A DNA stretch of 61,964 bases from Candidatus Competibacteraceae bacterium. Lineage in GTDB: Bacteria; Bacteroidota; Bacteroidia; CAIKAF01. The notes beneath the pieces are model-generated. The model had not been told where the DNA came from. It did no database searches and was given only the letters and a program-made list of their open reading frames with translations. Shown here piece after piece: positions 1 to 61,964 of the stretch. The DNA is taken from NCBI GenBank assembly GCA_014879445.1, contig JACSSC010000021.1, positions 1 to 61,964 on the forward strand, given 5' to 3'. Every line of letters starts with the position of its first letter. Position 1 is the stretch's first letter. The translations under genes were made by a program, and so were the position numbers.

Positions 1-2
1 CG

Positions 3-608
3 TTAATCATGATTAACGCATTATCTTTTTTTGCACAAAAAAGTAAACCCTTTAGAGAAGAATTTACTGAAAACAAAAACAACTGGGCCATACTGGATAA
101 TGAAAACTATCATACCGAAATTAAAAACGGTAAATATCATATCCACTATAAGAAAAAAGAAAAAATTGAAACAAATCCATTTGTAGTTTACAACAAAATT
201 AATGTTTCTCATCCCTTCTCTGTTGAATTGCGAATAAAGCAATTAGAAGTTATAAATGCAGAGATGCCTAATACATATGGTATTATTATCGGAGAAAAAG
301 ATAGAGGGAATGCACATTATTATACCGTATCTCAAAGTCAAAAGATGAGCACTTGGTATTATTATCAACAACATAAATACCATTTGATACAACGACTACC
401 CTTAACATTCGATAACTTCTCGAAGGAAGAAGCTGAGGGCACAAAAATCTTCATCAAGTATCAGGATGGATACTTATACTTCTATGTGAATAATGAGTTC
501 ATGGCACGCATCGCCAAACCCTCCTACTGGTTTGGTAATGGTATCGGTATATATGTAAGTAGTGGGATGAAGATGGCTATAGATTATATTGAAATAAAGA
601 GTTTGTGA
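3..608 (+). CDS. Secreted concanavalin/LamG-like fold protein, 5' end cut by window
   Basis: The frame is open through the left edge (codons tta, atc precede the ATG at 9), so the true start lies outside. The first visible residues (LIMINALSFFAQ) look like the end of a signal peptide cleaved after AQ, which implies export. The roughly 190-residue remainder has alternating beta-strand patterns and a C-terminal IDYIEIKSL strand typical of DUF1080/LamG jelly-roll domains. The motif order F-x-x-x-F-x-x-N-x-x-x-W near the start and PFSVEL mid-domain matches the N-terminal half of the exported protein at 30132. No catalytic residues are recognised. The function is unknown; a binding domain for glycans or surface polymers is a guess. 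Confidence 0.6.
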   Translation, partial: LIMINALSFFAQKSKPFREEFTENKNNWAILDNENYHTEIKNGKYHIHYKKKEKIETNPFVVYNKINVSHPFSVELRIKQLEVINAEMPNTYGIIIGEKDRGNAHYYTVSQSQKMSTWYYYQQHKYHLIQRLPLTFDNFSKEEAEGTKIFIKYQDGYLYFYVNNEFMARIAKPSYWFGNGIGIYVSSGMKMAIDYIEIKSL

Positions 609-814
609 TTAAATACCAGCAGCCATATCTTTCCATTACCTTAATATCGTGATAAGCCGGTTTAAGCAATCGGCTGCTCGGCTAGGTGTTGCAGAGCTGG
701 TACCTCAAATGCATCTAACTTGAGTTCATTATAGCCCGATTGTAATACAAACATGCATAACTGAATAAATTTTTCTTAGTTCGAGAATATTCATAATTAA
801 GTATCTCTTCTTCA

Positions 815-2122
815 TCATGTATGATAATTATGTATTGTTTCATATACATGCAACGAACGCAATCTGGCGGTTTTGTGAACCACCATAGGTTTAGGATATG
901 CGGATGTACCCAACTCATTCACCCATTTGCGAACATATTGCTGGTCGCGATCAAATTTTTTTTCTTGTTCAGTCGGATTAAATATCCGAAAATATGGTGT
1001 AGCATCACATCCCGAACCCGCTACCCACTGCCAATTTCCATTATTTGAAGAGAGTTCAAAATCCAATAAGCGATGAGCAAAGTAGGCCTCTCCCCAACGC
1101 CAATCAATCAATAAATGCTTTGTTAGAAAACTGGCCACTATCATACGAACCCTATTATGCATAAATCCAGTTTCATTCAATTCACGCATGCCTGCATCAA
1201 CTATTGGGAAGCCGGTTTCGCCTAATTTCCATCTGGCAAATTCTTCTTCCCGATTACGCCACGAAATGAAATCGTATTGTCTTTTAAAAGATTGATATAC
1301 TACATGAGGATGATGCCATAAAACCTGCATAAAAAATTCACGCCAAATCAATTCTTTTAAAAAAGTTTCACTCAGTGATTTAACCTGAATCAATAATTGC
1401 CTGATACTGATGGTGCCAAATCTTAGGTGAATCCCCAAATGCGAAGTGGCATTAAGTGAAGGGATATTACGATTTTCGGCATAATGCCTAATCAAACCAT
1501 CATCAACACGAGGTGGAGAAAAAGAAATGAGTTTGGGGCTAAAACCCAATTGCCTGAGTGATGGCATGATCTCTGGATTACCTTCCACCAAACGATGCAG
1601 GTATTGTTCAGATGGATATGAGGTAAGCGAATCTTCATTCAACTTTTGCATCCAAGCTCGACTATATGGTGTAAAAACAGTATAGGGGTTACCTGCTCTG
1701 TTCAATATTTCATTCTTCTCAAAAATTACCTGATCTTTCCAAGTATAAAATGAAATGCCTTTAGAAGCAAGGATTTGTGCTACAGCATCATCCCTTTTAA
1801 CGGCATAGGGTTCATAATCATGATTAACGTGTACCTCATGAATATTGAATTCATCAATCAATTTTTCCCATACCTCAGCTGGGGCACCAAAGCGAATCAT
1901 CAAATCAGATCCCCTTTGCATAAGCAACGATTTGATACATTCTAGTTCAGTATAAATAAAGCCCAGTCGGGCATCATTTACATCCAATTCAGATAGAATA
2001 TATTTATCAAGCAGAAATAGTACTTGAACCGGGAAAGGACTTTGCAGGGAATAAAACAAGGCCGTGTTGTCGTGAAGGCGCAAATCACGGCGCAACCAGC
2101 AAATTGTTATAAATGGTTTCAT
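815..2122 (-). CDS. phrB: Deoxyribodipyrimidine photolyase / cryptochrome family
   Basis: A 435-residue cytoplasmic flavoprotein expected to repair cyclobutane pyrimidine dimers using light. The N-terminal photolyase alpha/beta domain begins with WLRRDLRLHDN (residues 9-19). The helical FAD-binding domain ends with the hallmark stretch at about 359-383 (SNNGNWQW, then GSGCDATPYFRIFNP), including family Trp and Asn positions near the flavin. Length is close to class I photolyases (about 430-480). The ATG start is clear and the gene is monocistronic, divergent from porP. I cannot separate a true CPD photolyase from a class I-like cryptochrome by eye. Confidence 0.9.
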   Translation of the reverse strand: MKPFITICWLRRDLRLHDNTALFYSLQSPFPVQVLFLLDKYILSELDVNDARLGFIYTELECIKSLLMQRGSDLMIRFGAPAEVWEKLIDEFNIHEVHVNHDYEPYAVKRDDAVAQILASKGISFYTWKDQVIFEKNEILNRAGNPYTVFTPYSRAWMQKLNEDSLTSYPSEQYLHRLVEGNPEIMPSLRQLGFSPKLISFSPPRVDDGLIRHYAENRNIPSLNATSHLGIHLRFGTISIRQLLIQVKSLSETFLKELIWREFFMQVLWHHPHVVYQSFKRQYDFISWRNREEEFARWKLGETGFPIVDAGMRELNETGFMHNRVRMIVASFLTKHLLIDWRWGEAYFAHRLLDFELSSNNGNWQWVAGSGCDATPYFRIFNPTEQEKKFDRDQQYVRKWVNELGTSAYPKPMVVHKTARLRSLHVYETIHNYHT

Positions 2123-2321
2123 AAAAAGAATAACCCATGAAAGTTCAAATTGTTCAAAACAAAAACACTGATTATGTGAATATTATACATTAATATTAGG
2201 AAATGTGGTAAAAATTGTCATCTTTGCAAAAAAATAACCAAGTTTCAGATACGGAAAGCAGTCGATTTATAGTTATGATAAAAAAATGTTCATAAAATTT
2301 CACAAATCAAAAAAACATATC

Positions 2322-2329
2322 TATATTTG
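2322..2329 (+). promoter_or_regulatory. Bacteroidota -7 box upstream of porP/sprF-like gene
   Basis: TATATTTG is a perfect match to the Bacteroidota TAnnTTTG element, 53 bases before the ATG at 2383. No good -33 TTG is seen about 19-21 bases upstream. A poorer candidate (CATCTTTG) lies further upstream near 2228-2235. Confidence 0.5.
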
Positions 2330-2382
2330 AAATTCGGATTAAGAGCAAAAAGTTGAGTTGAACCAACATAGATTCACTAAAA

Positions 2383-3348
2383 ATGAGAAAAATTTACCTG
2401 ACAATTCTTGTATTTATAGCCGGATTATTCTGGAGTAATAAGGTCTATTCTCAGGACCCGCAATTCACCCAGTTTTATGCGAATCCCTTATACTTGAACC
2501 CTGCTTTTGCAGGATCCATTCGTTGTCCGCGTGTTGCATTAAACACTCGTATTCAGTGGAGTGGTATATCGGGCAATTATCGCACATATGCGGCATCTTA
2601 CGATATGCACATTGACCCTATTCAAGGAGGGATTGGTATCAGGATGTACAGAGATGAAGCAGGTCAGGCCACTATAACATCACATAATGTAGCTGTTATG
2701 TATTCTTACATGTTGAAGCTATCACGCAAAGTTTCAATGCGATTTGGAGCGGAAGTGGGTTTTATGCAACGTAGTTTAGATACAAGAAATCTAACTTTCG
2801 GTGATATGATTGACGACCGCTATGGCTTTATTTATGCTACACAGGAGGTTTTTGACAACGATAATAAATTCATGTTTGACATGGGAGCCGGAGTTATAGC
2901 ATATAGTGATATGTTTTATGGCGGAGTATCATTTCATCATATTACACAGCCCAATGAGGGTTTTTTGGGAAACAGCAAACTTCCATTCAAGTTTACAGCA
3001 CACTTTGGTGCCATGATACCCATTAATTCCAAGAAGAAATATTCAAGCGATGCATTCATATCACCTAATGTTTTATTCCAACTTCAACAATCATTTTATC
3101 AGGTTAATGTAGGATTGTATGCAGGAAAGGGTCCATTTGTAGGCGGAATATGGTACCGCAGCAATGACTCATTCATTGCCTTGGTTGGTATTCAGAAAGG
3201 CATATTTCGTATTGGATATAGCTACGACATCACCATATCGCGATTAACAAATGCCACAGCAGGATCGCACGAAGTGTCACTTGGATTGCAATTTGGTTGT
3301 CGTCAGCCCCGTAAGAAGTTCAGAACTGTAAAATGTCCATCCTTTTAA
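2383..3348 (+). CDS. Type IX secretion system membrane protein, PorP/SprF family
   Basis: An outer-membrane beta-barrel protein of the PorP/SprF family. Members are needed for T9SS function or for secretion of particular partner adhesins. It has a signal peptide (about residues 1-23, ending VYS before Q24), followed by the family hallmark QDPQFTQFYANPLYLNPAFAG at 24-44. Amphipathic strands and a C-terminal barrel segment follow (321 residues, typical length about 300-340). A perfect -7 box precedes it, and the gldJ-like lipoprotein follows 69 bases downstream. SprF paralogs usually sit next to a large SprB-like adhesin; here the neighbour is instead a T9SS core lipoprotein. Family assignment is firm; whether it is the core PorP or a cargo-specific paralog is not settled. 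Confidence 0.9.
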   Translation: MRKIYLTILVFIAGLFWSNKVYSQDPQFTQFYANPLYLNPAFAGSIRCPRVALNTRIQWSGISGNYRTYAASYDMHIDPIQGGIGIRMYRDEAGQATITSHNVAVMYSYMLKLSRKVSMRFGAEVGFMQRSLDTRNLTFGDMIDDRYGFIYATQEVFDNDNKFMFDMGAGVIAYSDMFYGGVSFHHITQPNEGFLGNSKLPFKFTAHFGAMIPINSKKKYSSDAFISPNVLFQLQQSFYQVNVGLYAGKGPFVGGIWYRSNDSFIALVGIQKGIFRIGYSYDITISRLTNATAGSHEVSLGLQFGCRQPRKKFRTVKCPSF

Positions 3349-3417
3349 ATATCATAAAAAAATACTAAATTTGTTTAAAATCAGTTATACTTGTGTAATT
3401 CTGTAATTCGCCAAAAC

Positions 3418-4956
3418 ATGAAATATTCACTAAAATTAAACGTAGCAGGATTTTTGGCCATAGGTGCAGTGGTAATTCTTACCCCCGCCTGCCAAAAAGA
3501 AACGTCTCGTACAACAGGTTGGGCATATAATGACCCACGCAACGGGGGGTTTGAGCGCATTCCTTACATTGAACAGGAAACCGGTCCCGGTTTAGTTTTG
3601 ATTGAAGGAGGTACATTTACAATGGGCCGAACCGAACAAGAAGTTAATTACAACTGGGATAATATTCCACGCAGGGTTACTGTCTCTTCCTTTTATATGG
3701 ATGAAACTGAGGTAACCAATATAGATTATCGCGAATTTTTATATTGGCTGACCCGCGTATTTGGAGAAGATTATCCCGAAGTGGTAAAAAAGGCAAAGCC
3801 AGATACATTGGTTTGGCGTTCAAAATTGGCGTTCAATGAGCCATATACTGAATACTATTTCAGACATCCCGCATATCAGGATTATCCTGTAGTAGGTGTA
3901 AACTGGCTACAAGCAAATGACTATTGTGCATGGCGTACCGACCGCGTTAACGAAACCATTCTGATTCGTGAAGGCATTCTACAAGTTAATGCCAATCAAA
4001 TTGCTGAAGACAACTTCAATACTGAAGCGTACTTAGAAGGCCAATACGAAGGATTAATAACCAAAAGGCAACTTAAGAACTTAGGACCTCAAGGGGGAGA
4101 TCGTCGTGTTCGCATGGAAGACGGAATACTTCTTCCCAAATATCGTCTGCCAACAGAAGCCGAATGGGAATATGCTGCATTGGCACTTGTAGGAAATACA
4201 GACCCAAGTACTGATCGTGAGATTGTAAAGGATCGTCGATTGTATCCATGGAATGGTCACATTTCTCGTAATCCCAGTGATGCATTTAAAGGTGATTTCT
4301 TAGCCAACTTTCGTCGCGGACGTGGTGATATGATGGGTTCCGCAGGTCGCTTGAATGATAATGCCGACATTACAGCTCCCGTTTTCTCATACTGGCCTAA
4401 CGACTACGGATTATACAATATGGGAGGTAATTTGGCGGAATGGACTGCTGACTTATATCGCCCACTCAACTCAATGGACATGGATGAGTTTCGCCCACAC
4501 CGTGGTAACGTATTCAAGAAAAAATTACTGGATGATGAAGGGAACATTGCTGAGAAGGATTCTTTGGGTAAAATTCAATATGTAAATGTAACAGAAGAAG
4601 ATGCATTAACTCGCCGAAATTATAAGAAATCAGATTATCGAGATGTAAAAGACGGTGATTATACCTCATCCGTTTACTTCAATGATGAAACTTACGCTGA
4701 TCAGGAAAAACAAAATGATTTGATGTATGAATTTGGCATAGTTTCACTTATTAATAATAGAGCTCGTGTGGTAAAAGGTGGTTCATGGAAAGATGCAGCA
4801 TACTGGATGGTACCAGGCAACCGTCGTTTCATGGATGAAGCTACTGCTACCGACTGGATTGGTTTCCGTTGTGCAATGGATCGACTTGGTAGTCCAGTGG
4901 GTCTTGGCAAATCGGCTCGTAAAGGACCAGGAGGCGGCCAGTACAAGAAAAAATAA
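3418..4956 (+). CDS. gldJ: GldJ-like gliding/T9SS lipoprotein with SUMF1 domain
   Basis: A 512-residue lipoprotein. The signal sequence ends in LTPAC with the acylated Cys at residue 25. A formylglycine-generating-enzyme-like (SUMF1) fold runs from about residue 60 to 488: GGTFTMG at 64-70, YRLPTEAEWEYAA, NMGGNLAEWT, RVVKGGSW and GFRCAMD near 482-488. In Flavobacterium GldJ stabilises GldK and is required for gliding and T9SS. The pre-domain stretch TGWAYNDPRNGGF fits my recollection of GldJ better than GldK. I chose the ATG at 3418; an upstream TTG at 3391 would overlap a -7-like TATACTTG. The tail is basic and Gly/Lys-rich. GldK is the alternative assignment. Confidence 0.78.
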   Translation: MKYSLKLNVAGFLAIGAVVILTPACQKETSRTTGWAYNDPRNGGFERIPYIEQETGPGLVLIEGGTFTMGRTEQEVNYNWDNIPRRVTVSSFYMDETEVTNIDYREFLYWLTRVFGEDYPEVVKKAKPDTLVWRSKLAFNEPYTEYYFRHPAYQDYPVVGVNWLQANDYCAWRTDRVNETILIREGILQVNANQIAEDNFNTEAYLEGQYEGLITKRQLKNLGPQGGDRRVRMEDGILLPKYRLPTEAEWEYAALALVGNTDPSTDREIVKDRRLYPWNGHISRNPSDAFKGDFLANFRRGRGDMMGSAGRLNDNADITAPVFSYWPNDYGLYNMGGNLAEWTADLYRPLNSMDMDEFRPHRGNVFKKKLLDDEGNIAEKDSLGKIQYVNVTEEDALTRRNYKKSDYRDVKDGDYTSSVYFNDETYADQEKQNDLMYEFGIVSLINNRARVVKGGSWKDAAYWMVPGNRRFMDEATATDWIGFRCAMDRLGSPVGLGKSARKGPGGGQYKKK

Positions 4957-4973
4957 TTCTTTAAAAAAGTTTT

Positions 4974-5010
4974 AAAAAGCGGATTGATTATCAATCCGCT
5001 TTTTTATTTT
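4974..5010 (+). terminator. Rho-independent terminator after gldJ-like gene
   Basis: A perfect 10-bp stem (AGCGGATTGA / TCAATCCGCT, loop TTA) is flanked by an A-run on the left that can pair with the T-run on the right, followed by more T residues. It lies 18 bases past the gldJ stop and before the gltX promoter. Confidence 0.9.
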
Positions 5011-5060
5011 GTAATCGTTGTGAGGCATGAAGAAATTCAATAATATTCAGCGATAATCTG

Positions 5061-5068
5061 TACTTTTG
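5061..5068 (+). promoter_or_regulatory. -7 box of gltX-folB
   Basis: TACTTTTG matches TAnnTTTG. The ATG of gltX lies 18 bases beyond the box, predicting a leader of about a dozen bases. An in-frame TTG at 5066 falls inside this box, so it is not the start codon. Confidence 0.7.
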
Positions 5069-5086
5069 CACTCGTTTTCCTTAGTT

Positions 5087-6634
5087 ATGAATAAAAATAT
5101 ACGCGTACGCTTTGCACCAAGCCCAACAGGCCCTTTACATATTGGAGGAGTGCGAACAGCATTATACAACTATCTCTTTGCTCGCCAACTTGGTGGCACA
5201 TTAATTCTGCGAATTGAAGATACCGACCAAACAAGATTTTATCCAGGTGCCGAAGATTATATCGTAGAATCCCTAACCTGGTGCGGAATCAAATTTGATG
5301 AAGGTGTACATATAGGAGGACCTCATGCCCCATACAGACAAAGTGAGCGCAAACATTTGTACAAACAATATGCCGACCTTTTGGTAGAAAAAGGGCATGC
5401 CTATTATGCATTTGATACTGCAGAAGAATTAGACGCCATTCGTGATAAAATGAAAGCAGCAGGTAATCATGCATGGCAATACAATCACATTACAAGGGTA
5501 AATATGAAAAATTCACTGAGTTTACCATCTGATGATGTGAAAAATCGTATTGATTCGGGTGAACCTTATGTGATACGATTAAAAGTTCCACGCAACGAAG
5601 AAGTTAAACTAAACGACCTTATTAGAGGAGTAGTCGTTGTAAACACCAATCATATTGATGACAAAGTATTGTATAAGTCGGACGGAATGCCAACCTATCA
5701 TTTAGCGAATGTGGTAGATGATTACCTGATGCAAATTTCGCATGTTATCAGGGGAGAAGAGTGGTTACCTTCTGCACCGTTACATGTGCTGCTATACAAA
5801 TATTTAGGATGGGAAGATATCATGCCTTCATTTGCGCATCTTCCCTTAATACTTAAGCCAGACGGCAACGGAAAGCTAAGTAAACGCGATGGCGATCGTT
5901 TAGGATTTCCGGTATTTCCGCTTGAGTGGAAAGATCCATTTACGGGTGAGATTTCGAGTGGATATCGTGAATCAGGCTGGTTTGCCGAAGCTGTAGTAAA
6001 CCTTATTGCCTTATTGGGATGGCATCCGGCAAATAATCAGGAAATTTTTTCTATGCAGGATCTCATCGAATCCTTTAGTTTAGAAAGGGTTTCAAAAGCC
6101 GGAGCAAAATTTGATGTGGACAAAGCCCGTTGGTTTAATCAATATTATTTGCGCCAACAATCTACCGATACATTATCCCAACTTATTTATCCCAAATTCA
6201 AAGCAGAAGGCATTGAACCAGATATGCAACATCTCTCAAAAGTGATTGAAGTAATCATGGAGCGTGCTATATATATAGGTGATTTATATAACGAATCACT
6301 ATATTTTTTTATAAGACCTGAGCATTACGACACACAAGCCATTGCAAAAAAATGGAAACCAGAAAACGCAAATATCATTCTTGAAATAGCAGACATGTTT
6401 GCGTCACTTATAGATTTCACTTCCGAATCATTAGAAGAGAGAACCAAGCAGTGGCTTATGGAGAAAGGAATTGGGATAGGAGCAATCATGCCTGTAATCA
6501 GAATATTGCTTACCGGCTCAATGGCAGGCCCTGCCGTATTCGAAATTGCAGCATTGCTCGGCAAAGAAGAAAGCATCAATCGCTTAAAAACTGGATTACC
6601 TGAAATAGAAAAACAGCTCAATGGGAAAAATTGA
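5087..6634 (+). CDS. gltX: Glutamyl-tRNA synthetase
   Basis: A class I aminoacyl-tRNA synthetase (515 residues) that charges tRNA-Glu. The Rossmann active site has RFAPSPTGPLHIGG at residues 8-21 (HIGH motif written HIGG) and the KMSKS equivalent KLSKR at 263-267. The catalytic insert VIRGEEWLPS and a C-terminal anticodon-binding region are present. The start at ATG 5087 is chosen because the upstream TTG lies in the promoter box. It overlaps folB by 14 bases, suggesting coupled translation of a tRNA-charging and a folate gene. A single GltX in Bacteroidota normally works alongside a separate glutaminyl-tRNA synthetase; none is seen here. Confidence 0.96.
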   Translation: MNKNIRVRFAPSPTGPLHIGGVRTALYNYLFARQLGGTLILRIEDTDQTRFYPGAEDYIVESLTWCGIKFDEGVHIGGPHAPYRQSERKHLYKQYADLLVEKGHAYYAFDTAEELDAIRDKMKAAGNHAWQYNHITRVNMKNSLSLPSDDVKNRIDSGEPYVIRLKVPRNEEVKLNDLIRGVVVVNTNHIDDKVLYKSDGMPTYHLANVVDDYLMQISHVIRGEEWLPSAPLHVLLYKYLGWEDIMPSFAHLPLILKPDGNGKLSKRDGDRLGFPVFPLEWKDPFTGEISSGYRESGWFAEAVVNLIALLGWHPANNQEIFSMQDLIESFSLERVSKAGAKFDVDKARWFNQYYLRQQSTDTLSQLIYPKFKAEGIEPDMQHLSKVIEVIMERAIYIGDLYNESLYFFIRPEHYDTQAIAKKWKPENANIILEIADMFASLIDFTSESLEERTKQWLMEKGIGIGAIMPVIRILLTGSMAGPAVFEIAALLGKEESINRLKTGLPEIEKQLNGKN

Positions 6635-6983
6635 AATGAAAGGAATGCGATTCTTTGCTCATCATGGGTGTTATGAAGAAGAACGAATTCATGGCAGATG
6701 GTTTGAGGTAGATTTGACTTTTGATGTAGAAGCAAATGAAGCCATGCAGCATGATAAGATTGAAGGCACTATTAACTATGCTGAAGTTTATAACATTGTA
6801 AAGGGAATTATGGAACAGCCGGTGAATCTAATTGAACACGTTGCATACCGCATTCAACAGGGCATTACCATGTCTTTTCCGCTAGCCCAAAATCTGACAG
6901 TAAGCGTAAAAAAAATGTCGCCACCCATTGATGGTGAAATGAATTATGTATGTTTTATATGCAGCCCGAAATTAATAAACTAA
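6621..6983 (+). CDS. folB: Dihydroneopterin aldolase
   Basis: A 120-residue FolB-type enzyme that cleaves 7,8-dihydroneopterin to 6-hydroxymethyl-dihydropterin and glycolaldehyde in folate synthesis. Characteristic features are MRFFAHHGCYEEER near the start (substrate-contact Glu region), the INYAEVYNIV segment and LIEHVAYRI mid-protein, and a C-terminal VSVKKMSPPI strand containing the conserved Lys. Length is standard for the family. The ATG at 6621 lies inside the end of gltX (14-base overlap, different frame), so it depends on the gltX transcript. Confidence 0.93.
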   Translation: MGKIEMKGMRFFAHHGCYEEERIHGRWFEVDLTFDVEANEAMQHDKIEGTINYAEVYNIVKGIMEQPVNLIEHVAYRIQQGITMSFPLAQNLTVSVKKMSPPIDGEMNYVCFICSPKLIN

Positions 6984-6998
6984 CATATATTGTTTACA

Positions 6999-7006
6999 TA
7001 CCTTTG
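6999..7006 (+). promoter_or_regulatory. -7 box of alaS
   Basis: TACCTTTG, a perfect TAnnTTTG, is separated from the alaS ATG (7018) by 11 bases. A very short untranslated leader of about 5-7 bases is expected. Confidence 0.7.
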
Positions 7007-7017
7007 ATTCACGTATT

Positions 7018-9624
7018 ATGAATGCAAAAGACATACGTCAAACATTTTTAGATTTCTTCAGAGGCAAATCGCATGAGATTGTACCTTCTGCTCCTATGGT
7101 ATTAAAAAATGACCCGACATTAATGTTTACCAATGCAGGGATGAATCAGTTTAAAGATCTATTTTTAGGCAATAAACCAATCACACATCCACGCATTGCT
7201 GACACACAAAAATGCCTGAGAGTATCCGGCAAGCATAATGACTTAGAAGAAGTAGGCCTTGACACCTATCACCACACCATGTTTGAAATGCTTGGTAACT
7301 GGAGCTTTGGTGATTATTTCAAAGAAGAAGCCATTGCATGGGCATGGGAATTATTAACCGAAAAATACAAGATTGATAAGAGCCGGATGTATGTCACCTA
7401 CTTTGAAGGCGATTTATCAGAAAACTTAGAGGCAGATTCAGAAGCACGTGAGCTATGGCATCAATTTCTATCAGAAGAACATATTTTGCCCGGGAATAAA
7501 AAAGACAACTTCTGGGAAATGGGCGAAACCGGACCTTGCGGCCCTTGTTCTGAAATTCATATAGACCTAAGAGATGCTGAAGAAATAGCTAAAATTCCTG
7601 GCAAAATGCTTGTCAATAAAGGTCATCCGCAGGTCGTTGAAATTTGGAATCTGGTTTTTATACAATACAACCGCAAGGCCAATGGCACATTAGAACAACT
7701 ACCCAACAAGCATGTTGACACCGGAATGGGCTTTGAGCGACTTTGCATGGTATTGCAAGGAAAGAAATCGAATTACGACACAGATGTATTCACACCAATT
7801 ATCTTTCGTATTGAAGAATTGAGTGGACACATATATGGGAAAGATGTGAAAACTGATATTGCCATGCGTGTAATTGCTGACCATGTTAGGGCTGTAGGTA
7901 TGTCAATTGCTGATGGACAGCTTCCATCCAACACCGGAGCAGGATATGTTATTCGTCGCATTTTGCGTCGAGCCATACGTTATGGCTATTCATTTCTGCA
8001 AATGAAACAACCCTTTATCTTCAAACTTACAGATGAGCTTACAGGAACATTAGGCCAAACATTCCCTGAATTAGAAAAGCAATCGGAGTTCATTGCTACT
8101 GTAATACGCGAAGAAGAACAATCCTTTCTTAGAACACTTGAAAACGGACTTAGTAGATTAAAGGAGATTACTCTACAAACCAGTTCACTCGTTATTCCAG
8201 GCGACCGTGTATTTGAATTATATGACACATATGGATTCCCTGTAGATTTAACCAGGTTAATTGCTTTTGAGCATGGTATGGAGATAGACGAAAGAGAATT
8301 TGAGAAGAAACTCCAAGAGCAAAAAGAGCGCTCGAAAGCCGCTGGGAAGTTGGTGGCAGATGACTGGACAAATATTCAGTCAGAAGAGAGGGTTGAATTT
8401 GTCGGTTATGACCAAACCAGCACTTCGTGTAGAATTATTAAGTATCGAAAAGTACAATATAAGAATAAAGATATTTTTCAGATTGTAATAACCCCTACAC
8501 CATTTTATGCTGAAAGTGGCGGGCAGGTAGGCGACAAAGGATGGCTGATCTCCGACAAAGAAAAAATCCGTATTCACGACACTATAAAAGAGAATGATTT
8601 AATCATACATCTCTCCGAAAATGCACCTCTGTATCCATCAATTGTATTTGAAGCCAGTATAGATTTGCATGCACGAAAACTAACGGCCAGCAATCATTCC
8701 GCAACACATTTACTTCACGCTGCCCTTCGACAAGTATTAGGAATGCATGTGGAGCAACGTGGCTCATTGGTATCATCCGAATATCTTCGGTTTGATTTTT
8801 CACATCACAGCAAGGTAAGTCAGGAAGATTTAGATGCTATTGAAAAAATAGTAAATCAAAAAATTAGGGAGAATATTTCACTCTATGAAAAAAGGAATGT
8901 TCCTTTTGAAGAAGCAGGCAAGATGGGAGCCATGATGCTGTTCGGCGAAAAATACGGAAGCCGTGTCAGAGTTATCACTTTTGATCCGGAATTCTCAGTA
9001 GAACTTTGTGGCGGCACGCATGTAAGATCAACAGGCGAAATAGGATATTTTAAAATTTTGACAGAAAGCTCAGTGGCAGCTGGCGTTAGACGAATCGAAG
9101 CCATTACTTCCGAAAAATCAGCGTCATTTATTCAACAAGAGTTATCCATATTACAAACATTACGTCAAATGCTTCGCAATCCTAAGGATCCTATAAAAGG
9201 TGCTGAGCAGGTAATCAAAGAAAATGAAGAACTGAATCGCAAGCTATCACAATACAAAGCATTGCAAACACAAGCCATCAAACAACAAATAATCAGTACC
9301 GGCAAAAGTATTGGTGAAGTGTTCTTTATCGCCACACAAGTTGAACTTGATGCTGAGAGCATTAAGAACCTCTCATTTGATTTGAAAAAAGATCGAGATA
9401 ATCTGTTTGCAGTAATAGCATCTGAGCATGAAGGCAAAGCATTATTATCAGTTGTAATTGGCGACAAGTTGCTAAATAAAGGGCTGAATGCAAAGGAAAT
9501 CATCAATCAACTTGGAAAACACATACAAGGAGGCGGAGGAGGTCAACCGTTTTATGCAACAGCGGGCGGAAAATATCCACAAGGCATATCTGCAGCACTT
9601 AAAGCAGCTCAAGATTTTATCTAA
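7018..9624 (+). CDS. alaS: Alanyl-tRNA synthetase
   Basis: A full-length (868 residues; E. coli 876) class II synthetase with its editing domain. The N-terminal aminoacylation core contains MFTNAGMNQFKD and HHTMFEMLGNWSFGDYFK. The editing domain carries the zinc/hydrolysis motifs HSATHLLHAAL at about 559-569 and CGGTH near 664-668. The C-terminal C-Ala domain ends in the glycine-rich GGGGGQPFYATAGG segment. It is transcribed from its own short-leader promoter and converges on hmgA with only 9 bases between the stop codons and no visible terminator. Confidence 0.97.
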   Translation: MNAKDIRQTFLDFFRGKSHEIVPSAPMVLKNDPTLMFTNAGMNQFKDLFLGNKPITHPRIADTQKCLRVSGKHNDLEEVGLDTYHHTMFEMLGNWSFGDYFKEEAIAWAWELLTEKYKIDKSRMYVTYFEGDLSENLEADSEARELWHQFLSEEHILPGNKKDNFWEMGETGPCGPCSEIHIDLRDAEEIAKIPGKMLVNKGHPQVVEIWNLVFIQYNRKANGTLEQLPNKHVDTGMGFERLCMVLQGKKSNYDTDVFTPIIFRIEELSGHIYGKDVKTDIAMRVIADHVRAVGMSIADGQLPSNTGAGYVIRRILRRAIRYGYSFLQMKQPFIFKLTDELTGTLGQTFPELEKQSEFIATVIREEEQSFLRTLENGLSRLKEITLQTSSLVIPGDRVFELYDTYGFPVDLTRLIAFEHGMEIDEREFEKKLQEQKERSKAAGKLVADDWTNIQSEERVEFVGYDQTSTSCRIIKYRKVQYKNKDIFQIVITPTPFYAESGGQVGDKGWLISDKEKIRIHDTIKENDLIIHLSENAPLYPSIVFEASIDLHARKLTASNHSATHLLHAALRQVLGMHVEQRGSLVSSEYLRFDFSHHSKVSQEDLDAIEKIVNQKIRENISLYEKRNVPFEEAGKMGAMMLFGEKYGSRVRVITFDPEFSVELCGGTHVRSTGEIGYFKILTESSVAAGVRRIEAITSEKSASFIQQELSILQTLRQMLRNPKDPIKGAEQVIKENEELNRKLSQYKALQTQAIKQQIISTGKSIGEVFFIATQVELDAESIKNLSFDLKKDRDNLFAVIASEHEGKALLSVVIGDKLLNKGLNAKEIINQLGKHIQGGGGGQPFYATAGGKYPQGISAALKAAQDFI

Positions 9625-9633
9625 TGTGATTAT

Positions 9634-10791
9634 TTATTCAAGCCAACTTGTAGCATAATTCCCATTATCCATTGCAATGGCTGCTTCGGTAATTTGCAAA
9701 GGCCTGAATGTATCCACCATAACAGCAAGCTCATGCGTTTCCTTTTGCCCGATGCTTCGTTCATATGCGCCGGGCGCCGGTCCATGCGGAATTCCTTTTG
9801 GATGTAGCGTTATATCACCGGGTTCTATATCATTGCGACTCATAAAATCACCATCCACATAATACAATACTTCATCGCTATCAATATTACTATGATGATA
9901 GGGAGCAGGAATAGCTTGCGGATGATAATCATATAATCGTGGACAAAAAGAGCAAACCACAAAAGATGATGTCTCGAAATTCAGATGAATGGGGGGCGGA
10001 AGATGAACCCTGCCGGTAATGGGTTCAAAATTATGGATACTAAAACCATAAGGGAAATTATAACCATCCCAACCCACAACATCAAAAGGGTGTGTGGCAT
10101 ATACAAATTGATGCATCATCCCCTGTTTACGAATCTTGATTAAGAAATCGCCCTTTTGATCAAATGTATTCAGAGAACCTGGCAATTTAAAATCGCGTTC
10201 ACAAAAAGGTGCATGTTCAAGCAATTGACCAGATGAATTTTTATAAGATTTAGGTGTATAAATGGGTGCATAGGATTCGGTGATAAACAAACGATTGTTA
10301 TATGTATCAAATGATATTTGATAAATCATGCCACGTGGTATCACAAGATAATCTCCAGGTACAAATTGAATATCACCCATAAGCGTATGCAAAACACCAT
10401 TGCCCTCATGCACAAAAATCAACTCATCTGCATCAGCATTTTTATAGAAATATTGATTCAATGACTGACGAGGTGCAGCAACTGAGATTACACAATCTGA
10501 ATTAAGCATAAGTGGCACCCGACTTTCAAGAAAATCATCTACTGGTTTGGTCTTCATACTTTTGAGAAGTATAGGGCGGATATTTTTTTCAACAGCAATG
10601 CGAGGCATCACATCATACGATTCCAAAATATGCTTGATTTGAGTTGGTCGATGAACGTGATAAAGTAATGAAGAATGGCTATTAAATCCTTCAGTGCCGA
10701 ACAATTGTTCATAATATATCCCACCATTCTCCTTATTAAAAATAGTATGACGCTTAGGTGGAATTTGTCCTAACGAATGATATATTGGCAT
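9634..10791 (-). CDS. hmgA: Homogentisate 1,2-dioxygenase
   Basis: A cupin-type Fe(II) ring-cleaving enzyme converting homogentisate to maleylacetoacetate in tyrosine/phenylalanine degradation. The 385-residue product starts MPIYHSLGQIPPKRHT, a conserved N-terminus, so I use the ATG at 10791 and not a TTG eight codons upstream. The C-terminal cupin has YHHSNIDSDEVLYY and HPKGIPHGPAPGAYE, which carry the likely iron-ligand His and Glu residues, followed by a THELAVMVDTF segment. hppD, which makes the substrate, lies 14 kb away on the same strand; fumarylacetoacetase and maleylacetoacetate isomerase are not in the window. Confidence 0.93.
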   Translation of the reverse strand: MPIYHSLGQIPPKRHTIFNKENGGIYYEQLFGTEGFNSHSSLLYHVHRPTQIKHILESYDVMPRIAVEKNIRPILLKSMKTKPVDDFLESRVPLMLNSDCVISVAAPRQSLNQYFYKNADADELIFVHEGNGVLHTLMGDIQFVPGDYLVIPRGMIYQISFDTYNNRLFITESYAPIYTPKSYKNSSGQLLEHAPFCERDFKLPGSLNTFDQKGDFLIKIRKQGMMHQFVYATHPFDVVGWDGYNFPYGFSIHNFEPITGRVHLPPPIHLNFETSSFVVCSFCPRLYDYHPQAIPAPYHHSNIDSDEVLYYVDGDFMSRNDIEPGDITLHPKGIPHGPAPGAYERSIGQKETHELAVMVDTFRPLQITEAAIAMDNGNYATSWLE

Positions 10792-10909
10792 AGTATGCAG
10801 TTTGGTATTAAACAAATAAAAGGATAAAATGTTTGTTGGTATATAAGAAAAGCTAAAGGTAGATTAACAGGTAAAAAAAATGAAAGGAATGGGATATCAA
10901 GAATCCGAA

Positions 10910-12118
10910 TTAAATGTAATTTCGAATTTGGGCATATATGAAATCAACAGCTCCTTTTCGATTATCAATAGAAGGAGATATTGGTAAAGGCAATGAGCCG
11001 GGTAGAGAGCGATTGATGAAGTCAAGCAAATCATCAGAAGATTGGATGATAGTACCCTGCCCTTCATCAACAAGCCATCGGGCTTCAGGAAACTTATGAT
11101 GACAAGGTCCAAAAGCTACCGGAATACCATATACCGCAGGTTCGAGTAAATTATGAATGCCTTTCCCAAAACCTCCACCCACATATGCCCAATGCGAATA
11201 ACGATACAATCGGCTTAACTTACCAATCGTATCAATAACAAGAACAGGTGCAAGGTGCTCATGCGTTATAGGTTGAGAATAAATCCAACATTTAACTTTT
11301 AATGAAGCAAGCAATGTATTGATAGAAGCTTCATCAACAGCATGCGGAGCAATAATAATGGCAATATTCTCAGGTAGGGTATGAAAAATTTTTGTTATCA
11401 TTTTAATATCTTGAGGCCAAGAACTACCTACCATAAAAACATAACGATCATGAACAAAACGCTCAATAACATCATCTGAGAATGACTCATTTCGAATATT
11501 TATTACACGATCAATTCGTGTATCGCCGGCAATAGATACCTGAGTAAATCCATTATCCAATAACAAATCATAGCTTTCTGACGACTGCACGAAAATATGT
11601 GAAAAGGCACGTAAAACAGACAGATATGATTTAGCAAGCGGATGAAATAACCATTGTGATTTTCTGAATTCCGCGCTAATAAGAAAAAGTGGGACTTGTT
11701 GTTTTTGGCAATTAGAAATGATGTGCAGCCAAAAATCATACTTAACAAAAATTGCCATCCGAGGTTGTGCTGCCTGTAAAAATTTTTGAGCATTAGATAA
11801 TGTATCAGCTGGCAAATACATGACATAATCAACTAGTTGTACATTTTTCATTTGTTCGAAACCAGAAGGTGAAAAGAAAGTAAGTAGAATTTTGGCATTC
11901 GGATGAGTTTGTCGAATATATTCGATGAGCGGTCTGCCTTGCTCAAACTCACCAAGCGAAGCACAATGGAACCAAATACAATGATGCATATTGGCATGTT
12001 GCAAATCCCGAATTGCATTTTTTCTGCCATTCACCCAAAGTTTTGCCTTGCGGTGAAATGGAGCAATCAGGTATATTAATGCGGTGTAAACATATATGGC
12101 AGCAGAATAGAGAAACAC
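10910..12118 (-). CDS. waaA: 3-deoxy-D-manno-octulosonic acid (Kdo) transferase
   Basis: A 402-residue inner-membrane-anchored GT30 glycosyltransferase that adds Kdo to lipid A precursors. Residues 1-20 form an N-terminal hydrophobic anchor followed by a basic linker. HCASLGEFEQGRPLIE and the KYDFW motif of the acceptor domain follow. The C-terminal CMP-Kdo domain has VGSSWPQDI, APHA, YVGGGFGKGIHNLLEP and GPCHHKFPEA. The start is 4 bases after the stop of the upstream outer-membrane protein gene, so the pair is an operon. Number of Kdo residues added cannot be told from sequence. Confidence 0.95.
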   Translation of the reverse strand: MFLYSAAIYVYTALIYLIAPFHRKAKLWVNGRKNAIRDLQHANMHHCIWFHCASLGEFEQGRPLIEYIRQTHPNAKILLTFFSPSGFEQMKNVQLVDYVMYLPADTLSNAQKFLQAAQPRMAIFVKYDFWLHIISNCQKQQVPLFLISAEFRKSQWLFHPLAKSYLSVLRAFSHIFVQSSESYDLLLDNGFTQVSIAGDTRIDRVINIRNESFSDDVIERFVHDRYVFMVGSSWPQDIKMITKIFHTLPENIAIIIAPHAVDEASINTLLASLKVKCWIYSQPITHEHLAPVLVIDTIGKLSRLYRYSHWAYVGGGFGKGIHNLLEPAVYGIPVAFGPCHHKFPEARWLVDEGQGTIIQSSDDLLDFINRSLPGSLPLPISPSIDNRKGAVDFIYAQIRNYI

Positions 12119-12122
12119 TGCA

Positions 12123-12902
12123 TTAATAGTAATAGTACTCTTTTTCCTTATTTTGAATGGCCTTTCCGGTTCGTTTATAAACCGGGAATATCCAACCGGC
12201 CTTTACCCCCAACATCAAATCCAATTTTGTATCCGTATCATACTGAAAAGTATCATAATTATACCCTCTTCGATTTTGCGTAACGCCCTCCACAATTTCA
12301 AAACCGACATAGAAGTTAATGGTCTTTTTATTACCCAAAAAGGTATAACCAATAAACTGAGATGCACAAAAGCCATTGGTCATACGATCATACCCTTTCA
12401 GATAATCACCTTCCATTTGTGGAGTTAATCCACCACGCGCTTCGAGATAAATGTAATGTTGAATATATCCGGCTCCCAGCATCAACGTTAGTCCGCTATT
12501 GCGATTAGGTTTTTTGAAAATAGGAAGAATTTTTCCAAACTGCCCCATGATATTAAATCCACGCATACCTAAACCTATGGCAGGGAGTTGACCTTCGCCA
12601 TCAAATATAGGTATTAAAGGGCTTAGCAGAGCGGGTTCATTCACTACTTCTCCAAACATAAATGCCCCACTCACCCCCCAAAGCCAGTTTGTACGGTGTT
12701 TATAAAGAATGGTACCGCCAAGATGAAAATTCATTCCATACCTATCAGACAATTGCCCAACAGGGAACTGAATAGATATATTAGGAATAATCAAAGGAGC
12801 TGCCACCAAACTATCTCGGACATTTATTTGGGCATAAGAAAACCCATAACATAAAAATAATGTATAGAAAACAAGTCGTTTTAATATACGAGATGATAGC
12901 AT
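12123..12902 (-). CDS. Predicted outer-membrane beta-barrel protein coupled to waaA
   Basis: A 259-residue exported protein of unknown function. The signal peptide (about residues 1-25, ending FSYAQ) is followed by many short amphipathic beta strands, aromatic girdles and periplasmic turns (for example LGGTILYKHRTNW, NFYVGFEIVEGVTQ, LMLGVKAGWIF), typical of an 8-10 stranded barrel. The C-terminus is short and Tyr-rich (EKEYYYY). The ATG at 12902 is used; a TTG two codons upstream is unlikely. It sits 4 bases upstream of waaA and divergent from the sugar operon, which suggests a link with LPS or the envelope. No named family recognised with confidence. Confidence 0.7.
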   Translation of the reverse strand: MLSSRILKRLVFYTLFLCYGFSYAQINVRDSLVAAPLIIPNISIQFPVGQLSDRYGMNFHLGGTILYKHRTNWLWGVSGAFMFGEVVNEPALLSPLIPIFDGEGQLPAIGLGMRGFNIMGQFGKILPIFKKPNRNSGLTLMLGAGYIQHYIYLEARGGLTPQMEGDYLKGYDRMTNGFCASQFIGYTFLGNKKTINFYVGFEIVEGVTQNRRGYNYDTFQYDTDTKLDLMLGVKAGWIFPVYKRTGKAIQNKEKEYYYY

Positions 12903-12994
12903 TTTCAAATGATGAATAAACTACAAATAAAGCAAATTATTACGTACCTTCGCATGAATTTAATAATTAGCACCCATTTTAGTAAGCAGATAGT

Positions 12995-13002
12995 TATATT
13001 TG
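12995..13002 (+). promoter_or_regulatory. -7 box of the nucleotide-sugar operon
   Basis: TATATTTG, a perfect TAnnTTTG, lies 17 bases before the ATG at 13020. It would drive the seven genes 13020-20426; no other clear promoter is seen inside the cluster, whose genes overlap or abut. Confidence 0.65.
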
Positions 13003-13019
13003 GTAAGTTTTGAGCGATT

Positions 13020-14159
13020 ATGAAGAAAATTGAGATGGTAGATTTGGTAAGCCAATACCAGGAAATTAAAGAAAAAATCAACCAGGCCTTGTCGGAAATT
13101 ATGGAGTGTGCCTCCTTTATCAATGGGCCTTCGGTATGGCGTTTCAAATCAAATTTGGAAAATTATTTGGGTAATCAAGCCATCGTTGTTCCCTGCGCCA
13201 ATGGCACGGATGCCCTTCAAATTTCTATGATGGGGCTTGGGTTACAGCCCGGCGATGAAGTTATTACACCTGCCTTTACATATGCTGCCACGGCAGAGGT
13301 TATCGCATTGCTTGGCCTTACTCCCTTGTTCGTAGATGTAGATGAGCGCACTTTCAACATTGATTATTCTCAAATCGAGCAAGTAATAAGCTCCAAAACT
13401 AAAGCCATCGTTCCGGTGCATCTTTTCGGGCAATGTGCAAATATGCAACCCATTTTGGGAATTGCCCAAAAATACAATCTGTATGTAATTGAAGATGTAG
13501 CTCAGGCCTTGGGGGCAGGTTATACTTCCCCTAATGGATCATATAAAAAAGCAGGAACCATAGGTGATGTAGCCGGCACTTCATTTTTTCCTTCCAAAAA
13601 CTTAGGTTGCTTTGGCGATGGTGGCGCAATAATTACAACAAATAAAAATCTCTCTGAAATGCTTGGTATTATCGCCAATCATGGACAAACATCGCTATAC
13701 TATCATGATAAAGTAGGGGTGAATTCGCGTCTTGATTCTATTCAGGCAGCTATATTAGACATCAAGCTACAGTATCTTGATCAATATGTAGAGAAACGAC
13801 GAAAAGCCGCTGCATACTACGATGAAAGATTTGAAGACATAGAGCAACTTATTACACCATACAGAGCATCATACTCTGATCATGTTTTTCATCAATACAC
13901 ACTTACCCTTCAAGGTATAAATCGAGATGGGCTGAAAGATTATCTTGAATCGGTTCAAATACCTGCCAAAATATATTATCCCGTACCACTTCATTTACAA
14001 AAGGCATATAACCTCAAGGGCTATAAGAAGGGTCAATTTCCGGTAGCAGAAAGGTTGTCAGATACTGTAGTTTCACTTCCAATGCACACTGAATTGGATG
14101 AAACGCAACTTGCATATATCACCGAACATATAATTTCCTATTGTAATCGAAGCAATTAA
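13020..14159 (+). CDS. wbpE: DegT/DnrJ/EryC1 aminotransferase, WbpE-like
   Basis: A 379-residue PLP-dependent sugar aminotransferase. The PLP Schiff-base Lys is K193 in SFFPSKNLGCFGDGGA; PCANGTDALQ (58-67) and EDVAQALGA (158-166) form the cofactor pocket. In WbpE it puts an amino group on C3 of UDP-3-keto-GlcNAcA using glutamate. Specificity is inferred from context: wbpD-, wbpB- and wbpA-like genes follow in the same operon. It is 8 bases upstream of ugd. The family also includes aminotransferases for other 3- or 4-keto sugars, so the assignment rests on neighbours. PorR of P. gingivalis, required for A-LPS and T9SS cargo anchoring, belongs to this WbpE type. Confidence 0.82.
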   Translation: MKKIEMVDLVSQYQEIKEKINQALSEIMECASFINGPSVWRFKSNLENYLGNQAIVVPCANGTDALQISMMGLGLQPGDEVITPAFTYAATAEVIALLGLTPLFVDVDERTFNIDYSQIEQVISSKTKAIVPVHLFGQCANMQPILGIAQKYNLYVIEDVAQALGAGYTSPNGSYKKAGTIGDVAGTSFFPSKNLGCFGDGGAIITTNKNLSEMLGIIANHGQTSLYYHDKVGVNSRLDSIQAAILDIKLQYLDQYVEKRRKAAAYYDERFEDIEQLITPYRASYSDHVFHQYTLTLQGINRDGLKDYLESVQIPAKIYYPVPLHLQKAYNLKGYKKGQFPVAERLSDTVVSLPMHTELDETQLAYITEHIISYCNRSN

Positions 14160-14167
14160 AATAGAGC

Positions 14168-15481
14168 ATGAATATTTGTGTAATAGGAACCGGCTATGTG
14201 GGATTAGTAACAGGCACTTGTTTGGCTGAAACAGGCAATCAAGTGATATGTGTTGATATTAACGAAGATAAAGTACGTCAAATGCAGGCAGGGAATATTC
14301 CTATTTATGAGCCACATTTAGATGTTCTTTTTGAGCGAAACATTAAACAAGGTAGATTACGTTTTACTACCCGACTGGAAGAAGGGGTAAATCAATCGCA
14401 GTTGCTCTTTTTAGCACTGCCCACACCCGAAGGAGAAAACGGCTCTGCTGACTTATCCTATGTACTTTCCGTAGCCGAGCAAATCGGCCCCATGCTAAAC
14501 GAATATAAAATCATCATTGACAAAAGCACAGTACCGGTTGGAACAGCCGACAAGGTGAAAGAAAAGATTGCGCAATCTACCAAACATCCGTTTGATGTAG
14601 TTTCCAATCCTGAGTTTTTGCGTGAAGGGTTTGCTGTTGACGATTTTATGAAACCCGACCGAATCGTAATTGGAACAGATAGTGATACGGCCAAAAAAAT
14701 TTTGGATGAATTGTATGCGCCGTATGTCAGACAAGGTAATCCTGTTATTTTTATGGATATACGTTCTGCGGAGCTTACCAAATATGCCGCCAATGCATTT
14801 TTGGCCACTAAGATTTCATTCATGAATGAGATTTCGATACTTTGTGAAAAGATGGGAGCTGATGTTGACATGGTGCGATATGGCATAGGCACTGACGAAA
14901 GAATAGGACGTAGATTTCTTTTCCCAGGTATTGGCTATGGCGGTAGTTGTTTCCCTAAAGATGTAAAAGCGCTTATCAAATCAGCATCTGATTTGAATTA
15001 TGATTTCTCAATTTTGAATGCCGTTACACAGGTAAACGAAAATCAAAGAAGCATTTTGATTCATAAATTAATCAATCATTTTGGTGATGAACTTCAAGGA
15101 AAAACCATTGCCATTTGGGGCATATCATTCAAGCCCGACACTGACGATATTCGTGAAGCCCCATCTATACATATCATGCAGGAATTGATAAAAAGAGGCG
15201 TTAACATCCGTGCATATGACCCTGAAGCGATGAACAATGCAAAAAAAATACTAGGAAATGAAGTTACTTATTGTAACGACCCGTACCATGCGGCAGAAGG
15301 GGCAGATGCATTACTTATTGCCACAGAATGGTCAGTATTTCGTACGCCAGATTTTGAACGATTAATTCCATTATTAAAAAATAAGCTTGTTTTTGATGGA
15401 AGAAATATCTTCAGTTTGAAGAAAATGAAAGAGCTGGGCTTTCATTATTACAGCATAGGACGAACAACCATACATCCATGA
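14168..15481 (+). CDS. ugd: UDP-glucose 6-dehydrogenase
   Basis: An NAD-dependent four-electron dehydrogenase making UDP-glucuronate from UDP-glucose. The N-terminal Rossmann motif is [17 protein letters not shown] (7-23), DKSTVPVGT follows at 118-126, and the catalytic Cys is C261 in [13 protein letters not shown]. The C-terminal UDP-binding domain has [17 protein letters not shown]. At 437 residues it is standard length. Its TGA overlaps the ATG of the UDP-xylose synthase (ATGA), so its product should pass directly to that enzyme. It is distinct from the second nucleotide-sugar dehydrogenase at 18058, which is of WbpA type. Confidence 0.93.
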
Positions 15482-16467
15482 ATGAAGAAAAAAAAGTAGT
15501 ATTAATAACAGGTGGCGCCGGATTTTTAGGATCGCACCTCTGCGACTTATTTATCAAAAAAGGATATAAGGTTGTAGCAATGGACAATCTTTGCACTGGT
15601 GATTTGCGCAATATAGAGCACCTCTTTTCACATCCCGACTTTGAATTTTATCATCATGATGTATCAAAGTTTGTATTTGTGCCGGGACGCTTAGATTATA
15701 TTCTGCATTTTGCCTCACCGGCCAGTCCGATTGACTATCTTAAAATACCCATTCAAACATTAAAGGTAGGGTCTCTCGGCACACACAATTTATTAGGGCT
15801 GGCACGTGTAAAAAATGCCAGGATACTCGTTGCATCTACTTCAGAAGTATATGGAGACCCTCAGGTACATCCACAAAACGAGGATTACTGGGGGAATGTA
15901 AATCCGATTGGGCCTCGTGGGGTTTATGATGAGGCCAAACGCTTTCAGGAAGCTATCACCATGGCCTATCATACCTATCATGGTGTTGAAACGCGTATCG
16001 TACGCATTTTTAATACTTATGGGCCACGCATGCGGCTAAATGATGGCAGAGCGCTGCCTGCTTTTATCGGTCAAGCATTACGTGGCGAAGACCTTACCGT
16101 TTTTGGAGATGGATCACAAACGCGATCTTTCTGCTTTGTAGATGATTTGATTGAAGGAATCTATAGATTGCTTATGAGCGAATATGCATTGCCTGTTAAT
16201 ATAGGGAATCCTGCTGAAATCACCATTCGTGAGTTTGCTGAAGAGATAATACGCCTAACCGGCACTTCGCAAAAAATAGTATATAAACCACTACCTGTAG
16301 ATGACCCCAAACAGCGGCAACCTGACATTAGCCGTGCCAAAAAAATCTTAGATTGGGAGCCCCGTATTTCACGCAGTGATGGATTAGAAAAAACATATGC
16401 CTATTTCCGTTCCCTATCCAAAGAAGAATGGTTTAAAGACCCCTATCAATTTCCCAAAAAATCATGA
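15478..16467 (+). CDS. uxs: UDP-glucuronate decarboxylase (UDP-xylose synthase)
   Basis: A 329-residue extended SDR enzyme converting UDP-glucuronate to UDP-xylose. NAD-binding [10 protein letters not shown] is at 11-20, and the catalytic YxxxK is Y150/K154 in GVYDEAKRF. Family-specific [11 protein letters not shown] (77-87) and NTYGPRM follow, with [12 protein letters not shown] in the C-terminal half. It overlaps ugd upstream by 4 bases and wbpD downstream by 4 bases, so translation is likely coupled through the three genes. UDP-xylose could serve a glycan made elsewhere; no glycosyltransferase is encoded nearby. Confidence in UXS over other SDR sugar enzymes is high because of the HFASPASP motif. 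Confidence 0.9.
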
Positions 16468-17042
16468 ATACAATCATACATCCAACAGCTATCATAGATG
16501 AAGGGTGCCAAATTGGGAATGGTACAAAAGTTTGGCATTTTGCACATATCATGTCAGGAGCTATTATTGGTGATAATTGTACGATTGGTCAAAACGTAGT
16601 TGTTTCGCCAAACGTAACATTAGGCAATCGAGTAAAAGTTCAAAATAATGTTTCAATTTATACCGGTGTGCATTGCGAAGATGATGTGTTTTTAGGCCCA
16701 TCTATGGTATTTACCAATGTAATCAATCCAAGAAGCGCCATTAGCCGTAAAGAAGAATTTAAAACTACATGGGTAAGAAAAGGTGCCAGTATAGGAGCAA
16801 ATGCAACTATCATCTGCGGTCATACGCTTGGCGAATATTGCTTTGTGGGCGCCGGTTCTGTTGTTACGCATGATGTTAAACCCTATGAGTTGGTATATGG
16901 CAATCCTGCCAGACACAAAGGATGGATGAGTCAATACGGACATGTATTGACATTTAATGAAAATCATATTGCCATCTGCCCTGAAAGCAAGATGAAATAC
17001 AAAATACAAAACAATGAAGTATTCCCCTTAGATTATGAATAA
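16464..17042 (+). CDS. wbpD: Left-handed beta-helix N-acetyltransferase, WbpD-like
   Basis: A 192-residue hexapeptide-repeat acetyltransferase expected to N-acetylate the C3 amino group of UDP-GlcNAc3NA, giving UDP-GlcNAc(3NAc)A. Repeats of I-G-x-x-x-x type run from about residue 17 to 145 (for example [20 protein letters not shown]), with [20 protein letters not shown] and [11 protein letters not shown] near the C-terminus. WbpD-like proteins use acetyl-CoA and act as trimers. It overlaps uxs by 4 bases and wbpB by 8 bases (ATGAATAA). Another acyl group, such as another amino acid or acyl donor as in Vim-type pathways, cannot be ruled out. Confidence 0.85.
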
Positions 17043-18054
17043 AAACAAGATCAAGTTTGGCATCATAGGATTGGGGCATATTGGTAAGCGTCATGCAAAT
17101 ACTATTTTGCAAAATCCTGCTTGCGAGCTTTTGGCAACTTGCGATTTATTAGACCTAAGAACACTTAATATGCCTGACACATGGCAACATCCACATTTCA
17201 ATAATCTGAAAGACATGTTGACTGCGCATCCAGAAATTGATATCATTAATGTATGTACACCCAATGGTCTGCATGCAGCACATACACTCTCAGCCATCGA
17301 GGCAGGAAAACATGTGGTTTGCGAAAAACCTATGGCGCTTAAAAAATCAGATTGCGAACAAATTATTTCAAAAGCACTCGAAAAAACTAGGCATGTATTT
17401 GTTGTGATGCAAAATCGTTACTCCCCCCCATCTGCATGGCTTAAAAAAATTGTTGAAGAAAAAATTATTGGAGATGTATATTTGGTTCAGATGAATTGTT
17501 TTTGGAATCGCGACCATCGATATTATCATAAAGGAGGATGGCACGGTACAAATGATTTGGATGGAGGCACTTTATTCACACAATTCTCTCATTTTATTGA
17601 TATTCTTTATTGGATTTTTGGAGATATTTCAAACTTAAATGCCCGGTTCTTTAACTTTAATCATCAAGATATGATTGCATTTGAAGATTCAGGCATCATT
17701 ACTTTCGATTTGATAAAAGGAGGCAGCGGATCTATTTCATATTCAACTTCGGCATGGGACAGAAACCTTGAAAGTAGTGTAACTGTACTTGGAAGTAAAG
17801 GAAGTGTAAAAATCGGCGGACAATATATGGATCAGATATTACATTGTCACATTCAGGATTATGAAATGCCCGAGTTGCAACCAACCAATCCATCTAATTC
17901 ATATGATGGATATAAAGGGTCGGCCAACAACCATGCACAAGTTATTCAAAATGTAGTTGAAACACTAAGCCAAAGTAATTCACCCAAAACCAATGCTCTC
18001 GAAGGCATGAAAATTGTTGAATTTATTGAACGCATATACCAACTCAAAAATTGA
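17035..18054 (+). CDS. wbpB: Gfo/Idh/MocA oxidoreductase, WbpB-like
   Basis: A 339-residue NAD(H)-dependent dehydrogenase expected to oxidise C3 of UDP-GlcNAcA, supplying the keto substrate for the aminotransferase at 13020. The Rossmann motif GIIGLGHIGKRH spans 9-20, and the family EKP signature is at 97-99 in VVCEKPMAL. The C-terminal alpha/beta domain contains NRDHRYYHKGGWHGTNDLDG, as in WbpB/WlbA. In WlbA/WbpB the tightly held NADH is reoxidised by 2-oxoglutarate, coupling to the aminotransferase. It lies 3 bases before wbpA and overlaps wbpD. Confidence 0.88.
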   Translation: MNKNKIKFGIIGLGHIGKRHANTILQNPACELLATCDLLDLRTLNMPDTWQHPHFNNLKDMLTAHPEIDIINVCTPNGLHAAHTLSAIEAGKHVVCEKPMALKKSDCEQIISKALEKTRHVFVVMQNRYSPPSAWLKKIVEEKIIGDVYLVQMNCFWNRDHRYYHKGGWHGTNDLDGGTLFTQFSHFIDILYWIFGDISNLNARFFNFNHQDMIAFEDSGIITFDLIKGGSGSISYSTSAWDRNLESSVTVLGSKGSVKIGGQYMDQILHCHIQDYEMPELQPTNPSNSYDGYKGSANNHAQVIQNVVETLSQSNSPKTNALEGMKIVEFIERIYQLKN

Positions 18055-18057
18055 TAC

Positions 18058-19347
18058 ATGATAGATAGATTATTGCAAAAAAAGGATAAACTTGCTGTGA
18101 TTGGCCTTGGCTATGTGGGATTGCCTATTGCACTCGAATTTGCCAAGAAGATTAGCGTTATTGGATTTGACATCAACTCACAACGTATTCAACTCATGAA
18201 AAAAGGAGTTGATCCGAGCAATGAGCTGAGCAAAGAACATTTTGACAATGTTGACATACAATTTACCGACAATCCCGACCATTTAAAAGATGTCCGCTTC
18301 TTTATTGTAGCAGTTCCTACACCAATAGATGAATTTAAGCAACCCGATCTTGGCCCGTTGCTTTCGGCCACTCAAACAGTTGCTAATGTGCTGAAAAAAG
18401 ATGATTATGTTATTTTTGAATCTACTGTTTATCCTGGATGTACCGAAGAAGATTGTGTTCCGATTTTAGAAAGGATCTCAGGATTTTCATTTATTAAGGA
18501 TTTCAAAGTGGGATACTCGCCTGAGCGTATCAATCCTGGCGACCAAACGCATACTCTTCACAATGTTATTAAAGTAGTTTCAGGATGTGATGAAGAATCT
18601 CTGAATCTAATCGCATCCTTATATGAATTAGTTGTTGATGCAGGTGTGCACAAGGCCGCTTCCATCAAAGTAGCCGAAGCTGCCAAAATTATTGAAAACA
18701 CCCAGCGAGATGTAAATATCGCTTTAATGAATGAGCTATCCATCATTTTCGATAAGATGCAGATCAATACATTTGATGTATTGGATGCTGCATCCACCAA
18801 ATGGAATTTCCTCAAGTTTTATCCAGGTCTTGTTGGTGGACATTGTATCGGTGTAGATCCATACTATCTCACTCATAAAGCTGCACAACTTGGCTATCAT
18901 TCCAAAGTCATTACATCAGGTCGTGACATCAATGACTCGATGGGCACGCATATTGCCAGGCAAATTGTAAAAAAAATTATTGCCAAAGGCAAAAACATCC
19001 GCGAAGCTCGTGTGCTAATCATGGGAGCCACATTTAAAGAAAATGTTACAGATATTCGAAATTCCAAAGTATCTGATTTGGTTAATGAGTTTAAGTCATT
19101 TGCCGTATCTGTTGATGTTACTGATCCATTAGCAAATAGTGAGGAGGTTTTGCATGAATATGGATTCCCCATTTTATCAACATTTAAGGGGCCATATGAT
19201 GCCATTATCGTTGCCGTCTCCCATCAGGAATATGCTTCCCTTAATGAATATTATTTTAATACACTACTTCATCCGGGCGGAATATTAGCAGATATTAAGG
19301 GCATATTCAGAAAAAAATTCACATCATTAGATTATTGGAGTTTATAA
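18058..19347 (+). CDS. wbpA: UDP-N-acetylglucosamine 6-dehydrogenase, WbpA/TviB-like
   Basis: A 429-residue nucleotide-sugar dehydrogenase of the VipA/TviB/WbpA group, distinct from Ugd. The Rossmann motif [16 protein letters not shown] is at 13-28; [14 protein letters not shown] lies at 120-133. The catalytic Cys is C263 in [15 protein letters not shown], the form typical of UDP-HexNAc dehydrogenases. The C-terminal domain has [16 protein letters not shown]. It should oxidise UDP-GlcNAc to UDP-GlcNAcA, the first step of the pathway completed by wbpB, wbpE and wbpD in the same operon. rfbB starts 11 bases downstream. UDP-ManNAc or UDP-GalNAc specificity is the main alternative. Confidence 0.88.
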
Positions 19348-19358
19348 ATGTATTAGTC

Positions 19359-20426
19359 ATGAAATATAAACGTAAAATATTAATCACAGGAGGAGCAGGA
19401 TTTATCGGCTCACATGTTGTAAGATTATTTGTAAATAAGTATCCTGAATATTTGATTTTTAATCTTGATAATCTTACTTACGCAGGCAATCTTGAAAACT
19501 TACAAGATGTTGAATCTGCCGACAATTACAGATTTGAGAAAGGTGACATTAATGATTTGTCTTTGGTATCCGAACTTTTTCATCAAATGCAATTTGATGG
19601 AGTCATACATCTAGCTGCAGAGTCGCATGTTGACCGTTCAATACACAATCCTATGGCATTTATCCATACAAATATTCTCGGAACTGTAAACCTGATGAAT
19701 GCTGCACGTGAAATATGGAATGATGATTTGTCCAAACGCTTCTATCATGTTTCAACTGATGAGGTGTATGGTTCACTTGACGAAACAGGATTCTTTACTG
19801 AAGAAACGCCTTACGATCCTCAAAGTCCCTACTCTGCATCAAAAGCATCTTCTGATCATTTTGTTCGTGCTTATATAAACACATATGGATTCCCTGCACT
19901 AATAACAAATTGCTCAAATAATTATGGGCCCAATCAATTTCCGGAAAAACTTATCCCATTATTTATTCACAATATTAAACACAACAAGCCCTTGCCTGTG
20001 TATGGCGACGGAAACTATACACGCGACTGGTTATATGTAGAAGATCATGCACTCGCCATTGATACAGTTTTTCATCACGGCAAAACAGGCGAAACATATA
20101 ATATTGGCGGTAACAACGAATGGAAAAACATTGATCTTGTCCGTTTGCTCTGTCAAATCATGGATAAAGAAACCGGCATGCCTGAAAACACGGCCAACAA
20201 ACTCATCACTTTCGTGAAAGACCGGCCCGGACATGATAAACGCTATGCCATTGATGCATCAAAAATCAAGAATGAACTCGGATGGCAACCCTCACTCCAT
20301 TTCGAACAGGGATTGCTACTGACAGTCAGATGGTATTTAAACAATCATGAATGGTTGCAACGTGTTACATCTGGTGAATATCAGCAATATTACGATAAAC
20401 AATATCGAGGCAGATTCGAATCTTAA
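19359..20426 (+). CDS. rfbB: dTDP-glucose 4,6-dehydratase
   Basis: A 355-residue extended SDR enzyme forming dTDP-4-keto-6-deoxyglucose. [15 protein letters not shown] lies at about residues 10-24, the STDEVYGSL segment carries the active-site Asp/Glu, and [15 protein letters not shown] the catalytic Tyr/Lys; NCSNNYGP and [10 protein letters not shown] are typical of RmlB. The ATG at 19359 is chosen over an upstream TTG at 19335 that overlaps wbpA. rmlA, rmlC and rmlD are absent from the window, so the final sugar (rhamnose or another 6-deoxyhexose) is unknown. It ends 22 bases from a convergent T9SS cargo gene. Confidence 0.93.
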
Positions 20427-20448
20427 TTGACTATTGATAACTGTATTA

Positions 20449-21432
20449 TTATTCAATGATAATCAGCTTACCAATTCCTGATCCACCATTTATATATTGG
20501 GTAAAGCAATAAGTTCCTGCAGGTAGTCCTTCAATAGAAAGTATGTGTGTATGAATGCCAGAAGATAAATATATTTCAGGAAAATTACGAACGATTCTAC
20601 CTTGCATATCATAAAGCACCATACCGGTTGATGCAGGTTTCTCCAGTTCAGTTTCGACATATAAAAATGATGAAGCAGGATTGGGATAAACATGTAACTT
20701 AAAACCATGCACAAAAGGAGCTTCATGAAAACTAAGATTAGACATATCAACTAAAGGAAAAACAGCAAGGTCAACATCCAGGCCCCAATTATTCAACAGC
20801 GTATTCCATGAGCCCTGCCAATATTCCCAGCTAAGCGAAGGGATAGGAGGGTCTCCGTCGGTAGAAGAAAAAAGCGCAAGTGTATCTTTGATATGCAAAT
20901 GATCAAATCGAATTCCTACTGCATAATTATGATAAACTATAAATGATGGGAAAGTCCATACATTAACTCCAGTTGCAAAATATTGAGAAGTATCAATATC
21001 AGCAATCAATACTTTTTTTGACTGAAGTATTGTATGAGGTACAAAACGTCCAATTCCATTAATCACAGCAGAACTATCCATATTATAAAATACAAAATCA
21101 ACAGAAGAACTGTCGGTTGATGCCGATTGTTGATTTTTGTATGCAAACCAAAACAAGACCCCTTCGATGGTATATGAAGTATCCACATCAAACTCTTGCA
21201 CTTTGGCCAGCTCATTATATCCACTATTCCCGCTGGCAAAACCTCCTGTTGGTGCAGCATACAGCGTTGCAACAGCACTGTCAAAATGTTCTGTAATCGT
21301 ATCAGTAATCGATTTCACCTGCGCTTCATGATACATAAAACCAGTATGAAAAGTGGGGATAAAACCCTTTTGAGCCACTAAATCAGATACACAGCATACG
21401 CTAATGAGGATAAACCAAAAGCTTTTTGACAT
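20449..21432 (-). CDS. Secreted protein with T9SS C-terminal sorting domain (pair member 2)
   Basis: A 327-residue protein with a signal peptide (about 1-20, ending DLVAQ) and a type A T9SS sorting domain over the last 75 or so residues: HVYPNPASSFLYVE, then VLYDMQGRIV, then GLPAGTYCF and a short charged tail. The central 230 residues are beta-rich with no enzyme motif recognised. The ATG at 21432 lies inside the end of the upstream cargo gene, overlapping it by 32 bases in another frame, which suggests translational coupling. It probably reaches the cell surface or medium through the T9SS; function unknown. Confidence 0.8.
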   Translation of the reverse strand: MSKSFWFILISVCCVSDLVAQKGFIPTFHTGFMYHEAQVKSITDTITEHFDSAVATLYAAPTGGFASGNSGYNELAKVQEFDVDTSYTIEGVLFWFAYKNQQSASTDSSSVDFVFYNMDSSAVINGIGRFVPHTILQSKKVLIADIDTSQYFATGVNVWTFPSFIVYHNYAVGIRFDHLHIKDTLALFSSTDGDPPIPSLSWEYWQGSWNTLLNNWGLDVDLAVFPLVDMSNLSFHEAPFVHGFKLHVYPNPASSFLYVETELEKPASTGMVLYDMQGRIVRNFPEIYLSSGIHTHILSIEGLPAGTYCFTQYINGGSGIGKLIIIE

Positions 21433-22489
21433 AAGAATAATTTTCTGTTTCAATAATAAGAATATGCAAACCAGACGGAATATTTTGTAAATCAATTACA
21501 CCGCCAATCAAAGGGCTTACTTCAAAATGTTGTCCCTGCAAATTACATATCTTAACTGTATGAATGGGTAGATTGGAATTAATGTAAACGTGGGATTTTG
21601 CAGGATTGGGATATATCTTCAATGATTCATCATCAATCGGTATAACGCCAATATCGGGAGAAGTAAGTTGAATAGCAATAGACCAGTTTTGAATATAATT
21701 TCTGCCATCAATAAGCGAATCAAACATCAGGTTCGCATTGCAATCATAATATAAATCGCCACCTGCTGATGTTGGCAAAAGAAGATTAAAACCTGTCCAA
21801 AACGCATAACTATTAGGATAGAAAGCCGACCATTGCGCTGCATCAAAATTGGCGCATTGGTTATTAAACGCAAAACCGGCTACAACCCCCAATGTGTCTT
21901 GTAATGGAGCACGATACCTGATGCGAATACCAAAGAGTGTGTCAGCAGGTAAAACAATTTGTGGTGCTAAGGAAATCCATACAGGTTGTTTCCAATCATT
22001 ACCGGGCGAAAGAGATGATGAGAAAACCAATACCTGTTGCCAAAAAACATGCTGCGTAGGATGAGATTGCATATCCAGCGCAACCAAATCTATCCATAGT
22101 GTATCATTCAATCCTGAGTAATTAACGTGTCCTGCCTGAATCCAAATTGAATCTAGAGAAACTACAGATAGCGATGAGTATGAGAATCCGTATGTATTAG
22201 TAGGATCAATCAATGTATCAAACTTAACAATCAAATATGAAAGCAAAGAATCCGTTGACAATGAATCATAATAACTATTAATAGGCCAAATTGCACGATT
22301 GTACCACGAAGCACCTGCTATCAATTCATCAGACACATCATAATTCACAATTAAGCTTCCGCCTGATTTATTGTATTGCAAAAATGGCGAACAAGAATTA
22401 GGTATAATCGGTTGATTAGACGATGGCCACGGTTGCCCATACAATAACCCAGCTAAAAGCCATAAATGAAATAAAAAACCATACTTCAT
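21401..22489 (-). CDS. Secreted protein with T9SS C-terminal sorting domain (pair member 1)
   Basis: A 362-residue exported protein. The signal peptide covers about residues 1-18 (LWLLAGLLYGQ); beta-rich middle regions of unknown function follow. The T9SS type A sorting domain at the C-terminus has KIYPNPAKSHVYIN, VKICNLQGQ and NIPSGLHILII, ending LLVYPH. The ATG at 22489 gives a normal signal peptide; a longer in-frame start would add an unlikely N-terminus. The downstream paralog-like gene begins within its last 32 bases. The two proteins share layout (signal, beta-sandwich-like body, CTD) and may be secreted together. No catalytic residues identified. Confidence 0.8.
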   Translation of the reverse strand: MKYGFLFHLWLLAGLLYGQPWPSSNQPIIPNSCSPFLQYNKSGGSLIVNYDVSDELIAGASWYNRAIWPINSYYDSLSTDSLLSYLIVKFDTLIDPTNTYGFSYSSLSVVSLDSIWIQAGHVNYSGLNDTLWIDLVALDMQSHPTQHVFWQQVLVFSSSLSPGNDWKQPVWISLAPQIVLPADTLFGIRIRYRAPLQDTLGVVAGFAFNNQCANFDAAQWSAFYPNSYAFWTGFNLLLPTSAGGDLYYDCNANLMFDSLIDGRNYIQNWSIAIQLTSPDIGVIPIDDESLKIYPNPAKSHVYINSNLPIHTVKICNLQGQHFEVSPLIGGVIDLQNIPSGLHILIIETENYSYVKKLLVYPH

Positions 22490-22634
22490 GAGACAAAGTA
22501 ACGAATTAATAGCCAAAATATCGCAAACTGTTAGGCAATACAACATTTTTTAAACACCTGATGATAAACATCCATAACTGCCTAAGAAAAAGAAATAACA
22601 GGATTTTTATATTTTTACAAGATAAACTATACAA

Positions 22635-23594
22635 ATGCATCATCATTGGCACTTCTCAAACAATTGCAACATAAAACCAGTTGGCCGATTGATTTTGATA
22701 TTATTTGTAATGTTTATTAAATTTTATTCTATTACTGCACAAACTGATACCACTACGTCTGTGGTTATAAAAACTCCCCGTTGGCGACTTCCATTTGTAC
22801 TTAGCACGGGCGCATCCGTATTTGCGGGTTCAATCACAGGACTTAACTATTTATGGTATGAAGGATATCCACGTAGTTCCTTTCATGTATTCAATGACAA
22901 TCATGAATGGATGGGTATGGACAAAGCCGGGCATGCATATACAGCATACGTAAGTGGGGCAATATGTTCTGACCTGCTGAGATGGGCCGGCGTAAAAAGA
23001 AAAACAGCGATATGGACAGGAGGCACAGCAGGATTTGTATATCTAAGTGCCATTGAAATATTAGATGGATTTTCAGAACAATGGGGATTCAGTTGGGGAG
23101 ATATGATTGCCAATGCAAGTGGTTCGGCTTTGTATATCACACAACAGCTCCTATGGGATGAGCAACGGTTTCAATTCAAATTCTCATACTGGCCTAGTGA
23201 ATATCCTAAACAAAGACCGGAATTGTTGGGAAGTAATTTTGCAGAAAACATCCTTAAGGATTACAACGCACAAACCTATTGGCTGAGTTGTAATATATGG
23301 TCGTTTCTGCCTAATCGCAATCAACGCAAATTCCCTAAATGGCTCAATGTATCGGTTGGATATGGTGCTAATGGTATGCTAGGAGGGGCTTTCAATCCAA
23401 TTCCATTTGAACATATTCAACGCTATCATCAGTTTTATTTATCACTTGATTTAGACCTAACCAAAATCCCAACCCGTTCAAAAGCAGTTCGAACATTACT
23501 CAAAACGCTCAATTACATTAAATTTCCGGCTCCCACCCTTGAATTCACTACTCATCCCGATTATCCAGTTCGTTTCCACTGGCTGATGTTTTAA
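22635..23594 (+). CDS. DUF2279 family exported protein
   Basis: A 319-residue protein with an N-terminal hydrophobic export/anchor segment (residues about 17-36, ending ITAQ). The DUF2279 hallmark follows: NDNHEWMGMDKAGHAYTAY, then a membrane-associated helix with SAIEILDGFSEQWGFSWGD and ANASGSALY. This pattern of conserved Asp, His, Glu and Trp resembles YfiM-like envelope proteins. The C-terminal third is beta-rich and aromatic (WLNVSVGYGANGMLGGAF), possibly a barrel-like region. It is divergent from the T9SS cargo pair. Function in Bacteroidota is not established; I can only say it is an envelope protein. Confidence 0.72.
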   Translation: MHHHWHFSNNCNIKPVGRLILILFVMFIKFYSITAQTDTTTSVVIKTPRWRLPFVLSTGASVFAGSITGLNYLWYEGYPRSSFHVFNDNHEWMGMDKAGHAYTAYVSGAICSDLLRWAGVKRKTAIWTGGTAGFVYLSAIEILDGFSEQWGFSWGDMIANASGSALYITQQLLWDEQRFQFKFSYWPSEYPKQRPELLGSNFAENILKDYNAQTYWLSCNIWSFLPNRNQRKFPKWLNVSVGYGANGMLGGAFNPIPFEHIQRYHQFYLSLDLDLTKIPTRSKAVRTLLKTLNYIKFPAPTLEFTTHPDYPVRFHWLMF

Positions 23595-23679
23595 ATCAAA
23601 AACAGAATAATTAATTAGAATAAATTTTCATACTATTATTCATTAAATGAGAAGGTCTATAATTCTCAATTAAATGAAA

Positions 23680-23705
23680 TATGCCCGAACTGTTATTCGG
23701 GCATA
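23680..23705 (-). terminator. Hairpin terminator for the DUF4412 gene
   Basis: A perfect 10-bp stem (TATGCCCGAA / TTCGGGCATA, 6-base loop) lies in the convergent gap between the DUF2279 and DUF4412 genes. Read on the minus strand it is followed by a moderately T-rich stretch, so it mainly serves the minus-strand gene; it could also stop plus-strand transcripts. Confidence 0.65.
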
Positions 23706-23724
23706 TAAAAAAGATTGGAATATA

Positions 23725-24429
23725 TTAATTTGATCCACCCATCATTTCGGCCATTTTAAGCATGGCTGGCAATCCTTCCTCACGCTTGTAAGAAGCGGGC
23801 AATTCAAACTCTTTATCATCTGGTATCTTCGTTTCCAAATTAACCGCAGTCATGGTCATTGTCATAGAGGAACCTTGGGCTTTGGAAACAATCATCATTT
23901 TTAATGGGAATCCTTCAACTCCATCATATTGATACTGGCCTGCACCCCATTTTTTATTTCCTTTAGCATCCACTTTAAGGTCTTTAGTAGCCCATACATA
24001 TATGGTAGATTGTTCTCCTTGTTTATCTTTTTCAGTAAGTACTTTAAATTTTTGACATGTATAACCTAAAATTTTTGCTGTTTCGTTTTCTTTGGTAACA
24101 GTTGGCTTTTCGCCTGCATCAGATTTATCAGAACTTTCTTTTGGGGTATATGCATTAATGGTTTTTGTTGAATGGTTCACGAAATACGTTTTTCCATCAC
24201 CTTTTGTAACCACATCTCCCAACATATTTCCCATCATGCCTCCTTCTTGAACAAATTTAGATTCTTTACCTTTAAACAACATTCTGTAGTGAGAAGGAAA
24301 GAAAGCTTTCGACTCTTCTATTTCCTTACTTCCAGAAATCTGGATACTGTATTTGATTTCTCCAACTGATTGTGAAAACACTGCTGCCGAAGCTAATACA
24401 AAGACAACTGATAAAAATAAGTTTTTCAT
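23725..24429 (-). CDS. DUF4412-like secreted protein
   Basis: A 234-residue exported protein with signal peptide 1-20 (ASAAVFSQ) and a periplasmic/outer-membrane-associated body resembling DUF4412/GLPGLI proteins: a KYSIQISGSKE opening strand, a Met/Gly-rich MMGNMLGD segment, and ILGYTCQKFKVL followed by IYVWATKDL. The C-terminus is Met-rich (MLKMAEMMGGSN), which could bind metal but this is speculation. ATG 24429 is used because it gives a clean signal peptide and lies 17 bases from a perfect -7 box. Function unknown. Confidence 0.7.
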   Translation of the reverse strand: MKNLFLSVVFVLASAAVFSQSVGEIKYSIQISGSKEIEESKAFFPSHYRMLFKGKESKFVQEGGMMGNMLGDVVTKGDGKTYFVNHSTKTINAYTPKESSDKSDAGEKPTVTKENETAKILGYTCQKFKVLTEKDKQGEQSTIYVWATKDLKVDAKGNKKWGAGQYQYDGVEGFPLKMMIVSKAQGSSMTMTMTAVNLETKIPDDKEFELPASYKREEGLPAMLKMAEMMGGSN

Positions 24430-24446
24430 ATACTGATTATTTTTTT

Positions 24447-24454
24447 CAAATGTA
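24447..24454 (-). promoter_or_regulatory. -7 box of DUF4412-like gene
   Basis: On the minus strand TACATTTG, a perfect TAnnTTTG, ends 17 bases before the ATG at 24429. TTGTTG lies upstream at a slightly short spacing (about 13-16 bases). Confidence 0.6.
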
Positions 24455-24566
24455 CACAAGATATTATCAACAACCGTACCTCGATTATTAAAAAATAAAA
24501 AATTGGAAGTATAAAATTGTCATGGAGCCATATTCTGCTCTTAAAAACTTAGCTATCAAAGCACAA

Positions 24567-25724
24567 CTATAATGTTCCTCTTCTTTCCTGTTCTCTTTCA
24601 ATACTTTCAAACAGGGCTTTAAAATTGCCGGCACCAAACCCTTTGGCTCCCATTCGCTGAATAATTTCAAAAAACAGAGTTGGCCTGTTCTCTATTGGCT
24701 TCGTAAAAATTTGCAGCAGATATCCTTCTTCATCGGCATCAACCAGTATGCCTAGTTTATGCAATTCGGAAATATCTTCTTTCAACATGTTCATGTGTTT
24801 GCCAAGGCGTTGAGGAATCTCCTCGTAATAGGATGATGGTGGCGCCGAAAGAAATTCAACTCCTCTTTCACGCAGAGCTGTTACTGTGCTTAAGATATCC
24901 TGAGTAGCGACAGCTATGTGTTGGCAGCCGGGGCCTTCATAAAAATCGAGATATTCTTCAATCTGAGATTTCTTTTTGCCTTTAGCAGGTTCATTAATCG
25001 GAAATTTGATACGACCATTTCCATTACTCATCACTTTGCTCATCAATGCTGAATATTCGGTATGAATCGTTTTATCATCGAAAGAAAGAAAGTTTACAAA
25101 ACCCATTACATCCTCATACCATTTCACCCATGCATTCATTTCACCCCAGCCCACATTTCCTACCATATGGTCTATATATCTTAACCCTACAACTGGGGGA
25201 TTATAATCAGTTTTCCAAGATTGGAATCCGGGCAAGAAAGCCCCATTGTAGTTTTTTCTTTCAACAAAGACATGTACGGTATCGCCGTAGGTATGAATGC
25301 CTGAACGAACGACCACTCCCAGTTCATCTTTTTCGATTATGGGCTCCATAAACGAAATAGCTCCACGGCTTGTGGTTTCTTCCCATGCCTTACGAGCATC
25401 TTCCACCCAAAGTGCAATTACTTTAACCCCGTCACCATGTTTTTGAACATGTTGTGCTATAGGAGAGTCACTATGAAGAGAGGATGTTAGTACTATTCTA
25501 ATTTTATCCTGAACAACTACATAGGATGTACGGTCTGTCATTCCGGTTTCTAATCCTGCATAAGCCAATGATTGAAAACCAAAGGCCGCTTTGTAGTAAT
25601 GAGCGGCTTGCAATGCATTACCTACATAAAACTCAACATAATCAGTGCCCATAAGAGGTAAAAAATCCTGAGCGCCATCAAAAATTTTCTCAAGTCCGTA
25701 TTCTACAGGTTTCATTTGCATCAT
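24567..25724 (-). CDS. hppD: 4-hydroxyphenylpyruvate dioxygenase
   Basis: A 385-residue Fe(II) enzyme of the vicinal-oxygen-chelate superfamily converting 4-hydroxyphenylpyruvate to homogentisate. The N-terminal VOC half starts VEFYVGNALQAAHYYKAAFG. The catalytic C-terminal half carries the His of RYIDHMVGNV, the His of GCQHIAVAT and the Glu of LFFEIIQRMGA as the expected iron ligands, with YLLQIFTKP before the last one. The C-terminal helix (GFGAGNFKALFESIEREQ) that closes the active site is intact. The product is the substrate of hmgA at 9634. It is monocistronic or loosely linked to tag upstream. Confidence 0.95.
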   Translation of the reverse strand: MMQMKPVEYGLEKIFDGAQDFLPLMGTDYVEFYVGNALQAAHYYKAAFGFQSLAYAGLETGMTDRTSYVVVQDKIRIVLTSSLHSDSPIAQHVQKHGDGVKVIALWVEDARKAWEETTSRGAISFMEPIIEKDELGVVVRSGIHTYGDTVHVFVERKNYNGAFLPGFQSWKTDYNPPVVGLRYIDHMVGNVGWGEMNAWVKWYEDVMGFVNFLSFDDKTIHTEYSALMSKVMSNGNGRIKFPINEPAKGKKKSQIEEYLDFYEGPGCQHIAVATQDILSTVTALRERGVEFLSAPPSSYYEEIPQRLGKHMNMLKEDISELHKLGILVDADEEGYLLQIFTKPIENRPTLFFEIIQRMGAKGFGAGNFKALFESIEREQERRGTL

Positions 25725-25787
25725 TATTTTATAAATAGTAAAAACACAAAATGTCGTTACGAAATAACAAAGAAAAGCATAAAATGT

Positions 25788-26366
25788 TCATGATAGGAGT
25801 TGTGCATGTCTGAAGCAATCGGTAGAGTGGTCATTAACCATACCTATTGCTTGCATAAAAGCATAACAAACAACAGGACCGGCGAATGCGAAGCCCAGTT
25901 TCCGCATTTCTCGGCTCATACATTCGGACTCAAAAGAAACTGTCGGAATAGTTTGGCCGGGTTTAATTTGATTTTGCAATGTTTTTTCATTCGTAAATTG
26001 CCAGATGAAATGGTTGAATCCGCCGGGCATTTTTTGCACATTCAGAAAAGCCCTCGCATTGGTAATAGCCCCCTGTATCTTTGAGCGATTACGAATAATG
26101 CCAGGATTCTGCATTAATAATAAGACATCCGATTCTTTCATTGCCGCAACCATTTCAGGATCAAACTGACAAAAGGCATCGCGAAAATTCTGTCGTTTTC
26201 GTATGATTGTTGTCCAGCTCAGTCCGGGCTGAAATGTATCAAGTAATAAAAATTCAAATAATTTTCTTTCATCATGCAGGGGCACGCCCCATTCAGTATC
26301 ATGATACAGAATTTCTTCAGGAGATCTCAAGCACCAGGCACATCGAACCGGGTTGAAAGCATCCAT
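25788..26366 (-). CDS. tag: DNA-3-methyladenine glycosylase I
   Basis: A 192-residue base-excision repair glycosylase removing 3-methyladenine. The N-terminus has RCAWCLRSPEEILYHDTEWG, supplying the first Cys and His of the Tag zinc site; the C-terminal HSTDCFRHAQLL gives the second His and Cys. The helix-hairpin-helix core includes LSWTTIIRKRQNFR and NPGIIRNRSKI. The start at ATG 26366 lies 2 bases past the ilvE stop; an in-frame ATG at 26393 would overlap ilvE by 25 bases and is the alternative. Co-transcription with ilvE is likely though no functional link is evident. Confidence 0.93.
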   Translation of the reverse strand: MDAFNPVRCAWCLRSPEEILYHDTEWGVPLHDERKLFEFLLLDTFQPGLSWTTIIRKRQNFRDAFCQFDPEMVAAMKESDVLLLMQNPGIIRNRSKIQGAITNARAFLNVQKMPGGFNHFIWQFTNEKTLQNQIKPGQTIPTVSFESECMSREMRKLGFAFAGPVVCYAFMQAIGMVNDHSTDCFRHAQLLS

Positions 26367-26368
26367 AT

Positions 26369-27448
26369 TTAACGGGGTAAGCGGTAAGTCCATTCAAAAA
26401 TGTCGTCTGCTTTACCTGTTCTGATATCGGAGAGGAAACGTGCGATATCGTTTGAGAGTTGTCGCGTTTTGATATCAGGTAATACCCTATCAACGCCACG
26501 AATGTTTACCAATTCGACATGTGCAATCGTAGCAGCAGTTCCGGCACCAAACATATCAGTAAGTGCCCCCGACTGAATGGCATCATCCAATTCATCTACA
26601 GAAATGGCTCTTTCCTCTACCGGAACTCTCCAATGTCGGGCAACTTGAATAATACTGTCGCGAGTAATTCCTGATAATATCGTATCACTTTCGAGCGATG
26701 GTGTGATTAGCTTACCATTCATCACAAAGAAAATATTCATCGTACCCGATTCTTCAATAAATTGATGTGTAGATGAATCTGTCCATAGTTGTTGAGAGTA
26801 TCCTTTAAGCTGACCCAATTTAGCTGGATATAAAGCAGCAGCATAGTTGCCTGCCGCTTTAGCAGTACCTGTTCCGCCCTTTGTAGCTCTTGAATAATGG
26901 GTTTCGAGCATTAATTTAACAGGAGAATTATAATAATTACCAACAGGAGAAGTAAAAATCATAAAAGTATATTCTTGGGCAGGTCGAACACCCAAAATTG
27001 CCTCTGAAGCAAACATAAAGGGTCGGATATAGAGAGAATGGCCTTCTCTTCCTGACACCCATTCTCTGTCAATATCAATAAGAGTAGAAAGGGCATCCAT
27101 AAAATATTCCTCAGGAATGGTAGCCATGCATAATCGCTCAGCAGAACGGTTTAATCTGCGTGCATTTTCCCATGGTCGGAATAAAAGGATATCACCATTA
27201 TCTGCTCGATATGCTTTCATGCCCTCAAATATACTTTGTCCGTAATGCAAAGCTGCCATTGATGGATGCATACTTATGGGGCCAAAAGGGAGAATCCGAA
27301 AATCACTCCATGCCTCGTTGCGAAATAACGCAGAGAACATGTGATCGCCAAAATATTTGCCAAAAGGCAACTGGTCAAAATCTACCTTATGAATGGATGA
27401 ATGAGAGGTTTTTTCAATTTGAATGTTCAAAGAATCTGTAGTGGTCAT
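26369..27448 (-). CDS. ilvE: Branched-chain amino acid aminotransferase
   Basis: A 359-residue fold-type IV PLP transaminase for leucine, isoleucine and valine. HYGQSIFEGMKAYR and FRPWENARRLNRSAERLCM mark the N-terminal domain; the PLP lysine sits in GTAKAAGNYAAAL; EESGTMNIFFV and SDTILSGITRDSIIQVAR follow, as in eukaryote-like BCATs common in Bacteroidota. The ATG at 27448 is chosen because a perfect -7 box (27484-27491) lies just upstream and an apparent longer in-frame start (TTG at 27514) would lie upstream of that box. It precedes tag by 2 bases. Confidence 0.94.
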   Translation of the reverse strand: MTTTDSLNIQIEKTSHSSIHKVDFDQLPFGKYFGDHMFSALFRNEAWSDFRILPFGPISMHPSMAALHYGQSIFEGMKAYRADNGDILLFRPWENARRLNRSAERLCMATIPEEYFMDALSTLIDIDREWVSGREGHSLYIRPFMFASEAILGVRPAQEYTFMIFTSPVGNYYNSPVKLMLETHYSRATKGGTGTAKAAGNYAAALYPAKLGQLKGYSQQLWTDSSTHQFIEESGTMNIFFVMNGKLITPSLESDTILSGITRDSIIQVARHWRVPVEERAISVDELDDAIQSGALTDMFGAGTAATIAHVELVNIRGVDRVLPDIKTRQLSNDIARFLSDIRTGKADDIFEWTYRLPR

Positions 27449-27483
27449 GAGACAAATGCTTTCAATTTTCGTTCTACAATTTT

Positions 27484-27491
27484 CAAATATA
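27484..27491 (-). promoter_or_regulatory. -7 box of ilvE-tag
   Basis: TATATTTG on the minus strand is a perfect TAnnTTTG, 35 bases before the ilvE ATG. It sits in the divergent gap shared with the RND exporter gene. Confidence 0.65.
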
Positions 27492-27644
27492 ATCTTTTTG
27501 AGTAATACACCCAAAAAATTATTAATTTTTGTATCATAAGGTGATTATAATGTATTTGCTTATACAGTATTTGAAAGATGATTCAGGTAAAATGTTTGCA
27601 AAAACGGAGAATGTAATTACATTCGTTGCGACTGATAAAAAAAG

Positions 27645-29987
27645 ATGTGGCATAAATTTTCCCTTCTTATATTTCGCTATCGCCCCCTATGGCTTTTGCT
27701 CATTGCCTTATTAACAGGATTTATGGCTTGGAATTCGCGTGGGCTTGAAATGAGTTTCCAGATGGCTGAAGTATTACCCCATAGCGATCCTGCCCATCGC
27801 AATTATCAACATTTTCGATCAATATTCGGCGAAGAAGCCAATATGTTGATTATGGCTATTCAGGATAAAAATTTCTTTGCGCCAAATAAGCTCGAACATT
27901 TTCGATTCTTCGAACAGCGCATCAGTGCATTACCTGAAATCAGCTGGACATTATCGCCACTATCAGCTAGCGTTTTGCTCAAAAACAACGTAACTCAAAA
28001 ATTTGAAACGGCAGAACTATTCCCTCAAGAAAAAATCAATGATAGCTTAGCCCATGACTTAAAAAACAAAATCTCCCGTCTTCCCTTTTATGAAAACTGG
28101 CTTTGGCAATCTTCTTCGCATACTTATGTGCTCTATGCAAGCATGGATAAAGACATTGTGCACACACCAAAGCGTCTTGATGTGGTTAAGCAAGTACTTG
28201 TAATCATTAAAGAACATGAATCTGTTTCAGGGCAAACCGTTCACATCTCCGGTCTTCCTTTTATACGATCTGACAGCATTATCCGCGCTTCAAAAGAGAT
28301 CATCCTGTTTGTTATACTGGCTGCATTAATTGCATCTATTGTCCTCTTTGTTTTTTTTAGATCGTTTCGTGTTATTGCTGTAACTTTAGTCAATGTAGGA
28401 ATCAGTATTATTTGGTCGTCGGGCACAATTGGGCTTCTGGGCTATAAGATTTCAATTCTTACCGGCCTGATCCCACCATTGCTTATCGTTATTGGAATAC
28501 CAAATGCGGTATATATGATAACTCGTTACCATATAGAATTTACCCGAATTAGTCACAAAATCCGATCGCTGACTACCGTTGTTTCAAAGACCGGTAGAGC
28601 CATTTTTCTAACCAATCTTACAACTGCTATTGGGTTTGGCACAATGATTATTACAAACAGCAAGTTTTTGGTAGAATTCAGCATCGTTTCGTCGCTCAAC
28701 ATTATGTGTCTATTTTTCATCTCCATCATTCTTATACCTATTCTCTTCAGCTATATGCCAAGCCCAGGCAAAAGGCATATCAAGCATCTTCACCGCCCCC
28801 GAATTAATTTGTTTCTATCAATTCTCAGCATCATCGTGCAAAAGCACAAAGCCAAAGTATATGTTGCCGCTATTTGCTTTTTTGCCATAGCCACATATGG
28901 CATGAGCTTAATTAAAACATCTGGCAGAATAGCTGATGATGTTCCTGCACATTCGAAATCATTCCGTGATATTACATTTTTTGAATCCGTTTTCAATGGT
29001 GTTCTTCCTTTTGAAATAATGATTGATACAAAAAAAGACAAAGGCGCTTCTTTTACTAAAACAAAATTTTGGAAAAAAGTAAATGTATTACAAGATTCGT
29101 TGTCTCGATTTGGTAATTTCTCTCGACCCATTTCAGCCATTGAAATGGTTAAATATGCCAATCAAACCTTTTATAATGGGAGTCCAGAAGAATATCGCAT
29201 TCCAAATGAACTTGATATGTCAAGGATTGCCGCATACACATCAGGGGCAAGTGGTAATGACTCACTAATGAAAGGATACGTTGATGCAAAGCAACGTTAT
29301 ATTCGCATCCGAGCACAAATGGCAGATATGGGGACTTATGAAATGAAAGATTTATCAGATGAAGTAATGGGAATGATTTACGGCATTTTTGAAAAAGATG
29401 ATGTAGATGTTATGCTAACAGGTGCCAGTATGCTCATTATGAAGAGTACTGAATATTTGGTAAAGAATCTCTTCAGCAGTTTGCTGATTGCCGTATGTAT
29501 CATATCGCTCATTATGGGAGTCATGTTTCGATCTGCTAAGATGATTTTCATATCTATGATACCCAATATTATTCCACTACTTTTCACTGCCTCAATTATG
29601 GGATTTTTCGACATAGCACTTAAATCTTCAACAAGTATAATTTTTAGTATAGCGCTTGGCATTTCAGTTGATGACACCATTCATTATCTTGCAAAATACA
29701 GGCAAGAATTGAAACGATGGAATGGTGATGTAAAAAAAGCCGTTTTGAGTGCTTTACAAGAAACCGGCCTTAGCATGGCCTATACATCCATCATTTTATT
29801 TTTTGGGTTCTCCATCTTTATTGCATCCGACTTTGGAGGAACTGTAGCTCTTGGGCTACTCGTATCTATCACCCTATTTATAGCCATGTTCACCAACTTG
29901 ATTCTTCTCCCCTCATTGGTACTAACATTCAACAAGAAAAAAATATCTGAAAAAGAATTAGAGGATATTAGCCTTGATGAAGATTAA
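27645..29987 (+). CDS. RND/MMPL superfamily exporter
   Basis: A 780-residue inner-membrane protein with the duplicated RND layout: one TM helix near residues 12-30, a periplasmic loop to about 210, five or six TM helices, a second TM1 near 405-425, another periplasmic loop, and a final set of helices. Motifs include LTTAIGFGTMIITNSK in half one and ALGISVDDTIHYLAKYRQE in half two; the Asp pair of SVDDT fits proton relay in MMPL/patched-type transporters. The length suits hydrophobic-molecule exporters and not HAE1 drug pumps (over 1000). No membrane-fusion or TolC partner is adjacent. Substrate unknown; lipids or pigments are possible in Bacteroidota. Confidence 0.85.
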   Translation: MWHKFSLLIFRYRPLWLLLIALLTGFMAWNSRGLEMSFQMAEVLPHSDPAHRNYQHFRSIFGEEANMLIMAIQDKNFFAPNKLEHFRFFEQRISALPEISWTLSPLSASVLLKNNVTQKFETAELFPQEKINDSLAHDLKNKISRLPFYENWLWQSSSHTYVLYASMDKDIVHTPKRLDVVKQVLVIIKEHESVSGQTVHISGLPFIRSDSIIRASKEIILFVILAALIASIVLFVFFRSFRVIAVTLVNVGISIIWSSGTIGLLGYKISILTGLIPPLLIVIGIPNAVYMITRYHIEFTRISHKIRSLTTVVSKTGRAIFLTNLTTAIGFGTMIITNSKFLVEFSIVSSLNIMCLFFISIILIPILFSYMPSPGKRHIKHLHRPRINLFLSILSIIVQKHKAKVYVAAICFFAIATYGMSLIKTSGRIADDVPAHSKSFRDITFFESVFNGVLPFEIMIDTKKDKGASFTKTKFWKKVNVLQDSLSRFGNFSRPISAIEMVKYANQTFYNGSPEEYRIPNELDMSRIAAYTSGASGNDSLMKGYVDAKQRYIRIRAQMADMGTYEMKDLSDEVMGMIYGIFEKDDVDVMLTGASMLIMKSTEYLVKNLFSSLLIAVCIISLIMGVMFRSAKMIFISMIPNIIPLLFTASIMGFFDIALKSSTSIIFSIALGISVDDTIHYLAKYRQELKRWNGDVKKAVLSALQETGLSMAYTSIILFFGFSIFIASDFGGTVALGLLVSITLFIAMFTNLILLPSLVLTFNKKKISEKELEDISLDED

Positions 29988-30101
29988 ATCTCATTTTCTC
30001 TGATCTTAATCTTATCTGCTTATAGAAGCTATCCCCCCGTGTTGTTTGCTTAAAAATACAGTCGTTTACTGACTAATTTTTTCAGCGCATAATATGTACA
30101 T

Positions 30102-30109
30102 TAATTTCG
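30102..30109 (+). promoter_or_regulatory. Near-consensus -7 box of lectin-fold protein gene
   Basis: TAATTTCG differs from TAnnTTTG at one position and is 22 bases before the ATG at 30132. Confidence 0.4.
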
Positions 30110-30131
30110 AGCAAAATCAAACATATTAATT

Positions 30132-31583
30132 ATGAAAACAAGAATTAAACTGATTGCTATTGTCTTTACTGCATGTTATTATCTAACTTCAACTAATATG
30201 CTTGCTCAATCGCTAATCTTTTCAGACGATTTTAATTCAAACGAGCATCAATGGGAAATGCGTGATGAATCACAATCTGTAAGCATTCAAAATAGTCAGC
30301 TTGTTTGTATAAACAAATCATCCGAGCCATTGCTATTTGAAAAAAAATTTGAATTTCATTCAGATCAGCCCTTTGAAATTGAATTTGGCTTAAGTGAAAT
30401 CAAAAAAGGCAGTTCTGCATTTTTATTATTCGGTTTTGTTGATGGCGATTATTTCAAAGCATTTCATTTTGACAACATTACAGTAATGCCTCGCTACTTC
30501 ATGAAAAACAAATGGGCTGATGCCGGTGTTTATGGAAAAAGTGTTTCTCAAACGCCAAAAAAATTAAAAGCTGTGCTTGAAGTCACTGATAATGGAAATT
30601 TTAAAAGTCAAAAAATTCATTATTATGTAAATGATCAACTCATAGGAACTGATATTTCGCCCAATATTCTTGCCAGCGCTAACTCTATCGTTTTTCAGAT
30701 AGAGCCAAATAGCGAAGTGTCATTTGATTATATACGCATCAAAGGAAATGCAATAGAAAAAGAAAAAAAGGCACAGTTTGTTATCAATTCATCAAAAATA
30801 AACCCTACTCATCCATTACCTACCGGACTAAACAATATTAAAGCCGGTTCTCCGATTTATGGAATGATTCAAACAGATAAACCCATAAGCCAAATAACCG
30901 GCCCATATGGTGTAAAATTTACAGAAAGAATCTATGCAGGAGAGAATGTTTTATCAGAATATAGCTGGGACTGCTCATACAATGACATAAAAGATATGAA
31001 TCAGTATTATGAAATTTCTATTTCACCTGATTTAAATAAAATTGAGTACCCAACTCAGGGATATGTGCTAAGCAAAGGACTTGCAGAATTATCAAAAGGG
31101 AAGCATAAAATAAAGATTAAGGTTTTATATCAAATCAACGGAAGCAGAGAAATGAATCTGTTAGGAGAAACCGAATTGGGATTCGACAATGCTGATGAAG
31201 CATCATATAATGCATACAAAAAAATGGTAAGTATATACCAATCGGCCTCATTAAAAAATGTAAAGCTGCCAACTGCCGGCATGAAAAACACAACACTAGA
31301 AAACGAAATACAGAAAGCAGTTGAAAAAGCATGGAAAAATCAGCAAGTAATGAAAATAATCATTATGGATACGGATTGGCAATACATGTATCACTCTGTA
31401 TGGGAAACGGTTACGGATCGCTATTTGAATGTAGCCGTGGTTGTCAAAGACCAAAACGGCAGTTGTATTATTTTCTATCCAGTAGCACTTCAGGGTAAGA
31501 TTGATTCCGGATATGAAACACAATTTCGATTAGGAGGCAATCATGCCATCGAAAAATATATTGATTGTGCCAATATAAAATAA
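30132..31583 (+). CDS. Exported protein with N-terminal LamG/DUF1080-like domain and unknown C-terminal domain
   Basis: A 483-residue exported protein with a signal peptide (about 1-25, ending NMLAQ). Residues about 28-210 form a beta-sandwich domain (SDDFNSNEHQWEM, QPFEIEFGLSE, AFLLFGFVDGDYFKAFHF, VSFDYIRIKG) resembling the truncated protein at the left edge. Residues 215-483 are unrecognised and contain a beta-rich part (GSPIYGMIQTDKPI) and a helical/mixed end (ENEIQKAVEKAWKNQQVMKI, then WETVTDRYLNVAVVVK). There is no T9SS sorting domain, so it is probably periplasmic or outer-membrane attached. Monocistronic, with a strong terminator. Function unknown. Confidence 0.65.
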   Translation: MKTRIKLIAIVFTACYYLTSTNMLAQSLIFSDDFNSNEHQWEMRDESQSVSIQNSQLVCINKSSEPLLFEKKFEFHSDQPFEIEFGLSEIKKGSSAFLLFGFVDGDYFKAFHFDNITVMPRYFMKNKWADAGVYGKSVSQTPKKLKAVLEVTDNGNFKSQKIHYYVNDQLIGTDISPNILASANSIVFQIEPNSEVSFDYIRIKGNAIEKEKKAQFVINSSKINPTHPLPTGLNNIKAGSPIYGMIQTDKPISQITGPYGVKFTERIYAGENVLSEYSWDCSYNDIKDMNQYYEISISPDLNKIEYPTQGYVLSKGLAELSKGKHKIKIKVLYQINGSREMNLLGETELGFDNADEASYNAYKKMVSIYQSASLKNVKLPTAGMKNTTLENEIQKAVEKAWKNQQVMKIIIMDTDWQYMYHSVWETVTDRYLNVAVVVKDQNGSCIIFYPVALQGKIDSGYETQFRLGGNHAIEKYIDCANIK

Positions 31584-31613
31584 ACCACTTCTCTAAGCAG
31601 TTCCGCACCATCT

Positions 31614-31658
31614 AACACAATTCGCGTAATAGCCCTCTTTCGAATTGTGTTTTTTTTT
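31614..31658 (+). terminator. Rho-independent terminator
   Basis: An 11-bp perfect stem (AACACAATTCG / CGAATTGTGTT, 16-base loop) is followed by a run of T residues. It separates the lectin-fold gene from the HACL2-like operon. Confidence 0.88.
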
Positions 31659-31731
31659 GTTCATTTTCAGACGGCTGCATAATATTCAAGTATTATTGTG
31701 TTCTAGACACCCTTCATGTTGCTCAAAATTG

Positions 31732-31739
31732 TATTTTTG
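31732..31739 (+). promoter_or_regulatory. -7 box of HACL2-like operon
   Basis: TATTTTTG, a perfect TAnnTTTG, is 32 bases before the ATG at 31772, just past the preceding terminator. It would drive the three-gene operon to 35843. Confidence 0.65.
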
Positions 31740-31771
31740 ACAACATAGATTTCATTAGTATAATACATCAC

Positions 31772-33499
31772 ATGAACGGAGGAGAAATCATTTCGCAAAC
31801 ACTACAACGCCAAGGCGTGCGTTTTTTATTTACACTTTGTGGCGGACACGTGTCGCCAATTTTTGTAAGTGCTGAGAAAATGGGTATTCGTGTGATTGAT
31901 ACCCGACATGAAGCAACCGCTGTTTTTGCCGCCGATGCTGTTTCGCGGCTAACCGGCATACCCGGAGTGGCTGTTGTAACTGCCGGACCAGGGCTCACCA
32001 ATACTATTACGGCAGTTAAGAATGCACTACTTGCCCAATCACCTTTGATATTATTGGGTGGAGCAGCGGCTACAATGCTAAGAGGCAGAGGGGCACTGCA
32101 AGACATTAACCAAATGGAGTTGATGCGCCCCAGTGTAAAGTGGGCAACCAGTGTTAAACGGGTTAAAGATTTGGCGCCAACCATTGTTCAGGCATTTCGC
32201 ATGGCTCAAGAAGGCGTACCTGGGCCTGTCTTTGTTGAATGTCCGATTGATTTGCTTTATGATGAATCACTTGTTAAAGAATGGTATGGTATTAAATCAA
32301 AAGAAGTTCCGCCTAAAAACATACAGGATAAATTTCTTCAATGGTATCTGAATCGTCATGCCAATAAACTTTTTGCAGGTTCTGAACAGGTTATCATTCC
32401 TCAAGAAGCTGTAAAAGCTACTTACCCTTCTCACTCAACATCGGCGATAGAAAATGCCAAACGACGCATTAGAAAGGCAAAAAATCCATTAATGCTCATT
32501 GGAAGTGGCGCAATGATGACCCCTCAAAAAGCTGAAAAGTTAGCTAATGCCATAGAACAACTTGGCATTCCCGTATATTTAAGTGGAATGGCAAGAGGCC
32601 TACTCGGTAAAAATAATCGGCTTCAAATGCGGCACAATCGCAAGCAAGCTATTCGACAATCTGACCTGATTATTTTAGCCGGTGTTCCGAATGATTTTCG
32701 ATTAGATTATGGTAATCATATAGGGCATCGTACGTTTATCTCAATCAATCGCAGTCGTAAAGATCTCAATCTTAACAAGCGACCATCGCTTGCTATTCAT
32801 GCAGATCCAATGGATTTCCTGATTGAATTGGGATATTCTTCTTTCAATACAAATGAAGATTGGATAAAAATATTACATGAAAGTGATGCCAATCGAGAAT
32901 CATCCATCCAGGATCAGGCAAGCGAAGACGTTGGCCATATCAATCCTATACAACTCTTTAAAGAATTAGATCCCCTACTTAGTGATGCTACTATGCTGAT
33001 TGCTGATGGAGGCGATTTTGTGGCTACATCTGCCTATACTTTAAAGCCCCGCTCCCCTTTGTCGTGGCTTGATCCGGGTGTATTCGGAACGCTGGGTGTT
33101 GGCGCCGGTTTTGCCCTTGGCGCAAAACTTGTTTATCCAGAGAAAGATGTGTGGGTAATATTTGGTGATGGTAGTGCAGGATACAGCTTAATGGAATACG
33201 ATACGTTTGTAAGGCATAAACTACCTGTCATTTCACTGATTGGGAACGATGCATGCTGGTCACAAATTGCCCGCGATCAGGTTGAGTTACTAAAAAGTCA
33301 TTGCGCTACACGCCTTGCCTTTTCAGATTATCAAGAAATTGGTAAGGCATTTGGTGCTTCAGGTATTCGTATTAGCCAACAGCACGAGCTGGCTGTAGCT
33401 GTTAATGAAGCGATAAAACAAAGCAGGCAAGGCATCCCATTCATTTTAAATGCCATTATCGGAAAAACAGAATTTAGAAAAGGATCCATCTCCATGTAA
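31772..33499 (+). CDS. Thiamine-diphosphate enzyme, ILVBL/HACL2-like 2-hydroxyacyl-CoA lyase candidate
   Basis: A 575-residue ThDP-dependent enzyme with the three-domain acetohydroxyacid-synthase fold. The proton-relay Glu is E47 in [14 protein letters not shown]; the GDG...N ThDP/Mg motif is GDGS at 465-468 with N492 in IGNDACW. The patterns [42 protein letters not shown] and [13 protein letters not shown] resemble human ILVBL (HACL2) as I recall it, more than IlvB. HACL2 cleaves 2-hydroxyacyl-CoA to formyl-CoA and an aldehyde. No IlvN regulatory subunit is nearby. The gene lies 16 bases before an isochorismatase-fold hydrolase and is co-transcribed with an acyl-CoA synthetase, which supports a fatty-acyl substrate. 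A divergent acetolactate synthase or oxalyl-CoA decarboxylase relative remains possible. Confidence 0.75.
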
Positions 33500-33515
33500 A
33501 AATTAAATTATTGAT

Positions 33516-34067
33516 ATGAGCAATTCAGGTATTCCTATTCCCCAAACTACAGCCCTCCTTGTTATAGATGTTCAGGAAAAACTTATGCCTGTTGTACAAA
33601 ATCCTGATTTTGTCAAGCAACAGGTCAATCGTCTGATACAAGGTGCTTCTGTGTTGTCTCTGCCGATTATTGTTACAGAACAATATCCACAAGGATTAGG
33701 AGCAACATGTAGCGATATCGTTATCCCCGACAAAGATGCAGTTATTCAAAAAATGTGTTTTAGCTGTATGCAAAGTGAAGATGTGATAAAAAGAATAAAA
33801 AATCAAAAAATTACCGACATAATCATTGCAGGAGTTGAGTCGCATATATGTGTTCTAAAAACTGCTCTTGAAGCCATTGATGCAGGATACAGAGTACATA
33901 TTGTGGCTGATGCTGTTTCGTCTAGAACAAACATAAATAAAGAATTGGCTATTGAACGAATGCGTCAATCTGGTGCCTATATTGTAAGTACCGAAATGAT
34001 TTTATTCATGTTGATACAAGAAGCAGGTACCGATACATTCAGATCTATTAGCAAACTTATCAAGTAA
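33516..34067 (+). CDS. Isochorismatase-fold cysteine hydrolase (ISOC-like)
   Basis: A 183-residue single-domain protein of the isochorismatase/nicotinamidase fold. The catalytic triad can be read as D18 (LLVIDVQEKL), K79 (IQKMCFSC) and C112 (AGVESHICVLKTA); the VES segment before the Cys fits the usual cis-peptide position. The pattern is closest to YcaC/ISOC1-2 hydrolases of unknown substrate, not to pyrazinamidase. It is sandwiched between the HACL2-like lyase (16-base gap) and the acyl-CoA synthetase (6-base gap), so it probably acts in the same process. Specific reaction unknown. Confidence 0.85.
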   Translation: MSNSGIPIPQTTALLVIDVQEKLMPVVQNPDFVKQQVNRLIQGASVLSLPIIVTEQYPQGLGATCSDIVIPDKDAVIQKMCFSCMQSEDVIKRIKNQKITDIIIAGVESHICVLKTALEAIDAGYRVHIVADAVSSRTNINKELAIERMRQSGAYIVSTEMILFMLIQEAGTDTFRSISKLIK

Positions 34068-34073
34068 TATTGT

Positions 34074-35843
34074 ATGGAATCCACACGTTTGTTCGATTTG
34101 CTCGAAACGCATGTATCACATCGTCCTCATCAATCTTTTTTATCAGCCAAGGTCAATCAGCAATGGAAAAATTATTCTTTTGCACAAGTGCAGGATATGG
34201 CCAATCGGGTTAGCCATTACCTCCTTCATTTGGGATTGAAAAAAGAAGATAAAATAGCGATAATATCTAATAATTGCCCAGAGTGGAATTTTGTAGATCT
34301 TGGAGCTTTGCAAATTGGCCTGATAGATGTGCCAATGTATCCCAATATCTCTGAGAAAGATTATGATTTTATATTTCGAGATGCAGGTATTCAATATGCA
34401 TTTGTTGAGAATGAAGAGATTTTCAGCAACGTAAAACCATTATTGGGTAACGTGCCAACTCTTAAAGCTATTTACAGCTTTAAGGAGGTTGAAGGTATTA
34501 ATTCATTAGAAAAAATCCTCAATCTCGAACCAGATATGACTGCCATTGAAACTCATAAAGCAGATGTTAGCGGAAACGATATCGCAACTATCATATATAC
34601 ATCCGGCACAACCGGAAATCCTAAAGGAGTAATGCTTACACATGAAAATCTCCTTAGTAATGTATCAGGAGTAAAATCTGTCATTTCATTTGAAGCGGGT
34701 AAACGTACATTGAGTTTTCTGCCATTATGCCATAGTTTTGAAAGGATGGTTTTTTACACGTATTTATCATTTGGTATGCATATTCATTATGCCGAGAACT
34801 TGGATAGTATTGGCGAGAACCTAAAAGAGATAAAGCCATTTTGTTTTACAACCGTGCCTCGTTTGCTTGAAAAAGTGTATGAGAAGATTATGGCAAAAGG
34901 AGCAGAACTAAAAGGATTTAAGAAAAAAATTTTTGATTGGTCAATCACATTAGGATTGGCATATCAGGTTGGGAGAAATAAAAATATATTTTATCGCATT
35001 AAGTTATCCATTGCAAGAAAATTGGTTTTTTCGAAATGGCAGGAGGCACTGGGTGGCGAATTGAAATTTATAGTTACAGGCGCTGCAGCCATGCAACCAC
35101 GACTGATAACTTTATTTACAGCAGCAGGTATTCAAGTGATAGAAGGATACGGGCTTACAGAAACATCGCCCGTTTTAACAGTAAATCGGATGGAAGAACG
35201 ACTGCGTTGTATTGGAACGGTGGGTATGCCACTACCTGGAGTCGAAATCAAGATGGCTGAAGACGGAGAAATATTGGCCCGTGGCAAAAATGTGATGCGG
35301 GGATATTACAATCGCCCAGACCTAACTGCAGAAGTAATTGATAATGCAGGTTGGTTTTATACCGGAGATATTGGGAAGTGGGTGGAATGGAATGGTGAAA
35401 AATTTTTGCAGATAACGGATCGAAAAAAAGAGCTTTTCAAAACAGCCGGAGGTAAATACGTTGCCCCACAAGCGATTGAAAACAAGATGAAAGAAAGTCG
35501 CTTTATTGAGCAAATTGTTGTGGTTGGCGGTGATGATAAAAAATTTGTTTCGGCATTGATTGTGCCTTCATTTGTTTTATTGGAGGAATGGGCTAATAAC
35601 AATCAGCTTCAAATTTCTTCAACAAACGATCTGATTAACCATAATAAAACCTATCAATTGATACATGAAGAAATTGACAAACTAAATCACGATTTCGGGC
35701 ACTGGGAGCAAATTAAAAAATTTACAATATTGCAAGAAGAATGGTCGGTTGATAGTGGCGAACTCACACCCACGATGAAGCCAAAACGAAAAATCATTTA
35801 TACCCGCTATGCGAGTATTATTGAAAAGATGTATCGCGAATAA
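34074..35843 (+). CDS. Long-chain fatty acyl-CoA synthetase (AMP-forming)
   Basis: A 589-residue ANL-superfamily enzyme activating a carboxylic acid to acyl-CoA through an acyl-AMP. The P-loop is YTSGTTGNPKG at 175-185; FLPLCHSFERM, VIEGYGLTETSPV, GWFYTGDIG and TDRKKELFKTAGGKYVAP mark the A3-A8 motifs, in the bacterial FACL/FAA form. Length and motifs fit long-chain acyl-CoA ligases common in Bacteroidota. Third gene of the operon with the HACL2-like lyase, which would act on the CoA thioester of a 2-hydroxy acid. Its TAA directly abuts the TAA of the convergent gene (TAATTA). Confidence 0.9.
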   Translation: MESTRLFDLLETHVSHRPHQSFLSAKVNQQWKNYSFAQVQDMANRVSHYLLHLGLKKEDKIAIISNNCPEWNFVDLGALQIGLIDVPMYPNISEKDYDFIFRDAGIQYAFVENEEIFSNVKPLLGNVPTLKAIYSFKEVEGINSLEKILNLEPDMTAIETHKADVSGNDIATIIYTSGTTGNPKGVMLTHENLLSNVSGVKSVISFEAGKRTLSFLPLCHSFERMVFYTYLSFGMHIHYAENLDSIGENLKEIKPFCFTTVPRLLEKVYEKIMAKGAELKGFKKKIFDWSITLGLAYQVGRNKNIFYRIKLSIARKLVFSKWQEALGGELKFIVTGAAAMQPRLITLFTAAGIQVIEGYGLTETSPVLTVNRMEERLRCIGTVGMPLPGVEIKMAEDGEILARGKNVMRGYYNRPDLTAEVIDNAGWFYTGDIGKWVEWNGEKFLQITDRKKELFKTAGGKYVAPQAIENKMKESRFIEQIVVVGGDDKKFVSALIVPSFVLLEEWANNNQLQISSTNDLINHNKTYQLIHEEIDKLNHDFGHWEQIKKFTILQEEWSVDSGELTPTMKPKRKIIYTRYASIIEKMYRE

Positions 35844-36182
35844 TTATTCGTTACCATTGGCCAAATAGAATAAAGCAACTGAGAGTGGCCATAAATAGAT
35901 AAGCCAGCTTAAAGGCAATTGCATATCGAAATGCTGATAAATAAAGTAACAGGTTAGCAAAAAAAGAACAGCTGATGCAAAGATGGTAAGTGTAGATTTA
36001 TGAAGAAATCCGCCACATACCAGTAATAATGCAGACAATACATACGAAAATGGCAACACATCATTCCAACTTGTAAAGTCAACAACACGAATTGAAGGGA
36101 TTTGCATGAAAAGAATTACAACAAATAAGGACACCTTCATGCACCAGTGAGCAGCAGGCAATAGCGATTGAATAGGTTTCAT
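35844..36182 (-). CDS. Small four-helix membrane protein, unknown
   Basis: A 112-residue protein made almost entirely of hydrophobic segments: about residues 15-30, 43-60, 64-82 and 90-107. The first loop contains RVVDFTSWND. No family is recognised. The stop codon abuts that of the convergent acyl-CoA synthetase with no intergenic base, so there is no room for a terminator. It lies upstream-divergent from nothing and 101 bases before the end of the alternative complex III operon, so it could be read through from actF. Real-gene status is supported by codon use and length but function is unknown. Confidence 0.6.
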   Translation of the reverse strand: MKPIQSLLPAAHWCMKVSLFVVILFMQIPSIRVVDFTSWNDVLPFSYVLSALLLVCGGFLHKSTLTIFASAVLFLLTCYFIYQHFDMQLPLSWLIYLWPLSVALFYLANGNE

Positions 36183-36283
36183 GTAATCTTAATTTAACCT
36201 GAAAGATACAACTGCAATTATTAAGTTTCAATCTTCAGGCATACAGATTATCAACCATCTGTATTTAATTACAAAAAGTGCAA

Positions 36284-37459
36284 TTAAATATGGTGTTGAC
36301 GGCTTTCGTTGAGGAACGGATGATTCTCAGCAAGTAGTTTCCTTTTGCTTAATGCAGAAAGAGTAACAAACAAGAAAAGACCTAAGAATCCAAGAACCAT
36401 GCCTACTTCAGTAAATCCGATATTCCATTTATCTTTCACCGCACCTGGCATAATCACCTGAAACAGGTCAAGATAATGCCCAACCAACAAGATGGCGCCA
36501 ACTATACTAAGCAACATTGGACTGCGCTTGGCATTTCGGTGCATAAGAATCAATAATGGGAAGAGGAAGTTTATAATCAGCATTGAAATAACAATGAGAC
36601 GATAATCGGTATTGAATCTTTCAAGGAAATAATTAATTTCTTCGGGGATATTGGAATACCATATCAACATGTACTGCGAAAACCAAAGATAAGTCCAAAA
36701 TATACTAAAAGCAAACATCAACTTTGCCAAATCGTGTATATGATTTTCATTTACCCATTGCATCAATCCTTGATTTTTAAGATGAAGCAGAATGAGCAAC
36801 ATCATAACAAGACCACTAACGAACAAGCCGGCAAAGATATACCAACCAAAAAGAGTAGAATACCAATGTACATCAATAGACATAAGCCAATCCCATGCGG
36901 ACATAGAAGAAGTAACAGCAAAAAACACAAGGAAAGCAGCACCAAATACAATACCTTTTTTGTGCATGCTCATTCCTTTTAAAGAATCTTCTTTCAATGA
37001 AATTTTACGGAATTGAATAGCAAGAAAAATCCATCCAGCAAGATAAACTATAGTTCGAACTAAAAAGAAAGTATTGGTGAGATACACTTTTTTTCCGCTG
37101 TTGAGATAAACGCTATCCGTTTCCTGAAAATGATGATCCATCCAATGCCAAATATCATGCACACCAAGCATACCTGTAACAACAAGAGCAAGAATAACAA
37201 TGCCTCCAAAAGGAAGATAAGTACTCATAGCTTCAGGAATTCGTTTTAACCCTGAATGCCATCCGGCCTCACCAACATAATTAACAGCAATAAAGAAAGT
37301 TGCTGCCAAAGCTATGGCTAAAAAGAAGAAGCCATTCAATAGAAGATTTGCCCAAACTCTATCTGGAGTCATAACAAATCCATAAACAATGGAGGCAAGT
37401 CCGATGCCCATGAGGGCTATGGTAAGCATTTTGGTTTTACCGGCAAACGTGTAGTTCAT
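36284..37459 (-). CDS. actF: Alternative complex III membrane subunit ActF
   Basis: A 391-residue polytopic inner-membrane protein with about ten TM helices, the last gene of the actABCDEF operon. It is a paralogous partner of ActC in the quinol:cytochrome c/oxygen oxidoreductase; ActF has no cofactor but may contribute to proton pathways. Typical segments are YVGEAGWHSGLKRIPEAMSTYLP, MSAWDWLMSIDVHWYSTLFG and FAFSIFWTYLWFSQYMLIWY, with conserved His and Trp residues. No cytochrome oxidase genes follow here; the operon ends about 100 bases before the small membrane protein gene. Confidence 0.93.
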   Translation of the reverse strand: MNYTFAGKTKMLTIALMGIGLASIVYGFVMTPDRVWANLLLNGFFFLAIALAATFFIAVNYVGEAGWHSGLKRIPEAMSTYLPFGGIVILALVVTGMLGVHDIWHWMDHHFQETDSVYLNSGKKVYLTNTFFLVRTIVYLAGWIFLAIQFRKISLKEDSLKGMSMHKKGIVFGAAFLVFFAVTSSMSAWDWLMSIDVHWYSTLFGWYIFAGLFVSGLVMMLLILLHLKNQGLMQWVNENHIHDLAKLMFAFSIFWTYLWFSQYMLIWYSNIPEEINYFLERFNTDYRLIVISMLIINFLFPLLILMHRNAKRSPMLLSIVGAILLVGHYLDLFQVIMPGAVKDKWNIGFTEVGMVLGFLGLFLFVTLSALSKRKLLAENHPFLNESRQHHI

Positions 37460-37518
37460 CGTATTCGTCTTTTCTGGTTAATTACCCTGATATTATTAAT
37501 TCAAATATTCTATCGTTA

Positions 37519-38118
37519 TTATTTGCGCTGAAGTTCTTGTACATACATCACTACCTGCCATCTTTCATATGCAGTAAGTTGAGAGCTATATGAGCCCATG
37601 TTTCCTTTTCCGTATTGGGTGGCATGAAAAATCTGCCCTTCTGTAATATCTTTCAATCTATCTGAATTAAAAGCAGGTGGCTGCAGCCCGTAGTTTTCTT
37701 TAGCAATCAAAACAGCAACAACAGAGCCATCCCCTTTTCCATCAGCACCATGACAAACAGCGCAATACACATTATACAATCTTTTACCCTCAAGTGTAGC
37801 AACATCTGATTTTTCTAAAGGATTTTTTAAAAAAGCAATTGCCGAATCTCTGCCCTGAGGTGTATTGGCATATGCATAAGGTAATGAGTTTATCATTTGT
37901 TCCCTATCAAAAGAATGAGCGATTGTTCCCTCAACAGGATTCTGGTTATTCAGCCCATTGGCAAAATTCGGATTGCTTTCTCCAGGTCTGTAAGCAGGCG
38001 AGCGATACATGTCGGGCATAAATTCAAAACCCGGGCTGTTTTTATCCTTATAGCAGGAAGTAAGCAGCAAACTCATTGCGGCTAATCCGATGACGATATT
38101 TCTATTGATTTTTTTCAT
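37519..38118 (-). CDS. actE: Alternative complex III monohaem lipoprotein ActE
   Basis: A 199-residue lipoprotein cytochrome c. The lipobox LLTSC places the acylated Cys at residue 22. A single haem-binding motif CAVCH is at 119-123 and a likely distal Met at 174 in KGNMGSYSS. It is a periplasm-facing electron carrier at the exit end of alternative complex III. Order and size match other Bacteroidota operons. It lies between actD (23 bases upstream) and actF (59 bases downstream). Confidence 0.93.
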   Translation of the reverse strand: MKKINRNIVIGLAAMSLLLTSCYKDKNSPGFEFMPDMYRSPAYRPGESNPNFANGLNNQNPVEGTIAHSFDREQMINSLPYAYANTPQGRDSAIAFLKNPLEKSDVATLEGKRLYNVYCAVCHGADGKGDGSVVAVLIAKENYGLQPPAFNSDRLKDITEGQIFHATQYGKGNMGSYSSQLTAYERWQVVMYVQELQRK

Positions 38119-38141
38119 TGCTATGCATCAATTCGGTTATC

Positions 38142-38684
38142 TTAATCTTTGTATTTGAGTTCAGCATCATTAATTTCTATGGCTTTGGTTTCTTTTACCA
38201 TCGCCTTAAGTTCGTCGGCAGAAACCTTATTATCATCAAGCACAATTTCCATCACAAATTTATCATCTGTAGCGCGTAAATCCGGGTTCATAGATTTGAA
38301 TCCAGGAAAAAGTCGAGAACGAAAAAGGAAAGTAAAGTTCATAAGATGAGCTGCGATAAGAACAGTAATTTCGAAAGTTACAGGTATAAATGCAGGCAAA
38401 TTCTGACTCAGCGAGAAGCTAGGTTTGCCACCAATATTCATAGCCCAATCCTGTACATTCATATACCACATCATTAGCAATGCTAACGAAACGCCCATCA
38501 CTCCGTAAAAGAAAGCTACAGTTGAAATCCGTGTTGGTTTTACGCCCAACGCCTTATCAATTCCGTGAATAGGGAAAGGCGAGTACACCTCTCTAATCTT
38601 CACACCTTTACTCATCAGGTGTTTGGCTCCGTATAATGTTTCATCCGGATCTTCAAAAACTGCCAAAATTGTTTTTTTACCCAT
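38142..38684 (-). CDS. actD: Alternative complex III subunit ActD (DUF3341)
   Basis: A 180-residue DUF3341 protein. The soluble N-terminal part (residues 1-50) contains FEDPDETLYGAKHLMSKGVKIREVYSPFPIHG, read here only in pieces: EDPDETLYGA and YSPFPIHG are the family signatures. Two TM helices follow at about 60-80 and 100-122, then an acidic cytoplasmic tail. ActD packs near ActC in the complex and may take part in proton movement. It is 36 bases downstream of actC. Confidence 0.93.
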   Translation of the reverse strand: MGKKTILAVFEDPDETLYGAKHLMSKGVKIREVYSPFPIHGIDKALGVKPTRISTVAFFYGVMGVSLALLMMWYMNVQDWAMNIGGKPSFSLSQNLPAFIPVTFEITVLIAAHLMNFTFLFRSRLFPGFKSMNPDLRATDDKFVMEIVLDDNKVSADELKAMVKETKAIEINDAELKYKD

Positions 38685-38720
38685 AGTTCTTATTCTAAAA
38701 AATTAATCTATGTAAGTGTA

Positions 38721-40133
38721 TTAATGATGATGCTCTGATTCTCCTACTTTTTCGTAAAGCTCTTCTGTTTTCTTTTTCCATCCATCGCCTGAAATCTTAA
38801 GAATAGATTTGGTTTCTGCAATGGCAATTACAGGGAACGCTCTCGAAAACAAAAGGAAGAGCGTAAAGAAAATGCCCAGTGTGCCAATAAAAATACCAAT
38901 GTCAACGAATGTTGGATAAAACATAGTCCATGATGATGGTAAAAAGTCGCGGTGTGTTGATGTTACGATAATCACAAAACGCTCAAACCACATTCCAATA
39001 TTTACTACGATAGAAAGCATGAAAGTTGCAACCAAGCTGCGACGAATTTTTCTCGACCAAAACAATTGCGGACTGATAACATTACAACTCATCATAATCC
39101 AGTATGCCCAAGCATACGGTCCGGTTGCTCTGTTAAGGAAAGCGTAGTGTTCGTATTGAACACCGGAATACCAAGCAATCACTAGCTCTGTGATATAGGC
39201 CACACCAACTATTGAACCCGTTACAACAATAATTTTGTTCATAGATTCGAGGTGGTTAATGGTAATATACTCTTCAAGATTTAATACTTTACGCATAATA
39301 ATGAGCAAAGTAGCTACCATCGCAAATCCTGAGAAGATGGCACCGGCAACGAAATATGGTGGGAAAATGGTGGTATGCCAACCCGGTACAATAGAAGTGG
39401 CAAAGTCCATGGATACGATAGTATGAACAGAAAGTACCAAAGGTGTTGATAATCCGGCTAAAACAAGAGAAACCTCTTCAAAACGCTGCCAAGTTTTTAC
39501 ATTTCCACTCCAACCAAAACTCAAAACACTGTATATTTTTTTCATGATGGGTTTAATCTGACGATCACGAACGGTAGCAAAGTCGGGAATTAAACCGATA
39601 TACCAAAATCCCAATGAAACAGAAAAATAAGTTGAAATCGCAAACAAGTCCCAAAGAAGTGGTGAGTTGAAATTCACCCAAAGCGAGCCCAACTGGTTGG
39701 GAACAGGGAAAAACCAATACACAACCCAAACACGGCCTACGTGAATAGCAGGGAACATGGCTGCACAAATTACGGCAAAGATTGTCATCGCTTCGGCAGA
39801 ACGGTTAATGGCCATTCTCCATTTCTGACGGAATAATAAAAGGATGGCAGAAATCAACGTACCGGCGTGACCAATACCGACCCACCATACAAAGTTGGTG
39901 ATATCCCAAGCCCAACCTACTGTCTTATTCAACCCCCAGACCCCGATACCTGTTCCGAATGTATAGGCAATCAGCCCAACTCCCCACAAGGCACAAATGG
40001 CTGCTACGGTAAACACAAGGTACCATAGCTTGTTAGCGCGCCCTTCAATCGGCTTGCAGATGTCTTCCGTAATTTGATGATAGGATTTATTTCCTAAAAT
40101 TAACGGTTCCCTTATTGGTGATTCTACGTTCAT
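38721..40133 (-). CDS. actC: Alternative complex III quinol-oxidising membrane subunit ActC (NrfD-like)
   Basis: A 470-residue NrfD/PsrC-type integral membrane protein with about ten TM helices. It forms the quinol-binding site next to the iron-sulphur arm of ActB. Recognisable segments are WAWDITNFVWWVGIGHAGT, RSAEAMTIFAVICAAMFP, HTIVSMDFATSIVPGWHTTI and WFERFVIIV. It ends in a cytoplasmic charged tail with EHHH. Size and order match the Rhodothermus/Flavobacterium complex. It follows actB after 34 bases. Confidence 0.95.
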   Translation of the reverse strand: MNVESPIREPLILGNKSYHQITEDICKPIEGRANKLWYLVFTVAAICALWGVGLIAYTFGTGIGVWGLNKTVGWAWDITNFVWWVGIGHAGTLISAILLLFRQKWRMAINRSAEAMTIFAVICAAMFPAIHVGRVWVVYWFFPVPNQLGSLWVNFNSPLLWDLFAISTYFSVSLGFWYIGLIPDFATVRDRQIKPIMKKIYSVLSFGWSGNVKTWQRFEEVSLVLAGLSTPLVLSVHTIVSMDFATSIVPGWHTTIFPPYFVAGAIFSGFAMVATLLIIMRKVLNLEEYITINHLESMNKIIVVTGSIVGVAYITELVIAWYSGVQYEHYAFLNRATGPYAWAYWIMMSCNVISPQLFWSRKIRRSLVATFMLSIVVNIGMWFERFVIIVTSTHRDFLPSSWTMFYPTFVDIGIFIGTLGIFFTLFLLFSRAFPVIAIAETKSILKISGDGWKKKTEELYEKVGESEHHH

Positions 40134-40167
40134 ATTGCTTTACGGCTAATGTTTTACAATTTGCTGA

Positions 40168-43100
40168 TTAATGTTTGTCTGTATGTGCTTCGTCATGACC
40201 GGCATTTGATGCTTCATCATGTCCATAGATTTCTTCCACATTTCGCACTTTCGTTTGATAGATGACATTGGGCTTAATCCCAACTTCTTCAAGCAGATGA
40301 TATGCACGTCCATCTTTTTCGAGTTTGGCAATACGACTCTCAGAATCATTATAATCGCCAAACACAATGGCTTGCGTTGGACAAGCAGAAGAACAAGCTG
40401 TTTGAATTTCCTGATCTTTAACCATACGGCCTTCTTTTTTGGCATCAAGCTTACCGGCCTGAATCCGTTGTACGCACATGGAGCATTTTTCCATCACCCC
40501 ACGGTCGCGAACTGTAACATCAGGATTTAATACCATCTTGCCCAACTCGTCATTCATATAATAATCAAACTTGCTGTTGTTGTTATATTGGAACCAGTTG
40601 AAACGACGAACTTTATAAGGGCAGTTGTTGGCACAATAGCGAGTACCCACACAACGGTTATAGGTCATCTGATTAAGCCCTTCCGAACTGTGTGTAGTAG
40701 CAACCACCGGACAAACCGTTTCGCAAGGCGCATGATTACAGTGCTGACACATTACCGGCTGGAACACCACCTTAGGTTGTTTAGATGGAATTTCTTTGCT
40801 GCGATAATTATCGTTTGTTTTGTCATAACGCGTAGAGGGATCGGCATCAGATGTATAGTATCTGTCAATACGCATCCAATGCATATCTCGTGAACGTCGA
40901 ACTTCATCCTTGCCCACAACAGGTACGTTGTTCTCAATATGGCAAGCCACTACACAAGACCCACAACCGTTACACGCATTCAAATCAATTGAAAGACCCC
41001 AGCGGTGGTTTGGCATAGAGAACTCTTTCCAATAATCAATCTTGCTAACAGGAGCTTCATGTCCGCCATCCGTCAATGCATACACATTGGTATGCAAAGT
41101 TTTAGCAGGATTACCTGAACGAGCATTATCGTTATATTCCTTAAGTGAAGTTTCTTTTACAATATCACGTCCCATCATGGTATGGTGGGTTTGTGTTCCG
41201 GCAAGTTGATATTTTTTACCGGCATTTTCAACCGTTGCTCCTACAGCCCATGTCATCAACAATCCGTTAAGATATGAAACCATAGGATAGGCGTTTACAC
41301 CAATCAAATCATCCTTACGGCCAAACTTTCTACCATAGCCCAATGCAATACCAATGGTACCGGGCATTTGACCTGGTTGAGCCAAAACAGGCAATTCAAT
41401 GGATTTTCCGTTAACATTCACTTTCGCTACATGAGCCCATTGTCTTTGACCCATTAGTTTGTTAAACTTAAATTCGGGCTTATCCATATCTTCAGGCGAC
41501 ATGGTAATATAGTTATCCCAAGTTACACGGGTAATAGGATCTGGTAATTCATGAAGAATGGGATTAGTAGCATAAATGCCTGTACCCATGCCCACCTTTT
41601 GATAAAATACCACTTCCCATGATGAGGATTCAGAAGCAAGTTTAACGAGTGCCGCTGCCGCATCTGCCAATCCTGAAGCCGGCATTGGATCAGTAGCCGC
41701 AACGAAGGGTGCTATACCATTAGATATAGGTTGAGTTGAAGTATAAACGCCATCATGCAAACTCAAATTCCAAAACTCATCAAAAAGAAGTTTTCCTGAA
41801 CCGGCGAAAAGAGTAGTACTCCAAAATTTTTTGATATAATCGCGATACACGCTACTGTTTTTATCAGTACGCGTAGCTTTACCTGCCCACACCAATAAAG
41901 ATTCTTGAGCCGAACGGGTATCAAACAACGGATGAATAGTAGGTTGTTGTAAGCTATAATGCCCTTTTACCGGCTGATAATCATTCCAAGATTCAAGATA
42001 ATGGTGATCCGGACAAAGATATTTAACATTCGATTCTTCAACTCTATCAGCAAAAGAAACAGAAAAAGCCGCTTTTGAAAGCGCCTCATTGAAAGCATCA
42101 CCGGTAGGAAGCGTATATGCAGGATTTACACCATACAAAATCACTCCATTACCTGCCAAATCAGCTACTGCATCCATCATTGCTTTATCATCGCCCTGAT
42201 ATAGATGAACCGGAGTATCCATATCTATAGTATGACCATAGCTACCAAGTAATTGATTGATTTCATTGACAACCATTTGTGCATTGACATCATTAAGACC
42301 ACATACAACCAATGCATGAGATTTATTTTCCCAAAGATAATCTCCACATGCATGAATGCCTTCCTCAACAGATGTTGTGGCATTGGCTAAAGTTGTCATA
42401 TTTGCTTTAGCGGCAAGGTAGTTATAGAGAGAAACCAAAGCAGCACCGATTTCCGACTGCTTCACCATATAACGATAATCAGCATTAGCACCTGCCAACG
42501 ACATGACAGATTCAAACTGAAAATGACGCGACATGTCTTTATGTTCAGGCCTACGTGTAGTTGCGTACTGCTTTTGATAAGTTCCACTCATCAACCAATC
42601 ATTCATAAAATCACAACCAAAAGCAGCAATGGCTTTTGCTTTGTCAAAATGATATGAAGGAATGACTGCCTTGCCAAAAGTTGCTTGATTGGCCTGGCGA
42701 ATGCTTGCATAAGATACGGCATCATATTGAATATGAGTAACATTCCCAAATGCCATTTTAAACTCGCCAATGACAGCTTGCGTGGAAGGACTGATAACAG
42801 ATTGAGTGATTAAATAGGTTTTCTTTCCACCATCAGCCAACTCTTTCAGTTTTGCAATGATATCAGCATCTGCCTGACTCCAATCATAAGGAGCTCCCTC
42901 TTTTAAAGGGGTTTTGGCACGTTTGTTATCATATAAAGAAAGAACAGAGGCCTGAGCACGGGCGTTGGTTGCACCACCGGTTACTACCGACAAAGCATTT
43001 CCATCCACTTTGATAGGTCGCCCTTCACGGGTTTTCACCATGATACTGAAATAGTCAGCACCGTCATAAAAGCTCGAAGCATAATAATTGGCTACACCAG

Positions 43101-43362
43101 GTGTAATCGCATCCGGCTTAATAACATACGGGATGGCCTTTTTAATAGGTGTTTCGCAGGCCGCTAAAGTAGCGGCTGTTACGCCAAAACCTAGAAACTT
43201 CAAAAAGTCCCTGCGATTGGTATGCGTTGCAGCTACCTTATCATCTGCCAACATCTGCTCGATGGGTAGTTGCTCAGCAAACTCATTATCTCTGTTGTGA
43301 ATGAACTGTGGATCGTTCTCCAGTTCTTCGTAACCTTTCCAGTATACTTTATTCTTACTCAT
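40168..43362 (-). CDS. actB: Alternative complex III iron-sulphur subunit ActB (fusion of molybdopterin-like and ferredoxin parts)
   Basis: A 1064-residue periplasmic protein joining a CISM molybdopterin-oxidoreductase-like domain, which in this family has lost the metal cofactor, to a four-cluster ferredoxin domain. A twin-arginine motif RRDFLK (residues 50-55) precedes a hydrophobic stretch ending LAAC with Cys 69, so it is probably Tat-exported and lipid-anchored. The C-terminal Cys groups are CNGCGSCVVAC, CQHCNHAPCETVCP, RCVGTRYCANNCP and CSMC...CSSACPTQ (about residues 795-995). It passes electrons from quinol at ActC to the haems of ActA/E. A tatC gene is 13 kb away in this window. Confidence 0.95.
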   Translation of the reverse strand: MSKNKVYWKGYEELENDPQFIHNRDNEFAEQLPIEQMLADDKVAATHTNRRDFLKFLGFGVTAATLAACETPIKKAIPYVIKPDAITPGVANYYASSFYDGADYFSIMVKTREGRPIKVDGNALSVVTGGATNARAQASVLSLYDNKRAKTPLKEGAPYDWSQADADIIAKLKELADGGKKTYLITQSVISPSTQAVIGEFKMAFGNVTHIQYDAVSYASIRQANQATFGKAVIPSYHFDKAKAIAAFGCDFMNDWLMSGTYQKQYATTRRPEHKDMSRHFQFESVMSLAGANADYRYMVKQSEIGAALVSLYNYLAAKANMTTLANATTSVEEGIHACGDYLWENKSHALVVCGLNDVNAQMVVNEINQLLGSYGHTIDMDTPVHLYQGDDKAMMDAVADLAGNGVILYGVNPAYTLPTGDAFNEALSKAAFSVSFADRVEESNVKYLCPDHHYLESWNDYQPVKGHYSLQQPTIHPLFDTRSAQESLLVWAGKATRTDKNSSVYRDYIKKFWSTTLFAGSGKLLFDEFWNLSLHDGVYTSTQPISNGIAPFVAATDPMPASGLADAAAALVKLASESSSWEVVFYQKVGMGTGIYATNPILHELPDPITRVTWDNYITMSPEDMDKPEFKFNKLMGQRQWAHVAKVNVNGKSIELPVLAQPGQMPGTIGIALGYGRKFGRKDDLIGVNAYPMVSYLNGLLMTWAVGATVENAGKKYQLAGTQTHHTMMGRDIVKETSLKEYNDNARSGNPAKTLHTNVYALTDGGHEAPVSKIDYWKEFSMPNHRWGLSIDLNACNGCGSCVVACHIENNVPVVGKDEVRRSRDMHWMRIDRYYTSDADPSTRYDKTNDNYRSKEIPSKQPKVVFQPVMCQHCNHAPCETVCPVVATTHSSEGLNQMTYNRCVGTRYCANNCPYKVRRFNWFQYNNNSKFDYYMNDELGKMVLNPDVTVRDRGVMEKCSMCVQRIQAGKLDAKKEGRMVKDQEIQTACSSACPTQAIVFGDYNDSESRIAKLEKDGRAYHLLEEVGIKPNVIYQTKVRNVEEIYGHDEASNAGHDEAHTDKH

Positions 43363-43401
43363 AGGTGTTTGAATCCTTTTTGTTCGGAAAATAACTAACT
43401 A

Positions 43402-44844
43402 TTAATAATGGCATTTTGAACAATCAAGCCCTCCGATTTTCTCAACGGTAAATCCTTTGCCACCACGAGATTCGAATTCGGCCTGATGCTCTTTATAATA
43501 ATTGTGAAGTCGCTCATAATATGCGTTATCAGCGTATTGCACTTCAGTAGTGCGGTGACAGTTGATGCACCAGCCCATCGTTAGTGGTGAATACTGAAAT
43601 ACTTTATCCATTTCTTCAATATTGCCATGACAAGTAGCACATTCTACTTTACCAACCACGACGTGTTGTTGGTGACTAAAATACGCGTGCTCAGGCAAAT
43701 GATGAATTTGCACCCACTCAACAGGTTTTTGAATTTGTGGCTCAACTTTAGCATAAGCCCCCTCCGTGTCGCTTAACCAATCAGAAAATACTTTCTTCAC
43801 ATCATCAGGATTCATGTTCTGATAATCGCTGAAATATGATTTATCTTTAGGGTTCCATCCAACGGCTGCATATATTTTTGCAATTTCTTGCTTGCCATAT
43901 TTAGGTCCGCTCTCAACCGCTTTATGACAGTTCATACAAATATTGCTGGATGGGATACCGGAATGGCGACTTTTTTCAGCTGTACTATGACAATATGTAC
44001 ACTCAATTTTGTTTTGGCCTACGTGCAATTTATGAGAAAACTCAATAGGTTGATCAGGCATATAGCCGGTAACCTGTCCGTCGTTGGTCTTAAATCCACC
44101 ATATACACCTATATCATTGAGCGCCCAAAATCCCTTCAAACTCAACCAACATATCAAAATAAAGATGACTGTAAAAGATATTTTCTTATGGGTAGCCATC
44201 CATCCAAAAAATTCGCCGAAAAGCGATAAAGGTTTGCGGGCTGGGAGTTGTTCTTTTCCTTCTTTGGCGCGGCGCTTATTTTCGGCCGAACGCGACATGC
44301 TTCGCATAACAGAGATTGCTATCAGAAGCAAAAAGATTACACCTACAATTATCATTGTAAGTTTGCCGGAAGACAACCCTTTGCTTTTAGGAGCATCCGA
44401 AACAGGTGGAACTTTAGCAGCTGTAGTATCTACCGTATCATCCTTAACGACAGGTTTTGCGGCATCAGGATTGTCCATATATGACAGCAAGTCATCCATA
44501 TCCTGATCCGACAAAGTTTCAAATGCCGGCATCGGAATGCTATTGTATTCAGCAAACAAATCATTGGCATACTTATCGCCAGTTTTTAAAAACTCTGTTG
44601 AATTTTTAATCCATTTACGAAGCTTGGCTTCGTCTGTCCAACGATCTCTAAAACCTTTTAAGCCAGGTCCAACCATGCGCTGGTCAGAAAGTTGATGGCA
44701 CTGGATACAATTTGATTTATAAACTGTTTCCCCTTTGGCTGGGTCTCCGGCTGCATGCAAACGTCCAACCAGCAATACCGCAAATGCAAATGAGAGCACT
44801 GTGGCTTTTGCAATTCGAGTGTAGAAATTTCCGGTGTTTCTCAT
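43402..44844 (-). CDS. actA: Alternative complex III multihaem cytochrome ActA, six CxxCH motifs
   Basis: A 480-residue cytochrome. After a signal/anchor at residues 1-31 comes a class I cytochrome c domain with CIQCH at 46-50, then TM helices at about 161-180 and 221-240, then a class III-like multihaem domain with CTYCH 282, CMNCH 303, CATCH 402, CINCH 426 and CSKCH 475. That is five haems in the canonical domain plus one in an N-terminal monohaem domain. It is the first gene of the operon. The ATG at 44844 gives a proper leader; an in-frame TTG at 44910 lies inside the -7 box. The extra domain could replace a separate cytochrome c partner. Confidence 0.92.
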   Translation of the reverse strand: MRNTGNFYTRIAKATVLSFAFAVLLVGRLHAAGDPAKGETVYKSNCIQCHQLSDQRMVGPGLKGFRDRWTDEAKLRKWIKNSTEFLKTGDKYANDLFAEYNSIPMPAFETLSDQDMDDLLSYMDNPDAAKPVVKDDTVDTTAAKVPPVSDAPKSKGLSSGKLTMIIVGVIFLLLIAISVMRSMSRSAENKRRAKEGKEQLPARKPLSLFGEFFGWMATHKKISFTVIFILICWLSLKGFWALNDIGVYGGFKTNDGQVTGYMPDQPIEFSHKLHVGQNKIECTYCHSTAEKSRHSGIPSSNICMNCHKAVESGPKYGKQEIAKIYAAVGWNPKDKSYFSDYQNMNPDDVKKVFSDWLSDTEGAYAKVEPQIQKPVEWVQIHHLPEHAYFSHQQHVVVGKVECATCHGNIEEMDKVFQYSPLTMGWCINCHRTTEVQYADNAYYERLHNYYKEHQAEFESRGGKGFTVEKIGGLDCSKCHY

Positions 44845-44907
44845 AATGGCTTCAATTAAGCTCTGCAAAGAAATATATTTGTTAAGAATTGTCAAATTTT
44901 CAAGGGG

Positions 44908-44915
44908 CAAAAATA
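44908..44915 (-). promoter_or_regulatory. -7 box of actABCDEF operon
   Basis: TATTTTTG on the minus strand, a perfect TAnnTTTG, 63 bases before the actA ATG (44844), giving a leader of roughly 58 bases. The overlapping TTG at 44910 is therefore not the start codon. Confidence 0.65.
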
Positions 44916-45125
44916 CATTTTTCTATCACTTTTTTGCTGAATACTAAAGATTTTTTCACGAATACTATTATTTAAAATCATTCTAAACAAGGCATTTGAA
45001 AACATAACGCACACTCTGTTTTGTGTTATGGCTAGTAGGGGATTATAGAACGACAAAAAGAAGGAAACCTTAGAGAAAGAATATACATTAAATGCTAAAA
45101 TATAGAATATACAGTATGAAAAAAG

Positions 45126-45155
45126 TTGCAAAAACCTTTGGCTTCTTTATTTTTG
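45126..45155 (+). promoter_or_regulatory. Full -33/-7 promoter of S46 peptidase gene
   Basis: TTG at 45126-45128 (GTTG from 45125), 19 bases, then TATTTTTG at 45148-45155. This matches the Bacteroidota -33/-7 spacing well. The ATG is 25 bases downstream. Confidence 0.8.
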
Positions 45156-45180
45156 TTGCCATATCTAAACAGAAATAATC

Positions 45181-47316
45181 ATGATGCGAAAAATTACTCT
45201 TATTGTAGCCACCCTTTCTCTACTTTTTATTAAGGTTAGTGCCGATGAAGGCATGTGGTTGCCTTATCATATCGGGCGTGTAATTACAAATATGCAGGTT
45301 TATGGTTGCAAGCTAACTGCCGAACAAATATACAGTGCTGACAAGCCCTCTATTAAAGATGCTATTGTTCATTTTGGCGGGTTCTGTACCGGAGAAGTGG
45401 TAAGTAATCGTGGTTTGGTTTTTACTAATCACCATTGTGGTTATGATGCTATTTCGGGTCTTAGCACCAAAGAAAAAAACTATCTTGACAATGGATTTTG
45501 GGCAAACAGTTTTGAAGAAGAAATTCCGGCTCCTGGACTTTCAGTTTCATTCATGGTATATATGAACGACGTTACCGATCGAGTATTGAATGCATCTGAT
45601 CGAGCTGCCGAGATTAAAAAAATAAAAGAAGAAGCAACCGCGGGCAATCATTTCCGCGCTGATGTAAAATCTTATTTCTATGGTAACGAATATTATTTGT
45701 TGGTGTATGAAACCTTTACCGATATTCGATTAGTGGGCACACCTCCTCAGAATATTGGAAAATTTGGTGGAGACACCGACAACTGGATGTGGCCTCGTCA
45801 CACCGGCGATTTTAGTGTTTTCAGGATTTATGCTTCTTCTGACAATAAGCCGGCAGCATACAGTGAAACAAATGTACCCTATAAACCTAAACACTTTTTA
45901 CCTATCAATTTAAAAGGAATTCAAGAAAACGATTTTGCGATGATAATGGGATTTCCGGGGCGCACAACTCGATATTTGACACAATCAGGAATTAAAAGTA
46001 TTGCCTTTGAGAGGTATCCCGAAAGGTCTAAAATTCTGAAAGCTAAATTAGCCGAATGGTGGAGTGAAATGGAAAAAGATGTGAACATCCGCTTGCTTCT
46101 CTCCAGCGATTATGCGTCTTATGCAAATAGCCAAAAATATTATGAAGGAGTGATGAATGCCCTTAAATCATCACCTTGCCTGAATGAAAAAGCAAAACTT
46201 GAAGAAGGTTTTTTGAAATGGGCACAAGAAGATGCTAATCGCAACTCCCAATATAGTAATGTTATTAAGGAATTACAGCAACTTTATGAAGATAATCTAG
46301 AGCTCAATAAAGTAATTCAGTATTTGGCATTTGCTTATAGCGGAGTTCACATTGCAGAGTTGGGCGAAAGCTTGGCTCTCATGCATGAAGCCCTTTCTAT
46401 GAAAACTCCCGATCAAAATATATTATCACAAGCTACTCTTTCACTCAATGATGAATTTGGCCCATATTTTCTAACATTTGTAAAAGAAGCCGACCAAAAA
46501 GTATTTGCCAGCATGCTCCGGATTGCCAGCCAAAATCTTGATAAAAAATACTGGGTAAGCTGCATGACAAGCAAGCAATTAGCCAAAATGAAACCTGTAG
46601 TAGGTAAGGATGCTTTTGATTTGTATGCGTCTTTCACATACCAAAACTCCATACTTACTGATTCAACCAAACTTCGCAAATTCATGCAGAAACCTACTCT
46701 TGCCGTATTGCAGAAAGATCCGGGTGTGCAGTATGCTCTTGATGTTAATAATATGTTTGGTCAGTATTTGGGTGCTATACGTGCTGTAAATCAGAAAGAA
46801 GAAGCTTTGATGAAAAACTATGTGAAAGGTCTTAGAGAATATAAAAGTGATAAGTTTTTCTATCCAGATGCCAATTCTACTCTACGAGTAACCTATGGGC
46901 AAATCAAATCATACATACCACGCGATGGAGTGCTATATAACTGGTACACTACACAAAAGGGTATTCTTGAAAAAGAGATTCCGGGAGATTCAGAATTTGA
47001 TGTTCCTACAGATTTCAGCCAGTCGTTGCGTAAGGGTAATTTTGGTAAATATGCCGACAAGAATGGTGATTTGCCTGTGGGCTTTATCTGCAACCTTGAT
47101 ATTACAGGTGGGAACTCAGGCAGTCCTGTAATTAATGGGAATGGAGAGCTCATTGGTATTGCTTTTGACGGTGTATGGGAAGGAATGGTGGGCGATTTAT
47201 ACTGGGAACCATCAAAAAACAGAACCATTGCAGTGGATATTCGCTATGTAATGTATGTAATCGAACAGATGTCAGGGACACAACGCCTTTACAACGAAGT
47301 GAAAATTATTCTCTAA
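45181..47316 (+). CDS. S46 family dipeptidyl-peptidase, DPP7-like
   Basis: A 711-residue secreted serine exopeptidase releasing dipeptides from the N-termini of oligopeptides, a nutrient-uptake function in Bacteroidota. The signal peptide ends near residue 21. The double-barrel chymotrypsin fold carries the catalytic His in VFTNHHCGYDA (84/85) and the nucleophile S646 in GGNSGSP. Eighteen residues past the Ser is Gly664 (IAFDGVWEG); in DPP11 this place holds the Arg that selects acidic P1 residues, while DPP7 has Gly, so a hydrophobic P1 preference is predicted. Monocistronic with a strong promoter and terminator. Confidence 0.9.
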   Translation: MMRKITLIVATLSLLFIKVSADEGMWLPYHIGRVITNMQVYGCKLTAEQIYSADKPSIKDAIVHFGGFCTGEVVSNRGLVFTNHHCGYDAISGLSTKEKNYLDNGFWANSFEEEIPAPGLSVSFMVYMNDVTDRVLNASDRAAEIKKIKEEATAGNHFRADVKSYFYGNEYYLLVYETFTDIRLVGTPPQNIGKFGGDTDNWMWPRHTGDFSVFRIYASSDNKPAAYSETNVPYKPKHFLPINLKGIQENDFAMIMGFPGRTTRYLTQSGIKSIAFERYPERSKILKAKLAEWWSEMEKDVNIRLLLSSDYASYANSQKYYEGVMNALKSSPCLNEKAKLEEGFLKWAQEDANRNSQYSNVIKELQQLYEDNLELNKVIQYLAFAYSGVHIAELGESLALMHEALSMKTPDQNILSQATLSLNDEFGPYFLTFVKEADQKVFASMLRIASQNLDKKYWVSCMTSKQLAKMKPVVGKDAFDLYASFTYQNSILTDSTKLRKFMQKPTLAVLQKDPGVQYALDVNNMFGQYLGAIRAVNQKEEALMKNYVKGLREYKSDKFFYPDANSTLRVTYGQIKSYIPRDGVLYNWYTTQKGILEKEIPGDSEFDVPTDFSQSLRKGNFGKYADKNGDLPVGFICNLDITGGNSGSPVINGNGELIGIAFDGVWEGMVGDLYWEPSKNRTIAVDIRYVMYVIEQMSGTQRLYNEVKIIL

Positions 47317-47334
47317 TTTTTCAAAATATTTTTT

Positions 47335-47363
47335 AAGCCCGGCAAATAGTCGGGCTTTTTTTC
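47335..47363 (+). terminator. Rho-independent terminator of S46 peptidase gene
   Basis: The stem AAGCCCG / CGGGCTT with a 9-base loop is followed by seven or more T residues; preceding T and following A/T bases extend the pairing. It separates the gene from the convergent purD. Confidence 0.85.
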
Positions 47364-47371
47364 ATTTGCTG

Positions 47372-48643
47372 TTAAATATCAAAACCGATATCTCTGCGGT
47401 AATACATGTCGTCGAAATGAATAAGAGATATTTCGTTGTATGCTTTAGACAATGCGTCTTGAATAGAAGATCCTAAAGCAGTAACACACATCACGCGTCC
47501 ACCTGATGTTAGCAAACGATTATCTTCTTGTGTTGTTCCAGCATGAAACACTTTACTATTTGTAATATTTTCCAAACCATGAATCACGCGATTTTTTTCA
47601 AACTGGCCAGGATATCCTCCCGAAGCCAATACTACAGTTATACATGCATCTGGAATAATATCAAGCGTACCTTGATACAATTCATTCGTTTCGAGTAAAG
47701 AAAATAAAGCTACAATATCAGAAGAAATGCGTGGCAAAACGGCCTCCGTTTCTGGATCTCCCATTCGACAGTTATATTCAACAACTTTGGGTTCGCCTTG
47801 TACGTTCATAAGTCCGAAATATACAAACCCTTTATATGCTATATTTTCAGATTTTAATCCCTCAATTGTGGGTTGGATAATACGCTCTTCAACTTTTTGC
47901 ATAAAAGCATCATCAGCAAATGGAACAGGAGAAACTGCACCCATTCCACCTGTATTAGGTCCGCTATCAGCTTCTCCAATACGCTTATAATCTTTAGCCG
48001 TAGGTAAAATTTTATAATGTACGCCATCTGTAAGCGCAAAAACTGAACATTCCACCCCTTTCATAAATTCCTCAATTACTACCTTATGACCTGCTTCACC
48101 AAATCGGTTTTCGCTCAGCATCAAAGAAAGTTCTCTTTTGGCTTCATCTAAATTATCCAAAATTAAAACACCTTTACCGGCGGCCAGTCCGTCGGCTTTT
48201 AGCACATAAGGTGGTTTTAGAGATTCCAAAAATTGAAACCCCTGATATAGATTTTCTTTTGTAAATGTTTGATAAGAAGCGGTTGGGATTTTATATTTTT
48301 GCATAAAAGATTTGGCAAAATCTTTACTACCTTCCAACCTGGCGGCTTCTTTTGAAGGTCCAATCACCTTTACAAAACTCAAATCGGGGTGGTTCTTAAA
48401 ATAGTCATAAATTCCTCTAACAAGAGGTTCTTCAGGGCCAACAACAATCATGGAGATTTTTTCTTTCTGCACAAAATCTGCTATCTGATCAAAATCATGG
48501 ATATCCATTTTTACGTTAACACCATGCTGGGCTGTCCCTGGATTTCCTGGCGTAATAAATAAAGCATCTATCAATTTACTTTGGCTTATTTTCCATGCAA
48601 ATGCATGTTCTCGCCCTCCCGATCCAATTAATAATATTCTCAT
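47372..48643 (-). CDS. purD: Phosphoribosylamine-glycine ligase
   Basis: A 423-residue ATP-grasp enzyme making glycinamide ribonucleotide in purine synthesis. GSGGREHAFAWKI is at the N-terminus; VLKADGLAAGKGV and FMKGVECSVFAL are ATP-grasp loops; GPNTGGMGAVSP and EYNCRMGDPETEAVLP are family hallmarks near the Mg and product sites. It starts 11 bases after the end of the acyl-CoA carboxyltransferase gene, so the two are co-transcribed; no metabolic link is obvious. purN, the next enzyme of the pathway, lies 3 kb away on the other strand. Confidence 0.96.
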   Translation of the reverse strand: MRILLIGSGGREHAFAWKISQSKLIDALFITPGNPGTAQHGVNVKMDIHDFDQIADFVQKEKISMIVVGPEEPLVRGIYDYFKNHPDLSFVKVIGPSKEAARLEGSKDFAKSFMQKYKIPTASYQTFTKENLYQGFQFLESLKPPYVLKADGLAAGKGVLILDNLDEAKRELSLMLSENRFGEAGHKVVIEEFMKGVECSVFALTDGVHYKILPTAKDYKRIGEADSGPNTGGMGAVSPVPFADDAFMQKVEERIIQPTIEGLKSENIAYKGFVYFGLMNVQGEPKVVEYNCRMGDPETEAVLPRISSDIVALFSLLETNELYQGTLDIIPDACITVVLASGGYPGQFEKNRVIHGLENITNSKVFHAGTTQEDNRLLTSGGRVMCVTALGSSIQDALSKAYNEISLIHFDDMYYRRDIGFDI

Positions 48644-48654
48644 AAGTACAATGG

Positions 48655-50196
48655 TTAAAGAGGTATATTCCCGTGTTTTTTTCTTGGTAATTTTTCGGCT
48701 TTATTTTCGAGCATAGCAAAAGCACGAATCAACTTTTCGCGTGTATGGCCGGGTACAATCACTTCATCTACAAAACCACGAGCAGCGGCCTCATAAGGAT
48801 TGGCAAACATTTCAGCATATTCCCTTTCTTTTTCTTTCCACTTTTCTTCCGGATTATCCGATTTAGTAATTTCATGTTTGAAAATAATTTCTGCAGCCCC
48901 ACGTGCACCCATCACTGCTATCTCGGCTGTAGGCCATGCAAAATTCATGTCTGCTCCTATATGTTTTGAGTTCATTACATCATATGCACCACCATATGCC
49001 TTACGTGTAATTACTGTAATACGGGGTACTGTTGCTTCGCTGAATGCATACAGCAATTTGGCGCCATTAGAGATAATTCCATTCCATTCCTGATCAGTTC
49101 CTGGTAAAAATCCTGGCACATCTTCCAAAACCAATAACGGAATATTGAAACTATCACAAAAACGTACAAAACGCGCCGCTTTATTTGACGATTTAATATC
49201 TAGCACACCCGCCAAAAAAGCCGGCTGATTGGCGACAATACCAATGCTACGACCTGCAATACGTGCAAAACCAACGATAATGTTTTCGGCATAATCTTTA
49301 TGTACCTCAAAAAAACTATCACTATCAACAATACCGGCTATAACCTCTTTCATGTCGTATGGTTGATTAGGGTTTTCTGGAATAATAGAGTCCAAAATCT
49401 GCCTGTATTCATCCTGTAATTCATACATTACACGAGGAGGTAATTCTTCACAATTCTGTGGAATAAAACTCAACAACGATTTTATCGCTTCAATACATTC
49501 AACTTCGTTAGCAAGTGCAAAATGAGTAACCCCCGACTTGGAAGCGTGTGTCATGGCTCCGCCTAATTCTTCAGATGTTACTGTTTCATGCGTAACTGTT
49601 TTTACTACATTAGGCCCGGTAACAAACATATAAGAAGTTTGCTCAACCATCATAATAAAGTCGGTAATGGCAGGCGAATATACAGCCCCGCCGGCGCATG
49701 GCCCCATAATAGCTGATATCTGAGGGACAACGCCCGAACAACGTGTATTTCGATAAAAGATATCGGCATATCCGGCAAGTGAAACAACCCCTTCCTGTAT
49801 TCGAGCGCCTCCTGAATCATTTAATCCGATAATAGGAGCACCATTGCTCATGGCTAAATCCATTATTCGACATATTTTTTCGGCATGTGCCTCTGCCAAA
49901 GACCCGCCCAACACAGTAAAATCCTGAGAAAAAACATAAATCAACCTCCCGTTTACTGTTCCGTATCCTGTTATTACTCCATCACCTAGAAAGGTTTGTT
50001 TATCCAAGCCAAAATGCTTAGATCGGTGCTGTACCAACATACCAATTTCTTCGAAACTTCCTGAATCAAGCAGCAGGTCTATACGTTCACGTGCCGTAAG
50101 TTTGCCTTTACTATGCTGAGAATCTATACGTGATTGACCTCCACCCAATCGGGCTTCAGAAATTTTTGATTGAAGATTGGACAACCTGTCTTTCAT
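48655..50196 (-). CDS. pccB: Acyl-CoA carboxylase carboxyltransferase (beta) subunit, propionyl-CoA type
   Basis: A 513-residue biotin-dependent carboxyltransferase with two crotonase-like halves. The first half has [14 protein letters not shown] and [16 protein letters not shown]; the second has [31 protein letters not shown], read here by its core [10 protein letters not shown], plus [11 protein letters not shown]. It transfers carboxyl from biotin to propionyl-CoA or a related acyl-CoA; in Bacteroidota it may also act in methylmalonyl-CoA decarboxylase. Biotin carboxylase and biotin-carrier genes are not in the window. It is the first gene of an operon with purD; the upstream hypothetical gene is 106 bases away. 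Confidence 0.9.
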
Positions 50197-50302
50197 AATT
50201 TACCTGATAAAATAGGGAAACAAAAAAACAAAGAAAAAATGAGTTGCCCAAAGAGAAAGCGATTACCTTCAATGAAAGGTTCGTTGAATAATAAGATGTG
50301 AG

Positions 50303-50713
50303 TTAAAACAAGGCATCTTCATTGCCAATTGGCCGAGGATACTGCTTGCTAACATCTTCATTTTGATCAAACATAGGCGTTGGTGTAGATGGGATTGGTG
50401 CCGGAGAATCGGATTTATCTTCTTTATCTGTTTTTCGTGCTCTAGATTTTGATGCATGAACAGGTGATGGTTGTTTGGAAACAGATGTTCCAAAACCAGA
50501 CATGCCTACTAAATCCATTCTGTTTTCTTTTAAAAACATACCCAAACTAATGGCCTTCAGTACATCAGAAATAACAAATTCCACCTCCCATTCATCAGGC
50601 ATTTCACGAGGAACAAACTTCGATTCTATTTTATGTTCTGTGCAATATTCAAATACCGCTGACAGATTCTTTTTCTTAACTATTACACTGGGATTGTTAT
50701 GCAACAAACTCAT
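50303..50713 (-). CDS. Conserved-looking hypothetical protein with disordered C-terminus
   Basis: A 136-residue cytoplasmic protein. Residues 1-65 look folded (alternating strands and helices, including LSAVFEYCTEHKI and DEWEVEFVISDVLKAISLGMFLKENRMDL). Residues 75-136 are low complexity, rich in Lys, Ser, Pro and Asp, and probably disordered. No family recognised. A different-frame reading of the same DNA is less plausible. It lies between the carboxyltransferase and the 57-residue membrane protein, all on the minus strand, so a loose operon is possible. Function unknown. Confidence 0.6.
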   Translation of the reverse strand: MSLLHNNPSVIVKKKNLSAVFEYCTEHKIESKFVPREMPDEWEVEFVISDVLKAISLGMFLKENRMDLVGMSGFGTSVSKQPSPVHASKSRARKTDKEDKSDSPAPIPSTPTPMFDQNEDVSKQYPRPIGNEDALF

Positions 50714-50792
50714 AAATCATTGATTTCAAAAAAATAAATAAAAATATCAGGAAAGACAACTCCATCCTGAGAAAACAAGCATGAAACTCGGA

Positions 50793-50966
50793 TTACTTTT
50801 TGAATAATCCTTTGTCGTTTTTATGACTCAACATCTGACTAATCCAATATAATAGGAGAAGTGAGCCAATGCCAATCATAGCAATATTAAATTTCATTCC
50901 GGCCATTTCAATAAACTGAAAAGACCAAACAAAAAACTTTCCAAGTGGAACAAAAAACCAATCCAT
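50793..50966 (-). CDS. Small single-pass or hairpin membrane protein, 57 residues
   Basis: Read directly from the minus strand: it begins MDWFFVPLGKFFVWSFQF, has a hydrophobic core MIGIGSLLLLYWISQML (residues about 30-46), and ends with a basic tail KNDKGLFKK. A TTG-N19-TATTTTTG promoter (50985-51014) lies 18 bases upstream, which supports it being real. The aromatic start followed by one TM helix resembles the short DUF6341-like membrane proteins found near purine genes in Flavobacteriia; that link is from memory and uncertain. Function unknown. Confidence 0.65.
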   Translation of the reverse strand: MDWFFVPLGKFFVWSFQFIEMAGMKFNIAMIGIGSLLLLYWISQMLSHKNDKGLFKK

Positions 50967-50984
50967 AACTCAAAACATTTTGCA

Positions 50985-51014
50985 CAAAAATAAGGGTTTC
51001 TGTTTACAAACCAA
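50985..51014 (-). promoter_or_regulatory. Full -33/-7 promoter of the 57-residue protein gene
   Basis: On the minus strand TTG (51012-51014), 19 bases, TATTTTTG (50985-50992): the best consensus promoter on the minus strand in this window. Confidence 0.75.
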
Positions 51015-51074
51015 TCTCTTTTGATTAATTTTTAGGTTCAATATATGATTCAAAATTACTTCGCGAAATCGCAT

Positions 51075-51082
51075 TATCTTTG
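51075..51082 (+). promoter_or_regulatory. -7 box of purN, immediately before the start codon
   Basis: TATCTTTG, a perfect TAnnTTTG, ends only 4 bases before the purN ATG (51087). The transcript probably begins at or within a few bases of the start codon, i.e. is leaderless. Confidence 0.65.
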
Positions 51083-51086
51083 CCAC

Positions 51087-51659
51087 ATGTATAAAATTGC
51101 AATTTTTGCCTCAGGAGAAGGCACAAATGCCGAACAAATCATCCGTTATTTCAGAGGGAGAGAGATATCTGCACATTTTCTGATTATTTGCAACAATCCC
51201 CATGCAGGTATATTACTGAGAGCACAACAGCTGCACGTGCCTGCTGAGATCTTTCACAAAGCACAATTTGATTCGGGCATGGTATCTGCCCGGATGAAGG
51301 ACTTTAATCCCGATCTTATTGTTTTGGCCGGTTTTCTTTTGAAGATACCTGAAGATATGATTCGCTCATTTCCTGATCGCATCCTTAATATTCACCCTGC
51401 ACTATTGCCTAAATTTGGTGGCAAAGGCATGTATGGAATGCATGTACACCGAGCTGTAATAGAAAAAGGAGAAAAAAAAACCGGCATTACCATTCATTTG
51501 GTTAATGAGCATTATGATGAAGGCCGGATTCTTTTTCAACAATCTGTTCCTGTATTGTCATCCGATACGGCTGAAGATGTAAGTGCAAAAGTTAGAAAAC
51601 TCGAATTGATTCATTATCCCGAAACAATACTTTCATATCTAATAAATACTGCCAAATAA
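51087..51659 (+). CDS. purN: Phosphoribosylglycinamide formyltransferase
   Basis: A 190-residue enzyme transferring formyl from 10-formyl-THF to GAR. MYKIAIFASGEGTNAEQI is the phosphate-binding start; the catalytic Asn and His are in LNIHPALLPKFGGKGMYG; a later Asp-containing segment (NEHYDEGRIL) completes the site. The GMYG variant is typical of Bacteroidota. The start is ATG 51087; an apparent longer start at 51045 would be upstream of the -7 box. The stop codon lies inside a hairpin. Confidence 0.95.
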   Translation: MYKIAIFASGEGTNAEQIIRYFRGREISAHFLIICNNPHAGILLRAQQLHVPAEIFHKAQFDSGMVSARMKDFNPDLIVLAGFLLKIPEDMIRSFPDRILNIHPALLPKFGGKGMYGMHVHRAVIEKGEKKTGITIHLVNEHYDEGRILFQQSVPVLSSDTAEDVSAKVRKLELIHYPETILSYLINTAK

Positions 51660-51676
51660 GCTAATATTTGGCAGTA
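51647..51676. terminator. Convergent hairpin spanning the purN stop codon
   Basis: A perfect 12-bp stem (TACTGCCAAATA / TATTTGGCAGTA) with a 6-base loop includes the purN TAA. It lies between convergent purN and the protease gene. Neither side has a strong T-run, so it may act as a weak bidirectional terminator or 3'-end stabiliser. Confidence 0.55.
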
Positions 51677-51692
51677 AAAATTGTCGCTAATA

Positions 51693-54410
51693 TTATTTGC
51701 GAATAACTAGGGGCCTGTGTATGGAAGTTCCATTAATATTAACTCTAAGTAAATACCAACCAGAAGCTAAGCCACTCACTTGCAATTCGATAAGTGGATG
51801 ATAATCATATTCCTCACACATTACCATCTGCCCTATGCTGTTTAATAGCGTCAGATTAATTTTATCAGGAATAAATAATCCATCTGAAAAACGGATATAA
51901 ACCATATCCATGGCGGGATTGGGATATAAATTAATATCATCTATAAGTATTGACTCATCAATAGACGTATTGTCAGGAATTGTTACATTGTAGTTTTTGG
52001 AACATCCATTGGCATCGGTAATCGTAAAACCAACCGTGCCGGCAGGCAAGTTATTAGCTGTTTGAGTATATTGAATGGGAGATGTAACCCACTGGTATAA
52101 ATAAGGTGATTGACCTGATGTTGGATTGGCTGTTGCGCTACCATTATTTTGCCCATTACTTGCCGGCATAATAGTAAAAGTAGCTTGCGGTAACTCATAA
52201 ACGGTAATAGATTGCTGTGTAGTATGACTGCCTGCAATATTTGTAGCTGTTAAGGAAACCGTATATATGCCAGGCGAATTGAATTGAATATTGCTGGGAT
52301 TCTGAGCAACAGAATTGGCCGGAGTGCCTCCGCCAAAACTCCAAGACCAACTGGTTGGCGTGTTGGTGGATTGGTCTGTAAAGTTGACATATTGTCCTTG
52401 GCAAACTGAGAATGAGCTGGCAGTAAAAGATGAAATAGGGGGCGATGGTAAAGTGGGCGATATTGTAAAATTTGCATTAGAAATATCATAAAAGATATTA
52501 TTTACGGATTCAACCATAATCCTACATGTGGTGGTGGTTGATATTATGTTAGGTACTGTGATTGATTGAGTGCCATCGTTTGGAGTATTGGCCAATAATA
52601 AATAAGGATAAGTATAGCCCCCATCCACAGACAAACGGATATTAACTTGAGAACAACTTACAGGTGACGATTGTGTATTTGCCACATCCCATGTTACGGT
52701 TTGAGTTGAATTTGACAACCAAAAATCGCCAGCAACATTAGGTGAAGTAACCAAAAAAGGGCCGGCAGTACTAGTGAAATTATAACCTACAGTATCATAA
52801 CTTGCGCCACCTCCATTGGCAACATTATCACGAACCATACAACGAAATTTCATTTCACGCGAATAAGTCGGGAGTTTTTCTTTGTTATCGCTTAAATTAT
52901 TAACAACCGTTTGCAATCGTGGGAACCAGCGTGTAGCAGATGTATCAGGATTATAAGACCTGAACAAAGGTGGCGTACCACTTGTAGGGTTTGTAGATAA
53001 ACCAATGGATGCTCCCAAATCATATTCTTCCCAACAATATGTTAGCGGATTGCCATTGGCATCTGCGCCAACTGCTTTAAGTTTGAACGGAGTGCTGATA
53101 GGCACATATTTGCCACCATTGCCTGCATTTACCGTAGGAGGCGTGTTGCCTGTTGATGTAGTTGTAGGGCATCCTGGTTCATTATTTACTATTTCAGTAT
53201 AGATGGTTACATAACTGCGTACATGAAAGTAGTCGTCGCTGTTATTTTGAATATTATCAGGAGAACAGATGCCAGCATAAGCCATAATCGTACTGCCACT
53301 ACCCGGCTCAAAAGCATTGGTTGACGAACGATTTCCATTGCAAGATCCTGATGAAGAATTAAAAGTATGGTTACCATTAAACTGATGCCCCACTTCATGG
53401 GCGACATAATCAATATAAAACGGATCGCCTGTAGGTGCAGGCAGGCCGGTTACACCTTGAGCTTTAACAGAGTTGTCGCAAAGCGATGCCAAGCTGGCAA
53501 CGCCACCTCCACCCGTACTAAATACATGGCCAATATCATAATTTGAAGAACCAATAACATTCGTAACAGTTGTTTGATTTTGACTAAGCATAGCAAAACC
53601 ATCATCGTTAGTATAAGGATCAGTTGATGCATTCAAAAATATCAGGTTATTATTATTGGCAACCAAAATCATCCGAACCGACAAATCTCTTTCATACACT
53701 CCATTGACACGGTTCATAGCAGTTGTCATGGCAGAGGCAACGCTAGAAACGGTGCCGCCATGATAGGTCGCATACTCACCTGTACAAGCAAGCGCCATAC
53801 GATAGGTTCGTAGCGTTGTGCCCAAGGGTAACAATGTTTTTCCCAACATTTCATTTTCATCCATTTCAATTTCAGTATCATTTTCCAAACGACATGAAAA
53901 ATGATCTGCATGGATATTGTTCAAGTCATGTTTATAATACGACTGATAGAATGTAGTATTTTCATTTGCATATGGATCAATACTTACTATGCCTGTTGGC
54001 GATGATACATATGCATGGAAGCCGGTATATGTATAATCCAAACGAATAATGGCATAAGGGTCTGATTTTCCATTCCCCAAAAATGTTCTAATACCTGGAA
54101 ATGATGCAGCAAGTGGTGCTTCCATCATATCATACTGATAAATAATAAAATCATGCAACGCTCCATCAGGCATTGGCAATGAAACTAACATTCCACCCAA
54201 TCCGGAATTTTCTTCAGGAGCTTGATTCAGAAATTGACACAGTTGTGAGTAATCCAGTTTAAAGTTATAAGCTTTGTTGGGAATTATTTGCCTATTAGAT
54301 GTCAGATTCGACAACTCCGAGTCATCTGCATACATGAAAGTAGGTTGTTGGGCATAAACAAAAGAAATAAAAGGGCACAATAGACCCAATAGAAGAAATC
54401 GTGTTTTCAT
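51693..54410 (-). CDS. T9SS-secreted reprolysin-like zinc metalloprotease with PKD domain
   Basis: A 905-residue extracellular protease. The signal peptide covers residues 1-20 (FISFVYA). A propeptide-like region to about 195 is followed by a metzincin catalytic domain with HEVGHQFNGNH near residues 336-346 (HExGHxxxxxH, M12-type), preceded by VAH. A Cys-rich stretch and beta-sandwich region follow. A PKD domain occupies about 655-740 (WSWSFGGGTPAN and the YTVSLTATN strand), then a SprB-like repeat fragment (NGSATANPTSG). The C-terminal type A T9SS sorting domain starts NLYPNPAMDMVYI and ends PLVIRK. Presumably degrades external protein, feeding the S46 peptidase. Substrate unknown. Confidence 0.9.
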   Translation of the reverse strand: MKTRFLLLGLLCPFISFVYAQQPTFMYADDSELSNLTSNRQIIPNKAYNFKLDYSQLCQFLNQAPEENSGLGGMLVSLPMPDGALHDFIIYQYDMMEAPLAASFPGIRTFLGNGKSDPYAIIRLDYTYTGFHAYVSSPTGIVSIDPYANENTTFYQSYYKHDLNNIHADHFSCRLENDTEIEMDENEMLGKTLLPLGTTLRTYRMALACTGEYATYHGGTVSSVASAMTTAMNRVNGVYERDLSVRMILVANNNNLIFLNASTDPYTNDDGFAMLSQNQTTVTNVIGSSNYDIGHVFSTGGGGVASLASLCDNSVKAQGVTGLPAPTGDPFYIDYVAHEVGHQFNGNHTFNSSSGSCNGNRSSTNAFEPGSGSTIMAYAGICSPDNIQNNSDDYFHVRSYVTIYTEIVNNEPGCPTTTSTGNTPPTVNAGNGGKYVPISTPFKLKAVGADANGNPLTYCWEEYDLGASIGLSTNPTSGTPPLFRSYNPDTSATRWFPRLQTVVNNLSDNKEKLPTYSREMKFRCMVRDNVANGGGASYDTVGYNFTSTAGPFLVTSPNVAGDFWLSNSTQTVTWDVANTQSSPVSCSQVNIRLSVDGGYTYPYLLLANTPNDGTQSITVPNIISTTTTCRIMVESVNNIFYDISNANFTISPTLPSPPISSFTASSFSVCQGQYVNFTDQSTNTPTSWSWSFGGGTPANSVAQNPSNIQFNSPGIYTVSLTATNIAGSHTTQQSITVYELPQATFTIMPASNGQNNGSATANPTSGQSPYLYQWVTSPIQYTQTANNLPAGTVGFTITDANGCSKNYNVTIPDNTSIDESILIDDINLYPNPAMDMVYIRFSDGLFIPDKINLTLLNSIGQMVMCEEYDYHPLIELQVSGLASGWYLLRVNINGTSIHRPLVIRK

Positions 54411-54443
54411 AGTTTGAGAAATAAATAAGTACCAAAGTAGGAA

Positions 54444-55031
54444 TTATTTGTATCCCTTCAGCAATCGTTCTACATATTTTCCAATGATATCGAACTCAAG
54501 ATTAACAAAATCAGATACTTTCAATTCAACAAATTGAGTATGGTTATAAGTATAAGGGATGATTGCTACTGAGAATCCTCCTGGATAACTTTTTACTACA
54601 GTTAAACTAACACCATTAACCGTAATAGATCCTTTACTGACAGTAACATATTGTTGATTATCAAATCCAATTTCGAACTCCCAGCTACCATTACACGATG
54701 TAATAGACAATACCTTCCCGATAGTATCAACATGACCTTGCACAATATGCCCATCCAGTCGGTCATTCAACTTCATACTGCGTTCCAAATTAACCAGATT
54801 GCCTGGTTGTAAAAAAGCCAAGTTGGTTCGTTGCAGGGTTTCAGCAATAGCCGTTACGGTGTAATGCGAATCAGATAATCCGTCAACAGTAAGACAAGCG
54901 CCATTGTGAGCCACACTTTGGTCTATTTTCAATTCATGCAAAAACGGTGCTTGAATCAAAAACTGTCTGTTGGAGCCCAAATCAGCCACGTCTATTATTT
55001 TGCCAGTAGTTTCTACTATTCCTGTAAACAT
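54444..55031 (-). CDS. ribE: Riboflavin synthase (alpha subunit)
   Basis: A 195-residue enzyme dismutating 6,7-dimethyl-8-ribityllumazine to riboflavin. Two tandem lumazine-binding repeats are visible: MFTGIVETTGKI at the start with HNGACLTVDGL, and LDGHIVQGHVDTIG with SITVNGVSLTVV in the second. Trimeric cytoplasmic enzyme. The ATG at 55031 is 4 bases after a perfect -7 box (55036-55043), so the message is probably leaderless. There is no FMN riboswitch-like structured leader, since there is no leader. Confidence 0.96.
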   Translation of the reverse strand: MFTGIVETTGKIIDVADLGSNRQFLIQAPFLHELKIDQSVAHNGACLTVDGLSDSHYTVTAIAETLQRTNLAFLQPGNLVNLERSMKLNDRLDGHIVQGHVDTIGKVLSITSCNGSWEFEIGFDNQQYVTVSKGSITVNGVSLTVVKSYPGGFSVAIIPYTYNHTQFVELKVSDFVNLEFDIIGKYVERLLKGYK

Positions 55032-55035
55032 ACAT

Positions 55036-55043
55036 CAAAAGTA
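55036..55043 (-). promoter_or_regulatory. -7 box of ribE, immediately before the start codon
   Basis: TACTTTTG on the minus strand, perfect TAnnTTTG, ends 4 bases before the ribE ATG. Confidence 0.65.
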
Positions 55044-55082
55044 CTGATTATCTTCATACATTTGATATAAATATTCGAATCC

Positions 55083-56156
55083 ATGTACAAACTTTTTAAG
55101 GGCATTTTACTTTTCCATTTTCTCTTTGTATCACTATCTGCCCAAATTGTAATTACAAAAAACCAAATGCCTGTTCCCGATAGTTTATATGCATATAATA
55201 GGGCATTTCCTAACAACATCAATTATTCCAATACAGGGCCAAATTATATTTGGGATTATAGTCAACTTTCTGAATTAAGTTCTGTAATGCTGAGTATGGC
55301 TGACCCTATTCACACCCCTTTCGTGTATCAAGTGATTTTCAACAATCCATTACTTCCCAATAACAATAGCACGCATGCTGAAGAAGGCGTTGAAATTAAT
55401 CTGCCCTCATCTTTTGGATTCTCGCTAACCGATGTGTATAATTTTTATAAAAATTCTAATTCTTCATTTACATTAACAGGAATTGGAGCAACCATTAATG
55501 GCATTCAAACACCTATACCCTATCAGATTAAAGATCAAGTATATTCTTTTCCACTTGAATATGGAGATATTGACACCAGTTCATTTCTATTTGCAATTGA
55601 AATACCAACGATTGGTTATTGGAAGCAATACGGTACGCGTATTAATTCAGTTGACGGATGGGGCACTTTGCTTTTACCTGGGAGTCAGGCATACGAGGTA
55701 CTTAGAATTAAAACATCTTTAACACTTCGCGACACTATTCATTTTGAAAGCAGTGGATTCACACTGCCTGTTACCCGCAAACAATTCGAATATAAATTTA
55801 TCACCCTGCAAAGCGAATTTCCAGCATTGCAAATCAACACGCAGTTGTTATTTTTAAGCACAGGCCCACAAGTTGTTCAATCTGTTTTATACAAAAAAGC
55901 CCCTGTATCCTCATCCATTTATGCTGAAGACAATCCACTTCTGCAAGTATGGCCTAATCCGGTTAGCGACATATTATATCTAAACATGAGTGATGATGCA
56001 ATGCAATATTCATTACTTGATATAAATGGGAAAGAGTTGGAAAATGGACACTTAAAAGAGTTTATTGATGTAAGTCAATATCCGGCTGGGATATATGTAT
56101 TAAAGATTTCAGAAAAAAACGGTTCTGTATCAACAAAACGCATCATTAAGCAATAA
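55083..56156 (+). CDS. Secreted protein with T9SS C-terminal sorting domain
   Basis: A 357-residue exported protein. The signal peptide covers about residues 1-20 (LFVSLSAQ). The 250-residue body is beta-rich with an N-terminal segment of FPNNINYSNTGPNYIWDYSQL type often seen in Bacteroidota secreted proteins of unknown role. The type A T9SS sorting domain starts QVWPNPVSDILYLN, has YSLLDINGKEL and QYPAGIYVLKI, and ends KRIIKQ. It converges on tatC with 2 bases between the stop codons. No enzymatic motif found. Confidence 0.8.
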   Translation: MYKLFKGILLFHFLFVSLSAQIVITKNQMPVPDSLYAYNRAFPNNINYSNTGPNYIWDYSQLSELSSVMLSMADPIHTPFVYQVIFNNPLLPNNNSTHAEEGVEINLPSSFGFSLTDVYNFYKNSNSSFTLTGIGATINGIQTPIPYQIKDQVYSFPLEYGDIDTSSFLFAIEIPTIGYWKQYGTRINSVDGWGTLLLPGSQAYEVLRIKTSLTLRDTIHFESSGFTLPVTRKQFEYKFITLQSEFPALQINTQLLFLSTGPQVVQSVLYKKAPVSSSIYAEDNPLLQVWPNPVSDILYLNMSDDAMQYSLLDINGKELENGHLKEFIDVSQYPAGIYVLKISEKNGSVSTKRIIKQ

Positions 56157-56158
56157 TA

Positions 56159-56989
56159 CTAAAGCTTTTGGTTGGGTGCTACTTCATCCGAAACAGGTGG
56201 TTTCTTATATACTCGTCGGGCAATCATAATACTTACTTCATATAAAAACCCCAATGGGATAGCAACCAACACCTGGCTGGCAATATCGGGTGGCGTTATA
56301 ATAGCAGAAAGGAGAAGGATAATAATAATGGCATGGCGACGATACTTTTTAAGGAACTCAGGAGAAACAATCCCAATTTTAGCTAAGAAATAAATAAAAA
56401 CAGGAAGTTCGAACAATATACCGCAGCCCAAAACAACCATGAGTATCGTGGAGATATATGAAGTGAAAACGGGCTGATTGACTACCTTTCCCATAACATC
56501 ATAATTGCCAAGAAAATTAACGGTTAACGGTGCAAGAAGAAAATACCCGAAAGCAATACCAGATAAAAAAAGTAGTGAGATATAAATAACAATCCCGGTA
56601 ATCTTTTTTTGTTCACCCTCGTGCAAAGCAGGTTTAATAAACCGCCATATTTCCCATGCCACATATGGGAATGCGACAATAAAACCGGCAATTAATGATG
56701 CCCAAATATGCCAAGTAAACTGAGATGCCATTTGAATACTAGCAAACTCTGAAAATGGCAACTTTCCGAGACATAAAGCCGGCAAAGAAATTGCATCAGC
56801 TAATCTGCACAATAAACGATAGGTTATAAAATCAGAAGAAGTGGGACCAAAAACAATTACATCAAACAAAATATGAGGAAACATAAATGCAATAACACCC
56901 CCAACCAATATTGCCACAACAGATCGAACCAAATGCCATCTGAGTTCTTCCAGATGATCCAAAAATGTCATTTCTTTTTCCTGCGTCAT
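56159..56989 (-). CDS. tatC: Sec-independent (twin-arginine) translocase subunit TatC
   Basis: A 276-residue inner-membrane protein with six TM helices. The conserved start MTFLDHLEELRWHLVRS contains the Glu of the Tat signal-binding site; FAYPYV-like VAFPYVAWEIWRFIKPALHEGE and GIAFGYFLLAPLTVNFL follow, and RRHAIIIILLLSAIITPPD near the C-terminus is standard. Its ATG begins immediately after the stop of the DUF2807 gene (TAAATG), so it is translationally coupled. tatA is not in the window. It would serve ActB (twin-arginine motif) among others. Confidence 0.95.
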   Translation of the reverse strand: MTQEKEMTFLDHLEELRWHLVRSVVAILVGGVIAFMFPHILFDVIVFGPTSSDFITYRLLCRLADAISLPALCLGKLPFSEFASIQMASQFTWHIWASLIAGFIVAFPYVAWEIWRFIKPALHEGEQKKITGIVIYISLLFLSGIAFGYFLLAPLTVNFLGNYDVMGKVVNQPVFTSYISTILMVVLGCGILFELPVFIYFLAKIGIVSPEFLKKYRRHAIIIILLLSAIITPPDIASQVLVAIPLGFLYEVSIMIARRVYKKPPVSDEVAPNQKL

Positions 56990-57724
56990 TTACTGTAATA
57001 TTTTTCCACCAGATGATTCGGTACGATGAAAAGTGCCTGATGGTTCGGTTTTATAATAAATAGTTCCCCCTGTCAATGCTTTAGCCGTATAATCCTTAGT
57101 GGCTGAAAGCCAAACTTCCGCCCCCATAGCAGATGTTACTTGAGCATCCGTACATTTTAAATCGCCTGTACGAACTGTAGCCCCTGAATTGGCATCAATC
57201 TGAACAAATCGTGCATTGCCTTCTACCTGAACGATTGACCCCTGTCCGGCTACAATAAATAGTTCGTCCACATCAACAATAACATGAATATAACCATCCA
57301 TTTTAACTTCAATTTCGAGACGATGTGATTTTATTTTTTGCTCAGATTTCACCCAACCAGATAGTGTTGCCGAAATTTTTTCGAGCGGTTGTGAGAAATA
57401 CAAACTCCCTTTTATCATTGGCAAATTATGCATCCCTTTGGTACGAATACTAAACTCTCCGTCTGAGACCTCAGTTATCACTTTATCGGCTGGTATATTT
57501 TGTAATGTAATATCCAGTATAGACGAATCTGATGGGACAAGCAATAGCTGCGACTGATTGGCCACACGAATCCTGTTGAAGGCCTCCAATGGCTTGCGAA
57601 TCGGTGTTTGCGCAATTACACACTGTGCAAAGGATAAGATAAAAATCAAAAAGAAAGAGTGTAGAAAAAAGGAAGGAAATTTATTAAACACGAATGCATT
57701 GTTTGAGATCATACTTTTTTTCAT
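56990..57724 (-). CDS. Exported DUF2807 (GIN domain) protein
   Basis: A 244-residue exported protein with a long signal peptide (about 1-39, hydrophobic FFLIFILSFAQCVIA). The body is a right-handed beta-helix-type DUF2807 domain: FNRIRVANQSQLLLV, LSGWVKSEQ, VEGNARFVQIDANSGATVRTGDL and LSATKDYTAKALTGGTIYY, with the usual S/T-G-A repeating turns. Such proteins are called putative autotransporter adhesin head domains but have no proven role. Stop codon abuts tatC. A perfect -7 box lies 25 bases upstream of the start. Confidence 0.8.
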   Translation of the reverse strand: MKKSMISNNAFVFNKFPSFFLHSFFLIFILSFAQCVIAQTPIRKPLEAFNRIRVANQSQLLLVPSDSSILDITLQNIPADKVITEVSDGEFSIRTKGMHNLPMIKGSLYFSQPLEKISATLSGWVKSEQKIKSHRLEIEVKMDGYIHVIVDVDELFIVAGQGSIVQVEGNARFVQIDANSGATVRTGDLKCTDAQVTSAMGAEVWLSATKDYTAKALTGGTIYYKTEPSGTFHRTESSGGKILQ

Positions 57725-57749
57725 CGTTTTAATTCTTCAATTCCTTGGC

Positions 57750-57757
57750 CAAAAGTA
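57750..57757 (-). promoter_or_regulatory. -7 box of DUF2807-tatC operon
   Basis: TACTTTTG on the minus strand, perfect TAnnTTTG, 25 bases before the ATG at 57724. Confidence 0.6.
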
Positions 57758-57781
57758 CATAAAATTTCCGGGTGGATCTTC

Positions 57782-58681
57782 TCACTTATCAAATGTGAGT
57801 TTCATCCATACGGCAAAATGATCGGAAAGATCTTTTTGCTTTTTGTTCCATGGATATTGATAACGCAGCACTTCGCGATATATATTTTGAGGTTGAACGC
57901 CATTGGGTTTATAAAAAATATAATCAATCACTTTCCTGTCGTTCGGATTGTATAAATCCATATCATTGAGCATATGATCAGAAGTATATTGCAGTTCGCC
58001 GTATAGAGGGCCGTCTTCAGCTTGTAAAATATTAAGCATGGCTTGATACAAATATGTATTGGTTTGGTTAGTATTAAAGTCGCCACAAATAATCTGCGGA
58101 ATACCAAAAAGCTGATGAGATCTAAGCAACCCTGCCACTTCATGATATTGAGTAAGTTTGATTGATGATGGGCCACCCGCCTCAAGATGTGTACCTAACA
58201 CTTGAATACGTCGTCCGGCAACAACTGTTTCAACCAGCAAAGCACCTTTTCTTGCAAAGCAATCTTCCTTTTCACAATCGCTAAATTCAACTTCACCTCT
58301 ATACAGCAAGGGTGTTTTTGAGAGAATAAGAATGCCACTGTTAATTTTAAAGCCCGGTTCCTGATTAGCTGGTCCATATGTATATGGGTAAACCAAATTC
58401 AATGTTTTTTTTAACCTGCGATTGGCTTTGCGATCAAAGGCCTCCTGTAACACAAGCACATCCGCTTCGGAAGCGATTAAGTGTGTAGCAATCGGCTCAA
58501 CACGTTTCAATGGTCGATGTCCGATGTGAGCAAAAGCGCGTGGCAAAAATTTAATATTCCAACTCAGCACTGATATGGTTTGAGCAGAAAGTGATGAAAA
58601 AAATAATATCAAAACCAATGTACTAAAATATACCCTGAATTCATTCAGCATTTTAATAATATTTGGTGATTGGCTAAACAT
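57782..58681 (-). CDS. Exported endonuclease/exonuclease/phosphatase-fold protein, neutral sphingomyelinase-like
   Basis: A 299-residue metal-dependent phosphodiesterase with a signal peptide ending at about residue 34 (FFSSLSAQ). DNase I-fold catalytic residues are visible: N42 in LSWNIKFL, E80 in LVLQEAFD, the His of LGTHLEAGG, Asp/Asn in ICGDFNTNQTN and the terminal D287-H288 in SDHFAVWM. The LQEAFD motif and SSIKLTQYHE helix resemble bacterial sphingomyelinase C and eukaryotic neutral sphingomyelinases. It starts 4 bases after the ABC-F gene; ATG 58651 is an alternative start giving a shorter leader. Substrate (sphingolipid headgroup, inositol phosphate or nucleic acid) is not determined. 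Confidence 0.78.
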   Translation of the reverse strand: MFSQSPNIIKMLNEFRVYFSTLVLILFFSSLSAQTISVLSWNIKFLPRAFAHIGHRPLKRVEPIATHLIASEADVLVLQEAFDRKANRRLKKTLNLVYPYTYGPANQEPGFKINSGILILSKTPLLYRGEVEFSDCEKEDCFARKGALLVETVVAGRRIQVLGTHLEAGGPSSIKLTQYHEVAGLLRSHQLFGIPQIICGDFNTNQTNTYLYQAMLNILQAEDGPLYGELQYTSDHMLNDMDLYNPNDRKVIDYIFYKPNGVQPQNIYREVLRYQYPWNKKQKDLSDHFAVWMKLTFDK

Positions 58682-58685
58682 GTAA

Positions 58686-60320
<1,635 letters not shown>

Positions 60321-60340
60321 TTATTTTTAAAAATGGAGTG

Positions 60341-60348
60341 CAAAGGTA
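60341..60348 (-). promoter_or_regulatory. -7 box of the ABC-F / phosphodiesterase operon
   Basis: TACCTTTG on the minus strand, perfect TAnnTTTG, 29 bases before the ATG at 60311. Confidence 0.65.
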
Positions 60349-60404
60349 GCATTTTTTGCCAGATTATCATATCTGCTTTCTTATTACACATATTTTCATT
60401 CATC

Positions 60405-60416
60405 GGGCAATTGCCC
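60405..60416. repeat. 12-bp perfect palindrome in a divergent promoter region
   Basis: GGGCAATTGCCC lies between the divergent ABC-F gene and the HExxH-protein gene, about 85 bases before the latter. A dimeric regulator could bind there; chance occurrence is possible. Confidence 0.35.
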
Positions 60417-60500
60417 TAATTCTCTAACATCGCTTCGTCAAAACTGATTATGAAACAATAATAAGCGTATTTCCTATGTTCTATTAAAAAACCTTGCATC

Positions 60501-61787
60501 ATGAAAAAAATTCAGAAGCTAATCTGTGTAATTACCATCATGTGCGCTTACCCCCTGATGTCAGTTTCAGCACCAACAAATGCCAATGTTTATGTAAGAA
60601 AATCTGGGAAAAACATAATGTACCAACTAGTATTAACCGAAAATCAAACATTTACTTACATCAAAAAATCAAAAAGTAAATCCTACACCGAAAAAGGAAC
60701 TTACACTCAAAAAGGGAAAAAAATCATTCTAACACCCATCGAAAAATCAAGAGGTTTTGGAGGTCTTGGAGATTATGTTTTATATCTGCATAAAGAAAAA
60801 ATATATGCTAAAAAAACAGACATTATATTCAACAAAGTGCCTCTTTTTACGTCAAGTAATGAACCTTATACTTCAGACGATAATTCAAATACTACCCGAA
60901 TTGAAAGCTCATCCCATCAAGGAAACAATAGCTCAGGCCCTGTAGATTTAAAACATTCAGCCATGTCAACTCAAAATTATTACAAGCGATTGTGCAAAAA
61001 TTATGTGCCGCAATATTTAGCCCTCATTGATAGTTTCTATGCAGGCCCCGACACATACAAAACCTATATAAATAATCAGCACATTGAATGGAATGGCGAC
61101 ACATCTCATAACGTGCTATTGAGTAATTTCAATACCGTTATCCATGAAAGTTTGCATCACTACAACCGATATAGCAGTAATGGCGACTATATATATATGA
61201 TTAAACCCGGAGAATTTATTCGGGTTAAAATAACAAAAACTTTTCAATCTGAGAGATTCAAAAAATTAGTACCCAATGACGCTGAGAAAAACATTTTCAG
61301 GTACAAAACCTACGTGTCCGAAGGCGCAGTGGTAAGCGCCAATGTGGTTGGCATATATGGGCTGATGGATGAGTTTATTGCATATGGATACGGTACACGT
61401 AGTTCAATGGATCTAGGCAACAAATTGCTCGAAATGAATCAAGATACGGCCTCTGCAATTACGCTTTATAAGCAATCATTAGCAACCGGTTTTGCTCAAT
61501 ATGAATTTAACCTTTTCATGGCTTGGTATCTGCACTATGCATCAGTATATGAGAAAGAAATATACGAATCATTAATGAATAATCGCCCTCTTCGATATTT
61601 ATATTACACAGTAAATCGTGAATTTGAAGCTACAAACCGCCAATTATCCATTCTCAGCCAAAAATATGATAACGAGCTTGGATACATTAATAGGTACTAT
61701 ACAGAGAAATATACTGAATACCCAAAAAAATTATTAGAAAAAGAACAAAGCTACTTAGATCGCTTTATACTCAAGGAAAAGCCCTGA
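60501..61787 (+). CDS. Secreted protein with HExxH motif, putative zinc metallopeptidase
   Basis: A 428-residue exported protein with signal peptide about 1-24 (MSVSA). Residues 28-115 form a small beta domain (lipocalin-like strands LVLTENQTFTYIKKSKS, GTYTQKGKKIILTP). A Ser/Asn-rich linker spans 118-150. From 155 on the protein is helical: NTVIHESLHHYNRYSS holds an HExxH motif (H215, E216, H219), and 71 residues later LMDEFIAYGYG offers E291 as a third ligand, the layout of gluzincin peptidases. The C-terminus (about 365-428) is Tyr/Glu/Lys-rich helix. No T9SS sorting domain. No named family recognised; peptidase activity is inference. Confidence 0.65.
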   Translation: MKKIQKLICVITIMCAYPLMSVSAPTNANVYVRKSGKNIMYQLVLTENQTFTYIKKSKSKSYTEKGTYTQKGKKIILTPIEKSRGFGGLGDYVLYLHKEKIYAKKTDIIFNKVPLFTSSNEPYTSDDNSNTTRIESSSHQGNNSSGPVDLKHSAMSTQNYYKRLCKNYVPQYLALIDSFYAGPDTYKTYINNQHIEWNGDTSHNVLLSNFNTVIHESLHHYNRYSSNGDYIYMIKPGEFIRVKITKTFQSERFKKLVPNDAEKNIFRYKTYVSEGAVVSANVVGIYGLMDEFIAYGYGTRSSMDLGNKLLEMNQDTASAITLYKQSLATGFAQYEFNLFMAWYLHYASVYEKEIYESLMNNRPLRYLYYTVNREFEATNRQLSILSQKYDNELGYINRYYTEKYTEYPKKLLEKEQSYLDRFILKEKP

Positions 61788-61819
61788 AAGGCAAAATAAT
61801 AGGGAAATATTCAATCATT

Positions 61820-61848
61820 TTTGTATTTAGAAAAATATCGTACATTTG
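61820..61848 (+). promoter_or_regulatory. Promoter of tRNA-Leu
   Basis: TTTG at 61820-61823, 17 bases, then TACATTTG at 61841-61848 (perfect TAnnTTTG). The predicted start of transcription is about 40 bases before the mature tRNA 5' end. Confidence 0.7.
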
Positions 61849-61895
61849 CAACCCCTGATACTCTTATAAGTTACAATAAGGGATTATGGAAATAA

Positions 61896-61964
61896 GCGGA
61901 TGTGGCGTAATTGGTAGCCGCGCCAGACTTAGGATCTGGTGCCGCAAGGCGTGGGGGTTCGAGT
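61896..61964 (+). tRNA. tRNA-Leu(TAG), 3' end cut by window
   Basis: The acceptor 5' strand is GCGGATG, with a D-arm containing AATTGGTAG, the anticodon stem CCAGA / TCTGG with loop CTTAGGA (anticodon TAG), then a variable arm with TGCCGCAAGGCG (long arm, class II) and GGGGTTCGAGT of the T-arm. The remaining T-stem and acceptor 3' strand lie beyond the window edge. Confidence 0.93.

Follow-up and report, generated by a model that had tools for sequence, protein, structure and literature searches.

The window analyzed here (i.e., the whole stretch of DNA, 61,964 nucleotides in length) contains three closely spaced genes for a ThDP enzyme, an ISOC-type cysteine hydrolase and an acyl-CoA ligase, and the question raised by this locus is whether these genes form a common pathway and, if so, what each of them would contribute to it. 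HACL2 has been known from animals, and the human enzyme removes one carbon from 2-hydroxy fatty acids. We propose, with a probability of approx. 0.68, that the operon represents a bacterial HACL2-type module that would shorten 2-hydroxy acids by one carbon.

Gene layout and flanking elements

A first-pass annotation, made from the sequence, had described three plus-strand genes separated by 16 and 6 bases behind one promoter and a preceding terminator. The three open reading frames were confirmed (Table 1), with 16 bases between the lyase and ISOC genes and 6 bases between the ISOC and ligase genes. The terminator was also borne out; the hairpin has a folding energy of -10.7 kcal/mol (z -3.88), and none of 200 shuffled sequences was as stable. 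The promoter held up only in part, as TTGACA-16-TATAAT matches the consensus at 12 of 12 positions but the sister species (L004) lacks its TATAAT hexamer; this element was rejected and is probably not a real promoter. The element TTGTATTTTTGAC is common to both species, i.e., the host and L004, and is located at an equal distance, approx. 40 bases 5' of the ATG, in each; it includes a Bacteroidota-type TAnnTTTG box (TATTTTTG, positions 31732-31739). Two upstream genes were rejected as operon members, i.e., a gene encoding a 483-aa protein, which is absent from the sister genome, and an MMPL transporter gene, whose adjacency was observed in this genus alone.

Table 1. Coordinates of the three genes and of the elements upstream of them (window positions)
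Feature	Position	Strand	Basis or remark
Intrinsic-terminator-like hairpin	31614-31659	+	11-bp stem followed by T-run; closes upstream unit
Probable promoter element TTGTATTTTTGAC	31728-31741	+	Kept in sister species L004; function inferred
TTGACA-16-TATAAT, sigma-70-like	31737-31764	+	Probably not a real promoter
HACL2-type ThDP 2-hydroxyacyl-CoA lyase, 575 aa	31772-33499	+	Predicted activity; Pfam, tree, residues, model
ISOC1/ISOC2-type cysteine hydrolase, 183 aa	33516-34067	+	PF00857, triad D18-K79-C112, solved relatives
Acyl-CoA ligase, FadD11/FadD15 type, 589 aa, dedicated	34074-35843	+	PF00501, PF23562, clade

Family, active site and fold of the ThDP enzyme

The ThDP enzyme (hereafter, the lyase) contains the Pfam domains TPP N/M/C and forms one clade with human HACL2/ILVBL and 21 bacterial orthologues (support 100/100), separate from acetolactate synthase (ALS), oxalyl-CoA decarboxylase (OXC) and actinobacterial HACL (AcHACL). 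The final tree was built without long-branch sequences (MenD and others), which had disturbed a quick tree. The human row in this tree is a provisional copy of the HACL2 sequence, verified against the literature at three published positions, i.e., I554, E557 and Q161 (PMC8760513, PMC13327070), and it is to this provisional copy that the lyase is 48% identical over the full length. Judged by the tree, the lyase is monophyletic with HACL2, in agreement with the first-pass annotation, which had considered the protein HACL2-like rather than IlvB and had quoted motifs of 22 and 13 residues, both of which were found in the lyase. The lyase did not pass the cut-offs of the models for AcHACL (NF058623; 303.8 bits, cut-off 600), ALS (TIGR00118; 243 bits, cut-off 538) or OXC (TIGR03254; 194 bits, cut-off 739).

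The predicted active-site residues of the lyase (H26, E47, T70, Q110 and D502) are those of HACLs. Its ThDP-binding features, i.e., the activating E47 and G465-D466-G467, are invariant in the alignment, and H26, T70 and Q110 match the AcHACL residues H44, T88 and Q128, which contact the hydroxyl and carbonyl of the substrate. Position 26 is His in the lyase, Ala in ALS and Pro in OXC, and OXC differs further in having Glu at the position of Gln110. The catalytic Glu493 of AcHACL is replaced by Ile499. D502, the proposed substitute, is located on a helix formed by residues 495-506 of the structure model, at the position of HACL2 E557; this column contains Glu in most orthologues from outside Bacteroidota. 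AcHACL also has Asp there, which, like the loss of Glu493, counts against the HACL2-type reading. A carboxylate at the E557 position of the active-site helix thus appears to be retained in kind only, with Asp for Glu. The nearest solved folds to the structure model of the lyase (pLDDT 86.9) were HACL/HACS (RuHACL 6xn8, ApbHACS 8vzb) and OXC, with Z of about 40 and 39. As ALS folds scored only approx. 3 Z units below HACL/HACS, fold alone cannot settle the function of the lyase.

One alternative explanation would be that the ThDP enzyme is an acetolactate- or acetoin-type carboligase acting on pyruvate, with the operon serving overflow or diacetyl metabolism. The best NCBIfam match of the lyase, at a sub-threshold score, is PRK05858, which is named acetolactate synthase and which we take to be the family of mycobacterial P66947. 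While mouse ILVBL was reported to help form dimethylglyoxal from pyruvate (PMC11237006), P66947 itself has been termed a putative HACL (PMC13327070). Moreover, the lyase falls outside the ALS clade and has His, not Ala, at position 26, and it is accompanied by genes for an acyl-CoA ligase and a hydrolase rather than for a regulatory subunit or an acetolactate decarboxylase. No IlvC was found over the cut-off in this genome or in the host's order (as compared to 14 of 14 controls), nor was any other IlvB-like enzyme found in the genome; because of these two absences, branched-chain synthesis is excluded for the lyase. A role as acetolactate synthase for branched-chain amino acids was accordingly rejected, given the absence of IlvC and the position outside the ALS clade, and a carboligase of any of these kinds is very improbable.

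Partner genes and their co-inheritance

Among 396 Bacteroidia genomes, the lyase was found in 9, and 7 of these carried the ISOC-type hydrolase alongside (Fisher test, 4e-12 when counted by genome, 1e-6 when counted by genus). All pairings among the lyase, ISOC and ligase genes recur, in several families, and the genes co-occur even when unlinked; ISOC-ligase pairs are also present in two genomes (G062 and G079) where no lyase was found. The conservation of the three genes, whose absence the first-pass annotation had named as refuting its reading, was confirmed by their remaining linked or co-occurring in related genomes. The gene set recurs across Bacteroidota beyond chance. The ligase family is general, with at least one member in every genome of the host's order, as might be expected if the three genes were chance neighbours without a common pathway; given the recurrent pairings in several families, the unlinked co-occurrence and a dedicated ligase clade, however, such an arrangement is extremely improbable. 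Beyond Bacteroidota, the lyase is without these two partners or has different ones, which speaks against a general module, and an ISOC association was rejected there, as the hydrolase is absent or only 24-41% identical. Gammaproteobacterial lyase orthologues are adjoined by a FadX-like CoA transferase.

The ligase contains an AMP-binding domain (PF00501, 262 bits) and a C-terminal domain (PF23562, 33 bits), and its best NCBIfam match is FadD11 (321 bits, under the model cut-off). The operon-type ligases group apart from the housekeeping ligase in a clade of their own (SH-aLRT 100), and within the host's order this clade was found only alongside the operon. By these phylogenetic data, the operon ligase is a dedicated paralogue. 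It resembles long-chain ligases, and action on long-chain (2-hydroxy) acids is predicted.

These features also bear on whether the lyase might act on short, branched or sterol-derived 2-hydroxyacyl-CoA, or in the condensing direction. AcHACL-type enzymes use C4-C5 substrates, to which AcHACL is restricted by a large C-terminal lid (PMC8760513); the lyase, however, has a short C-terminus, as in long-chain HACLs, and lacks this lid. HACL reactions are reversible (PMC11271303), and a cholesterol-oxidase-like gene adjoins one gammaproteobacterial orthologue. On the other hand, human HACL2 uses straight-chain substrates (PMC6151664), and the long-chain character of the ligase likewise argues against short, branched or sterol substrates. 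We consider this set of alternatives unlikely.

The hydrolase contains the isochorismatase domain (PF00857, 118 bits), and its nearest solved relatives are eukaryotic (8rkz, 8rl0 and 2b34; 34-40% identity). The triad D18-K79-C112 named in the first-pass annotation is exact in the hydrolase and does not vary across the 25 relatives that were aligned. Human ISOC1 is peroxisomal and of unknown function (PMC3583843), and our literature search for a function of ISOC1/ISOC2 and for 8RKZ found none.

Proposed pathway and comparison with known systems

Members of the fatty-acid hydroxylase families P450, PhyH and FA_hydroxylase were sought in the genome, and none was found. Full alpha-oxidation with an endogenous hydroxylase was therefore rejected, and there is no support for a complete route in which these enzymes would first hydroxylate the fatty acid. 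In this respect the initial reading of an alpha-oxidation operon was not supported, while the family assignments and the grouping of its genes were upheld by the HACL2 clade, the conservation and the dedicated ligase. As none of the three hydroxylase families is present, the 2-hydroxy acid is probably salvaged. The first-pass annotation had pointed to 2-hydroxy fatty acids as common in Bacteroidota sphingolipids; a link of the operon to these lipids is hypothetical.

Salvage could also start with the ISOC-type protein, which would hydrolyse an amide (N-acyl) precursor and so release the 2-hydroxy acid before the ligase and then the lyase act. This fold includes amidases (nicotinamidase, biuret hydrolase and RutB), the occurrence of ISOC-ligase pairs apart from the lyase is consistent with such an order, and the lack of a known 2-hydroxylase in the genome makes a salvaged substrate likely. 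The characterised substrates of this fold are small, however, and an initial ISOC step seems rather unlikely.

For the HACL2-type module that we favor, we infer the substrate, the reaction direction and the ISOC step as follows. The ligase would activate a 2-hydroxy fatty acid, probably a long-chain one, to its CoA thioester, and the ThDP enzyme would attack the thioester carbonyl and break the C1-C2 bond, yielding formyl-CoA together with an aldehyde that has lost one carbon. Oxidation of this aldehyde would fall to a general aldehyde dehydrogenase from another locus (the genome has 5 aldehyde dehydrogenases). The ISOC-type cysteine hydrolase would work in the same pathway, perhaps hydrolysing formyl-CoA to formate and CoA, which we offer as a tentative first guess.

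The HACL2 clade spans many bacterial phyla, and in Bacteroidota it is tied to an ISOC hydrolase and a ligase of its own. This pattern suggests a physiological route for 2-hydroxy acids in bacteria. In the literature cited here, the bacterial HACLs under study belong to groups other than HACL2. Bacterial HACL2-type proteins may provide soluble enzymes for one-carbon chemistry. The operon also links the uncharacterised ISOC1/ISOC2 family genetically to 2-hydroxyacyl-CoA chemistry, and we know of no earlier link of this type. It is conceivable, if doubtful, that the ISOC1/ISOC2 family supplies the missing enzyme (e.g., a formyl-CoA hydrolase) of a dedicated bacterial HACL2-ISOC-ligase module; if so, the orphan human peroxisomal ISOC1 would gain a role in alpha-oxidation.

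Compared to known systems, the closest model for the ligase is the mycobacterial-type long-chain ligase FadD11, yet the host ligase forms its own operon-type clade. Eukaryotic ISOC1/ISOC2 (MAR1) members share the D-K-C triad of the hydrolase, whereas the host protein is bacterial and operon-bound. AcHACL (PDB 7pt1-7pt4) is the best solved relative of the lyase by sequence but belongs to a separate clade, while the HACL1-type RuHACL 6xn8 and ApbHACS 8vzb, as well as OXC, are approx. 25% identical to the lyase. Human HACL2 (ILVBL, UniProt A1L0T0) resembles the lyase in having Ile at the position of AcHACL E493, Gln at the position of Q128, a short C-terminus and an acidic residue one helix turn past the Ile. 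It differs in running approx. 50 residues further at the N-terminus, where the lyase lacks a membrane segment, and in having Glu557 in place of Asp502; the lyase, a predicted enzyme, is further set apart by its location in an operon with ISOC and ligase genes.

Phylogenetic position and active site of the ThDP enzyme

The first-pass annotation had likened the motifs of the ThDP enzyme to human ILVBL/HACL2 rather than IlvB, and the tree agreed with this: a single clade with 100/100 support united the window protein with human HACL2 and with 21 orthologues from bacteria (Bacteroidota, Acidobacteriota, Pseudomonadota, Myxococcota, Planctomycetota, Calditrichota and other contigs), while AcHACL-type (actinobacterial HACL), Streptomyces-type, oxalyl-CoA decarboxylase (OXC) and acetolactate synthase (ALS) sequences fell outside it. 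The human HACL2 sequence used in the comparison and the tree was a working copy and not a database record. It carries I554, E557 and Q161 at exactly the published positions (PMC8760513, PMC13327070) and is 48% identical to the window protein over the full length, as compared to about 22-31% in full-length matches to plasmid-borne relatives of other kinds. Leaving this human sequence out would affect neither the bacterial clade nor its distance from ALS, but the name HACL2 would then lose its basis. The enzyme scored well under every cut-off of the NCBIfam models for ALS, OXC and AcHACL; AcHACL is its best solved relative by sequence. Structural comparison of the predicted model ranked HACL/HACS first (Z 39.9-40.7), followed by OXC (about 39) and ALS (about 37), which is consistent with, but not decisive for, HACL identity.

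A role in branched-chain amino acid synthesis was considered and rejected. No IlvC (TIGR00465) was found over cut-off in any genome of the window's order, while the same search was positive in 14/14 control genomes, and the genome contains only one other TPP_enzyme_N match over cut-off, which we take to be MenD. Without IlvC, the usual pathway to branched-chain amino acids seems to be lacking throughout the order. The enzyme may still have a carboligase side activity, as ILVBL has been implicated in forming dimethylglyoxal from pyruvate in mice (PMC11237006).

The active site points to the lyase reading. AcHACL contacts its substrate through Q128, which binds the carbonyl, and through a water on the 2-hydroxyl that is kept in place by H44, T88 and Q128 (PMC8760513). 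The window protein has H26, T70 and Q110 at the aligned positions, all three invariant in 28 sequences, whereas the position of His26 is Ala in E. coli ALS and Pro in OXC. The AcHACL acid E493, on the other hand, corresponds to I499 in the window protein and I554 in human HACL2, for which E557 is the proposed acid. The E557 column holds Asp (D502) in the window protein and in the other examined orthologues of the clade from Bacteroidota, but mostly Glu in the remaining phyla; in the lyase model (pLDDT 86.9) the active-site helix spans residues 495-506. The C-terminus is short, a feature linked with long-chain substrates in HACLs (PMC8760513).

Operon layout and inheritance of the gene set

The three genes lie where first described, with intergenic gaps of 16 and 6 bases, and encode full TPP N/M/C domains, an Isochorismatase domain, and AMP-binding with its C-terminal domain, respectively. 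The preceding terminator was also recovered: just 5' of the operon, a hairpin of 11 bp precedes a run of T (z -3.9; 0/200 shuffles as stable). The proposed promoter fared less well: a perfect TTGACA-TATAAT is present, but its TATAAT half is lost in the sister species, and it is probably misleading as the operon promoter. What the two species do share upstream is TTGTATTTTTGAC; the box TAnnTTTG, the Bacteroidota consensus, lies within it.

Coordinates of the operon and of other features observed
Location	Strand	Feature	Remarks
Window 31772-33499	+	ThDP lyase	575 aa
Window 33516-34067	+	ISOC1/ISOC2-type cysteine hydrolase (ISOC)	183 aa
Window 34074-35843	+	Acyl-CoA ligase	589 aa
Window 27645-29987	+	MMPL/HAE3-type transporter	Directly upstream, same placement in sister species; possibly a lipid exporter of the window's genus
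Window 30132-31583	+	483-aa protein between transporter and operon	No Pfam or NCBIfam match; absent from that place in sister genome
Window 36284-43362	-	Genes with NrfD and 4Fe-4S domains and a c-type cytochrome-like protein	Looks like part of an alternative complex III
L027:4286-9317		FadX-like CoA transferase and HACL2 orthologue	Cholesterol-oxidase-like GMC oxidoreductase downstream of the orthologue
L082:759-7641		Separate HACL-like group (Streptomyces fungicidicus plasmid)	Adjoins formyl-CoA transferase, aldehyde dehydrogenase, sucCD and acetate-CoA ligase genes; looks like another formyl-CoA pathway

Conservation of the genes together was borne out in named genomes, with lyase then ISOC at 13/56 loci and lyase-ISOC-ligase at 8/56, all labelled as Bacteroidota. 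Among 396 Bacteroidia genomes, 9 carry the lyase, 9 carry ISOC at ≥49% identity and 7 carry both (Fisher's exact test, P = 4e-12 by genome and 1e-6 by genus), a statistic that ignores deeper kinship and is underlain by few independent lineages. Three genomes from a single genus (G018, G096, G124) carry both lyase and ISOC, unlinked; six loci (L072, L076, L077, L078, L116, L117) have ISOC then an operon-type ligase, with the lyase elsewhere or not found, and one (L074) has lyase and a frame-broken ligase without ISOC. The window's own genus is divided: two of its genomes carry lyase and ISOC, and two others lack both.

A ligase of about 50-53% identity is present in each of the order's 16 genomes, and both lyase carriers additionally have the operon-type ligase; operon ligases form a separate clade (SH-aLRT 100). 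The operon ligase is thus a dedicated enzyme and does not stand there by chance.

Outside Bacteroidota, the partners of the lyase differ and ISOC is absent or distant. Three gammaproteobacterial orthologues (L027, L035, L040) have directly upstream a FadX-like CoA transferase, which is another route to acyl-CoA.

In a further group of contigs (L039, L041 and L043-L047), a different conserved set lies 3' of the lyase: a ~380-aa protein with no Pfam match and a ~430-aa protein.

Proposed pathway and relation to known systems

The family identities, residues and co-inheritance form the firm part of the mechanism. The ligase would produce 2-hydroxyacyl-CoA, which the lyase would cleave to formyl-CoA and an aldehyde shorter by one carbon; one of the five aldehyde dehydrogenases in the genome could then oxidize the aldehyde. 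In yeast and CHO cells, HACL2 is reported to cleave 2-hydroxyacyl-CoAs with straight chains (PMC6151664). As family searches of the genome found no P450, PhyH or FA_hydroxylase, it is unlikely that such enzymes make the substrate, and import or salvage fits better, although a hydroxylase of another, unrecognised kind may also supply it. FA_hydroxylase (PF04116) is present in 3-9 copies in the order's other 14 genomes and in none of the order's only two HACL2-operon carriers (G000 and G002).

The best matches of the ISOC model (pLDDT 95.9) were eukaryotic ISOC/MAR1 proteins, followed by amidases and isochorismatases. Hydrolysis of formyl-CoA is a low-confidence first candidate for the ISOC step, and cleavage of an N-acyl precursor to free the hydroxy acid is slightly less likely. 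As human ISOC1 resides in peroxisomes and has no known function (PMC3583843), and HACL1-type alpha-oxidation is also peroxisomal (PMC6151664), the bacterial association of ISOC with the lyase suggests a testable function for human ISOC1.

A literature search of open-licence papers found no description of an operon of this make-up. With human HACL2 already known, as well as several bacterial HACLs, the window enzyme adds a new branch to a familiar kind of enzyme; what is new is the association of the lyase with ISOC and a dedicated ligase.

Follow-up and report, generated by a model that had tools for sequence, protein, structure and literature searches.

A candidate family of exported HExxH metallopeptidases with a gluzincin-type site, scattered across bacterial phyla

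The gene analysed here probably encodes an exported metallopeptidase with a gluzincin-type site, belonging to a family for which the libraries searched contain no matching model. Every complete relative examined, including those found without search patterns, keeps its HExxH motif and a downstream glutamate, E291, and the family is patchily distributed across several bacterial phyla. What we infer from this evidence are the metal, the ligand set, the peptidase chemistry, the extracytoplasmic location and the role of the protein. The window, meaning the whole stretch of DNA analysed (61,964 nt), makes up one entire contig (G000:C35) of a 2.69-Mb genome, and the list of open reading frames gives the gene as a single uninterrupted frame from start to stop (Table 1).

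Table 1. Features of the HExxH gene and its product, in window coordinates (residue numbers refer to the full-length protein).
Feature	Position	Strand	Basis or remark
HExxH protein CDS	60501..61787	+	ATG start, 428 aa plus stop; ORF list and translation
Probable signal peptide, about residues 1-24	60501..60572	+	Read from sequence: basic N-terminus followed by a hydrophobic segment
NlpE/lipocalin-like beta domain, residues 28-119	60582..60857	+	Strands in full-length model; VIA; sub-threshold Pfam NlpE
Ser/Asn-rich linker, residues 127-144	60879..60932	+	pLDDT <50 in full-length model
Putative catalytic core, residues 145-428	60933..61784	+	AlphaFold2 model; 54-row alignment A2
HExxH, H215-E216-S-L-H219	61143..61157	+	54/54 A2 rows and 15/15 pattern-free genes; helix 210-221; two proposed metal ligands and proposed general base
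R267 to Y271	61299..61313	+	R267 49/54, Y271 54/54; candidate substrate or transition-state residues
ExxA, E291 to A294	61371..61382	+	E291 is the proposed third ligand; helix 285-311 of full-length model
E335	61503..61505	+	Second conserved acid; possible second-shell or substrate contact

Conservation of the HExxH and glutamate signature

The first-pass annotation had pointed to an HExxH+Glu zinc site with a 71-residue spacer, and this arrangement is present: HESLH occupies residues 215-219, E291 lies within LMDEF, and 71 residues separate H219 from E291. HExxH appeared by chance in 194 of 20,000 composition shuffles of the window protein, so that the single sequence alone is weak evidence for such a site. 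Scanning genome contigs with short conserved peptides gave 53 loci, a lower bound given the method. The alignment A2 comprises the window core and 53 relatives, which are 18-51% identical to the window protein, in 54 distinct core rows; it leaves out L052, whose contig ends before HExxH, L054, whose reading frame is split, and duplicate copies of genes already included (L001, L060, L007, L008, L027, L029 and L047). The two overlapping pieces of L054 (3592-5090), a spirochaete relative, point either to a disrupted gene or to a fault in the assembly.

HExxH and E291 occur in all 54 rows, at an H219-to-E291 spacing of 65-98 residues. Eight columns show no variation at all (H215, E216, H219, Y271, G284, G287, L288 and E291), and R267, I285, A294, Y295, E335, F336, Y343 and Y355 are conserved in at least 90% of rows. 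The third position after E291 is Ala in 52 rows and Ser in two, the fourth is Tyr in 53 of 54, and GI[YF]GL precedes [DE]E in the same number. E335 is Glu in 50 of the 54 rows, with Gln in L044 and L061, Asp in L041 and Tyr in L058.

The patterns used for retrieval included GI[YF]GL[MLI][DE]E[FLM], which 53 of the 54 rows fit; retrieval itself therefore accounts for part of the invariance of G284, G287, L288 and E291, and the hypergeometric value, 2.6e-7, is too favourable. HExxH, R267, Y271, A294 and Y295 lie outside the retrieval patterns; of the four columns that are invariant there, three belong to HExxH, for which the chance probability is 1.3e-6. E291 is also present in all seven A2 rows obtained without patterns, the window included.

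A pattern-free search of 395 genomes with the A2 profile recovered 15 genes beyond the alignment, one of them in two broken pieces (L176/L179); the profile itself holds the motif, so members without it may be under-sampled among these genes. H215, E216, H219, Y271, E291, A294 and Y295 are kept in all 15, R267 is kept in 14, and E335 is replaced by Asp in one. The retrieval pattern is broken in 11 of them, L288 being replaced by Ile or Met in several and L177 carrying Ala at G284 and Asn at D290, which indicates that E291 has been retained while its neighbours drift.

Distribution, domain architecture and genomic context

Titles of the 53 loci name Bacteroidota, Bacillota, Spirochaetota, KSB1, UBP9, Gammaproteobacteria and a few other bins, although such bin labels may err. 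Among 60 genomes compared, six held a match: the source genome, all three others of its genus and two of 44 drawn from elsewhere in the class; the 12 genomes from other genera of the family had none. Two of the three congeneric relatives are only about 25% identical to the window protein and lack the N-terminal domain. Of 395 genomes from the phylum, two matched a small profile, A1; of 395 from the class, 21 matched the larger A2 profile. Both counts include the source genome. In a tree built from the 54 cores, the four labelled phyla cluster (8 changes versus 16.9 when shuffled), with 13 rows in no group; none of the four forms a single clade. Viral contigs gave 95 pattern matches and no true relatives. 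The plasmids searched held a single match to the L046 core, CP028515.1; this plasmid-borne relative (CP028515.1:49964-51259), from Carboxydocella thermautotrophica, is annotated only after a C-terminal domain of copper-amine-oxidase type. Two family members stand in tandem in a gammaproteobacterial bin (L053:4401-6714).

The small N-terminal beta domain and Ser/Asn linker described in the first-pass annotation are borne out by the full-length model (pLDDT 88.0, pTM 0.70), which places strands at about residues 28-119, followed by a low-confidence stretch at the linker. With VIA, residues 28-119 aligned to E. coli NlpE (2z4h; Z 8.3, rmsd 2.8, 75 residues aligned); 3lhn also reached Z 8.3, with other small lipocalin-like proteins nearby. 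The likeness to NlpE and small lipocalin-like lipoproteins concerns the fold of this region only. The domain differs from NlpE in being fused to a metallopeptidase-like core, and the Pfam NlpE model (PF04170) scores 16.8 bits against the window protein, below its gathering threshold of 22, and matches one of ten members at E up to 1. The ten A3 sequences with the NlpE-like domain make up exactly one supported clade (100/99). Members outside A3 have from 78 to 483 open-frame residues before HExxH, mostly fewer than 130.

Additional domains above cut-off were found in three of 20 full-length relatives scanned: Cu_amine_oxidN1 (L046), Big_2 (L026) and CN_hydrolase (L022). The last of these, in a KSB1 relative (L022:4728-6713), lies C-terminal to the HExxH core in the same open frame (E 8.3e-36), and the product could possibly be an exported enzyme that cleaves amides in two steps. 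By a crude rule, 43 of 55 members have signal-like N-termini, three of them with a lipobox-like motif. Together with the extracellular domains fused to three of the relatives, these N-termini suggest a location outside the cytoplasm, and proteins of the family are probably exported.

The HExxH gene is flanked by a divergent gene for an ABC-F-type ATPase, so named from reading its sequence (58686-60311, minus strand), and on its other side by a tRNA-Leu-like sequence that runs off the contig end (61896-61964, plus strand, anticodon TAG; recognised by eye, with no ARAGORN call). In a congeneric species (G003) the same ATPase gene is likewise divergent, next to a near-full-length relative with 49% identity. 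Promoter- and terminator-like sites were no more numerous than in shuffles. Across the family loci no conserved operon partner emerged, nor any hint of a substrate, the largest common neighbour set comprising five loci; 14 of 20 nearby genes scanned received a Pfam name at E 1e-4, and these names form a miscellaneous set. In a further genome (G001), the gene directly upstream of the relative (L005:3-1028) has a C-terminal sorting-like tail and reads HEVGHYLGLRH, which we take to be a metzincin/pappalysin-like motif.

Comparison with catalogued families and solved folds

The window protein had no match over cut-off in Pfam-A, where NlpE scored best, or in NCBIfam (best 11.9 versus 109.85 bits), in agreement with the first-pass annotation, which had recognised no named peptidase family. 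Scans of the 54 core members against Pfam, NCBIfam, PADLOC and PHROGs identified no family matched by more than one member. Several single-member matches pass 0.001, under names that are unrelated or absent; the lowest is phrog_1365 (1.9e-6), which a PHROGs scan of 10 of the 54 members did not trace to a particular member. One core member touches Peptidase_M4 (Pfam, E 0.022), and Peptidase_MA_2 (PF13485) has two sub-threshold loci. Searches of PDB sequences, run with the profile, the window protein and four relatives as queries, returned nothing meaningful. Three signature peptides are absent from the open-licence literature searched, and among the matches listed there we recognised no family as the same as this one. 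The metzincin motif HExxHxxGxxH/D occurs in none of the 54 A2 rows.

The AlphaFold2 model of the core (mean pLDDT 95.1, pTM 0.92) is largely helical. In core numbering, a long helix is predicted at residues 3-24, followed by helices at 66-77 (HExxH at 71-75), 141-169 (E291 at 147) and 188-206 (E335 at 191), and several long helices come after the glutamate helix; the only strands are two short pairs at residues 44-51 and 85-99. Foldseek searches of the PDB with the core and full-length models gave no match at E ≤0.001 among the best 50 listed for each, and the same held for the best 50 listed against BFVD. VIA, which re-ranks Foldseek candidates only, placed mostly designed helical proteins, SNAREs and CorA beside the core. 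No convincing match to a solved zincin fold appeared among the rows listed by either tool for the core or the full-length model.

The features shared with gluzincins (MEROPS subclan MA(E)) are HExxH, a glutamate far downstream in a second helix and the ExxA register, following the definitions in PMC6414381 and PMC3890501. In the former, the third ligand Glu stands three residues before a small turn residue. Ala or Ser occupies this position in all 54 A2 rows, and Glu and Ala are both kept in the 15 pattern-free genes, a correspondence at the level of sequence; in the confident core model HExxH and E291 are each predicted to lie within a helix, as expected of an active-site and a glutamate helix. 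The family differs from gluzincins in Tyr at the fourth position after Glu, in the several long helices predicted after the glutamate helix and in that no zincin fold match was found among the rows listed. Less sheet is also predicted for it, two short strand pairs against the three strands highlighted for the gluzincin N-terminal subdomain in PMC6414381. The resemblance to gluzincins proposed in the first-pass annotation is supported for the site, with E291 in an ExxA context; for the fold, no solved zincin stood out among the rows listed. Likewise, its suggestion of a new gluzincin family is upheld insofar as library models leave the proteins unmatched and the site is of gluzincin type, whereas no zincin match among those listed supports membership at the level of fold. 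The elastase lipoproteins of FP0506 type from Flavobacteriaceae are, according to PMC6414381, also exported proteins of Bacteroidota; they carry HExxH and ExxA and have been placed in no family. FP0506, as described there, has 296 aa and is linked by HHpred to PF04228 and M48, while the family here, compared with it by description only, has no M48 match in Pfam.

A divergent member of a known gluzincin family (e.g., M13, M48 or a DUF zincin), hidden by sequence divergence, seems an unlikely identity for the protein. In hhalign comparisons of A2 with profiles of M48 (27 sequences), M13 (26), M1 (29) and DUF2268 (4), HExxH aligned on HExxH for all four families at probabilities of 1.8-11.4, the best of which overlaps the weaker of the true pairs among these families (5.9-78.5): A2 versus M13 gave 11.4, equal to M13 versus M1 and above M1 versus M13 (8.0) and M13 versus DUF2268 (5.9). 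Scores for M13, M48 and M1 also exceeded all 40 column shuffles. However, probabilities fell to 0.1-0.4 once HExxH was masked, a masking applied to the A2 comparisons alone. The score of 16.4 against M48 for the part after HExxH (maximum of 30 shuffles, 12.1) was given no weight, as it aligns C-terminal helices with an M48 stretch that precedes HExxH. The profile similarity to M13, M48, M1 and DUF2268 thus rests on the HExxH motif, and at this level of comparison common descent with gluzincins would be neither shown nor excluded. Kinship with M13 (the neprilysin family) was considered because of the H-to-E spacing and the profile score, the highest of the four; the spacing in PepS (H535 and E592; PMC4701951) is close to the lower end of the 65-98 residues found here. 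This candidate was rejected: once HExxH was masked the kinship was unshown, VNA of the substrate-binding motif VNAxx precedes HExxH in two of 54 core segments (up to 70 upstream residues), and the ENxxD motif is absent throughout, with Asn directly after Glu in 0/54 rows and Asp at the fourth position in 0/54. In M13, according to PMC4701951, it is this Asp, four residues after Glu, that bonds a ligand His.

A metal enzyme of another chemistry, such as an amidase, a deformylase or a helical oxygenase, could also use HExxH, E291 and perhaps E335, and to this we assign little probability. The mainly helical core, the extra conserved acid E335 and the amidase-type CN_hydrolase domain in the frame of one relative would be consistent with such an enzyme, and HExxH is itself no proof of a peptidase: fatty acid desaturases, for example, are not peptidases. 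They are counted among predicted zincins in PMC3650047. The best and longest VIA alignment of the core (protein residues 145-405) was to PDB 22ob, SjiH with Ni (Z 7.9, rmsd 4.5, 178 aligned), but Z values in this range are, by the tool's own warning, frequent among helical models. The literature searched contained nothing relevant on SjiH, and none of the PDB sequence searches listed 22ob. The register of ExxA after HExxH is, moreover, the gluzincin one, and E335 is not invariant, as its replacements listed above illustrate. An inactive metal-binding or structural protein would fit the finding at family loci of neither a conserved operon partner nor a hint of a substrate, but is highly improbable, given that E216, which would act in catalysis and not in metal binding, is kept in all 54 rows and all 15 pattern-free genes.

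Proposed mechanism and significance

For the favoured reading, an exported metallopeptidase with a gluzincin-type site, a mechanism can be proposed in which every chemical step is transferred from the known families compared above. In favour of this reading, PMC3650047 states that all Pfam domains with HExxH in the majority of members could be predicted as zincin-like. H215 and H219 on the active-site helix and E291 on the next long helix, in its ExxA context, would hold a single metal ion, most likely zinc. E216 would activate a metal-bound water for attack on the peptide bond, and R267, Y271, Y295 or E335 may assist in substrate binding or in stabilising the transition state. The NlpE/lipocalin-like domain on its flexible linker would be an accessory of a Bacteroidota subgroup, perhaps serving in substrate or surface binding. 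The patchy distribution, export, varied accessory domains and lack of fixed neighbours make a nutrient or envelope peptidase more likely than a component of a fixed pathway.

PMC3650047 argued that more HExxH metalloprotease families may still await discovery. With its 54 cores and 15 additional genes, its spread over several phyla, its clear signature and a confidently modelled core, the family described here is a concrete candidate for one of these. Exported proteins now unassigned or misnamed, such as the Carboxydocella protein named after its appended domain, would become testable metallopeptidases. It is rather doubtful that these exported enzymes of several phyla carry their zincin-like HExxH+Glu site on a helical scaffold foreign to solved zincins, whether through independent origin or through extreme remodelling of the active site. 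The family makes it possible to test directly whether HExxH peptidases can be built on any scaffold other than the zincin fold.
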